The notes under the pieces were generated by a model. That model did no database searches and had not been told where the DNA came from. It saw only the letters and a list, made by a program, of their open reading frames with translations. Position numbers and translations under genes: made by a program. Source: a virus. From it: a DNA stretch of 32,342 bases. Every line of letters begins with the position of its first letter. The stretch's first letter is position 1. Shown here piece after piece: positions 1-32,342 of this stretch. The DNA lies in IMG/VR virus record IMGVR_UViG_3300002153_000010, positions 1 to 32,342 of that record; one strand, 5' to 3'.

Positions 1-9
1 TTTTTTTTT
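1..9. repeat. Terminal T9 run, matched by T9 at the other end
   Basis: The window begins with nine T and ends with nine T (32334-32342). No gene crosses either edge: the first gene stops at 14 and the last starts at 32325. Joining the ends would leave only a T-rich spacer of a few dozen bases between two minus-strand genes. This fits a circular or permuted genome whose assembly was opened within a homopolymer. It may equally be an assembly break. Confidence 0.5.
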
Positions 10-13
10 AAGA

Positions 14-313
14 TTAAAAATGTGATAAACGTTCAGATTTAAGATCGATTGTGAATTGTACTAACTCACTATAAAATTTTTGATCCTTGATTTTTCGTTC
101 TGCAATTTCCTCCGATGTAAACCAAATAGCACATTTCAAGAATTCTAAAAATTGTTTTTGATTTGATAAAGGTGTCGCAGTTTTTTTACAAGGATTTGAA
201 TTAAATACCTCCTGCAATTCAGAAATTTTAGATTTTGTGTTCGAAATTTTAACCAAGATCTCTGATTTTGTGTGTGATTGACCGAATTTTAATTCCTTAT
301 TAACGTTTTTCAT
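14..313 (-). CDS. Hypothetical protein (99 aa) after terminase
   Basis: I do not recognise this 99-residue protein. It is rich in Lys, Ser and Glu, with a likely amphipathic helix near residues 20-40 and a second helical stretch at about 50-90. No catalytic motif, signal peptide or membrane segment is visible. It is the last gene in the transcription direction and is separated from the terminase stop by 73 bases that contain a good Bacteroidota-type promoter. It therefore probably has its own transcription unit, perhaps early. The ATG at 313 follows an A-rich leader and lies about 25 bases downstream of the predicted -7 box. Confidence that it is coding is good; its function is unknown. Confidence 0.75.
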   Translation of the reverse strand: MKNVNKELKFGQSHTKSEILVKISNTKSKISELQEVFNSNPCKKTATPLSNQKQFLEFLKCAIWFTSEEIAERKIKDQKFYSELVQFTIDLKSERLSHF

Positions 314-337
314 TATATATGTTTGTTTGTTATGATG

Positions 338-367
338 TAAACGTACAAATGATTATTGAGTTATCAA
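338..367 (-). promoter_or_regulatory. Promoter P1 (TTG-19-TACGTTTA) for the 99-aa gene
   Basis: Read on the minus strand, TTG (365-367) is followed after exactly 19 bases by TACGTTTA (338-345). This matches the Bacteroidota housekeeping layout of a -33 TTTG and -7 TAnnTTTG, except for A in place of the last G. The same spacing occurs at 2538-2567, 7915-7944, 10643-10672 and 31557-31586. The gene start at 313 lies just downstream. Confidence 0.6.
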
Positions 368-387
368 CATTTATTAATAATTATTTT
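361..387. repeat. 27-bp repeat shared with 7938-7964 (26 of 27 identical)
   Basis: The 27 bases at 361-387 recur at 7938-7964 with a single A/G difference. Both copies begin with TTATCAACA, one mismatch from the DnaA box TTATCCACA. In both, the -33 element of a promoter overlaps the repeat. The next gene in the upstream direction ends within or just beyond each copy. Function is inferred: a shared promoter upstream element, an operator, or an initiator-binding site. Confidence 0.65.
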
Positions 388-1544
388 TATCTGACTGCGT
401 ATTTTCCGTAGTTAGGTCGGCTTAATGACATTACAATTCCATAGCGAAGGGCATCTAGCGAATGATTATTCTTATCTTCTGGCTTATTTGTTAACGATCC
501 ATTCTTGTCTTCTACATACTTGTAGTTTCTCATCTCTTTGATCACATTTGTACTGGTTTCTAAGACATAAAGTTTATACCTTCTAAGCATATCAATACCT
601 AGATTTATTTCTCCCTTCTTGGTCGATTTGGTATTCCATCCCATTCTATGAATTTCTTCAACTGATTTCGGTTCTGCACTATCACACCAAACTGGATCTC
701 TCCGATCTAAGCCTAGTTTTTCGAATTCCTTACCAATATCTTGATTTGTCATACCAGTTCTAAAGATTAATTCTTTGATGTATAATGATTCATCCTGAAT
801 AAAAACCTGCACCATAGCGGTAGGATCATTTGAGAAACCAAAATCTAGTCCAAAACATAGAAACTTAGCATTGTCTGGAATGTGGCTACAAGTTTGATGG
901 TCAAAGATTAGACTTCTGCTTTGTCCTCTTTCTCCCAAACCATAGATCCTCCAGTAGTTTTCATCGGTGTGTTTTAATCGTTCGATTTCTTCTACAATAG
1001 TTTCTGACAAAAAAGGATTATCTAAATAGGTTGTTTGATAAAAACTTGCATCCTCTCTTGGCATTACCTTATCATAGATCCAATGAAATTCCTCCGAAGG
1101 ATTAAAATCCATTATTGCTTTTTCGTTTGTCCTGAATATTAATTGCTGCCAATCTTCAAAGTTTAATTCGTTTGCTTCGTTTATAAACAGCAAATCTCTC
1201 TTTCTTCCTCTAATTTTTTGAGGCTGATCCAAAGAAATAAATTCTATTAGGTTATCATTCAAGTTGTAAGTATTTTCTGACTTCTGATGAAAATCTTCAT
1301 TATACAAATTGTGATCCCCTAAGATGCTAAAAAAGTCACGCATAACAGTACCTCTAACAGCAGGAAAGGATTTTCTAACAATCGTTACAGTTTTCTTCGA
1401 GTTAAATTTACAATAGTAAAAAATAATATACAGCAAGATATTGTAGGTCTTACCTGACCTTGTACCTCCCTGATGAATGATTATTTTATTATCATCATCT
1501 GTAAGTGTTCTAAAGACTTTATTCGTTAGTACTTCCTTCTTCAA
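387..1544 (-). CDS. terL: Terminase large subunit
   Basis: This is the ATPase-nuclease motor that packages phage DNA through the portal and cuts it. The 385 residues carry a Walker A motif GGTRSGKT at 26-33, a Walker B region LLFINEANE at 118-126, and RNase H-like nuclease acidic residues at D234 (GLDFG), D288 (WCDSAEPKS) and D364 (HSLDALRYG). The layout and length fit the Terminase_3/PBSX-like family. It overlaps the small subunit gene by 26 bases and is the last gene of the run that starts near 2512. No truncation is seen. Confidence 0.97.
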   Translation of the reverse strand: MKKEVLTNKVFRTLTDDDNKIIIHQGGTRSGKTYNILLYIIFYYCKFNSKKTVTIVRKSFPAVRGTVMRDFFSILGDHNLYNEDFHQKSENTYNLNDNLIEFISLDQPQKIRGRKRDLLFINEANELNFEDWQQLIFRTNEKAIMDFNPSEEFHWIYDKVMPREDASFYQTTYLDNPFLSETIVEEIERLKHTDENYWRIYGLGERGQSRSLIFDHQTCSHIPDNAKFLCFGLDFGFSNDPTAMVQVFIQDESLYIKELIFRTGMTNQDIGKEFEKLGLDRRDPVWCDSAEPKSVEEIHRMGWNTKSTKKGEINLGIDMLRRYKLYVLETSTNVIKEMRNYKYVEDKNGSLTNKPEDKNNHSLDALRYGIVMSLSRPNYGKYAVR

Positions 1545-1920
1545 TGTGTTTTATATCAAGAGTGTTATCTATAATTTTTACCTCAAATAATGGAGTTCCT
1601 TCGGTGGATGTTATTTCTTGTCGTTCAATATATCCTCTCGATTTACCTTTCGTTTTCAGGAAGAAGATCAACTCTGCTGTCGATCCCTCCCTTACTTTCT
1701 TAAACAATACAGTTTCTGCAAAATCTAACAATTCTTCTTGAACATTCTGAACCTCTGTTTTGAAATTTTCATCATCCCTTCCCCATTGATAAAATGTTTG
1801 CCTACTAATTCCTACTTTCTTGCAACAAACAGAAATATTAGCCAGACTGCTCATAAAATTATCTATAAACAATTGTTTTTTTTCTGCTGTTCTTGGTTGC
1901 TGATTAATTTCCATCTTCAT
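1519..1920 (-). CDS. terS: Terminase small subunit (HTH)
   Basis: A DNA-binding packaging subunit expected to recognise the phage genome and hand it to the large subunit. A helix-turn-helix is visible about 30-50 residues in (CCKKVGISRQTFYQWGRDDE), typical of terS proteins that bind with an N-terminal HTH. It sits directly upstream of terL and overlaps it by 26 bases. The frame is open up to an ATG at 1956, which would overlap the preceding gene by 53 bases. I prefer the ATG at 1920 (133 aa), which reduces the overlap to 17; ATG 1914 is also possible. The assignment rests on position plus the HTH. Confidence 0.85.
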   Translation of the reverse strand: MKMEINQQPRTAEKKQLFIDNFMSSLANISVCCKKVGISRQTFYQWGRDDENFKTEVQNVQEELLDFAETVLFKKVREGSTAELIFFLKTKGKSRGYIERQEITSTEGTPLFEVKIIDNTLDIKHIEEGSTNE

Positions 1921-2512
1921 CGAATAAATTTTTTGGTACTTTTGGTTTGAATTCATCCATTTCTGTCAACATAACCCTATCTAGTAATTCTGCCTCTCCT
2001 TGAACGTTTCCATTGTTATTAATTAATGCCGAAGATTCATAGAAATGTACAATACCTTTTCTACCACCTCTGCCCATTTTTCTACCCTTTCTAGTGTGCA
2101 TATCGTATGCGAATTCAGGTACTTCCAAATGATTTTTGTCGTGATTCATAAATTTTTCACACAAGATCATATCGATGTATCTTGATTTTTTACACCTAGC
2201 CAACATAACTACTGCTTGGGTAAAGTGTAGTTTTTCAGGACTGTGTTTGTCTTTTTTCTTTGCAAGTTGTGTGTAGATTTGGTAAAGCGAGAAGATCTGC
2301 CCTGCCATCTGTGGTTCTGCTAAACCTACATCTTCCGATGCAATGATCAACATCCGTTTCCAAACATACTCTTTGTAGTTTGAGTTCCATAATTCAATCG
2401 CCCAGTATAAGGATTCTTCTTCCATACACCTACGAATTGATTTTTGAAAAGATGAAGATACCTCGAAAAAATCGTAACCTTTTTTGGTTAACATTTGAAA
2501 ATCATTTGCCAT
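1904..2512 (-). CDS. RarA/MgsA AAA+ C-terminal-like protein, ATPase domain absent
   Basis: About 202 residues resemble the C-terminal domain of RarA/MgsA (replication-fork clamp-loader-like ATPases): a segment with QKSIRRCMEEESLYWAIEL followed by KRMLIIASEDVGLAEPQ, a signature of that family. The N-terminal AAA+ module with Walker motifs is missing, so this is a stand-alone domain that may act on host or phage replication complexes. It precedes terS and overlaps it. The frame opens at 2548, but the -7 box at 2538-2545 makes that start untenable; ATG 2512, preceded by an A-rich AAAAGACAAA leader, is chosen. Function beyond the fold is inferred. Confidence 0.7.
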   Translation of the reverse strand: MANDFQMLTKKGYDFFEVSSSFQKSIRRCMEEESLYWAIELWNSNYKEYVWKRMLIIASEDVGLAEPQMAGQIFSLYQIYTQLAKKKDKHSPEKLHFTQAVVMLARCKKSRYIDMILCEKFMNHDKNHLEVPEFAYDMHTRKGRKMGRGGRKGIVHFYESSALINNNGNVQGEAELLDRVMLTEMDEFKPKVPKNLFDEDGN

Positions 2513-2537
2513 TTTGTCTTTTGTTTTAAAGTTTACA

Positions 2538-2567
2538 CAAATGTACAATTTTATATTGAAATATCAA
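2538..2567 (-). promoter_or_regulatory. Promoter P3 (TTG-19-TACATTTG) for the terminase unit
   Basis: On the minus strand TTG (2565-2567) and TACATTTG (2538-2545) are spaced by 19 bases. The -7 box matches the Bacteroidota consensus TAnnTTTG perfectly. A transcript would begin near 2531, just upstream of ATG 2512, and cover the RarA-like gene, terS and terL. The -33 element overlaps the end of the glycosyltransferase gene. Confidence 0.7.
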
Positions 2568-3304
2568 AAAGGAATTTTTAAAGTTCTCATATATTCGTGC
2601 TTTCTTGTTGCAAGTACTGTATCTTTTTTAAGATTAATAATTTCTCCATATTTTTTTCTTAACTGGAGTGTGTCATTTTTTTCTACTTCTTTCGTTCTGT
2701 AAGATGCACAACCACCTACATTTCCAAAGGTATCTGTTCCAACTACTGCAAATCTTGTATCTATAAAGCAATGTCTGTGATGGTAGGCATTTAACGCACA
2801 AATTTGGTAGTCTTCTACTACTTGCATATCGGTATCGTAATATAGTTTAGATCCCTCCAACATACCAATAGTTCCACCAACATAACCAGTTCGTTTGATT
2901 GGAGTGTGTTCTTGATATTGTGCAGGACTAGGGTTCTTATTTAATCCGAACAAATAACATCCCATTATTTTTGCTACATTACCTAACCATTGTACCATTT
3001 CATATGCTTCGTCTGGTAACATTTTAGCATCCTCTCCTACTTCTGTGTATAACCTAAAGAATGATTTAATATCATCATCTACCATTAGTACATTAGGGTA
3101 CTGTTCATAGATCCATTGTCGCTTTGCTGTTAATCCAACAACTTCATCAGGATGTCCGATTATTTCTACATCAGGGTGTGCTGTTTCATATTCTTCCTTT
3201 TGAGAGTTTGGTACACAAATCTTAGCATTATCTATTGCCTTCAATGTTGGTACTCTACCTGCCCTTTTATGTGATGGAATTATAACTTCTATTTTGATGC
3301 CCAT
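2564..3304 (-). CDS. TAGT-like GT-A glycosyltransferase
   Basis: A 246-residue GT-A type transferase. Residues 5-15 form the first beta strand and loop (EVIIPSHKRAG), GLTAKRQW lies at 57-64, the metal-binding acidic motif MVDDD at 74-78, VEDYQ at 163-167 and GGCASYRT at 197-204. The order resembles TET-associated glycosyltransferases (TAGT), which put sugars on modified bases in phage DNA; that subfamily call is from memory of the motif pattern. It overlaps the ParB-like gene by 16 bases and ends the PIG-L/WbqC/ParB/GT cassette. Alternatives are a cell-wall or capsule glycosyltransferase. No hydroxymethylase, TET enzyme or DNA methylase was found in the window. Confidence 0.75.
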   Translation of the reverse strand: MGIKIEVIIPSHKRAGRVPTLKAIDNAKICVPNSQKEEYETAHPDVEIIGHPDEVVGLTAKRQWIYEQYPNVLMVDDDIKSFFRLYTEVGEDAKMLPDEAYEMVQWLGNVAKIMGCYLFGLNKNPSPAQYQEHTPIKRTGYVGGTIGMLEGSKLYYDTDMQVVEDYQICALNAYHHRHCFIDTRFAVVGTDTFGNVGGCASYRTKEVEKNDTLQLRKKYGEIINLKKDTVLATRKHEYMRTLKIPF

Positions 3305-3903
3305 AATTTCTGAAAGTCTTTAACATTAATAACCATTGCTTTGCCCATATGCGAATTTTTATAAGACTGTGCCTTTCCGATCTCCAAAACAGTTTCTAAA
3401 TAGGTTGTGTCTATATCATTGTCACTTGTAATAATTACACAAGAATATTTTTCGCTAAACTTTGGTATAACTGGCATCTCTGCATTACTATCATCGTACT
3501 TTTGAAATTCTTCCTCGAATTCATCCAAGAACATTCCTAATTCTGCCTCCTTAAATCCTACATCTAACAGAAATTCCTTATCGAAATGATTTGCCAACAT
3601 ATCGAAATCAAACTCCCCAGTATTTTTATTTAGCCTTACATTTAATTCTTTCTCTCTTTCTAATTCAAGATCCAATTCAACACAAGGGATCTCTTTAAAC
3701 CCTAAGTCTTTTGCTATTCTAAACCTTTGGTGTCCTCCAATAATTACACCTTCTCTGCCTTTGTGAGTATTGATCACTATTGGTTCTGCAAATCCGAATC
3801 TTTCTATGCTGTCCTTTATTTGAAAGTATTGCTCTTTCTTTAGTTGACGAGGATTGTATTCTGCTCTTTTAAGATCTGTTACTCGATAATTTACTACTTT
3901 CAT
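3289..3903 (-). CDS. ParB-like nuclease domain protein
   Basis: A 204-residue protein with an N-terminal ParB/sulfiredoxin-like domain: YNPRQ at 16-20, GFAEPIVIN at 37-45, GGHQR at 56-60, GFKEIPCVEL at 68-77. Residues 83-98 (REKELNVRLNKNTGEF) match the segment after the ParB core in stand-alone ParB proteins linked to DNA modification genes. The C-terminal half (about 120-204) is acidic and unrecognised. It overlaps WbqC by 4 bases (ATGA) and the glycosyltransferase by 16. The position suggests a role in sensing or processing modified DNA, not partition, since there is no ParA. The role is inferred. Confidence 0.85.
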   Translation of the reverse strand: MKVVNYRVTDLKRAEYNPRQLKKEQYFQIKDSIERFGFAEPIVINTHKGREGVIIGGHQRFRIAKDLGFKEIPCVELDLELEREKELNVRLNKNTGEFDFDMLANHFDKEFLLDVGFKEAELGMFLDEFEEEFQKYDDSNAEMPVIPKFSEKYSCVIITSDNDIDTTYLETVLEIGKAQSYKNSHMGKAMVINVKDFQKLWASK

Positions 3904-4583
3904 ATATGTTTATTTAATTTATTTTTAATACTTGAACCTTCGTGCATTAAACCATCTAGTACTGACATATACCCTACAAAGTTAGTAGAGTATTGCTTGT
4001 ATTCTTGCTGCACATATTCGTGATGGTATATTTGTATTCCGTTTCTTTCAAATTCTGTTTCGTTTAAGTAATCCTTTCCTGAAATTCCTGCTATGTAAAC
4101 TTTTGCATTTGTCTTCATACATAATTCTAACACCATTTCATCTTTAGAGTGTTGAAGATCCAAACTGCTTGACATTATCTGTTCAACTTTTATATCTAAA
4201 GCATTTAGGTAAAAATCTAAAATCCTCAAATTGTATGTCTTTAAGTGATCATCTTCACTAATCAGCAACTTCTCTAAATCTGGATAAAACTGGTCAAAAA
4301 ATTTTGCCTTACTGTATGCTTGTTTGATTGTCTTAATCATTTTACTTTTCCAGTTAAGATCATTTCTTATTTTTATTTTATTAATTGGAGTGCCTAAACT
4401 ATATTTTTCTACTGGAATTGTGATCCACTTCTGACCATCTTTGCCTAAAATTTGATTTCTATTTTGAAAGTAGTTTTTTCTATATGCAACAGAATCTAAT
4501 ATTACTAACTTATCTGCTTTACAGATCTTATCGAAATATCCTAGATAGGACATAAATTCTGGCTGATGTGCTGTAACTATCAT
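3900..4583 (-). CDS. WbqC-like family protein
   Basis: A 227-residue protein of the WbqC-like family, first named from O-antigen clusters; biochemical activity is poorly defined. The N-terminus shows the family signature AHQPEFMSYLGYFDKI (5-20), then LDSVAYRKNYFQNRNQI and a WITIPV strand at about 53-58. It overlaps both neighbours by 4 bases (ATGA), so translation is coupled to PIG-L and ParB. Its occurrence between a deacetylase and a glycosyltransferase points to sugar or amino-sugar chemistry. Family call is firm; substrate is unknown. Confidence 0.85.
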   Translation of the reverse strand: MIVTAHQPEFMSYLGYFDKICKADKLVILDSVAYRKNYFQNRNQILGKDGQKWITIPVEKYSLGTPINKIKIRNDLNWKSKMIKTIKQAYSKAKFFDQFYPDLEKLLISEDDHLKTYNLRILDFYLNALDIKVEQIMSSSLDLQHSKDEMVLELCMKTNAKVYIAGISGKDYLNETEFERNGIQIYHHEYVQQEYKQYSTNFVGYMSVLDGLMHEGSSIKNKLNKHI

Positions 4584-5191
4584 TTCGTTATTTTTCTAAC
4601 AATATAAAATTTTTCTGCATATTCTACTCCACATTCCATCCCCCTCATTCTTGCTAAAGTAACTATGCTTTTTTTGTTTAACGGAGCAGGAGATCGTTTT
4701 ATTTGTGATGTGTTTGTTAAAAATCCTTCCATTTTTTGTGTTATCGTGTCCGTTATATCAACGTACCAAGCACCTCCCTCGATCCCTGAATTTACGAAAG
4801 GATATTCATACATTGCCACCATCGGAACTGGAACTACATCCTGCCTTAATCTAATTGCTGCCATACAACAATCGTGTATTTTTTGGTGGTCTTGATGGTG
4901 TGATCTATAAGGTATGAACAATTCGTCATAATGATTAACTTCTAACAAGTTATCAATATAGGCTATCAAATCTGCACTAGGCATTAGATCATTTCTACCA
5001 TCTTTATCATCATACAAAGTAAAAGTGTTATTTACTCCTACAATCTTCTTCATTTTGTTGTGTTCATACAACCTTTCTAAAGTAAAATTTACCAACAGAA
5101 CATCTGCTTCGATATTATCTTTAGCCATATAACCACCTACACCTAAAACTTCATCGTCAATATGTGGAGAAACTACTAGAATTTTTTTCAT
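4580..5191 (-). CDS. PIG-L/LmbE-like deacetylase
   Basis: A metal-dependent N-deacetylase of the PIG-L/LmbE superfamily, which removes acetyl groups from GlcNAc-type sugars. The 203 residues carry the signature SPHIDDEVLGVGG at 8-20 and a second metal site HHQDH at 98-102, both as in active enzymes. There is no signal peptide, so it should act in the cytoplasm. It is the first gene of the overlapping four-gene cassette: 1-base TAATG overlap with the upstream gene and 4 bases with WbqC. A substrate such as a GlcNAc-decorated base or nucleotide sugar is inference. Confidence 0.92.
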   Translation of the reverse strand: MKKILVVSPHIDDEVLGVGGYMAKDNIEADVLLVNFTLERLYEHNKMKKIVGVNNTFTLYDDKDGRNDLMPSADLIAYIDNLLEVNHYDELFIPYRSHHQDHQKIHDCCMAAIRLRQDVVPVPMVAMYEYPFVNSGIEGGAWYVDITDTITQKMEGFLTNTSQIKRSPAPLNKKSIVTLARMRGMECGVEYAEKFYIVRKITK

Positions 5192-5646
5192 TAGTTTGCT
5201 ATTAAATTTCTATCTACTTTTTCGATAGGGTTTTGTTCCATTTCGTAAATAACATCTTCATACATAACTCGTACTTGAAGATAAATTTCGTCTATATTTT
5301 CAGCAGTCAACAATGGTGTTTTATCAATGATATATTTTGATTGTAAACCTTGATCCATAAGACCAGTTTCTCCTAAAACATCGTTTAAATTTCTAGATAA
5401 AGATGGATTAAATTTAACTGTCATATCCCAATCGTTTAAATGATGGATTACTGTTGCGTGATTCATAGGCTTTCCGTTTTCTTTAAACCATTCTGCAATA
5501 CCTGATTTTGTCATTCCCAAATACTTATAAAAAACAAACATTAATAATGCTCTTGCTTCTACATATTCCCTTACCCTAGTCTGTTTAAATATATCTAGTT
5601 TTGTGATCGCCATTAACCTACTGGCTATTGATTCCTGCATCCTCAT
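5191..5646 (-). CDS. DnaA domain IV-like DNA-binding protein
   Basis: A 151-residue protein with a DnaA C-terminal-like HTH: RVREYVEARALLMFVFYKY at 24-42, then a helix-turn-helix ending in MNHATVIHHL at 61-70, equivalent to the DnaA signature DHTTVLHA. No AAA+ domain is present. The family binds 9-mer DnaA boxes; exact TTATCAACA sites (one mismatch from the box) occur at 361, 7938 and 11615. It could act as a phage replication initiator helper or as a regulator. It touches its neighbours by single-base overlaps at 5191 and 5646. ATG 5640 is an alternative start. Confidence 0.75.
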   Translation of the reverse strand: MRMQESIASRLMAITKLDIFKQTRVREYVEARALLMFVFYKYLGMTKSGIAEWFKENGKPMNHATVIHHLNDWDMTVKFNPSLSRNLNDVLGETGLMDQGLQSKYIIDKTPLLTAENIDEIYLQVRVMYEDVIYEMEQNPIEKVDRNLIAN

Positions 5647-6446
5647 TATAACTCTCCTTTTATGTAATAATTATCTAATCCTTCCGAGATCTCTGTACCA
5701 TTCCAATCTTTACCCTCGATGTACTCCTTGTAGGTAGCAATTGCCCTTGTTACTTTTTCTTTTCCTGCCTCGTAAAATTCCTCACTTATTCTATACTCTC
5801 CAATATCTAGACTTCCTTTATCTACTACTAGAAATACAAACTCCAAAAAATGTTTGTCAAATAACTCACAATACAAATATGCTTGTACATCATATCCATA
5901 TTTTTTAGCACTATACGGAAATGCCTTAATGTCTGTCGTTGTTTTTATATCACAAATAATATTTGCTCCAAGTATATCTGCTTTACCTCTAAATGGCATA
6001 CCTTGAACATAACCAATTGCAGGTACTTCAAATTCTGCATCTCCTAAAAGTTCTAGTGATTTTTCGTTTCTAAGAACAGCATCAGCAACTCTTTCAGCAT
6101 CTCGTTTTTCTTTGGCTGTATAAACCATTCCGTATTCTTCAACTGCTTCCTTGTATGCTTTTGTGTTTTTACTAACTACATCTACAAAATGTATGTTCTC
6201 GAATTTTTCAGGTTCTAAAATTAAGGTGTGAAGTAACCTTCCATCTCTCATTGGCTGCGATTCCTTATTGCCTCCGTATTTAGTTATACCATAATACTTC
6301 TTAGGGCTATCTAGGAGCAGTTTTAAGGAACTTGAAGACAAAGCAAGTGTATTTAGTTCTCCGTAATAAAATTCATCGTTATACATCCTTGTTAACAATG
6401 GTTCTTTTTCGTAATCTTGTCCGTTTAATAGTTTTATCGTGTTCAT
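5646..6446 (-). CDS. RecE/Exo VIII-like PDDEXK exonuclease
   Basis: A 266-residue nuclease of the PDDEXK superfamily, close to the exonuclease VIII/RecE-like group. Visible features are LSSSSLKLLLDSP at 36-48, a GRLLHTLILEPE segment at 69-80, FRGKADIL with D157, CDIKTT with D166 and K168, and QAYLY at 188-192. Such enzymes resect double-stranded ends to give single strands for an annealing protein; here the partner is probably the ERF gene at 30786-31385, which is unusually far away. The start overlaps the stop of a 23-codon ORF. Confidence 0.85.
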   Translation of the reverse strand: MNTIKLLNGQDYEKEPLLTRMYNDEFYYGELNTLALSSSSLKLLLDSPKKYYGITKYGGNKESQPMRDGRLLHTLILEPEKFENIHFVDVVSKNTKAYKEAVEEYGMVYTAKEKRDAERVADAVLRNEKSLELLGDAEFEVPAIGYVQGMPFRGKADILGANIICDIKTTTDIKAFPYSAKKYGYDVQAYLYCELFDKHFLEFVFLVVDKGSLDIGEYRISEEFYEAGKEKVTRAIATYKEYIEGKDWNGTEISEGLDNYYIKGEL

Positions 6447-6514
6447 TCTTTATTTGGTTTAAATAATATTAATAAAAGTAATACTGCTATGAGTAATGAA
6501 ATATCGTATGTCAT
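6443..6514 (-). CDS. 23-aa membrane micropeptide
   Basis: An ORF of 23 codons encoding MTYDISLLIAVLLLLILFKP and three more residues. Residues 6-18 are uninterrupted hydrophobic, followed by FKPNKE, the pattern of a single short membrane helix with a charged inside end. Its ATG overlaps the TGA of the 162-aa nuclease gene (6511-6513), and its own TGA (6443-6445) overlaps the ATG of the exonuclease, so it is coupled on both sides. Such exact packing makes chance unlikely. Function unknown; superinfection or lysis-timing roles are only speculation. Confidence 0.65.
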   Translation of the reverse strand: MTYDISLLIAVLLLLILFKPNKE

Positions 6515-6999
6515 ACTATTTCTTTTTGATATGCTTTGCTAAATTTTAATTCTACTAGATCCCAATCCGAAACCTCCTTATGACTAAATAGCCACCATTC
6601 TGCCATTTGACATTCTAGATCATCCGAATCTGGTCTAATAAATAAATAGTGACTTGTATTCTTGTCTTTTAAGTGAGCCTTTTCATTTACTCTAACATTT
6701 GATCCGTAAGCGTTAATTCCCTTAACATCAATTCTCATATCGTTAACTTTAATATCACAATCCTTGATTGGATCTACACCTAGCATCTGTGTAGCATCGT
6801 ACTTGTATCTGTGTGACCAGAAAAAATATTGTGCTATCATTTCTGCTTTACATCCCAATTGACTAACTCTTAGATTTGGTCTAGCATATTTTGGAAACTT
6901 TTCTGCTGTGTATAAATTAACAGTATCTCTAAGTCCTCCAATATACAATGCTTGTTCGTTTATCAAATGTGGGTAGTAGAATACTCCGTTTTTTTTCAT
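6511..6999 (-). CDS. PD-(D/E)XK nuclease-like protein (162 aa)
   Basis: The 162 residues show a restriction-endonuclease-like core: E53 in GCKAEMIAQYFF, D82 in DCDIKV, then MRIDVKG with D91 and K93, and NVRVNEKAHL at 101-110. This is the E...D...DxK arrangement of PD-(D/E)XK nucleases; phages often carry such a protein in the recombination block. Substrate is unknown; host DNA breakdown or Holliday-junction cutting are possible. Both ends are coupled by 4-base ATGA overlaps to tiny ORFs (42 aa upstream, 23 aa downstream). Confidence 0.7.
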   Translation of the reverse strand: MKKNGVFYYPHLINEQALYIGGLRDTVNLYTAEKFPKYARPNLRVSQLGCKAEMIAQYFFWSHRYKYDATQMLGVDPIKDCDIKVNDMRIDVKGINAYGSNVRVNEKAHLKDKNTSHYLFIRPDSDDLECQMAEWWLFSHKEVSDWDLVELKFSKAYQKEIV

Positions 7000-7124
7000 T
7001 GCATATCTATTATTTGGATTAATTCTTCTACAACTGCCCTTCCTGATTGCGACATTCTTTGGTATTCAAAATCATAAAGATCATTAACTAATTCTTCGAT
7101 TTTATTTATCTGTTTTTGTGTCAT
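6996..7124 (-). CDS. Hypothetical 42-aa protein
   Basis: A 42-codon ORF starting MTQKQINKIEELVNDLYDFE, predicted helical and acidic, with no recognised motif. Its ATG at 7124 overlaps the TGA of the 123-aa gene (7121-7123), and its TGA (6996-6998) overlaps the ATG of the 162-aa nuclease gene. Double ATGA coupling is the main evidence for coding. It fills what otherwise looks like a 120-base gap. Confidence 0.7.
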   Translation of the reverse strand: MTQKQINKIEELVNDLYDFEYQRMSQSGRAVVEELIQIIDMQ

Positions 7125-7492
7125 AAGTTTGCGATTTGTTTTAACTTTTTAATTTGTTCTTCTAACTCTTGTACTTTTAACTCTGCCTTTCTTGCTCTAA
7201 GAACAGCATTGTTTTTATCTGCTCTAAATTCTGAAAGTTCTCTGTCGTAAATTCTGCGATCCTGCTCTTGCATATTTCCCCAAAAGAATATGCCAATTAA
7301 GGAGTCCGACAATAATCGTAACTCCTTGTTATCTGGCTTTAAATCACAATACTTTTTTGCTATCGTACACGCTACATCCATATGTCCGTAATACTCTAAA
7401 TCTTTTGCTATTGCCATACGATCTAAATTATATCTATATAAAAGAGCCATACTGTTCCATAAAATTTTCGAAACATTTTTTTGCTGAACCAC
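7121..7492 (-). CDS. Hypothetical coiled-coil protein (123 aa)
   Basis: Unrecognised. The N-terminal part (to about residue 70) looks helical, with a TPR-like stretch LEYYGHMDVACTIAKKYCDL. Residues about 85-120 are a strong coiled coil rich in Arg, Lys and Glu (RARKAELKVQELEEQIKKLK). The frame opens at 7492, overlapping the 86-aa gene by 59 bases; a start at ATG 7450 (109 aa) leaves 17 bases of overlap and is likely. The stop is coupled by ATGA to the next small ORF. Probably an oligomeric early protein. Confidence 0.7.
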   Translation of the reverse strand: MVQQKNVSKILWNSMALLYRYNLDRMAIAKDLEYYGHMDVACTIAKKYCDLKPDNKELRLLSDSLIGIFFWGNMQEQDRRIYDRELSEFRADKNNAVLRARKAELKVQELEEQIKKLKQIANL

Positions 7493-7694
7493 CTTTCAAT
7501 TCGTAAAATGATTTGATCGGTTTTAATTTCCATCCCCTATAAGGAATCATACCCTTCGATGCAATACCTAACTGAAATTTAGTAACTGCTAGATCGTAAC
7601 GAAATGGATCGATTTTTTTTTGGTCGTAACTAACGATTGGTGGTTTATAACTACCATCTTGTGCTGCCTGAACTAATTCTCTGAATGTCTGCAT
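7434..7694 (-). CDS. Hypothetical protein (86 aa)
   Basis: I do not recognise this 86-residue protein. It is basic and globular looking, with conserved-looking YDQKKIDPFRYDLAVTKFQL in the middle and GMIPYRGWKLKPIKSFYELKG after it. No catalytic motif is visible. The ATG at 7694 lies two bases after the stop of the 59-aa gene, so both belong to the transcript from promoter P2. Its 3' end overlaps the 123-aa gene. Confidence 0.75.
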   Translation of the reverse strand: MQTFRELVQAAQDGSYKPPIVSYDQKKIDPFRYDLAVTKFQLGIASKGMIPYRGWKLKPIKSFYELKGGSAKKCFENFMEQYGSFI

Positions 7695-7696
7695 AA

Positions 7697-7876
7697 TTAC
7701 GATTTTATAAGGTCTAGATCAAACTGATTTGCTACATAATTAATGTGCTTTTGGGTAGTCATAGACCAATAACCTAATTGGAATAATTTTGCATCTGCGA
7801 TAGTCGCAACGTGTGTGTTATACGAATAAACTTTGTCTCCGATAACTTGTAAATTTTGCTTGTACTTGTCTAACAT
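7697..7876 (-). CDS. Small conserved phage protein (59 aa)
   Basis: The 59 residues include KVYSYNTHVATI followed by LGYWSMTTQKHINYVA, a pattern I recognise from small phage proteins with a fixed YSYNTHVA...GYWS.TT.KHINYV core, possibly the DUF8033 type. Biochemical role unknown. ATG 7876 is preceded by AACAAGGACAAA, the same leader as in front of the helicase gene, and promoter P2 lies 40 bases upstream. It is the first gene of its transcription unit, which suggests early expression. Confidence 0.85.
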   Translation of the reverse strand: MLDKYKQNLQVIGDKVYSYNTHVATIADAKLFQLGYWSMTTQKHINYVANQFDLDLIKS

Positions 7877-7914
7877 TTTGTCCTTGTTTTAAGATTAATA
7901 ATTGTTTTAAAGTG

Positions 7915-7944
7915 TAAACATAAGCATAATTATTAGTTTATCAA
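7915..7944 (-). promoter_or_regulatory. Promoter P2 (TTG-19-TATGTTTA)
   Basis: On the minus strand TTG (7942-7944), 19 bases, TATGTTTA (7915-7922). The upstream 27 bases are nearly identical to those of P1. Transcription would start near 7908 and cover the 59-, 86- and 123-aa genes and on towards the exonuclease and PIG-L cassette. The leader ends in the AAGGACAAA translation signal. Confidence 0.65.
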
Positions 7945-7964
7945 CATTTATTGATAATTATTTT
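7938..7964. repeat. Second copy of the 27-bp repeat (see 361-387)
   Basis: One mismatch from the copy at 361-387. It begins with the DnaA-box-like TTATCAACA and overlaps the -33 element of promoter P2. It lies between the stop of the 136-aa nuclease (7969) and the 59-aa gene. Confidence 0.65.
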
Positions 7965-7968
7965 CAAA

Positions 7969-8379
7969 TTATTTTTTATAAACATAAGAAGCAATTGATT
8001 CAGGCAACAAATAAACTGATTTAGTTTCTTTTTTATTACTCCATAGTGTAGTAGAAGGGCAATACTTTTTTATTTCTTTAAAATCCTTTATACCATCTAA
8101 CCAATACATATATGTACCTTGTGGATCACTAACGTAATATATTTTGACTATATCATTGTCAAGTTTCATTAAATTATCATATTTTTTCTTCTCGAGCATT
8201 TTATCTTCGTAGTATTTATTTCTAAATTTCATTTCGATAACGCACTTTCTTCCTTTAGGAGTTAATCCAACTGCATCGTATATTTCATTGCTTTTTGTAT
8301 GCTCCAATTTCCAACCATCAAAAGTATTTAAGATTAAGATTACTGCTTGTTCAAACTTTTCAATTTTAGTTAGATTCAT
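7969..8379 (-). CDS. PD-(D/E)XK nuclease-like protein (136 aa)
   Basis: A 136-residue protein with an N-terminal helix (IEKFEQAVILILN) and a nuclease-like core: D35 in IYDAVGLTPKG and E49-M-K51 in VIEMKFR. D followed after 13 residues by ExK fits PD-(D/E)XK folds such as Holliday-junction resolvases or VRR-type nucleases. The C-terminal part shows no known motif. It overlaps the 65-aa gene by 14 bases and ends just before promoter P2, so it closes the operon running from the helicase region. Fold assignment is probable; activity is not established. Confidence 0.65.
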   Translation of the reverse strand: MNLTKIEKFEQAVILILNTFDGWKLEHTKSNEIYDAVGLTPKGRKCVIEMKFRNKYYEDKMLEKKKYDNLMKLDNDIVKIYYVSDPQGTYMYWLDGIKDFKEIKKYCPSTTLWSNKKETKSVYLLPESIASYVYKK

Positions 8380-8563
8380 AAAATTTGTTTAAATCTTCGA
8401 TCCATTTTTGTATGCGTTTTGGCGAACAACTACAAGGTACTTTAAATCTATGCTTAAAATACTTTGCGTGAAGTTGTGCAATCATAGTTACTTCTTCGCT
8501 TGAAAGTTTTGGCGAATCACTTGCTGTGAATAATTCCCAATCTATCTTATCTTCTTTATCCAT
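8366..8563 (-). CDS. Small CSCSP-motif phage protein (65 aa)
   Basis: A 65-residue protein with an acidic N-terminus and a C-terminal half HRFKVPCSCSPKRIQKWIED. The pattern of a CxC next to SPK and a WI..LN..Y helix recurs in small proteins of marine and Bacteroidota phages; function is unknown. The two cysteines may bind a metal in an oligomer. It overlaps the 45-aa ORF upstream by 8 bases and the nuclease gene downstream by 14. Confidence 0.8.
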   Translation of the reverse strand: MDKEDKIDWELFTASDSPKLSSEEVTMIAQLHAKYFKHRFKVPCSCSPKRIQKWIEDLNKFYESN

Positions 8564-8693
8564 TTCTTTTGAATTTTATTTTATTCCATTTATCTCGTCT
8601 AGCATCACAACCACAATCAGGATCAATTTTCTTCCAGATCCACCTGATCCCAGTCCACTTTGTTATAAAATATACTAAATCTCCTAGTTTCAT
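8556..8693 (-). CDS. Small DCGCD-motif phage protein (45 aa)
   Basis: A 45-codon ORF: an N-terminal helix MKLGDLVYFITKWTGIRWIW then DPDCGCDARRDKWNK and a basic end. The form 'amphipathic helix, TGI, DCGCDxRRxKxN' is a recurring small phage protein of unknown role. Two cysteines four residues before RR could bind metal. Its ATG overlaps the TGA of the sigma factor gene (8690-8692), a 4-base ATGA coupling. Confidence 0.75.
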   Translation of the reverse strand: MKLGDLVYFITKWTGIRWIWKKIDPDCGCDARRDKWNKIKFKRNG

Positions 8694-9163
8694 ATCAAAT
8701 TTTTTTTAACTTTTTTTATGGTTCTTTTTATTGAGTGATAAGAGATCCCAGTTTGATCTGACAACTGCAACATACTGATCCCTTGAAGACATACTATTTT
8801 GAAAATTCTTTGATCGTACCAATGAAGGTCGTTTAATTTTTCTAACAATTCATCCGAAAATTCTACATCATTAATTTCTGCTTCATTTGAGATTTCAAAT
8901 ATTCTGTCATTATCTACATTGACATATTTTTTTTCTTTTCTAATTTCATCAATAAACAAAGTTCGTAAAACCTTAAAAACAAAGTAATAATTTACCTCGT
9001 CTTTGCTATATAGAATACTGGCTTTACCTTTATTCTCCCATTCATTTAATTTAATGTACATATTCTGTACAACATCTTCTGAAATTTCCTTAGAGCCACC
9101 AAATGACCGAACCATTTTAATCCAGTCTTGGTGTTTTTTGTAAAGTAACTCTATTAGCCTCAT
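8690..9163 (-). CDS. Sigma-70 family (ECF-like) sigma factor
   Basis: A 157-residue protein with the two-domain plan of an ECF-like sigma factor. Region 2 lies at about 10-80, including EDVVQNMYIKLNEW and a FKVLRTLFIDEIRKEKK helix; region 4 lies at about 110-157, with LQGISMLQLSDQTGISYHSI as a helix-turn-helix. Region 3 is absent, as in ECF factors. It would redirect host RNA polymerase, perhaps to the phage late promoters (see the ACGTTATAT motifs at 18474, 22603 and 30246). The start lies four bases past the helicase gene stop. Confidence 0.8.
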   Translation of the reverse strand: MRLIELLYKKHQDWIKMVRSFGGSKEISEDVVQNMYIKLNEWENKGKASILYSKDEVNYYFVFKVLRTLFIDEIRKEKKYVNVDNDRIFEISNEAEINDVEFSDELLEKLNDLHWYDQRIFKIVCLQGISMLQLSDQTGISYHSIKRTIKKVKKNLI

Positions 9164-9166
9164 TTA

Positions 9167-10081
9167 TTAGAATGGCATTTTTAAAGGATCTCTTAAAGGT
9201 TCTTCTATTATTTTTTTACCATTAATTTCAAAACCTACATTATTCGGTATTGATTTTAATCTTATAGGATTGTCGATGCTAGTTGGTCTACCACCAGTTT
9301 CTACTTCCTTAACTTTTCTAACGTGTATATGTGATTGTGTCCAATCCGAAACGTGTTGCGTATATCTGTGTATTACTAAAAAATCATCTGCTCTATTGAC
9401 AAATTTACCACCTCCCTCAACATCACTTGCTAATGGAGGTATTGGGTGTCCTACATATTCGTGTCCTATTGGGTGTTTAATTCTAAGTGCTGCTGTATTT
9501 GCGTGAGTGTTTAACCAAACTGTAACTTTCTGTTCCTTACAAAATAATCTGATCTCTGTTGTTGCTTGGTAATCATATTCGTGTCCACCTAAATCTTTCA
9601 TCATTGCAGGATCTTTAACCAAAGAATTATAAGGATCAATAAGCAAACCTTGATAGTCCCAAGCATCTTTAATATTTTTAGCGAATTCTAACAATGTTCT
9701 GTAATTATATAAGGTTTTATTATCTACTATTTTGAAATGCTCGTTAATCCACTTTAAATGCTTTTCAAAGTCTGTATTACTTATTTGATTAATTGGTCGA
9801 AGATCTAAAAATTCTACCAGTTTTCTAAGTATTGAATGGCTTTCGTTTTCACTTGAAAATATTAACCACCTTTTACCTAACTTTTTAGAATAACACAACA
9901 TTAAATATAAAATAACTGTTGTCTTACCTACATTTGCGTGTCCTAACACTACATTAAAGTTACCTTCCTTAAATCTAATGTATTCATCTATTCCTTCTAC
10001 ACCAATTCCTTCGCCCTCTTTAATTTTACCACTACGAATATCTTGAAGATGCGAAACTACCTCCTGAAAGTTTATTATCAT
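9167..10081 (-). CDS. DnaB/RecA-like replicative ATPase (helicase)
   Basis: A RecA-fold ATPase, likely the replicative helicase core of the DnaB type but without a primase-binding N-terminal domain. Counting from ATG 10081 (304 aa), Walker A is GHANVGKTT at 47-55, a GLLIDPYNSL Walker B strand lies at about 148-157, and a WLNTHAN motif follows at about 190. The frame extends to 10114, but that start lies inside the terminator hairpin; ATG 10081 has the AACAAGGACAAA leader. The C-terminus ends in DPLKMPF, slightly like an SSB tip. No primase gene is visible. Confidence 0.85.
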   Translation of the reverse strand: MIINFQEVVSHLQDIRSGKIKEGEGIGVEGIDEYIRFKEGNFNVVLGHANVGKTTVILYLMLCYSKKLGKRWLIFSSENESHSILRKLVEFLDLRPINQISNTDFEKHLKWINEHFKIVDNKTLYNYRTLLEFAKNIKDAWDYQGLLIDPYNSLVKDPAMMKDLGGHEYDYQATTEIRLFCKEQKVTVWLNTHANTAALRIKHPIGHEYVGHPIPPLASDVEGGGKFVNRADDFLVIHRYTQHVSDWTQSHIHVRKVKEVETGGRPTSIDNPIRLKSIPNNVGFEINGKKIIEEPLRDPLKMPF

Positions 10082-10101
10082 TTTGTCCTTGTTTATTTGT
10101 G

Positions 10102-10129
10102 AAAAAAAAGGCAAGTATTTCTACCTGCC
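10102..10129 (-). terminator. Intrinsic terminator between the 97-aa gene and the helicase
   Basis: On the minus strand GGCAGGTA, loop GAAA, TACTTGCC forms an eight-pair stem (one G-U) with a GNRA tetraloop, followed directly by eight T. It ends 20 bases before the helicase ATG, leaving no room for a promoter in between. It probably lowers rather than blocks helicase transcription, or acts as an attenuator. Confidence 0.85.
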
Positions 10130-10137
10130 CTAGTGTT

Positions 10138-10431
10138 TTAGAATGGCAAATCTTCCGTTGCCTTAACCTCTCTGTCTGGCATATGATCTGCACTAGATGT
10201 TTCTGCCGAAGGTTTTAAATAGTCATTCCATACAGAATACAATTTAGTTGGATCTGCTTTTTGAGTTAAAATATCCCAAGCAATAAATCCCTGATTGTTT
10301 TCATCTGCCCATTTCTGTTTAGATTGTAACCATAGGATCATTTCTGCACATTTAACTGATTGCTTACTATGTACGAAACTTAGGTCTGCTGTTTTCGTAA
10401 ACATAAAATTTAAAAATTCCTTGTCTTTCAT
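10138..10431 (-). CDS. Hypothetical protein with SSB-like C-terminal tip (97 aa)
   Basis: I do not recognise the 97-residue fold; the centre holds CAEMILWLQSKQKWADENNQ and NQGFIAWDILTQKADPTKLY. The linker (75-90) is polar, and the protein ends in ATEDLPF, like the acidic DDIPF tip by which single-strand binding proteins recruit partners. There is no evident OB fold. Next to the helicase, it may be an SSB substitute or helicase partner. A terminator follows immediately. Confidence 0.75.
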   Translation of the reverse strand: MKDKEFLNFMFTKTADLSFVHSKQSVKCAEMILWLQSKQKWADENNQGFIAWDILTQKADPTKLYSVWNDYLKPSAETSSADHMPDREVKATEDLPF

Positions 10432-10456
10432 TTGTTTAATTATTTATTGGTTATTA

Positions 10457-10603
10457 CTATGTTAAATACTGTTCTAAATTTCTAGAAACTACATCTAACT
10501 GTGCCTCCAAGAATTTAATTTGTTCGTTTGCTTTTACTAGTTCTGCTTGTAGCGAATCAATACTAAATTGACGTACTCTTAATAAATCTTCTAATCCAGT
10601 CAT
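10457..10603 (-). CDS. Small coiled-coil protein (48 aa)
   Basis: A 48-codon ORF starting MTGLEDLLRVRQFSIDSL. Residues 14-46 have a heptad-like leucine and alanine pattern with many Glu and Lys, so a short coiled coil is likely. ATG 10603 is preceded by TTTTAGGACAAA, the translation leader seen before the helicase and 59-aa genes, which supports it. It is the first gene after tandem terminators and promoter P4. Confidence 0.75.
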   Translation of the reverse strand: MTGLEDLLRVRQFSIDSLQAELVKANEQIKFLEAQLDVVSRNLEQYLT

Positions 10604-10642
10604 TTGTCCTAAAATTTTGTTATTGTTAATATTTGTTTTTTG

Positions 10643-10672
10643 TAAAGATAGAATAAATAATTGGATTACTAA
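10643..10672 (-). promoter_or_regulatory. Candidate promoter P4 (TTA-19-TATCTTTA)
   Basis: On the minus strand TTA (10670-10672), 19 bases, TATCTTTA (10643-10650), then a 38-base leader to ATG 10603. The -33 element is one base off TTG. A promoter is expected here, since two terminators lie directly upstream and four replication genes follow. Confidence 0.5.
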
Positions 10673-10683
10673 CTATTGTGTAT

Positions 10684-10713
10684 AAAAAAAGAGGCTATCT
10701 ATTAAATAACCCC
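10684..10713 (-). terminator. Intrinsic terminator after the NinG-like gene (second of two)
   Basis: On the minus strand GGGGTTAT, a seven-base loop, ATAGCCTC gives an eight-pair stem with two G-U pairs, followed by seven T. It lies 36 bases after the partner hairpin at 10722-10749. Confidence 0.8.
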
Positions 10714-10721
10714 CTTTGAAC

Positions 10722-10749
10722 AAAAAAACAAGTCAAGGACAAATTGACT
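10722..10749 (-). terminator. Intrinsic terminator after the NinG-like gene (first of two)
   Basis: On the minus strand AGTCAA, loop TTTGTCC, TTGACT forms a perfect six-pair stem, followed by TGTTTTTTT. It lies 22 bases after the stop of the NinG-like gene. With the next hairpin it forms a tandem terminator that closes the lysis-to-NinG transcript. Confidence 0.7.
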
Positions 10750-10770
10750 GCTCCAAATATATAACATTAA

Positions 10771-11163
10771 TTAATACAAATCATTTTTTTCTTTGTAAAA
10801 TTCTATCATTTCAATTAATTCGTAGTCTGCTATTTTTAAAGTTGTTCTAGATTTTTGTAACAATCTTTCTGCTGATCCTGATCCCAAATTTGATTCTAAC
10901 CATAAAGAATACTTGTATTGTTCTCCATATTTAAAAACGTTACAACCTGAACATTGCACTTGACAATTATCTTCATCCCATCTTGTGCTTAAATGTTTTC
11001 TAGACATAAAATGTCCGTTTTGAAGTTTCTTCCAATGATCTTTCTTTCCACAAGTTACACATTCTGCTATATCATCAATAGCATTTCTTTGTCTAATGTA
11101 AATTGAAAATACTGTGTCTAGTTTTTTAACTAAAGTTTTTCTTGCAGGTTTTTTAGTCTTCAA
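10771..11163 (-). CDS. NinG-like HNH recombination endonuclease
   Basis: A 130-residue protein of the phage NinG (Rap) type. Zinc ligands are probably C35 and C38 (CVTCGKKDHW) with C71 and C74 (CSGCNVFKYGEQ); the HNH-like core is QNGHFMSRKHLSTRWDEDN with H51 and N66. NinG proteins act on branched DNA in phage recombination, which fits the ERF and RecE-like genes elsewhere in the genome. It overlaps the 78-aa gene by 11 bases and is followed by tandem terminators. Length is shorter than lambda NinG. Confidence 0.85.
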   Translation of the reverse strand: MKTKKPARKTLVKKLDTVFSIYIRQRNAIDDIAECVTCGKKDHWKKLQNGHFMSRKHLSTRWDEDNCQVQCSGCNVFKYGEQYKYSLWLESNLGSGSAERLLQKSRTTLKIADYELIEMIEFYKEKNDLY

Positions 11164-11389
11164 AATTTTTGAGTAATAAAGTTCCTAATTTTGGATCTAA
11201 CCTATTTATCTGTTTATAAATATATTTGCTGTTGGCTTTAACATTTGATCTTTCTGTTTTTGTCGATTCTTTACCTAGATTTGTGTACATAACAGCATCT
11301 ATTTCAAATAAACTATCAATTTTGCGAAAATTACTATAAGTTTTGTAATTAACTATTTTATCTACCTCTAACCTTGTCTTGTTTTCCAT
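11153..11389 (-). CDS. Hypothetical protein (78 aa)
   Basis: Not assignable to a known function. The 78 residues are polar with a central MYTNLGKESTKTERSNVKAN and an end LDPKLGTLLLKNFED; similar small proteins occur beside replication genes of marine phages, by recollection. It overlaps the NinG-like gene by 11 bases. Upstream lies the AT-rich non-coding strip, so the pair is probably transcribed from within or through it. The leader before ATG 11389 is A-rich (TATTTAAA). Confidence 0.75.
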   Translation of the reverse strand: MENKTRLEVDKIVNYKTYSNFRKIDSLFEIDAVMYTNLGKESTKTERSNVKANSKYIYKQINRLDPKLGTLLLKNFED

Positions 11390-11610
11390 TTTAAATACGT
11401 TTTAAGCAATCTTTATATATTTTATGATTAAGTATATACTTTCTGTTCTAAAAGTCCGTTAGAATTAATTTAACGTGTTTTGCTTATGATATTATATCTA
11501 TATATTATCTATATATATATTTAATTATATATGATATTATAACTATATGATATTATATGTATATGATATTATATATATACAATATACTATGTTTTTTGTT
11601 TTAAACAAAT
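11390..11610. other. AT-rich non-coding strip, candidate replication origin
   Basis: At 221 bases this is the longest stretch without a gene. It is almost purely A and T between 11484 and 11590, holds four copies of a 12-mer, an imperfect 19-bp palindrome (CGTTA...TAACG, 11457-11475), and abuts a DnaA-box-like TTATCAACA (11615-11623) in the end of the holin gene. The combination resembles an unwinding element with initiator sites. A regulatory role for the 78-aa/NinG unit is also possible. Confidence 0.4.
11485..11573. repeat. TATGATATTATA repeats, three at exact 16-bp spacing
   Basis: The 12-mer TATGATATTATA occurs at 11485-11496, 11530-11541, 11546-11557 and 11562-11573. The last three are spaced by exactly 16 bases; the first lies 45 bases before the second. 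The intervening bases are also A/T rich but less regular. Iteron-like array or an unwinding element. Confidence 0.8.
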
Positions 11611-12000
11611 TTATTTATCAACATAGGTCTTCATAAGTTTTTCTCCTGATCTACCAATAATATATCCACCTATTCCTAATTGTAATAAATTCCAAAATTC
11701 GTTTTCTAATTCTGGTACTGTCAATCCAAATAAAGGTGCTATAAATTTACAATAAACTACTATTCCTCCGAATGCTAACATTAAGATTGGTCTCCAAGAT
11801 CTCTGTAACCAATTTCCTTTTGCTTCTGCTATAATTACATCAGTCTGCATTTGTTGAAGTTCGTTCTCCTTTTGTTTCAGGATCTCAAACATTTTTCTTT
11901 TTGCTTCTAATCTTTCTTCATCACTTGTAAATAAAGTGTCTATTAAATTATTTACTGATTGAAAGACATTCTTTCCAAAAAATTCTAGTATCTTTTTCAT
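11611..12000 (-). CDS. Holin, 3TM (GTA/HP1-type) family
   Basis: A 129-residue membrane protein that should form the lesion letting the endolysin reach the wall. The N-terminal half is a charged helix (to about 60); AKGNWLQRSWRPILMLAFGG starts the first membrane segment at 71-92, and WNLLQLGIGGYIIGRSGEK forms a second at 103-116. The WLQRSWRP...GGYIIGRSGEK pattern is that of the 'holin of 3TMs' family. The ATG overlaps the TGA of the 47-aa ORF (ATGA), and the amidase lies just upstream. Confidence 0.88.
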   Translation of the reverse strand: MKKILEFFGKNVFQSVNNLIDTLFTSDEERLEAKRKMFEILKQKENELQQMQTDVIIAEAKGNWLQRSWRPILMLAFGGIVVYCKFIAPLFGLTVPELENEFWNLLQLGIGGYIIGRSGEKLMKTYVDK

Positions 12001-12140
12001 TTTCTTCTAATATTCCAAGCATCATAACAAACTGCAATTCTCTGTGCTGTTGGATATTCTTCCTTCATAACAGAATCGTTAAGGCATTTAGAGATAAATT
12101 GCGACTGTGTATCTTGTGGTTGAGGTTTTGGTATTGGCAT
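11997..12140 (-). CDS. Small phage protein with MPIPKP...CxxDxxMxxEYP motif (47 aa)
   Basis: A 47-codon ORF: MPIPKP, then QSQFISKCLNDSVMKEEYP, then AQRIAVCYDAW. This short two-cysteine module is one I know from phage genomes, usually close to or fused to prohead protease or other head proteins; its function is unknown. Here it stands alone between the amidase and the holin, coupled to the latter by ATGA. Two cysteines (20 and 39) could pair or bind metal. Confidence 0.8.
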   Translation of the reverse strand: MPIPKPQPQDTQSQFISKCLNDSVMKEEYPTAQRIAVCYDAWNIRRK

Positions 12141-12142
12141 AA

Positions 12143-12580
12143 TTATTTAATGTTAGAAATCCACTTGTATTCTTCGTGAGCATCAAAGTTAGGACAACTT
12201 TTAGTACTAAACTGGTTGTGGTTGTAAATTACTGCTGTTTTATAATCTTCTTTTAAGCATAACAATAGATCCTGCATCGAATCCTTTTGTTGTTTAGTTC
12301 TAGTATCTTTATTAACCCACTTGCCTTTCTTCTTTTTCTTTTCATATCCTCCGATATAACAAATACCTATGCTGTCAAAATTGTGGTTTAAGGTATGAGC
12401 GCCTGAACGTTCTAAAGGTCTACCTTCTTCTACTGTTCCATCTAATTTGATCACATAGTGATACCCAATATCTGACCATCCGTTTCCTTCAACGTGCCAT
12501 TTCTTAATTTCTGCTGCATCTATATCGTGTCCTTCTTTTGTAGCCGAACAATGAATTATTATCTTTCTTATTTTTCGCAT
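12143..12580 (-). CDS. N-acetylmuramoyl-L-alanine amidase (endolysin)
   Basis: An Amidase_2 (T7 lysozyme-type) enzyme of 145 residues that cleaves the amide bond between MurNAc and the peptide stem. Zinc ligands are H10 (IIIHCSAT), H121 (YNHNQF) and C129 (KSCPNF); Y40 and K127 match the catalytic pair of T7 lysozyme. No signal peptide or wall-binding domain is seen, so release depends on a holin. The frame begins with TTG at 12586, but ATG 12580 is the better start. It sits in the lysis block with holin and small membrane proteins. Confidence 0.93.
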   Translation of the reverse strand: MRKIRKIIIHCSATKEGHDIDAAEIKKWHVEGNGWSDIGYHYVIKLDGTVEEGRPLERSGAHTLNHNFDSIGICYIGGYEKKKKKGKWVNKDTRTKQQKDSMQDLLLCLKEDYKTAVIYNHNQFSTKSCPNFDAHEEYKWISNIK

Positions 12581-12702
12581 ATACAAGTTTTACAATGATG
12601 AACTTTTAATTTATTTGAGTCGAGCCATTTATTCCATTTGGAATAGGCTTTTGCCTTATTGCACTCTAGCCAATCTGCTAAATTTCTTAATCTTCTTATC
12701 AT
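12568..12702 (-). CDS. Small Cys-rich protein (44 aa)
   Basis: A 44-codon ORF beginning MIRRLRNLADWLECNKAKAY and ending VHHCKTCICEK. The basic helix and the C-terminal HHCxxCxC suggest nucleic-acid or metal binding. Its ATG overlaps the TGA of the 185-aa gene (12699-12701), and its end overlaps the amidase start by 13 bases. Function unknown; a lysis regulator is possible by position only. Confidence 0.65.
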   Translation of the reverse strand: MIRRLRNLADWLECNKAKAYSKWNKWLDSNKLKVHHCKTCICEK

Positions 12703-13256
12703 CCTATAATTATTTGTTCAATTAACATTCTATTTGTTGTATTAGGTTCATTGGTACTTGTTACAATTTTAATTCTTCTAATTTGTGTACCACTTAACGT
12801 TGGAATTGGAACGTGTATTTGTTTAACATCATCTTCTCCACCACCTAAATCAGAAAATTGGTCAACTATAAAAGGTATATTTGTTACTACATTATTTTCA
12901 TCAAAAATCTTTAAAATATAATCTTCTTGTGGATCTGATTCAAAAGGATTTACCTTTGCTATTCTAAAAATAAATAATTGAGGTATTCTATCTACAATAT
13001 CAACTCCTAAATTGTCTGGAGATTGTATCAATTGATTTGAAGTATTTGCACTTAAATTCCAAACTAACCCCTCTTTTCTAGATTGTAAGCCACCACTATT
13101 TCCACTTGCTGACCAACCTAATTTCTCATTAGGTCCAACATTAAATCCGTATCTAATTGGGAATATATCTTCATAAACTGTTAGATCTGGAATTGGTACT
13201 CCATCTCCGAAATCTGATGCTGCGTAAACTGCACCAAAACCATCTTTGTACATCAT
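12699..13256 (-). CDS. Hypothetical virion-associated protein (185 aa)
   Basis: An unrecognised 185-residue protein with a beta-rich look: many Gly, Asn and Pro, short strands such as PQLFIFRIAKV and a C-terminal RRIKIVTSTNEP. No membrane or catalytic motif is visible. It lies between the small membrane protein and the lysis genes, downstream of the large putative receptor-binding protein, and may be an accessory tail-tip protein. Coupled on both sides by ATGA overlaps. The start may be ATG 13256 or 13253. Confidence 0.75.
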   Translation of the reverse strand: MMYKDGFGAVYAASDFGDGVPIPDLTVYEDIFPIRYGFNVGPNEKLGWSASGNSGGLQSRKEGLVWNLSANTSNQLIQSPDNLGVDIVDRIPQLFIFRIAKVNPFESDPQEDYILKIFDENNVVTNIPFIVDQFSDLGGGEDDVKQIHVPIPTLSGTQIRRIKIVTSTNEPNTTNRMLIEQIIIG

Positions 13257-13411
13257 TTCTTATCGTTTTTATTCATTAAATACCATTTGTTTATAGTATA
13301 ACCTATTGATAATAACAAAAGTACTATTTTTAAGGCTGTATCTATATTAGAAAAACTCATAGCAAGGCTAGTTGCGTTCATTCCCAGTAATTTTATATCT
13401 TGCATCTCCAT
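13253..13411 (-). CDS. Small membrane protein, holin-like (52 aa)
   Basis: A 52-codon ORF with a polar N-terminus (NATSLAMSFSNIDTALKI), one membrane helix at about 28-41 (KIVLLLLSIGYTI) and a basic tail (NKWYLMNKNDKK). This is the plan of small single-helix holins or pinholins seen in phages with a second lysis membrane protein. It ends in an ATGA overlap with the 185-aa gene and starts two bases after the 87-aa gene stop. Assignment as holin is tentative because a 3TM-type holin is also present. Confidence 0.7.
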   Translation of the reverse strand: MEMQDIKLLGMNATSLAMSFSNIDTALKIVLLLLSIGYTINKWYLMNKNDKK

Positions 13412-13412
13412 T

Positions 13413-13676
13413 TTATTCTGTTTCTGGATTCCAAATCCATCCGTTAATTTCTATTAAATACTTATCTGTGTCTGGATTGATACTAAAGGGTTTAAAACCT
13501 TCTGGTTCTGGCATATTATTATACCATAAAGCATCAACTATATAAATATTATCTTCTATTACTTGACCACCTAACAATTCAAAACTTGAATTTAGATTTA
13601 TTGTTGCTGCTGCTAATTCTAATTCCTCATAATTTGGGAACTCATACTTTAGCCAAGTTACACTTCCTATTTTCAT
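13413..13676 (-). CDS. Hypothetical protein (87 aa)
   Basis: Unrecognised 87-residue acidic protein; Tyr, Trp and Asn are frequent (DALWYNNMPEPEGFKPF, EINGWIWNPETE). No known motif. Its ATG overlaps the TGA of the 668-aa gene by 4 bases, so it may act with it as a chaperone or small accessory of the receptor-binding protein. Confidence 0.75.
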   Translation of the reverse strand: MKIGSVTWLKYEFPNYEELELAAATINLNSSFELLGGQVIEDNIYIVDALWYNNMPEPEGFKPFSINPDTDKYLIEINGWIWNPETE

Positions 13677-15679
13677 ACCTTTGTTAATTGAATTAATACA
13701 TCATCTGCTTGATTTTCTTTCCAAGTTCCATATTCTAAAAGATAATCTTGTCTTTTACCATAAAATTCTATTCTTTGAATAAACTTAGCATTAAAGTGAT
13801 CATCGTCTGTTGCATATGCTTTACCATTTACATAGACTTTATTACTACCAGTATTAAAAGCAAATTTATTTAATCCAGTATTTAGATATATAAAATTTAA
13901 TCCTTCTATTTGTTCAAGGTTTAAATAATTACCTTGTGCATTTTGATTAACGTTTTCAGACAAATACATAACGTATCTTGTATTTCTTTTTTGAAATTCA
14001 GTTAAGACATCATATTGAGCAAAGTCACTCCTAAAATCATTTCCTAATGTAATAAATTGTCTGTTTCTGTCTGTTACTGTTGGTGTACCACCACCTGAAT
14101 TATCTGAATATATTCTTTGATGAATATTAGCGAAATCCCTTCCTGCATTTGTAGAACCTCCAGAATTTTCTACATTCGGTCTAGAATCTTGATTCTGTAA
14201 CCATAAAGAAAAATATATTGTTTCACACCTATCATTTGTATCTGGAACTGAATTTGATAATTCTACAAAGTTTGGTATTGCTAATTGAGTTAAACTGTTA
14301 TTTCTAACTGCATTTGAATTGTTTGGTATGTAGTCGTTATGTACATATTCTAAATTTAAAACTGTATTTCCACTATCAAAAACATTTGTACTAACCTCTA
14401 ACTGCTGTCCGAACATAATTAAATATCTGTCTTTCCAAGTTTGTCCTGCTAGTTTTGGTGCTGAAAATTGTGGTGGGTTTTTTATTCCATTATAAACATC
14501 TTCTGCTGTGGTGTCCATTGTTGAGGTGTACCAAGCGAACCTTGTATATCTAAAACTTGTTTCTTCTTCTGGATTTGGTTTAAAAAATATCGAAAGTCTA
14601 GTGTAATTATTTGGACAATCTTCAAATTGTACATTATCTATTATTCTATAATTTTTTTTTGCAGTAGAATTACCAATTATAGGAGAAAACTGATCAAATT
14701 TTCTTTCTATAAAATCTATTGTAAAATAAGTATCAACATTATCTTCAAAAGAAGACCAATTATCTTCAATTCCATCAAGTGAGGATTGAAATTGACAAGC
14801 CAACTTTCCGTTGTTTAAAGTATTAGCGTTTAAATTAACAAATCCACCTTCAATTGCTGAACAAGGTAGTGATCTATAAGAACCTACATCAGTAACCCAT
14901 TCTTTATTTAAAGCACCATTCCAAATATAAAAACTAAAAGTTTCCCTTCTTTTACTGTTGGATTTTTTGGAATCTAATAGTCTACCATATCTGTTGTTTC
15001 TTCTTGGAACTTTCCATAATCCTGCTTCTCCCATATCAAATTGAGATCCATTACCTTGTGGTCTAAAAGGACTTTTTTGTGTTCCAAAACCATACGTTCC
15101 ATTAATAGGTTGCTGTGTATTTTGTTCTACTAATTGAGCAGAACAAATATCATTTACATCAAGGTTTGCTAAATTTAATCTAGGATCACTTAATCTTCTC
15201 CAAACTGTATTTCCACTATCATATTTATCTTCTATGTCTGTACCATATTCAAGATAATTTGAAACTGCACCAGAGATTGCTATCCCTGCACTATTTTTAC
15301 CCCAATGCTGTGATATGTTATTTCTATAATCTATTTTAACACAAGGCTTTCCTAAACCATTACTTTGCTGAAAGTCATTTAAAGATTCATAAGGTTCATT
15401 ATTTTCAGGATATCTATATCGTCTTAACGTACCTTGAAAACCTATTTCAAAAGGTAGGTTATAAAAGAAATCCATTGAAGTTCCTTGACCATCATCAGTT
15501 ACTACTGTCTGTGGAAACGAATTACTTAACGGTGTTATTTTTTCAGGAACAACCCAAGTACCTGCTGTTAATTTTTCACTATTGAAATTTGTACTCTGCC
15601 AACCCCTCCAACCATTAACATAACTCATAAAGGTATGTGCTGAATTAATTAACGCTTTTTTCCAAGTGGTCTTTCCCAT
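13673..15679 (-). CDS. Putative tail fibre / receptor-binding protein (668 aa)
   Basis: A large 668-residue structural protein. It is rich in Asn, aromatic residues and Gly, with repeated beta-strand-like stretches and several 'SGNTV' segments, and no catalytic motif that I can see. The N-terminus (TWKKALINSAHTFMSYVNGW) is helical and may anchor it to the tail. Position after the head and connector genes and before lysis fits a host-recognition protein. Two jelly-roll-like sections (about 290-400 and 480-640) are suspected from alternating hydrophobic strands. Function is inferred; structure prediction would settle it. Confidence 0.6.
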   Translation of the reverse strand: MGKTTWKKALINSAHTFMSYVNGWRGWQSTNFNSEKLTAGTWVVPEKITPLSNSFPQTVVTDDGQGTSMDFFYNLPFEIGFQGTLRRYRYPENNEPYESLNDFQQSNGLGKPCVKIDYRNNISQHWGKNSAGIAISGAVSNYLEYGTDIEDKYDSGNTVWRRLSDPRLNLANLDVNDICSAQLVEQNTQQPINGTYGFGTQKSPFRPQGNGSQFDMGEAGLWKVPRRNNRYGRLLDSKKSNSKRRETFSFYIWNGALNKEWVTDVGSYRSLPCSAIEGGFVNLNANTLNNGKLACQFQSSLDGIEDNWSSFEDNVDTYFTIDFIERKFDQFSPIIGNSTAKKNYRIIDNVQFEDCPNNYTRLSIFFKPNPEEETSFRYTRFAWYTSTMDTTAEDVYNGIKNPPQFSAPKLAGQTWKDRYLIMFGQQLEVSTNVFDSGNTVLNLEYVHNDYIPNNSNAVRNNSLTQLAIPNFVELSNSVPDTNDRCETIYFSLWLQNQDSRPNVENSGGSTNAGRDFANIHQRIYSDNSGGGTPTVTDRNRQFITLGNDFRSDFAQYDVLTEFQKRNTRYVMYLSENVNQNAQGNYLNLEQIEGLNFIYLNTGLNKFAFNTGSNKVYVNGKAYATDDDHFNAKFIQRIEFYGKRQDYLLEYGTWKENQADDVLIQLTKV

Positions 15680-15777
15680 AACTTTATATCTATATCTTTA
15701 TTGTCTTTGATCAAAAATTCCTTCAACAACTTGACATTTAGTTGCTTAGGTTTTGAATTTCTCTTTATAGTACCCAT
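15649..15777 (-). CDS. Possible small basic protein (42 aa)
   Basis: A 42-codon ORF (MGTIKRNSKPKQLNVKLLKE...) between the connector and the receptor-binding gene. It overlaps the former by 13 bases and the latter by 31. It is strongly basic with no known motif. It explains the 85-base gap, but the long overlap and lack of a clear leader make it uncertain. Confidence 0.4.
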   Translation of the reverse strand: MGTIKRNSKPKQLNVKLLKEFLIKDNKDIDIKLWERPLGKKR

Positions 15778-16265
15778 CCAGTAAAATCTGCTGTGTAGTC
15801 TGGCCACATACCATCTGCTGCGTTATTATTATATTCAGGATATAGATTAGAATTATAGCACATATAATCTAAATATCTTCTTGTGTAGAATTGAGCAAAG
15901 TTTCTGTGCCTATCAATTAGACTATCAACTTCTTGTGGTGTTGCTGTATCTGAATTTTCTGATCTGTGTTTAAAAACTCCACTATTCTGGATTTGATATG
16001 CAGCAAACGGAAGGTAGTCAACCATTGCGTAATGAATTAACATATCTTTTAAGTATGTATCTACCAAATACAAATAATCTCCAGTTAGATCGTTGTTAAT
16101 GATCTTTGTTTGGATTGCTTGGTATAATGATGTTCCTAAATAGTTTTGCAAGTGTATATCTTGTGCGATCCTTATAAATTGAACGAACTTTTGAGTGTCT
16201 ACATTTCCTGCAACAATTGTGTTTCTTGTGAGATCCTCTCTACTAATAAATAATGCTGTTGCCAT
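15765..16265 (-). CDS. Head-completion / connector protein
   Basis: A 166-residue helical protein directly after the portal gene. The N-terminus (SREDLTRNTIVAGNVDTQKF) and the segment FIRIAQDIHLQNYLGTSLY match a family of connector-like proteins common in Bacteroidota phages (DUF6712-like by recollection), and the C-terminus has RHRNFAQFYTRRYLDYM. By position and all-helical form it likely joins portal and tail, as HK97 gp6 does. The start lies three bases past the portal stop. The role is inferred. Confidence 0.72.
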   Translation of the reverse strand: MATALFISREDLTRNTIVAGNVDTQKFVQFIRIAQDIHLQNYLGTSLYQAIQTKIINNDLTGDYLYLVDTYLKDMLIHYAMVDYLPFAAYQIQNSGVFKHRSENSDTATPQEVDSLIDRHRNFAQFYTRRYLDYMCYNSNLYPEYNNNAADGMWPDYTADFTGWVL

Positions 16266-16268
16266 ATC

Positions 16269-18098
16269 TTATTTCTTTTTACTTTTTGATGGATATGCTC
16301 CTTGATTTGGCATATTAACTGGTGCTTTAGCAGCCTCCTTAGATCCTCTTGGAGATTTTTTAAATGATTTTGGAATTGATCCAGTTTTTTTGTAGTCATT
16401 TAAGTATTCCGATGGTTCTGTGTTTTTCTTCAATCTGTATAAAACTTCCTTCCAAGCGTGTCTACAATAGATCCCACCTTTAAACTTGAACAAATCAAAT
16501 GCTTTACCTTTGTGTCCTAAAGTTTTGTTTACTCCATTTCTTGATGCTCTATCAATATCTTCTAGTCTATAAACTACACCATCTCTTGACAAGTTCATCA
16601 TATTAGAACAAAATTCTCTAGTCGATTTTGAAGGTTTACTAGACTTTTTAAAATATCTATATCTTACTTTGTAATTCTTGCTGTCTAAATAACTAAATCC
16701 ATTAGGCTTTGCGTAAATTTCGTTTTTAAGTTTAGTAAGCAATGATTTTTTAGGTGCTATACAAATATTTGCCCAATCTTCTACTGCTAAGTTTTCTTCC
16801 GAATAATCTCTATCATCTATTTCCTCCCATTCATCTGACATTGCCTCTCCTTTTAACTCCGAGAGTACATCCGAATATTCTTCATTACTAAGATCTACAT
16901 TTACTCCTAACTCTACATCATTTACTGTTGTATCTTCTGTCTTTTCTCCAGTTTCTTTTTCTATCTGTTCTCCAGATTGTGCATTTTCTAAGTCTGCAAA
17001 TTCTAAAGGTTGTAAGGTCTTGAAGTAAAGATCCAAAGTAATTCCGTTGTATGCTAGTATTTCATCAAATGCTGATAACAATAATTCCTGAATAGGTCTT
17101 ATAACAACATTGTCCATTAACGTACTTGCAGTTTTTAATTCTTCTGCATTATTTCCTAATCCTGAATTATCTTTGATACCTAACAGCATAGGACTTACTA
17201 CCCTATGTGCTACCATTATCTTTTTCATTCCTTCATCTGATAGGAACTGGTACTGGTTGTGAGCATCTGACAACTGTACTGGAGTAATTGATGAGGCTGT
17301 TTCTGCATTTTCGTTAAATGAAAGTATAAATTTACCTGCATTACTTGATCCACTAAACTTTGATTTGATAGACGATTCAATATTTGCTCTTTCTTCCTCA
17401 TTCGGCACACCATTGTTAAAATTAATCAACATACTAGGTGCTAAACCCTGCATTATATTGTTTAAATGGTAGTTAGATATTTCTTCCTCCAATTGTGCGT
17501 ACTGTAAGCCTCCCTGATAGTCTACTGGACTGTAATAATAGTGTCCTGCAACATAAGGTCTAACATACAAGATCTCAATGTTTTCTTTAGAAGTTCCCCA
17601 AGCAGGAATTCTAGTTAATTCTTCATTTGGTTTAACATCTTCCCAATCTGCACAATAGTAGAAACCTTTTATTTCGCCATCATCTAGATCTGCTATTTCC
17701 ATAGCCAAAGTTTCAACTGGAATATGACCAACTTTTGCAATTTTTGATCTATTCTTGTTATAAGCAACCTGAATAGCACATTGTCCCATTAATTTTAAAT
17801 CATACGAAAGTTTCCTCACACATTCGTCTGTTAATAATGAAACCATTTGTGCATATTCATCTGGGTGCTGATTAGAATCCGTTGCATCCAATCCTTTACC
17901 AAATACCATCTGTGAAACACCATTAATAATTGCATTGTTTGTCGGACTACCAGTATATCTATCTATTAAGTACTGAAAATAACTATTTTTTTCTCCGTAA
18001 GTAACATAATCCTGATTGTGCTGTACTTCAATTGTTGGAGAAGTATATGCACCTAAATTTACTAAGTTTATTTTACCTTCCTTATACTTTTTTGCCAT
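16269..18098 (-). CDS. Portal protein with C-terminal Cys/His extension
   Basis: A 609-residue portal forming the dodecameric ring through which DNA passes. Residues to about 380 show portal features: an N-terminal wing region, LMGQCAIQVAYN, EILYVRPYVAGHYYYSP, and GIKDNSGLGNNAEELKTAS near the stem. After an acidic linker (about 385-450) there is an extra domain with FCSNMMNLSRDGVVYRLEDI at 496-515, KGGIYCRH at 540-547 and AWKEVLYRL. This module occurs in head proteins of Bacteroidota phages; its role is unknown. A basic tail (560-609) ends the protein. It shares one base with the 123-aa gene (TAATG). Confidence 0.88.
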   Translation of the reverse strand: MAKKYKEGKINLVNLGAYTSPTIEVQHNQDYVTYGEKNSYFQYLIDRYTGSPTNNAIINGVSQMVFGKGLDATDSNQHPDEYAQMVSLLTDECVRKLSYDLKLMGQCAIQVAYNKNRSKIAKVGHIPVETLAMEIADLDDGEIKGFYYCADWEDVKPNEELTRIPAWGTSKENIEILYVRPYVAGHYYYSPVDYQGGLQYAQLEEEISNYHLNNIMQGLAPSMLINFNNGVPNEEERANIESSIKSKFSGSSNAGKFILSFNENAETASSITPVQLSDAHNQYQFLSDEGMKKIMVAHRVVSPMLLGIKDNSGLGNNAEELKTASTLMDNVVIRPIQELLLSAFDEILAYNGITLDLYFKTLQPLEFADLENAQSGEQIEKETGEKTEDTTVNDVELGVNVDLSNEEYSDVLSELKGEAMSDEWEEIDDRDYSEENLAVEDWANICIAPKKSLLTKLKNEIYAKPNGFSYLDSKNYKVRYRYFKKSSKPSKSTREFCSNMMNLSRDGVVYRLEDIDRASRNGVNKTLGHKGKAFDLFKFKGGIYCRHAWKEVLYRLKKNTEPSEYLNDYKKTGSIPKSFKKSPRGSKEAAKAPVNMPNQGAYPSKSKKK

Positions 18099-18469
18099 TA
18101 TTCTAAAATTATATATTCGTTTGTACTTTCAAGTGGCTTGTATAAGCCTTTATTAGCGTTGTATTTGTCGTTTAATTCTTGATTGATAGTCTGTGTAGTA
18201 ACAAAAATTGTTTCCCTTGTGAGCAAAGTATCTACATCTGACAATGTTATTTCGTAATAAGTACCATTAACTAAGTTTGCAGACGATTTTATTGCATCTG
18301 TTAGTGTTATAACGTAATAATTTTCATCTGAAACCCAAGTTATAGACTGATTTGTAACTTTATTTGTGCTTTTAGATCTTGTTTGAAGCGTTATTGTAGT
18401 GTTTAAAGGTGTTTTAGGTCTAAAAATTAACTTTATATCTTCTGATCCAGTAGGTTTTACTATCTTCAT
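18098..18469 (-). CDS. Hypothetical beta-rich virion protein (123 aa)
   Basis: A 123-residue protein of alternating beta strands (TTITLQTRSKSTNK, YYVITLTDAIKSS, YEITLSDVDTLLTRETIFVT) with an Ig-like look and no cysteines. It precedes the portal gene with a TAATG overlap. Similar short proteins sit in the head-tail region of Bacteroidota phages. A head decoration or tail accessory role is possible. It follows a terminator and is headed by the motif ACGTTATAT. Confidence 0.75.
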   Translation of the reverse strand: MKIVKPTGSEDIKLIFRPKTPLNTTITLQTRSKSTNKVTNQSITWVSDENYYVITLTDAIKSSANLVNGTYYEITLSDVDTLLTRETIFVTTQTINQELNDKYNANKGLYKPLESTNEYIILE

Positions 18470-18473
18470 ACTA

Positions 18474-18482
18474 ATATAACGT
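18474..18482 (-). promoter_or_regulatory. Putative late motif ACGTTATAT (copy 1)
   Basis: ACGTTATAT on the minus strand lies four bases before ATG 18469 and downstream of a terminator. The same 9-mer precedes the protease gene (22603-22611) and the tail operon (30246-30254). At only four bases from the ATG, this copy would give a near-leaderless message if it were a -10 element, so another role is possible. Confidence 0.3.
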
Positions 18483-18511
18483 AATAATTAACGTAATTGT
18501 GAGTTATTACC

Positions 18512-18543
18512 AAAAAAAAAGCACCCATATAACTGGATGCCTT
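18512..18543 (-). terminator. Intrinsic terminator after the tail tube gene
   Basis: On the minus strand AAGGCATCCA, loop GTTATA, TGGGTGCTTT forms a ten-pair stem with two G-U pairs, and the T-run continues to nine T. It lies 34 bases after the tail tube stop and 42 before the next ATG. It should reduce transcription of portal and later genes relative to capsid and tube. Confidence 0.85.
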
Positions 18544-18576
18544 CTTAATTCTAATAAAAAACGATTAATTTGTCTT

Positions 18577-19113
18577 TTATGCTGTGATTTGATTAGGAGA
18601 AACTGCTACACCTAATGTAGTGATATCTCCTACTGTAAAGTTTGCAGGTTTCTTCTCCATTCCTTGCATTGTTAAAGTATATCCACTAAGATCTCCCATA
18701 GCAGCACCAGTAACAATTGTTCCTCCATTACAATCCATTCCGTATTCTAATCCTGCAACAAATAAATTACCATTGTTATCTTCAACAATACAATGAGGTC
18801 TAGCAACTGCCAATAAAGCAATCTGATCATTTGTTTCGTAATCTAATTTGTGAAAAGTAAGGTTCAATAACTGATCGTAAAACGTAGTACCATTATCTCT
18901 ACTTGAAGTAATCGTCTGATCGAAACTAGACGTACCTTTTAAGTCGTATTGATAAACTGTACCACTTGCGAAAGTAGTTATTTGAGCCGATGTCGAAGGG
19001 TTTGCGTAAGTAACAGTTCCTAATGTACCAAAATCAGCAAAGTAAACTTTTGTCAAGCCACCTACTGAATCTTTACAAGGTTCTGTTCTTCCTTCTGTTA
19101 ATAAACAAGCCAT
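18577..19113 (-). CDS. Putative major tail (tube) protein
   Basis: A 178-residue protein of a family widespread in Bacteroidota phages, recognised by MACLLTEGRTEPCKDSVGGL at the start, SSFDQTITSSRDNGTTFYDQ in the middle and GGTIVTGAAMGDLSGYTLTM near the end. Length, beta richness and position next to the major capsid gene between two terminators, as for a highly expressed structural protein, fit a tail tube subunit. I am sure of the family, less so of the role. N-terminal cysteines 3 and 13 are a family feature. Confidence 0.7.
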   Translation of the reverse strand: MACLLTEGRTEPCKDSVGGLTKVYFADFGTLGTVTYANPSTSAQITTFASGTVYQYDLKGTSSFDQTITSSRDNGTTFYDQLLNLTFHKLDYETNDQIALLAVARPHCIVEDNNGNLFVAGLEYGMDCNGGTIVTGAAMGDLSGYTLTMQGMEKKPANFTVGDITTLGVAVSPNQITA

Positions 19114-19127
19114 ATTTTTGTGTTTTT

Positions 19128-19166
19128 AAAAAAAAAGAGGTAGATGTGCGTTTGCATACCCACCCC
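19128..19166 (-). terminator. Intrinsic terminator between capsid and tail tube genes
   Basis: On the minus strand GGGGTGGGTATG, loop CAAACG, CACATCTACCTC pairs at eleven of twelve positions (some G-U), followed by nine T. The stem starts 19 bases after the capsid stop, and the T-run ends 15 bases before the tail tube ATG. Readthrough must occur for the tube gene to be made, so this sets the capsid-to-tube ratio or marks an RNA processing site. Confidence 0.8.
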
Positions 19167-19184
19167 TTCAATTTTGGTTAATTA

Positions 19185-20150
19185 CTATCCTTTGTAAAGA
19201 ACGATATCGCTACCAATTCCAAACTGTACTCCTGCTGTAAATCTCATTACAACTCTTACTTGTTGAGATCCATCAATGTCTGCCATATCTATAACTTTTA
19301 CAACGTTTGTGTCATTTAATAGACCAGTTCCAAAGTATAAGTTAGATTTTTGTGCTGCTACCATTTCGTTAGAACCTAATCCGTTTGTTACGAATAATTT
19401 GATCCCATCAAAAGTTAAGTTTTGATTTCCGTACCATTGAGTACCTTTATTATCTGTACCTTGAGCTCCACCAGTCAATAAAGAAAATCCACCTAATGCT
19501 CTCACATATGCTCTTGCAATATTCTGTGATACATAGATATGTAAATCTTCTTTTCCGTAAACTGCTGTTGGTATATCATCTACTAATCTTCCCATTTCAG
19601 CAATTACATTTGCTGCTGTAATAGCAATTGGTAAAGTAGTTTCAATTACTCCTGATCCTGCTACTTGGAACGAAGGAACTAAACCTAAGAAAGAATCAAC
19701 TCCTGCTGCACCTTGCCAGATTTTAGTTTCAATAAATTGTGATACTTCTGCACTAGAATGTGCGATTAAGAAATCACTAAATTTAGGAGGCAGTTTATCA
19801 AATGCCGAGTACCCCATACTTACTGCACCCCAATCATTTTGGAACTGCTCCTTACAAAGAATCATATTCTGTTGGAATGGTAAAGGTTCTAATACTCTTT
19901 CTCCTAATTCAATTGCTGCTGTGTCTACAAACTCACAAGATGCCGAACGAATCGAATCTGTATTTGTAAAAGTAGAAATTGTTTGTTTAAATTTAACATT
20001 CGGTTTAATAGTGATCCCACCATTGTCTAATGTTACTCCAGAAAATAATGCTGCTGCAATATACTCTCCTGCCCATTCTCCTGCATACGTTGGCGTGTTT
20101 GCTGCGTGTGTTGGTTGTGGTTGTGCTAATTTTGTGTACTTGTTTGCCAT
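19185..20150 (-). CDS. Major capsid protein
   Basis: A 321-residue protein of the HK97-fold type found in many Bacteroidota phages. Typical segments are AGEWAGEYIAAALFSGVTLD near the start, KPNVKFKQTISTF, CEFVDTAAIELGERVLEP and QFQNDWGAVSMGYSAF, and a C-terminal RVVMRFTAGVQFGIGSDIV. It follows the scaffold-like gene and precedes the tail tube gene, each with a terminator, consistent with high expression. An A-rich leader (AAAAAAAAG) stands before the ATG. No internal protease domain is present; the separate XkdF-type protease should process the head. Confidence 0.9.
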   Translation of the reverse strand: MANKYTKLAQPQPTHAANTPTYAGEWAGEYIAAALFSGVTLDNGGITIKPNVKFKQTISTFTNTDSIRSASCEFVDTAAIELGERVLEPLPFQQNMILCKEQFQNDWGAVSMGYSAFDKLPPKFSDFLIAHSSAEVSQFIETKIWQGAAGVDSFLGLVPSFQVAGSGVIETTLPIAITAANVIAEMGRLVDDIPTAVYGKEDLHIYVSQNIARAYVRALGGFSLLTGGAQGTDNKGTQWYGNQNLTFDGIKLFVTNGLGSNEMVAAQKSNLYFGTGLLNDTNVVKVIDMADIDGSQQVRVVMRFTAGVQFGIGSDIVLYKG

Positions 20151-20162
20151 CTTTTTTTTAAA

Positions 20163-20819
20163 TTAAATGTTTGAGATTCTTTCCATTATTTTATCCATTG
20201 TGGACAAAGAACGATTAGATCCTAGTTTGAATTTTACTTTGTTTACTTCTGATCTGTTAGGGTTGTGTTTAAATAATTTAGTTTCTTCTAAATCGTTAAC
20301 CTCAACTGTTTCTGTTAATTCTTCTTTTACTACAAAAGCATCGTCTTCTTCTTTGCCTTCGTTTAATCTTGCTTCAACTTTAGAAACCATTTCCTTGATT
20401 TCATTTACTGCATCTTCAAATTCCTGCTTTGAAACGTAGCCTAAATCTGTGTCTTCAACATCTTCTTTGATGTCTTCCTTACTGTCTGCAATACCATCCT
20501 TGTAGCCTTCTTCTTCTGCTTCTGGGATTGTTTCTAATTCTTCTTCGACTTTTTCTTCTTCTTCTGTTGTTTCTAGTCCAACTTTGCCAATTTTACCAAC
20601 TTCTCCTACTACAAGAACACGACCATCTTCCATTTCATATTCGCCAACTGGCAACGGAACTCTTTCGTCTTCTGTAACAATAAAAACTGAATTGCCTTCC
20701 GAAAATTCGTCTGCTTCTAATACTGTTCCATTTGCTAATTTCATAGTGGCTAATTTTACTTCCACTTCTGATCTAGTCAAGAACGTATCAAAACGCTTTA
20801 AAATATCTACTGCGTTCAT
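20163..20819 (-). CDS. Putative scaffold protein with N-terminal beta domain
   Basis: A 218-residue protein directly upstream of the capsid gene. Residues about 20-75 form a small beta domain (KLANGTVLEADEFSEGNSVF, LPVGEYEMEDGRVLVVGE), then a very acidic stretch (85-125) and a coiled coil (about 130-155, KQEFEDAVNEIKEMVSKVEA), ending in a basic tail. The plan fits head scaffolds in Bacteroidota phages, which bind capsid subunits by the basic end and are cut by the protease. Role inferred from position and composition. Confidence 0.75.
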   Translation of the reverse strand: MNAVDILKRFDTFLTRSEVEVKLATMKLANGTVLEADEFSEGNSVFIVTEDERVPLPVGEYEMEDGRVLVVGEVGKIGKVGLETTEEEEKVEEELETIPEAEEEGYKDGIADSKEDIKEDVEDTDLGYVSKQEFEDAVNEIKEMVSKVEARLNEGKEEDDAFVVKEELTETVEVNDLEETKLFKHNPNRSEVNKVKFKLGSNRSLSTMDKIMERISNI

Positions 20820-20871
20820 AAATAAAAAATTTTTATTATTAATTAATACTCTACTATATAACTGTTTACTT

Positions 20872-20893
20872 TCCTTAACTGTGCGTTTAAGGA
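20872..20893. promoter_or_regulatory. Hairpin upstream of scaffold-capsid genes
   Basis: TCCTTAA (20872-20878) and TTAAGGA (20887-20893) pair perfectly around an eight-base loop, without a T-run on either strand. It directly follows the stop of the 206-aa gene. It may stabilise or mark a processing point for the 5' end of the capsid message, or be an operator. A variant late motif (AGTTATAT) lies just downstream. Confidence 0.35.
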
Positions 20894-20894
20894 T

Positions 20895-21515
20895 TTATCC
20901 TACTTTTGAAATTATTATTGTTGCCGATGTAGTTTTCTCCTCATTAAACCCAACATTACCTATATCATAATTGTATAAACCACCTTGTGTCAATCCTGCT
21001 CCTACTGAATAGTCATTATCTCTTAACATAAAAACTTGAAAATTACCACTGTCTATTGAGTTTACCTCAAATTTAACATTTAATTCTATTGGTTGTATTG
21101 ATGCAAAGTTCGTAAGGTTTACTGCTGTGATACCTCCCAAAACTATTCCATCTTGGTCTGCTTTAAACCCTATTACACAATTTCCTCCATCTCCTCCACC
21201 ACCTTGTCTTGCTGCTGTTAATTGAACTCTTGCAGTATAAACTCCAAATTCAGTAATCTGAACGTCTCCATTTGTTTTGATTGTAACACCTCCACCAGAT
21301 TGTTCAATTGTTGAATAGGTAATTTTTTGCCATTCGTTATTTACTACTGTAAAAGGTTGGTCGTTATAGTTAAAAGATGAAACTAAAATATTCGTTTTTT
21401 CTTCAAACTTACTTGCTAAAATTTTACTTGTAACATTATTCTGTACGATAGGAATTACATCCGTTGCTGTTACTGTTGTTACTTCTGGTAATTCTGTGAT
21501 TGTTCTGTTACTCAT
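20895..21515 (-). CDS. Fibre-like virion protein (206 aa)
   Basis: A 206-residue structural protein. The N-terminus MSNRTITELPEVTTVTATDV resembles the short anchor (ITxLPxxTxxxxxDVxPIV) found at the start of phage head and tail fibres. The rest is beta rich with Gly-rich loops (AARQGGGGDGGNCVIGFKAD) and may form a trimeric jelly roll. Being among head genes, between the Cys-rich protein and the scaffold, it is more likely a head decoration fibre than a tail fibre. Function is inferred. Confidence 0.65.
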   Translation of the reverse strand: MSNRTITELPEVTTVTATDVIPIVQNNVTSKILASKFEEKTNILVSSFNYNDQPFTVVNNEWQKITYSTIEQSGGGVTIKTNGDVQITEFGVYTARVQLTAARQGGGGDGGNCVIGFKADQDGIVLGGITAVNLTNFASIQPIELNVKFEVNSIDSGNFQVFMLRDNDYSVGAGLTQGGLYNYDIGNVGFNEEKTTSATIIISKVG

Positions 21516-21526
21516 TTCGTTTTATA

Positions 21527-21790
21527 TTAAGTCCAAATTATTTTAAATACTTCTCCTGATGTTGTTGTGCCTAGAATGAATACTGGCGATATTCCTTGCT
21601 CTACTGGGTTTTCTGTTGTCAATAGGTTTTGTAAACTTGAATCTGTACCTTGTGTTCTACTGATCCCCTGATTCCATAAATATCCCTCACAACATTCGTT
21701 AGAATATGTTTGTCCATCTGTACATAAGCAAGATGGTTTTCTTCTTGTGATCCCCCAAATAGGGTTTGCATTTGGATTATTCTTTCCCAT
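21527..21790 (-). CDS. Small Cys-rich virion protein with Kazal-like motif (87 aa)
   Basis: An 87-residue protein with CLCTDGQTYSNECCEGYLWN at 21-40: cysteines at 21, 23, 33 and 34 in a spacing like a partial Kazal motif (CxC...G.TYSNEC). This short motif recurs in head-region proteins of Bacteroidota phages. The C-terminal half is beta-like (SPVFILGTTTSGEVFKIIW). It shares one base with the protease gene stop/start. It is probably a minor virion protein; inhibitor activity is not implied. Confidence 0.65.
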   Translation of the reverse strand: MGKNNPNANPIWGITRRKPSCLCTDGQTYSNECCEGYLWNQGISRTQGTDSSLQNLLTTENPVEQGISPVFILGTTTSGEVFKIIWT

Positions 21791-22590
21791 TATTTTCTTT
21801 TAATTGGCACACAATTGGGTACATCTTTACCATTTAGTTTTTTACTACCTATCATTTCATATCCATCCCAACAAGGCTTTTTAAATTTGAATTCATTTAT
21901 CTTTCTAAATAATTCTTCTAATGTAGCCAAAGCAACTTCTTCTTTATCGTGAATTTTACCACACATAAAAGTTCCATCTGGCATCCTATGTTCAAAACCA
22001 TCAGGACAATCTTCATTTTCCCTAACATCATCTGCTGCTAAAGTTTGTAAGTTATTTGGGTTTGTATTCTTAGCCTTATCTGCGAAAAATCCTTCTATTG
22101 AAAATCCCTTAACTTTTCCAGTCTTAACATAATCTTGCCAAATATCTTCATTATCTACCTTAACAGATCCCATCCAAGTACCTAAAGGAACATCCATTCC
22201 ATATAACTTTGACTTATCCATTGCAGGATCTTCAACCATCCAACTTTCTACAAGTGTTAATCCGAATATCTTTTGATCGTGTTCTAGTGTTGAGTTACCC
22301 TGCTTACCAGTTTTTAAATACATTTGTGCTGCTTTGTTGACAGTATCTCTGCTAAAGTATATATAGTATTCACTTCCATCCTCATCCTTTCTGTAAATAG
22401 GCTTATTTGGAATTAACAATGGTCCTAACAATATCTTCTTTTCTTGATCTATTGTTTGAAATTTATATTCCTTGCTTTTCAAAGCAATAAAATCTTCTTC
22501 GATTGCAGGACTTTCTACTATACTAATAGCATCAATTCCAGTATCAAAATCTTCTTCATCTAAAAACAATTCAACTATATCTAAACTCAT
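21790..22590 (-). CDS. XkdF-like prohead protease (Peptidase_S78_2)
   Basis: A 266-residue head-maturation protease. The core runs from about 50 to 170: TLEHD with H104, LVESWMVEDP at 112-122, PLGTWMGSVKV at 135-145 and KGFSIEGFF with S164, giving the His and Ser of the S78-like site. After it come CPDGFEHRMPDGTFMCG (195-211) and a C-terminal CWDGYEMIGSK...PNCVP module (240-262), small two-Cys motifs also seen in other phage head proteins. It should cut scaffold and capsid during maturation. It is headed by the motif ACGTTATAT. Confidence 0.88.
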   Translation of the reverse strand: MSLDIVELFLDEEDFDTGIDAISIVESPAIEEDFIALKSKEYKFQTIDQEKKILLGPLLIPNKPIYRKDEDGSEYYIYFSRDTVNKAAQMYLKTGKQGNSTLEHDQKIFGLTLVESWMVEDPAMDKSKLYGMDVPLGTWMGSVKVDNEDIWQDYVKTGKVKGFSIEGFFADKAKNTNPNNLQTLAADDVRENEDCPDGFEHRMPDGTFMCGKIHDKEEVALATLEELFRKINEFKFKKPCWDGYEMIGSKKLNGKDVPNCVPIKRK

Positions 22591-22602
22591 AATGTATTTT
22601 TT

Positions 22603-22611
22603 ATATAACGT
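22603..22611 (-). promoter_or_regulatory. Putative late motif ACGTTATAT (copy 2)
   Basis: On the minus strand AAAACGTTATATAAA lies 12 bases before the protease ATG (22590), in the 27-base gap after the tape measure stop. It shares 11 bases (AAACGTTATAT) with the copy at 30246. It may be a late promoter core or operator for the head genes. Confidence 0.35.
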
Positions 22612-22617
22612 TTTAAT

Positions 22618-24594
22618 TTACAAACTTGTGGTTTCTATTACATTTCTTTCTAAACTCTGTGCTGTTGTAACATTTCCTGCTACTACATATGCCTGAACTG
22701 GAGTGTCATTACTATCTCCTAGAACATCTGCTAATTGATTGGTTTCTGAATTACCAACTACATTAAATGATGGACTTATAGGTTGAGGAGGTGCAGGAGC
22801 AGCAATCGATCCACTACCACCACCACCAGTACCACCTATTGATCCTGCTACTGATTTTGTTTTCTTAATTGCTCCCATTACTCCAGAAACGATCCCAACT
22901 GCTGTACCTGCATATCCTATCAAAGCAGGAATTGCTGCAGGAAACCCTAACGATAATGTTTTAGCAAGACCACCTGCAACTGCTGTTCCACTTTTTGCTC
23001 CTTCTAATCCTGCTTCTGCTATTGCTTTACTTGCCTTAGATTTTATTGCACCTAAATCTATTAATAATTCTTGTGCTGCCATTAACTGTTTAGCAATTAA
23101 CGCTGCTTTACCCATTGCACTTTCTGCTCCAAATATCTGTTCTAAAGTATCTAACGATTGTAATTTTGCATTTCGTTTTGCTTCTTCATCTGCTTGTATT
23201 TGTTCTACTCTTGCTGTATCTAATTCTGCTTGTGTTATTTCAAGTTCATTTATCTTATCTTTATATTCCTGCTCTGCATCTACCCTTGCTTGTGTACCCA
23301 ATGCGTATAATTCTCGCTTTGCTTCTAAGTCTGTTAAGGCTTGTTCATTTTCTGCATCCAAGAATTGCTGTTGTAATTCCAACTTTCTAGCCTGATCTGT
23401 TTCTTGGTCTATTAATGCTTGTGCATTTGCTTCTTTTCTTAAATGTTCTGCATCTAAACCAGTTTGAACAAGATCATTTTGTTCCTGCAATAATCCGTTG
23501 AGGTTTGTTAACTGTTCCGATTTCAATCCAGTTACCTTTGCACTAATTGCTAACAATTCCGTTTCTGCTGAATACAAAGAATTTTTTAGTTCTTCGGATT
23601 CTCCTTCTAGTTTTATTTGCTGTTTAAGGTTGTCTATGTTTGCTTGTGCTGCCTTCTGCTCTGCTGTTATCTGTCTTTTAAGAACTTCTCCTAATTCCTT
23701 GTTTGCTGCTATTCTTTCTGCTATTGAAATACTAACATCATCCCTAATTTGTCTTTGGATCTCTGCTTCCTCATCATATTTTTCAATCAACCTTTGTTGC
23801 TCTAATGCTACCCTTTCATAGTTTTTTCTAAGTTCTACTAAATTCTTTGCTCTAGATATTGTTTGCTTAATATCCAAATCTTCTATAACCTTGCTAACTC
23901 CATCTACTGTGGCTGTTACTAAAGATCCTACCTCTCCAACTGCCTCACTAAAATTATCTGCTACTTGTTTCCCTGCTGTGATTGCTTCGTCTGCAACCTC
24001 TCCCATAGATTTTTTAGTTTCTTCAATTTCTGAATTCAATCTCTTAATAGTTTCAGGATCTCCATCTCCAAAGAATGATTCCTCCCAAGCCAATTGTGCT
24101 GTTTCAAGTGCTAATTTAATAGCATAAAACCCCATCTTTAATGGAGTGATAGCAATAGTCAAAAGACCACCTATAACCTTCTGTAAAGCATCAAATCCTC
24201 CAGTCGCATCACTAACGGATTTAAACACACTTATTAGTGTATCTGAAACCTCCTTGAATACAATTCCAATTGCAGCGAATACTGTTTCTACTGTATCTGC
24301 TACTTGTTGGTTTTTCATTAATGCTTCTGACAATTTGTTTACAATTGCTAAAACAATACCAATTCCTGCTGCTTTCATTGCAAGACCTACACCCTTGAAA
24401 CCTTTAGCCAACATACTAGTAGATTTTGCACTATCTTCTGCTGCCTTCGTTGCTTTTTTAAGTTCTTCTTGATGTGTTTTAGTTTGTTCTGCTTGTGCCT
24501 TTTCAAGATCTCCTATGGCTTTAGTCATTTTATCAATGCCTTTTAGAGCATCGGTAACATCTGCTTGTAATTTTATCGTTTCAGTAGTTGGCAT
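22618..24594 (-). CDS. Tape measure protein
   Basis: A 658-residue tail-length protein. It starts with a coiled coil (about 10-60), hydrophobic segments at about 65-85 and 135-160, a long coiled coil from about 225 to 480 rich in Glu, Gln, Ala and Lys, further hydrophobic stretches (about 545-585), and a Gly/Ser/Pro-rich tail (590-610). At roughly 0.15 nm per residue such a protein would suit a tail of about 100 nm; this is a rule of thumb. It lies after the 46-aa gene and before the protease gene. Confidence 0.9.
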   Translation of the reverse strand: MPTTETIKLQADVTDALKGIDKMTKAIGDLEKAQAEQTKTHQEELKKATKAAEDSAKSTSMLAKGFKGVGLAMKAAGIGIVLAIVNKLSEALMKNQQVADTVETVFAAIGIVFKEVSDTLISVFKSVSDATGGFDALQKVIGGLLTIAITPLKMGFYAIKLALETAQLAWEESFFGDGDPETIKRLNSEIEETKKSMGEVADEAITAGKQVADNFSEAVGEVGSLVTATVDGVSKVIEDLDIKQTISRAKNLVELRKNYERVALEQQRLIEKYDEEAEIQRQIRDDVSISIAERIAANKELGEVLKRQITAEQKAAQANIDNLKQQIKLEGESEELKNSLYSAETELLAISAKVTGLKSEQLTNLNGLLQEQNDLVQTGLDAEHLRKEANAQALIDQETDQARKLELQQQFLDAENEQALTDLEAKRELYALGTQARVDAEQEYKDKINELEITQAELDTARVEQIQADEEAKRNAKLQSLDTLEQIFGAESAMGKAALIAKQLMAAQELLIDLGAIKSKASKAIAEAGLEGAKSGTAVAGGLAKTLSLGFPAAIPALIGYAGTAVGIVSGVMGAIKKTKSVAGSIGGTGGGGSGSIAAPAPPQPISPSFNVVGNSETNQLADVLGDSNDTPVQAYVVAGNVTTAQSLERNVIETTSL

Positions 24595-24597
24595 AAT

Positions 24598-24738
24598 CTA
24601 TTTTTCTTTAAGCGTTTTTAAGGCTGTTTTAAGGTCTTTTAATTTGTCAGGGTATTTGTATTTACCTTTTGCAATTTGAATCGTTAGAGAATCTGTGTGC
24701 TTGATTAAGGGCAATAAGTCTAGTATGTTTTTAAGCAT
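24598..24738 (-). CDS. Small Lys-rich protein before the tape measure (46 aa)
   Basis: A 46-codon ORF (MLKNILDLLPLIKHTDSLTI...) with a hydrophobic N-terminal helix and a basic C-terminal half repeating DLK/TLK. It fits exactly between the 768-aa gene stop (24740) and the tape measure start (24594). Position just before the tape measure is where tail chaperones often lie, but this is too short to judge. Function unknown. Confidence 0.65.
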   Translation of the reverse strand: MLKNILDLLPLIKHTDSLTIQIAKGKYKYPDKLKDLKTALKTLKEK

Positions 24739-24739
24739 C

Positions 24740-27046
24740 TTAAAATATATTTAATAATTCCATTGTACTTTCTCCAGTTGTAAGGTCTGCTGTAATTTTG
24801 TTAATTGAAAACTCCCTATTACCGATCTTTATTTTATCTGCTAATGAGAAATTTAATAAAAAATCTAAAGGTAATTTTACCTGATATTTAAACAATCTAT
24901 TTCTAGAATCAAATACCCTAGTAATATAATTCTGATAATAATTCTGGAATAAACTGTTGTTATTACCTCCATAATCTGTCAAACTCCAAGTGTTAATTTC
25001 TGATCCAAAGTTCAAAGAAATAGTTGGTGCTACTGTCGGAGATCCTAAACTGTTTGAATTACTAACTGTCCAATATCTGTTAAATGGTTGTCTATTTCCT
25101 GCAAATGGTTCTTCTTTTACATCTTGTGGTCTAATACCATCTACCCAATTTATTGGAGTGTTATTAGTATCATCATTATAAACCCCATAAAATAGTAAAG
25201 GCTTACCAAACGATGAGTTTAAGTTGTCATCTAAAAATGTACCTTGTTGCAATGTGGTTAATGCTCCATCAGTTCTATCAACCATTCTTTCGTAAACCAT
25301 ATGCTCAAACGGACTTTGTATTTTATAAGTTCCTTGTTTAGATGCATCTGCTACATACCTTAATTCTCCATATCTACGATTGTTTATCTGCTCAAATTTC
25401 TGTGCTATAATTGACTTAGGCTGTGCATAAAGAAAATTTACCTCACTAAATGGTAATGCTTCATCTACTGAATGCTTGTCAGAATGTACCAATTTTGTTA
25501 AATCCCAAGTCTTAGTACTTGCAGCATAAAATTCATCTAAAGGTTTAACTACTATTTCTCCATTCTCAAAAAATGCTGTTAAATTATAAGTCTTAAATAA
25601 TCCAGTTAAGAAATCTAATGTTTTTATTTCTGGTAATTGTTCCGTTGGCACTACATCAACTTCTAAAATAAAAGTTCCTGCGTTTGCTACATAATCTGCT
25701 TCAAAAGTAAAAGGTGTTACATAAGGCTCACATTCATATAGTCCAGTTGGTAAATATTGTGCAAGTGTAACTTGTGCTTCCATTTTCATTTCCAAATCAA
25801 ACTCAAATGCTTCTGCACTTTGAACTCTTAACGAATATGCTGCATCATAATAATTTCCTACTAATTCAGATTGCTGAATATTAAAATTTCCTCCTGCTGC
25901 ATTACCTCTTTTAATAACTATTGTATTTGTTCCAATTGCTCCAACTTGTGAGGACATAACAATATTATTTTGGCTATCAAATATCTGCCAATCATAAGCA
26001 AAATTTGCTGCTGCTGATGTAGGTGTTATTACCCAAGTAGTTCTCCATCGTCTAGCATTTGTATCTGGTATTTCATAATCTGTTCCTAAATTAATTGCTA
26101 CTGTTAATCCTTGTACTTGAATTTCAAATGATGGTATTCCATAGTACTGACAAGATCCATACGATGGATTATATACTGCTGCAAAGTAATCACAAGAGTT
26201 TGATAATACATTAGTACAAGTAGAATTTTTATATGCTGTATCTAATCTACCACCACCTTGCATAAATCCCTTATTTCTTGCCATCCATAAATATAGATTT
26301 TCTGTGGCTGCTGTAAAAAAGAAATCATTACTAAACTTTAAACCATAAGTTTCTTCAATAGCCTTTAAGATTAAATCTACCTTAATTGCAGGTTTCAAAT
26401 CATTGTAATAAACACCACTTTTATTCTGACTACTATTTGACCATAAATTTGTGTAATTCGTAACACTTCCACTAGGACTTGATACATAATTAAATGCTAC
26501 TGAGTGACTAACCAAAGGATATATAAAAGCATCTTCATAAAGAACACCATCTACTGTTTTATCTAATCCAATATTCATTCCTTGCCTTGCTGAACTATTA
26601 TTATTAGTGAATAGAAATCCTGCCGAATTTAACCAAGTTAATTGATCTAGTTGATCTTCTGAAATTACATTCTTCAAATCTACTGTTTCTCCTAAAAAAG
26701 TAATGTTATAAAATTCAGGGTTTCCATCTTTCATCTTTACAGAATTAAGAGTAATGAATCCATTTCTAAACGGAAGGTAGTTAAGTTCTAATACAGCAGG
26801 ACTACGAAAGTTTGAATTGTACCCATCTATGTCTGGATTATACCAATGCTGAAATAGTCTGTTATTTATGTCCGATGCAGGTAACGTAAAGGGTTGTGTA
26901 AAGTCTGTTCTTACTTTTTCAATATCCCTAATATCTTGCAATGTCATAGTCAAAGAAACTTTCTCATCCTTATACATATCCACCTTAGTAAGTGTGTCTG
27001 CATTGTTGAATTGACTTCGTATGTATAAAACTAATTGCTGTGCCAT
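24740..27046 (-). CDS. Large tail protein, baseplate/distal-tail-like (768 aa)
   Basis: A 768-residue virion protein of a type common in Bacteroidota phages. Its N-terminus carries VRTDFTQPFTLPASDINNRL, then FRSPAVLELNYLPFRNGFIT and EFYNITFLGETVDLKNVI, which I know from large tail proteins encoded near the tape measure gene. About 455-540 contains LDFLTGLFKTYNLTAFFENG, resembling tail-tip domains that bind at the distal end. It is coupled by TAATG to the 467-aa gene. Likely part of the tail tip or baseplate hub. Confidence 0.72.
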   Translation of the reverse strand: MAQQLVLYIRSQFNNADTLTKVDMYKDEKVSLTMTLQDIRDIEKVRTDFTQPFTLPASDINNRLFQHWYNPDIDGYNSNFRSPAVLELNYLPFRNGFITLNSVKMKDGNPEFYNITFLGETVDLKNVISEDQLDQLTWLNSAGFLFTNNNSSARQGMNIGLDKTVDGVLYEDAFIYPLVSHSVAFNYVSSPSGSVTNYTNLWSNSSQNKSGVYYNDLKPAIKVDLILKAIEETYGLKFSNDFFFTAATENLYLWMARNKGFMQGGGRLDTAYKNSTCTNVLSNSCDYFAAVYNPSYGSCQYYGIPSFEIQVQGLTVAINLGTDYEIPDTNARRWRTTWVITPTSAAANFAYDWQIFDSQNNIVMSSQVGAIGTNTIVIKRGNAAGGNFNIQQSELVGNYYDAAYSLRVQSAEAFEFDLEMKMEAQVTLAQYLPTGLYECEPYVTPFTFEADYVANAGTFILEVDVVPTEQLPEIKTLDFLTGLFKTYNLTAFFENGEIVVKPLDEFYAASTKTWDLTKLVHSDKHSVDEALPFSEVNFLYAQPKSIIAQKFEQINNRRYGELRYVADASKQGTYKIQSPFEHMVYERMVDRTDGALTTLQQGTFLDDNLNSSFGKPLLFYGVYNDDTNNTPINWVDGIRPQDVKEEPFAGNRQPFNRYWTVSNSNSLGSPTVAPTISLNFGSEINTWSLTDYGGNNNSLFQNYYQNYITRVFDSRNRLFKYQVKLPLDFLLNFSLADKIKIGNREFSINKITADLTTGESTMELLNIF

Positions 27047-28449
27047 TATCTTACTTGATTTACTTCATCGTGTGCTGACTGAAATTGTACTGTGTAATTT
27101 ATTACCTTTTCGTTAACGTGAGTTTTGTATGCTAACTGCTTTGACTTTAAAACTACTGGTTCTATTTCTATTTTACTATCAAATAATGTTGGATTATCTC
27201 TCTGATATTGGGTTCGCCATTTTGTTATCCATATCTTTTGACTTAACATTAATTCTGTCATTGTAGAATTAAATTCTTCTGGAATAAAACCAGTATTTAA
27301 AGTATAAGATTTTCTTCCTTGCTCTCCAAATGTTACATATTGATGTGCATCTACATTATAACTAGGATCTGATCCTGCCTCACTTGTAGGTATGTTTAAC
27401 AAATTTCTTTTGAATGTATCTCCATTAACTGTGATCTCTGACTTATCTGATCCAGTAAACCATAAGTCTTCTAACACACCAAATGAGTTAATAAAAGTTA
27501 CCTTGTAAGGCATAAACTTATCTTTAGGTATATAATTAACCTTAATGTATTTTGTTACACCTAGACCTAGTAATACCCTATATGACATCCAAGTTGTTGC
27601 TTGTTTATTTTCTGGACACCAGAATTCATCCCTTTGATTAGTATTACCAACTGGTGCTTTGTTTTCTATAACTGGTGGTGGTGTTGAATCCCAAGTATCT
27701 TCTACTAAATCATCCCATTGTTTTTGTGTTTTCGGATCAAAATATGGCTGTGTTGTTAATGGTATATTATCTGCATATTGAATATACTGGTCTGAACTTG
27801 TACCATCGTTTGAAAGAATTACTTGTTTAAATTCTGTATTTGAATCTGGAATTACTCCATTGTAAAACTTAACATATATACTGTCACCTGATCCTACAAT
27901 AGCAGGAAACTGTATTGGCTCTGATTCTGGAACAAACATTTCTGACCAACTTCCGTAAGGTGGTGTTATTGTACTAGCATTTCCTCTAAAAATTGGCTGA
28001 TTAGAATGAGCATAAGCAGCAGGAACATATGGATCAACATTAGATGGTTGTGATTCTGTTTTAAATTTAGGATTAACTCCATTATTAAAAAATCCAAATC
28101 CTTTTGAAAATACATAATTCTCTGGCAATTCAACTACTGATCCTATTTGTACATTTGCTGCATCATAGAAAATAGTACTTGCAAATAAATAATAACAATC
28201 TGTCGAATATGTACCATCGTAAGTAACTTCTAGATAATCATTTACCAATTGTGCTAAATCTAAAACTATAAGGTTTGATCCTCCTAATGGTGTCTTTACA
28301 AAAGTGTATTTTGGAGTTGCAGGAATATTGGCTTCTAAACCATTCCAAATAAAAACTTGTGTAGTTGTACTTGCTACTGTGCTAAGTGGAACTGATGGTT
28401 GTACTCTCCAATAAAACGGACTTCTTGATGGTCTAACTATATCACTCAT
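27046..28449 (-). CDS. Large tail-associated structural protein (467 aa)
   Basis: A 467-residue beta-rich protein (IVRPSRSPFYWRVQPSVPLS at the N-terminus; many strands with Thr, Asn and Pro). It is found next to the 768-aa type in Bacteroidota phages by recollection, and probably works with it at the tail tip. No catalytic motif. It overlaps the HK97 gp10-like gene by 4 bases (ATGA) and the 768-aa gene by one (TAATG). Confidence 0.65.
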   Translation of the reverse strand: MSDIVRPSRSPFYWRVQPSVPLSTVASTTTQVFIWNGLEANIPATPKYTFVKTPLGGSNLIVLDLAQLVNDYLEVTYDGTYSTDCYYLFASTIFYDAANVQIGSVVELPENYVFSKGFGFFNNGVNPKFKTESQPSNVDPYVPAAYAHSNQPIFRGNASTITPPYGSWSEMFVPESEPIQFPAIVGSGDSIYVKFYNGVIPDSNTEFKQVILSNDGTSSDQYIQYADNIPLTTQPYFDPKTQKQWDDLVEDTWDSTPPPVIENKAPVGNTNQRDEFWCPENKQATTWMSYRVLLGLGVTKYIKVNYIPKDKFMPYKVTFINSFGVLEDLWFTGSDKSEITVNGDTFKRNLLNIPTSEAGSDPSYNVDAHQYVTFGEQGRKSYTLNTGFIPEEFNSTMTELMLSQKIWITKWRTQYQRDNPTLFDSKIEIEPVVLKSKQLAYKTHVNEKVINYTVQFQSAHDEVNQVR

Positions 28450-28979
28450 TTCTTGTCTTTAAATAAAATTTCTACATATTCTTTTAGATCTTCTCCAAAT
28501 GCCAATGCTATTTCTTGTTTCATATTCTTAGTATATTTTTCAAATGGTTTTGTCAAGAACAAACTAGGCTTTATACCATTATAAAAGATCCCTCTTGCTA
28601 TCATCCATTGTACTGACTTTCTAGGAATAAATCTTCCTTTCTCATCTCTTGGTGCTATACCTCGTCTAACTATCCATTTATCTAGTGCCTTTGCAGGTGG
28701 CATCTTGGTTGTGTACTTGTATTTTGTGTCGTACTTTTTCTTAACCCCTGATACTCCCTTGTCTAAATACTCTCCATAAACATTCATCGTTATACCAGTT
28801 GTAACTACACCATTTTCATCTGTTGTATCTACTGGTTGTAATGAATCATTTAAACTACCACTTGCATTGTGGCTTCCATATTTACCACCCCTTTCTAGGT
28901 TCTTCTTTGCTTCCTTAATAATTAGATCCCTAATAATACCTATTGCTAGGTTTGTATTTTCTAGGTTTATGCCTGACAT
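28446..28979 (-). CDS. HK97 gp10-like tail-completion/connector protein
   Basis: A 177-residue protein that resembles HK97 gp10-like proteins at the head-tail junction: an N-terminal helix (IIRDLIIKEAKKNLERGGKY), GEYLDKGVSG at 69-78, then KMPPAKALDKWIVRRGIAP and GIKPSLFLTKPFEKY, the last matching the 'P.pFl.pA' end of the family. It overlaps its neighbours by 13 and 4 bases. It should help join tail tube to connector. Confidence 0.75.
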   Translation of the reverse strand: MSGINLENTNLAIGIIRDLIIKEAKKNLERGGKYGSHNASGSLNDSLQPVDTTDENGVVTTGITMNVYGEYLDKGVSGVKKKYDTKYKYTTKMPPAKALDKWIVRRGIAPRDEKGRFIPRKSVQWMIARGIFYNGIKPSLFLTKPFEKYTKNMKQEIALAFGEDLKEYVEILFKDKK

Positions 28980-29458
28980 ACATCAATATTATTTTGTACA
29001 AATACATCAAATGTATATGCCCATCCTGCTAGATCGTTTTCAAATCTGTCGTGAAATGGCTCACAAGTTCCATCTCCTATTAATTCAAACAGATCCGTTC
29101 TCATATCAAATCTAGCCATAGACTGATTCAATAGATTAACCACCTTTAACTGCGTGTTTAAGACATCTTGTTCATTATCTAGACCATACATTAAAATATC
29201 AAATTCTGTTGCATCTGGGTTATCTTTCGATTGCCATACTACATCCATAGCCAATACTGTAATATTGAACTGTATTGTGCCTCTCTGTAATACAGCCGAA
29301 TTAACCATTATGTGCGACAATGGAAACATATCTTGTTTGTTTAGGTCTACTTGTGTTATATCCCCATAGGTAACTGTGTGAACATCTGGACTACCAAGTA
29401 AAAAGTCTTTTAGTTTTTCAGTAACTCTGTAAAATGCTGATGCTCCTGCGTTTGACAT
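28967..29458 (-). CDS. Tail-terminator-like protein (163 aa)
   Basis: A 163-residue protein: helix FYRVTEKLKDFLLGSPDVHT, then DLNKQDMFPLSHIMVNSAVL, a strand FNITVLAMDVV and a C-terminal GWAYTFDVFVQNN. The size, helix-plus-sheet form and place next to a gp10-like protein suit a tail terminator, which closes the head-proximal tube end. Family recognised as common in Bacteroidota phages; role inferred. Its ATG overlaps by one base (TAATG) the stop of the -1 frame extension of the upstream gene. Confidence 0.68.
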   Translation of the reverse strand: MSNAGASAFYRVTEKLKDFLLGSPDVHTVTYGDITQVDLNKQDMFPLSHIMVNSAVLQRGTIQFNITVLAMDVVWQSKDNPDATEFDILMYGLDNEQDVLNTQLKVVNLLNQSMARFDMRTDLFELIGDGTCEPFHDRFENDLAGWAYTFDVFVQNNIDVCQA

Positions 29459-29730
29459 TATCTTCTAGATTTATTTTTATTCATTTTATTTTGCATTTCT
29501 TGTCTTTCTATATCTGATTTTTCTTTGTCAAAACATAATGCCAACAAGCAAGTGTGTACATTTAATTTTGTGATATTTTCAATTCGTTCAACAGATCCTC
29601 CAGAGAGGTGGTAAACTGAACTATACCATCCCCATTTTCTGTTAAACCCTGCTTTAAGGTCGAAGCCATCTCCTGATCCTCCTCCAAATACTTCGTCATA
29701 GTTTTCGACAATTCGATCCCTAAAGTGTAA
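29458..29730 (-). CDS. -1 frame extension of the chaperone-like gene (90 codons)
   Basis: In the -1 frame relative to the 221-aa gene, an open frame runs from the T9 run to a TAA at 29458-29460 that overlaps the next ATG (TAATG). It has no suitable ATG until its last dozen codons. It encodes LHFRDRIVENYDEVFGGGSG, then a region with FNRKWGWYSSVYHLSGGSVE, TKLNVHTCLLALCFDKEKSD and a Lys-rich end. The W-G-W-Y..Y.L..G pattern followed by a LN...CL..L...KEK helix is one I know from phage proteins of this kind. Slippage at T9 (29729-29737) would give a 256-aa product. An under-called T would give the same reading. Confidence 0.72.
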   Translation of the reverse strand, partial: LHFRDRIVENYDEVFGGGSGDGFDLKAGFNRKWGWYSSVYHLSGGSVERIENITKLNVHTCLLALCFDKEKSDIERQEMQNKMNKNKSRR

Positions 29731-30227
29731 AAAAAAACAATAGAATGGAATACTGCATCCATAGGCATCTGCTTCATTATTTCGTGAAACGTATCTCCAT
29801 CGTAGTCTTTTAAGGAATATAAGTTTTCTTTCTTCTTGTCTACTGGTCTGTAAAGTACCGACATTGCCTTGTGCATTTTATCCCAATCTCCTAAAAAATT
29901 ATCTAGATCAATATATTCTCCGAATGTCATATCATCTAACTTAGGTATAAAACCAAATTCTGTATCTCCCATTGTGAAGGTTCTAACAAGATCCCCCTTT
30001 TCATTTAATACATCTGATACAATACCTACTATTCTTCTAACTTCCGATACTGGAAACTGCAATGCCACCTTGTATGGAACATTACAAAAAATTTCTAATA
30101 TTTTTAAACTAAGGAAGGTTTCCTTTTGATCCCCTTCTTCTGCTGCTGCTAGGACTTTGATATAGCGTTGATACTGCTCTAATTTAATTTCAGATAGGTT
30201 TGAGGGTACTGTGATTTTAATATCCAT
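29562..30227 (-). CDS. Tail assembly chaperone-like protein, zero frame (221 aa)
   Basis: The first gene of the late operon. Residues 1-166 match a family I associate with tail assembly in Bacteroidota phages: LEQYQRYIKVLAAAEEGD, FTMGDTEFGFIPKLDDMTFG, FGEYIDLDNFLGDWDKMHKA, VLYRPVDKK, and MKQMPMDAVFHSIVFF ending at 166. The zero frame then goes on for 55 residues to KISQN. At codons 164-166 (GTT TTT TTT TAC) the mRNA holds nine U, so -1 slippage would append the extension at 29458-29730. Lambda G/GT works in this way. The ratio of the two products is unknown. Confidence 0.82.
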   Translation of the reverse strand: MDIKITVPSNLSEIKLEQYQRYIKVLAAAEEGDQKETFLSLKILEIFCNVPYKVALQFPVSEVRRIVGIVSDVLNEKGDLVRTFTMGDTEFGFIPKLDDMTFGEYIDLDNFLGDWDKMHKAMSVLYRPVDKKKENLYSLKDYDGDTFHEIMKQMPMDAVFHSIVFFYTLGIELSKTMTKYLEEDQEMASTLKQGLTENGDGIVQFTTSLEDLLNELKISQN

Positions 30228-30245
30228 TTAAAAGGCTTTATATTA

Positions 30246-30254
30246 ATATAACGT
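30246..30254 (-). promoter_or_regulatory. Putative late motif ACGTTATAT (copy 3)
   Basis: On the minus strand AAAACGTTATATTAA lies 18 bases before ATG 30227 and 33 bases after the terminator that closes the early region. The tail operon needs a start signal here, which makes this the best-placed of the three copies. Confidence 0.4.
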
Positions 30255-30286
30255 TTTATTTACTACAATTCTAATATACTAGACAT

Positions 30287-30318
30287 AAAAAAGGGCAACC
30301 ACATTCTGACTACCCTTT
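30287..30318 (-). terminator. Intrinsic terminator closing the early region
   Basis: On the minus strand AAAGGGTAGTCA, loop GAATG, TGGTTGCCCTTT forms a twelve-pair stem (some G-U), and the T-run totals six. It lies between the 41-aa gene and the tail operon and probably separates early from late transcription. Confidence 0.85.
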
Positions 30319-30328
30319 AATCAATTTT

Positions 30329-30378
30329 GTAAACCTAATAGTTTACCTTTTTATATATTTGTAAACCTAATAGTTTAC
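30329..30378. repeat. Tandem 18-bp inverted repeats (GTAAAC-N6-GTTTAC), 32 bp apart
   Basis: GTAAACCTAATAGTTTAC occurs twice, at 30329-30346 and 30361-30378. Each has perfect six-base arms. The 32-base spacing is about three helical turns, as for operators on one DNA face. On the minus strand each contains TAGGTTTAC, like the -7 boxes TACGTTTAC (P1) and TATGTTTAC (P2), but without a TTG at 19 bases. They are candidate operators or activator-dependent promoters at the early/late junction. Confidence 0.75.
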
Positions 30379-30504
30379 TTATATCATACTTGCTTCAAAA
30401 CAAGTTCCAGAACAAACACCTTTGTCGGTGTCCATTGGAGTTCCACATTCGGAGCATTCAAACTCCTTTTGTTCGTGAGGGTTTAAACAATCATACCAGT
30501 CCAT
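30379..30504 (-). CDS. Small zinc-ribbon-like protein (41 aa)
   Basis: A 41-codon ORF (MDWYDCLNPHEQKEFECSEC...) with CSEC at 17-20 and CSGTC at 31-35, likely a zinc ribbon; C6 and H10 are further possible ligands. Its ATG overlaps the TAA of the 89-aa gene by one base (TAATG). Its TAA lies directly before the tandem inverted repeats. It may be a small DNA-binding or host-takeover protein; a function is not known. Confidence 0.75.
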   Translation of the reverse strand: MDWYDCLNPHEQKEFECSECGTPMDTDKGVCSGTCFEASMI

Positions 30505-30773
30505 TATACACATTCTTTAATTGAATCTTCTAATCTTTCTTGCAGGTATTCCTGATGTTCTGCGTGTCCTCTGCGAACCATAGTAACCCAACTGCTAAGA
30601 TCTCTATGCAAGTTTACTATATCAAAAACTATTGTGCCTTGTGGATGTTCTACATAAAGTTCTCCATCCGATTGGTGCAATGAATGTGTTTCTCCTACAT
30701 ACACACTTTGTGCATCTCTTTTAAGTTTGCAGATCTCTGCTTCGTAATAATCTGTTAATTGTGCTTTCGTCAT
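30504..30773 (-). CDS. Hypothetical protein (89 aa)
   Basis: Unrecognised 89-residue protein. An N-terminal helix (KAQLTDYYEAEICKLKRDAQ) is followed by strands (ELYVEHPQGTIVFDIVNLHR) and a C-terminal acidic helix. No known motif. It follows the ERF gene by 12 bases, with AAAAAAGGAACG before the ATG, and is coupled to the zinc-ribbon ORF by TAATG. It is probably part of the early recombination operon. Confidence 0.75.
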   Translation of the reverse strand: MTKAQLTDYYEAEICKLKRDAQSVYVGETHSLHQSDGELYVEHPQGTIVFDIVNLHRDLSSWVTMVRRGHAEHQEYLQERLEDSIKECV

Positions 30774-30785
30774 ATCGTTCCTTTT

Positions 30786-31385
30786 TTAGTTTTTAACTGT
30801 CAGATTTGTCAACTTTTCTTGCAGTTCTTTTGTTATGCTGTACTTGTCTGTTAATGTTTTCATCTTGGTTGCTATATCCCCACCTTTAGCCAACCATTCA
30901 ATTGTTTTTTGGAATTGTGGATGCTGTTCTGTAAAGGATGCTTTAACTGCGATGTTTTTAGTTGTCTTGTGATTGTTTGTTGCATCACTATCTAGTGTAT
31001 CGTCAAGTAGAAATAAATTTCCGAGTGCATATTTTTTACCATAACTAGATGCTGCACCAAATTGCTGTGGTTTTTGCATACCCTTAGAATTAAGATCAAT
31101 TGCTACAATTGCTATTGCTGATACTGATTTACTAGCATCTTGCGAATCCACCAACGTTGCTATTGATTTCATTATTGGTAGACCACCTTCGGTTGAAAGT
31201 AGTTCTTCATTGATCAACAACGAACATTGAAGTTCTGCTAACATAGGTTTAACTGCTTCGAGGATGTCTTCGGCTGCACGATACTTATACTTGCCAAATG
31301 AATTTGTACGTTTTTTTGGTGCTTTAAGTGTTGTCTGAATTACAGATAACTTTTGCGTAATGTTCTGTCTTACTTGTGTTTTCAT
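30786..31385 (-). CDS. erf: ERF-family single-strand annealing protein
   Basis: A 199-residue recombinase of the ERF superfamily, which anneals single strands during phage replication and recircularisation. Family marks are FGKYKYRAAEDILEAVKPML at 30-49, a central beta part, and QQFGAASSYGKKYALGNLFL at 107-126 followed by LDDTLDSDA. It likely works with the RecE-like exonuclease at 5646-6446. It shares one base with the 49-aa ORF (TAATG). The C-terminal 60 residues are basic and variable. Confidence 0.92.
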   Translation of the reverse strand: MKTQVRQNITQKLSVIQTTLKAPKKRTNSFGKYKYRAAEDILEAVKPMLAELQCSLLINEELLSTEGGLPIMKSIATLVDSQDASKSVSAIAIVAIDLNSKGMQKPQQFGAASSYGKKYALGNLFLLDDTLDSDATNNHKTTKNIAVKASFTEQHPQFQKTIEWLAKGGDIATKMKTLTDKYSITKELQEKLTNLTVKN

Positions 31386-31534
31386 TATTGGATATTTATT
31401 AAAATTGATTTTGCGATTTCAAGTTTTTTGTAAAGTTCAACTTGTGTAAAGATGTCAGAATGTAGTGCTGCGTGTTGCAACTGGATTTCTAACGTTTTGA
31501 TTTCTGCATTAAGCGTGTCGATTTGTGTAGTCAT
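31385..31534 (-). CDS. Small coiled-coil protein before ERF (49 aa)
   Basis: A 49-codon ORF (MTTQIDTLNAEIKTLEIQLQ...), with leucines and isoleucines in heptad spacing over most of its length, so a coiled coil is likely. Its TAA overlaps the ERF ATG (TAATG), giving translational coupling. An in-frame ATG at 31555 would add seven residues, but that start falls at the predicted transcription start of P5, so ATG 31534 with its AAGACA leader is preferred. Confidence 0.7.
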   Translation of the reverse strand: MTTQIDTLNAEIKTLEIQLQHAALHSDIFTQVELYKKLEIAKSILINIQ

Positions 31535-31556
31535 TGTCTTAGTTTTTTTGTTCATA

Positions 31557-31586
31557 TAAATATACGAAAAATTAATTGATCCTGAA
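31557..31586 (-). promoter_or_regulatory. Candidate promoter P5 (TTC-19-TATATTTA)
   Basis: On the minus strand TTC (31584-31586), 19 bases, TATATTTA (31557-31564). The -33 element is weak but the spacing equals that of P1-P3. It would drive the 49-aa ORF, ERF and two small genes up to the terminator at 30287. It overlaps the 3' end of the 119-aa gene. Confidence 0.45.
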
Positions 31587-31931
31587 AATAGAATAGGTTA
31601 AACCTCCAAAACATCCTTCAAGTTCCTCCCCATCATAGTGAGCAAACATTCCACCATAACCATCTGATATTCTGATGTCTTCTGCTGTTGCTTCGTAGTT
31701 TACTACAATCCAATCAGGTATTCTGTATTCATCATTAATCATTTCTTCAACCATTGCTGAATGGATGTCTTCTATAACAAGATCGTTAATAAATCTAAAG
31801 TCCATACCATCAATTGTCATTTCAAAATCATCTTCATCTTCTAGGTAGTCTTTTAAGTCTTGTCTTTCTTCTTTGTCTAGGCTAAGATTATTATCTTCTA
31901 ACCAAATTTTAATGTCTTTCTTTGTTCCCAT
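31572..31931 (-). CDS. Hypothetical acidic protein (119 aa)
   Basis: A 119-residue acidic protein with many Asp and Glu (KEERQDLKDYLEDEDDFEMT) and aromatic residues near the end (DGYGGMFAHYDGEELEG...SIFRIN). Similar acidic small proteins occur in early regions of marine phages, by recollection, with no known role. High negative charge might point to DNA mimicry, but nothing in the sequence proves this. Clear ORF between two small genes. Confidence 0.75.
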   Translation of the reverse strand: MGTKKDIKIWLEDNNLSLDKEERQDLKDYLEDEDDFEMTIDGMDFRFINDLVIEDIHSAMVEEMINDEYRIPDWIVVNYEATAEDIRISDGYGGMFAHYDGEELEGCFGGLTYSIFRIN

Positions 31932-31935
31932 CTTG

Positions 31936-32082
31936 CTAATATTTAAAGTTGTCCTCCTTTTGGAGTTTCGTTAATTTTTCAGTTATCTTAGTTGTGGCTG
32001 CTGCTAACGATATAATTCTACCGAATTTTGCTTCCCATTGTACTTCTTGCTTTGCCAATAAGGCTACGATTTTTGGATTCAT
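31936..32082 (-). CDS. Hypothetical small basic protein (48 aa)
   Basis: A 48-codon ORF, MNPKIVALLAKQEVQWEAKF then GRIISLAAATTKITEKLTKL, mainly helical and amphipathic. No known motif. It stands between the 77-aa gene and the 119-aa gene with gaps of nine and four bases, which supports it as an operon member. An A-rich leader precedes the ATG. Confidence 0.7.
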   Translation of the reverse strand: MNPKIVALLAKQEVQWEAKFGRIISLAAATTKITEKLTKLQKEDNFKY

Positions 32083-32091
32083 AATTTTTTT

Positions 32092-32325
32092 TTAAACTGT
32101 TTCTATTTCTACTGCTTCAAATACAAAGATCCCATTATCTCCAGAAAAGATAATTTCGTCTTGTTGAATTCTAATTTTACCACCTTCGTGCATTTCGATA
32201 TCCCAAAAAATTTGGTTGTGTTTTTCTTCTAACCAAGACCATAGATTTGATTCTACGTTTTCATTGTCTAAGTCTACTGCTACTAAAATGTTTTGTCTTC
32301 CTGATGTCGATTGAAATAATGTCAT
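32092..32325 (-). CDS. Hypothetical protein (77 aa)
   Basis: Unrecognised 77-residue protein, the first gene in the transcription direction within the window. It looks like a small alpha-beta domain (NILVAVDLDNENVESNLWSW, KIRIQQDEIIFSGDNGIFVF) with an acidic end. The ATG at 32325 is complete, with only 17 bases left before the edge, so its promoter lies outside the window or across the T-run join. Confidence 0.7.
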   Translation of the reverse strand: MTLFQSTSGRQNILVAVDLDNENVESNLWSWLEEKHNQIFWDIEMHEGGKIRIQQDEIIFSGDNGIFVFEAVEIETV

Positions 32326-32342
32326 AATACTTGTTTTTTTTT

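Follow-up and report, generated by a model that had tools for sequence, protein, structure and literature searches.

What do four tightly overlapping genes of a small phage modify, and with what? The window analysed here, an IMG/VR virus contig taken at its whole length of 32,342 bases, carries on its minus strand, in a row, genes for a PIG-L/LmbE-family de-N-acetylase, a WbqC-family protein, a ParB_N-domain protein and a TAGT glycosyltransferase. The best-supported reading, which we consider fairly probable, is that this cassette constitutes a phage DNA hypermodification module adding a processed amino sugar.

Gene layout and family assignments

The PIG-L ORF (4580-5191, 203 aa; PF02585, E = 9.5e-7) overlaps the WbqC ORF (3900-4583, 227 aa; PF08889, E = 2.3e-64) by 4 bases. 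The latter overlaps the ParB-like ORF (3289-3903, 204 aa; PF02195, E = 1.2e-9) by 4 bases, which in turn overlaps the TAGT ORF (2564-3304, 246 aa; PF20691, E = 1.1e-13) by 16 bases. The overall span (2564-5191) and the overlaps are those recorded in the initial annotation, and a Pfam profile search places all four families above their cut-offs. Upstream, a minus-strand gene for a DnaA_C-like helix-turn-helix protein (5191-5646; PF08299, E = 7.7e-7, just under the cut-off) overlaps the PIG-L ORF by 1 base; it adjoins PIG-L in close relatives only. On the other side lie the minus-strand terminase genes (387-1956; TerS 1519-1956 and TerL 387-1544, assigned with Pfam). The cassette had been placed between a DnaA-like gene and the terminase. 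Both neighbours are present, but a previously unlisted minus-strand gene for an MgsA_C (RarA C-terminal domain)-like protein (1904-2512, about 202 aa from the ATG at 2512; PF12002, E = 5.5e-12) intervenes before the terminase.

The window also encodes portal, protease, tape-measure-like, amidase, holin, helicase, exonuclease and ERF proteins (Pfam, PHROGs). In the relative L003, TerL is followed by homologues of the genes that close the window on its far right, in much the same order. The simplest reading is therefore that the window represents a circularly permuted, near-complete genome of a small phage. As far as Pfam models can recognise such genes, the lack of base-making functions is thus probably genuine.

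The core motifs PHIDDE, HHQDH, AHQPEF, GGHQR and VDDD are all found in the cassette proteins, as first described, and the catalytic residues of PIG-L and TAGT are invariant in alignments reaching down to 23-30% identity. PIG-L scores 29.8 bits against a Pfam cut-off of 28.2 and also matches BshB1/BshB2, including a BshB1-like profile (E = 1.4e-6); in the PDB, BshB1 and diacetylchitobiose deacetylases come closest to it. Residues H10, D12, D13, H99, D101 and H102 do not vary among eight aligned phage proteins. With its catalytic PHIDDE and HQDH motifs intact, the protein is a predicted de-N-acetylase.

The 246-aa transferase had been called TAGT-like, and the profile search bears this out: it scores 52.1 bits (cut-off 27.5) over positions 2-205 of the 205 in PF20691, and residues I9, P10, S11, R14 and D76, D77 and D78 (the DDD at 76-78) are invariant down to 23% identity. 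It also matches phrog_842, beta-glucosyl-HMC-alpha-glucosyltransferase (E = 4.5e-27). By its profile matches the protein is a true TAGT, outside the surface-polysaccharide families. It shares both the Pfam and the PHROG family with the T2/T6 beta-glucosyl-HMC-alpha-glucosyltransferase. The TAGT family has a GT-A fold, and its T2/T6 members glycosylate DNA (PMC13216743, PMC13390438). The T-even enzyme adds a second glucose to glucosylated 5-hydroxymethylcytosine, whereas no PF00303 hydroxymethylase was found in the window. Solitary TAGT homologues, with neither alpha- nor beta-glucosyltransferase, occur in 288 of 753 phage genomes and were posed as an open question (PMC13216743); the cassette offers a concrete gene context for some of them. 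The best PHROG match of the ParB-like protein is phrog_498 (E = 8e-34), which represents the ParB portion of a DNA methyltransferase family, and we propose that this protein may be the DNA-targeting partner of the transferase.

Recurrence of the gene set and its two modules

Viral contigs were scanned with TAGT, WbqC and PIG-L alignments, and the loci were scored by purpose-built profiles. Co-occurrence of the four genes in other phages, raised as a point to check when the cassette was first noticed, was found in relatives and in distant viral contigs alike. Relatives keep the order PIG-L, WbqC, ParB, TAGT, MgsA_C, TerS, TerL, with identities of 40-96% for PIG-L and 78-98% for TAGT. All four genes are present in 20 of the 77 new loci from the PIG-L scan and in 5 of the 74 from the TAGT scan; in most of the remainder, ParB accompanies TAGT. 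Such repeated occurrence across many distant viral contigs shows that the grouping is not due to chance. PIG-L by itself does not place a locus in this class: 39 of the 77 PIG-L-scan loci contain none of the other three genes.

Gene order and strand vary among these loci. PIG-L-WbqC and ParB-TAGT lie on opposite strands in four of them (L186, L198, L201, L210); the order is PIG-L-ParB-WbqC-TAGT in L202 and PIG-L-WbqC-TAGT in L194 and L218, and WbqC is placed after MgsA_C in L159. Among cultured phages, Vibrio phage VH2_2019 has a related cluster in which PIG-L-WbqC is followed, further along, by GT-ParB. ParB is nevertheless immediately upstream of 92 of the 110 TAGT genes, and PIG-L adjoins WbqC in 34 of the 43 loci that have both. 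Because the layouts change in this way, the set appears to consist of two modules, one of ParB and TAGT and one of PIG-L and WbqC. On the TAGT tree, PIG-L changes at least 8 times and WbqC at least 8 times, rough numbers from a quick tree with long branches.

The intervening MgsA_C-like gene travels with the cassette; it was found in 48 of the 103 TAGT loci that lack TET versus 0 of 46 TET loci, and belongs to the gene set as an accessory member. The terminase genes adjoin ParB-TAGT blocks in many loci and are context, outside the proposed pathway. TTG, a spacer and TAnnTTTG make up the Bacteroidota form of promoter. A search for TTG-N17-23-TAnnTTTG gave a sole minus-strand match within the window, a candidate promoter-like TTG-N19-TAcaTTTG at 2538-2567 between TAGT and MgsA_C. 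Although it does not prove function, this consensus match suggests that one transcription unit ends with the cassette, so that the MgsA_C/TerS/TerL unit may start its own transcript. It also points to a Bacteroidota host, which the window phage probably has.

DNA as the probable substrate

Phage TET/5mYOX clusters reportedly hypermodify cytosine, and an N-acetylhexosamine is said to have been found on phage cytosine. These clusters have ParB and TAGT in common with the window, and in several of them PIG-L joins TAGT. Five phage records combine PIG-L and TAGT with TET and ParB: L207 (the same contig as L224), L243, L260, L261 and mycobacteriophage Acadian. In L207 the tightly packed order is ParB, TET, PIG-L, TAGT; in Acadian it is ParB, TET-like, TAGT (gp3, E = 6.5e-38), PIG-L, TerS, TerL. 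Tet_JBP (PF12851) is matched in 2 of 51 surveyed records, those of L207 (E = 4.5e-25) and Acadian (E = 1.9e-6, below the cut-off). The annotation of Acadian gp2 as a queuine TGT was discarded, as the protein gave no TGT match; given the sub-cut-off Tet_JBP match, it was treated as TET-like. Of the 45 loci returned by a scan for TET relatives, most have ParB upstream; TAGT is present in 17, and 4 have PIG-L next to TAGT. Where the context plainly concerns DNA, PIG-L is thus found as a partner of TAGT, and this company ties it to DNA hypermodification. TET itself is absent from the window and from most nearby ParB-TAGT loci, and the TET-linked TAGTs fall mostly in a separate part of the TAGT tree; among the TAGT loci surveyed, WbqC and TET were never found within one TAGT lineage.

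The DNA-hypermodification reading of the initial annotation thus gains from the TAGT identity, from the co-occurrence of the genes and from PIG-L in ParB-TET-TAGT clusters, as predicted; it is altered in that WbqC is recast as acting on a sugar amine and MgsA_C is added. The main rival, which we regard as unlikely, is that the cassette remodels a host cell-surface glycan (seroconversion or receptor masking), with TAGT serving as a GT2-like transferase while PIG-L and WbqC tailor the amino sugar. The nearest bacterial WbqC homologues do adjoin PIG-L or share loci with DegT, NeuB and hexapeptide acyltransferases, and PIG-L adjoins WbqC in bacterial amino-sugar loci as it does in the window. However, the neighbours of the bacterial PIG-L-WbqC and DegT-WbqC pairs are sugar-nucleotide and polysaccharide genes, whereas in the phages they are ParB, TAGT, MgsA_C and terminase. 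Moreover, the surface-glycan explanation has to accommodate a transferase that is a TAGT and not a member of a surface glycosyltransferase family, the ParB gene directly upstream of most TAGTs and of TET in most TET loci, and the presence of PIG-L with TAGT in TET clusters. Pfam recognised no flippase, polymerase or bactoprenol transferase in the window. PIG-L-WbqC pairs in bacterial contigs resembling surface-polysaccharide loci nevertheless count against the DNA reading.

Stenotrophomonas phage DLP3 bears on both explanations. Just before TerL it carries PIG-L, WcaG, WecE, a glycosyltransferase and ParB, and its DNA resisted 15 of the 15 restriction enzymes tried, although its authors raised host LPS modification as a role for the transferase (PMC7326821). 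The likeness to the window lies in PIG-L, sugar genes, a transferase and ParB just ahead of the terminase; the differences are the GT4-type transferase, the WecE aminotransferase and a Thy1-like gene adjoining TerL. Neither WbqC nor TAGT was matched in the DLP3 stretch searched, and DLP3 is therefore an analogue and not a member of the class. By analogy, its restriction resistance, which argues against a surface glycan, would lend indirect support to DNA modification. Apart from the DLP3 paper, literature searches linking PIG-L or WbqC to modified phage DNA returned nothing relevant; PIG-L in TET clusters may have been noticed earlier.

In another reading, the cassette would place an amino sugar on proteins of the virion, in the capsid or tail; virion glycosylation is known from mycobacteriophages (Freeman 2023, cited in PMC12619734). 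The steady partners in our loci are ParB and the terminase, with TET in some lineages, and not capsid or tail genes, which makes such a role of the cassette very improbable.

If DNA is the substrate, as we infer for the window phage, an acceptor has to be provided. The window was said to lack hydroxymethylase, TET and DNA methylase, and this was confirmed at Pfam sensitivity: no TET (PF12851), dCMP hydroxymethylase/thymidylate synthase-type enzyme (PF00303), TGT-like DpdA (PF01702), Thy1 or DNA methylase was found. Among the surveyed records, PF00303 and PF01702 were each matched in 0 of 51. Thy1 occurs in 2 of 50 and was dropped as a general partner, as were C5 and N6/N4 DNA methyltransferases (4 of 51 and 5 of 51 records, respectively). 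The C5 methyltransferase model PF00145 finds nothing in the window or in the TET-bearing records, and thus probably misses such phage enzymes. The lack of any base-modifying enzyme among the matches in the window, like the rarity of TET in the surveyed records, counts against the DNA reading.

A tentative proposal, to which we give a low probability, is that the TET-less ParB-TAGT group, including the window phage, glycosylates a base without a known phage-encoded hydroxyl-making enzyme. Either an unrecognised enzyme would make the acceptor, or TAGT with ParB/MgsA_C would glycosylate a canonical base directly, the product bearing an N-capped amino sugar. We know of no precedent for either route in DNA modification chemistry. 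If the acceptor is truly made without TET or hydroxymethylase, small phages would have a novel means of attaching sugars to DNA.

Proposed amino-sugar processing and role of WbqC

In the favoured mechanism, a nucleotide sugar of the host would serve as donor for TAGT, which would place an N-acetylated hexosamine on a DNA base or on a sugar that the base already carries. PIG-L would then remove the N-acetyl group, leaving a free amine on which WbqC would act, most likely by adding an acyl or aminoacyl cap. The ParB-like protein, perhaps with MgsA_C, would bring the enzymes to DNA, and by the time the neighbouring terminase packages it, the decorated DNA would be hidden from nucleases of the host. 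Phage DNA decoration would thereby come to include an amino sugar that is first deacetylated and then recapped.

The order of these steps could also be reversed. PIG-L and WbqC might act before transfer, on a nucleotide sugar or another small molecule (for example UDP-GlcNAc to UDP-GlcN to an N-acyl sugar), with TAGT moving the finished sugar to DNA. The match of PIG-L to BshB1/BshB2, which deacetylate a small glycoside, speaks for this order, as does the presence of bacterial WbqC genes with DegT enzymes, a family that acts on nucleotide sugars. The ParB-TET-TAGT-PIG-L order fits action after transfer, without proving it, and we judge prior processing to be unlikely.

WbqC matches its family over nearly the full profile (positions 1-214 of 218, 217.7 bits against a cut-off of 21.3). 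Its conserved polar set comprises Q7, D24, D30, K36, R42, N43, K81, Y90, S207 and D210. The AF2 model (pLDDT 95.2, pTM 0.91) gave no match at E < 0.001 to solved folds with Foldseek. The weak matches were to a cytidylyltransferase, FAD synthetase, class I aaRS and pantoate ligase. A HIGH-motif (HUP) nucleotidyl-transfer fold was considered and rejected: the Foldseek matches had E values of 0.1 or more, and hhalign against a CTP_transf-like family gave a probability of 0.6%.

A DegT aminotransferase or PIG-L is present in 90 of 95 viral WbqC loci (both in 5), which are mutually related and were partly found through PIG-L, versus 8 of 77 TAGT loci without WbqC, used as a comparison set; given this relatedness and selection, a Fisher test of the contrast is not to be read at face value. 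For the WbqC-scan loci alone the count is 51 of 55, and for bacterial WbqC loci 59 of 80. Bacterial homologues, from a genome scan with a 7-sequence WbqC alignment, reach about 40% identity to the WbqC of the window, and several of the nearest adjoin PIG-L. The DegT and PIG-L families both yield a free sugar amine.

In L154, L156, L157 and L164, close relatives in which WbqC is missing, an ATP-grasp protein with a PylC-like N-domain follows MgsA_C, at the position where L159 has WbqC; in the pairs compared, the L154 and L156 TAGTs share 74-76% identity with their counterparts in the WbqC-bearing L158 and L162. By-eye assignments of the genes in place of WbqC in L021 and L160 as an ATP-grasp ligase and a phosphatidylserine decarboxylase were abandoned, having no Pfam or PDB-profile support; the AF2 model of the supposed ligase had a pLDDT of 40 and gave it no support. 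Finally, a PglD-type acyltransferase lies beside PIG-L, WbqC and TAGT in L202 and L218. From the DegT and PIG-L neighbours, the ATP-grasp replacement and this acyltransferase, we infer that WbqC caps an amine, and we propose that it works on the sugar amine freed by PIG-L. A widespread family without settled chemistry thus gains a testable reaction.

Genes beside PIG-L and TAGT in other loci

Two genes occupy the position of WbqC, between PIG-L and ParB, in loci L021 (5463-7386) and L160 (8636-10536). The replacing pair was judged by eye to be ATP-grasp-like and phosphatidylserine decarboxylase-like; no database support was found for either likeness of these genes. In loci L186, L198, L201 and L210, a methyltransferase-like gene separates TAGT from MgsA_C, and an additional, longer ParB-domain protein is found ahead of the first ParB protein. 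The PIG-L of locus L012 (7842-8519) has a homologue in Vibrio phage PG28, and this PG28 PIG-L was named as a lysis protein (PMC9067683). Conservation of the neighbourhood suggests a role in sugar tailoring, rather than lysis.

Candidate base-modifying enzymes in Acadian and DLP3

Gp2 of mycobacteriophage Acadian (L014:813-1691) is annotated as a queuine tRNA-ribosyltransferase. Since its sequence gives a weak match to Tet_JBP and no TGT match at all, this label is probably a misannotation. In Stenotrophomonas phage DLP3, a Thy1-like protein (L385:11768-12661) adjoins TerL and is a candidate modified-base maker. DLP3 DNA is restriction-resistant.

Small genes of the window

Two small minus-strand ORFs (6511-6999 and 7969-8379) lie in the vicinity of the DUF3799 exonuclease. 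Both lack a convincing Pfam family, and D...(D/E)XK-like motifs (DVKG, EMKFR) were recognized by eye. A small sigma-70-like protein, also on the minus strand (8690-9163), matches Sigma70_r2 (1.2e-3) and r4 (0.016) in Pfam, both below cut-off, and is possibly a phage sigma factor.
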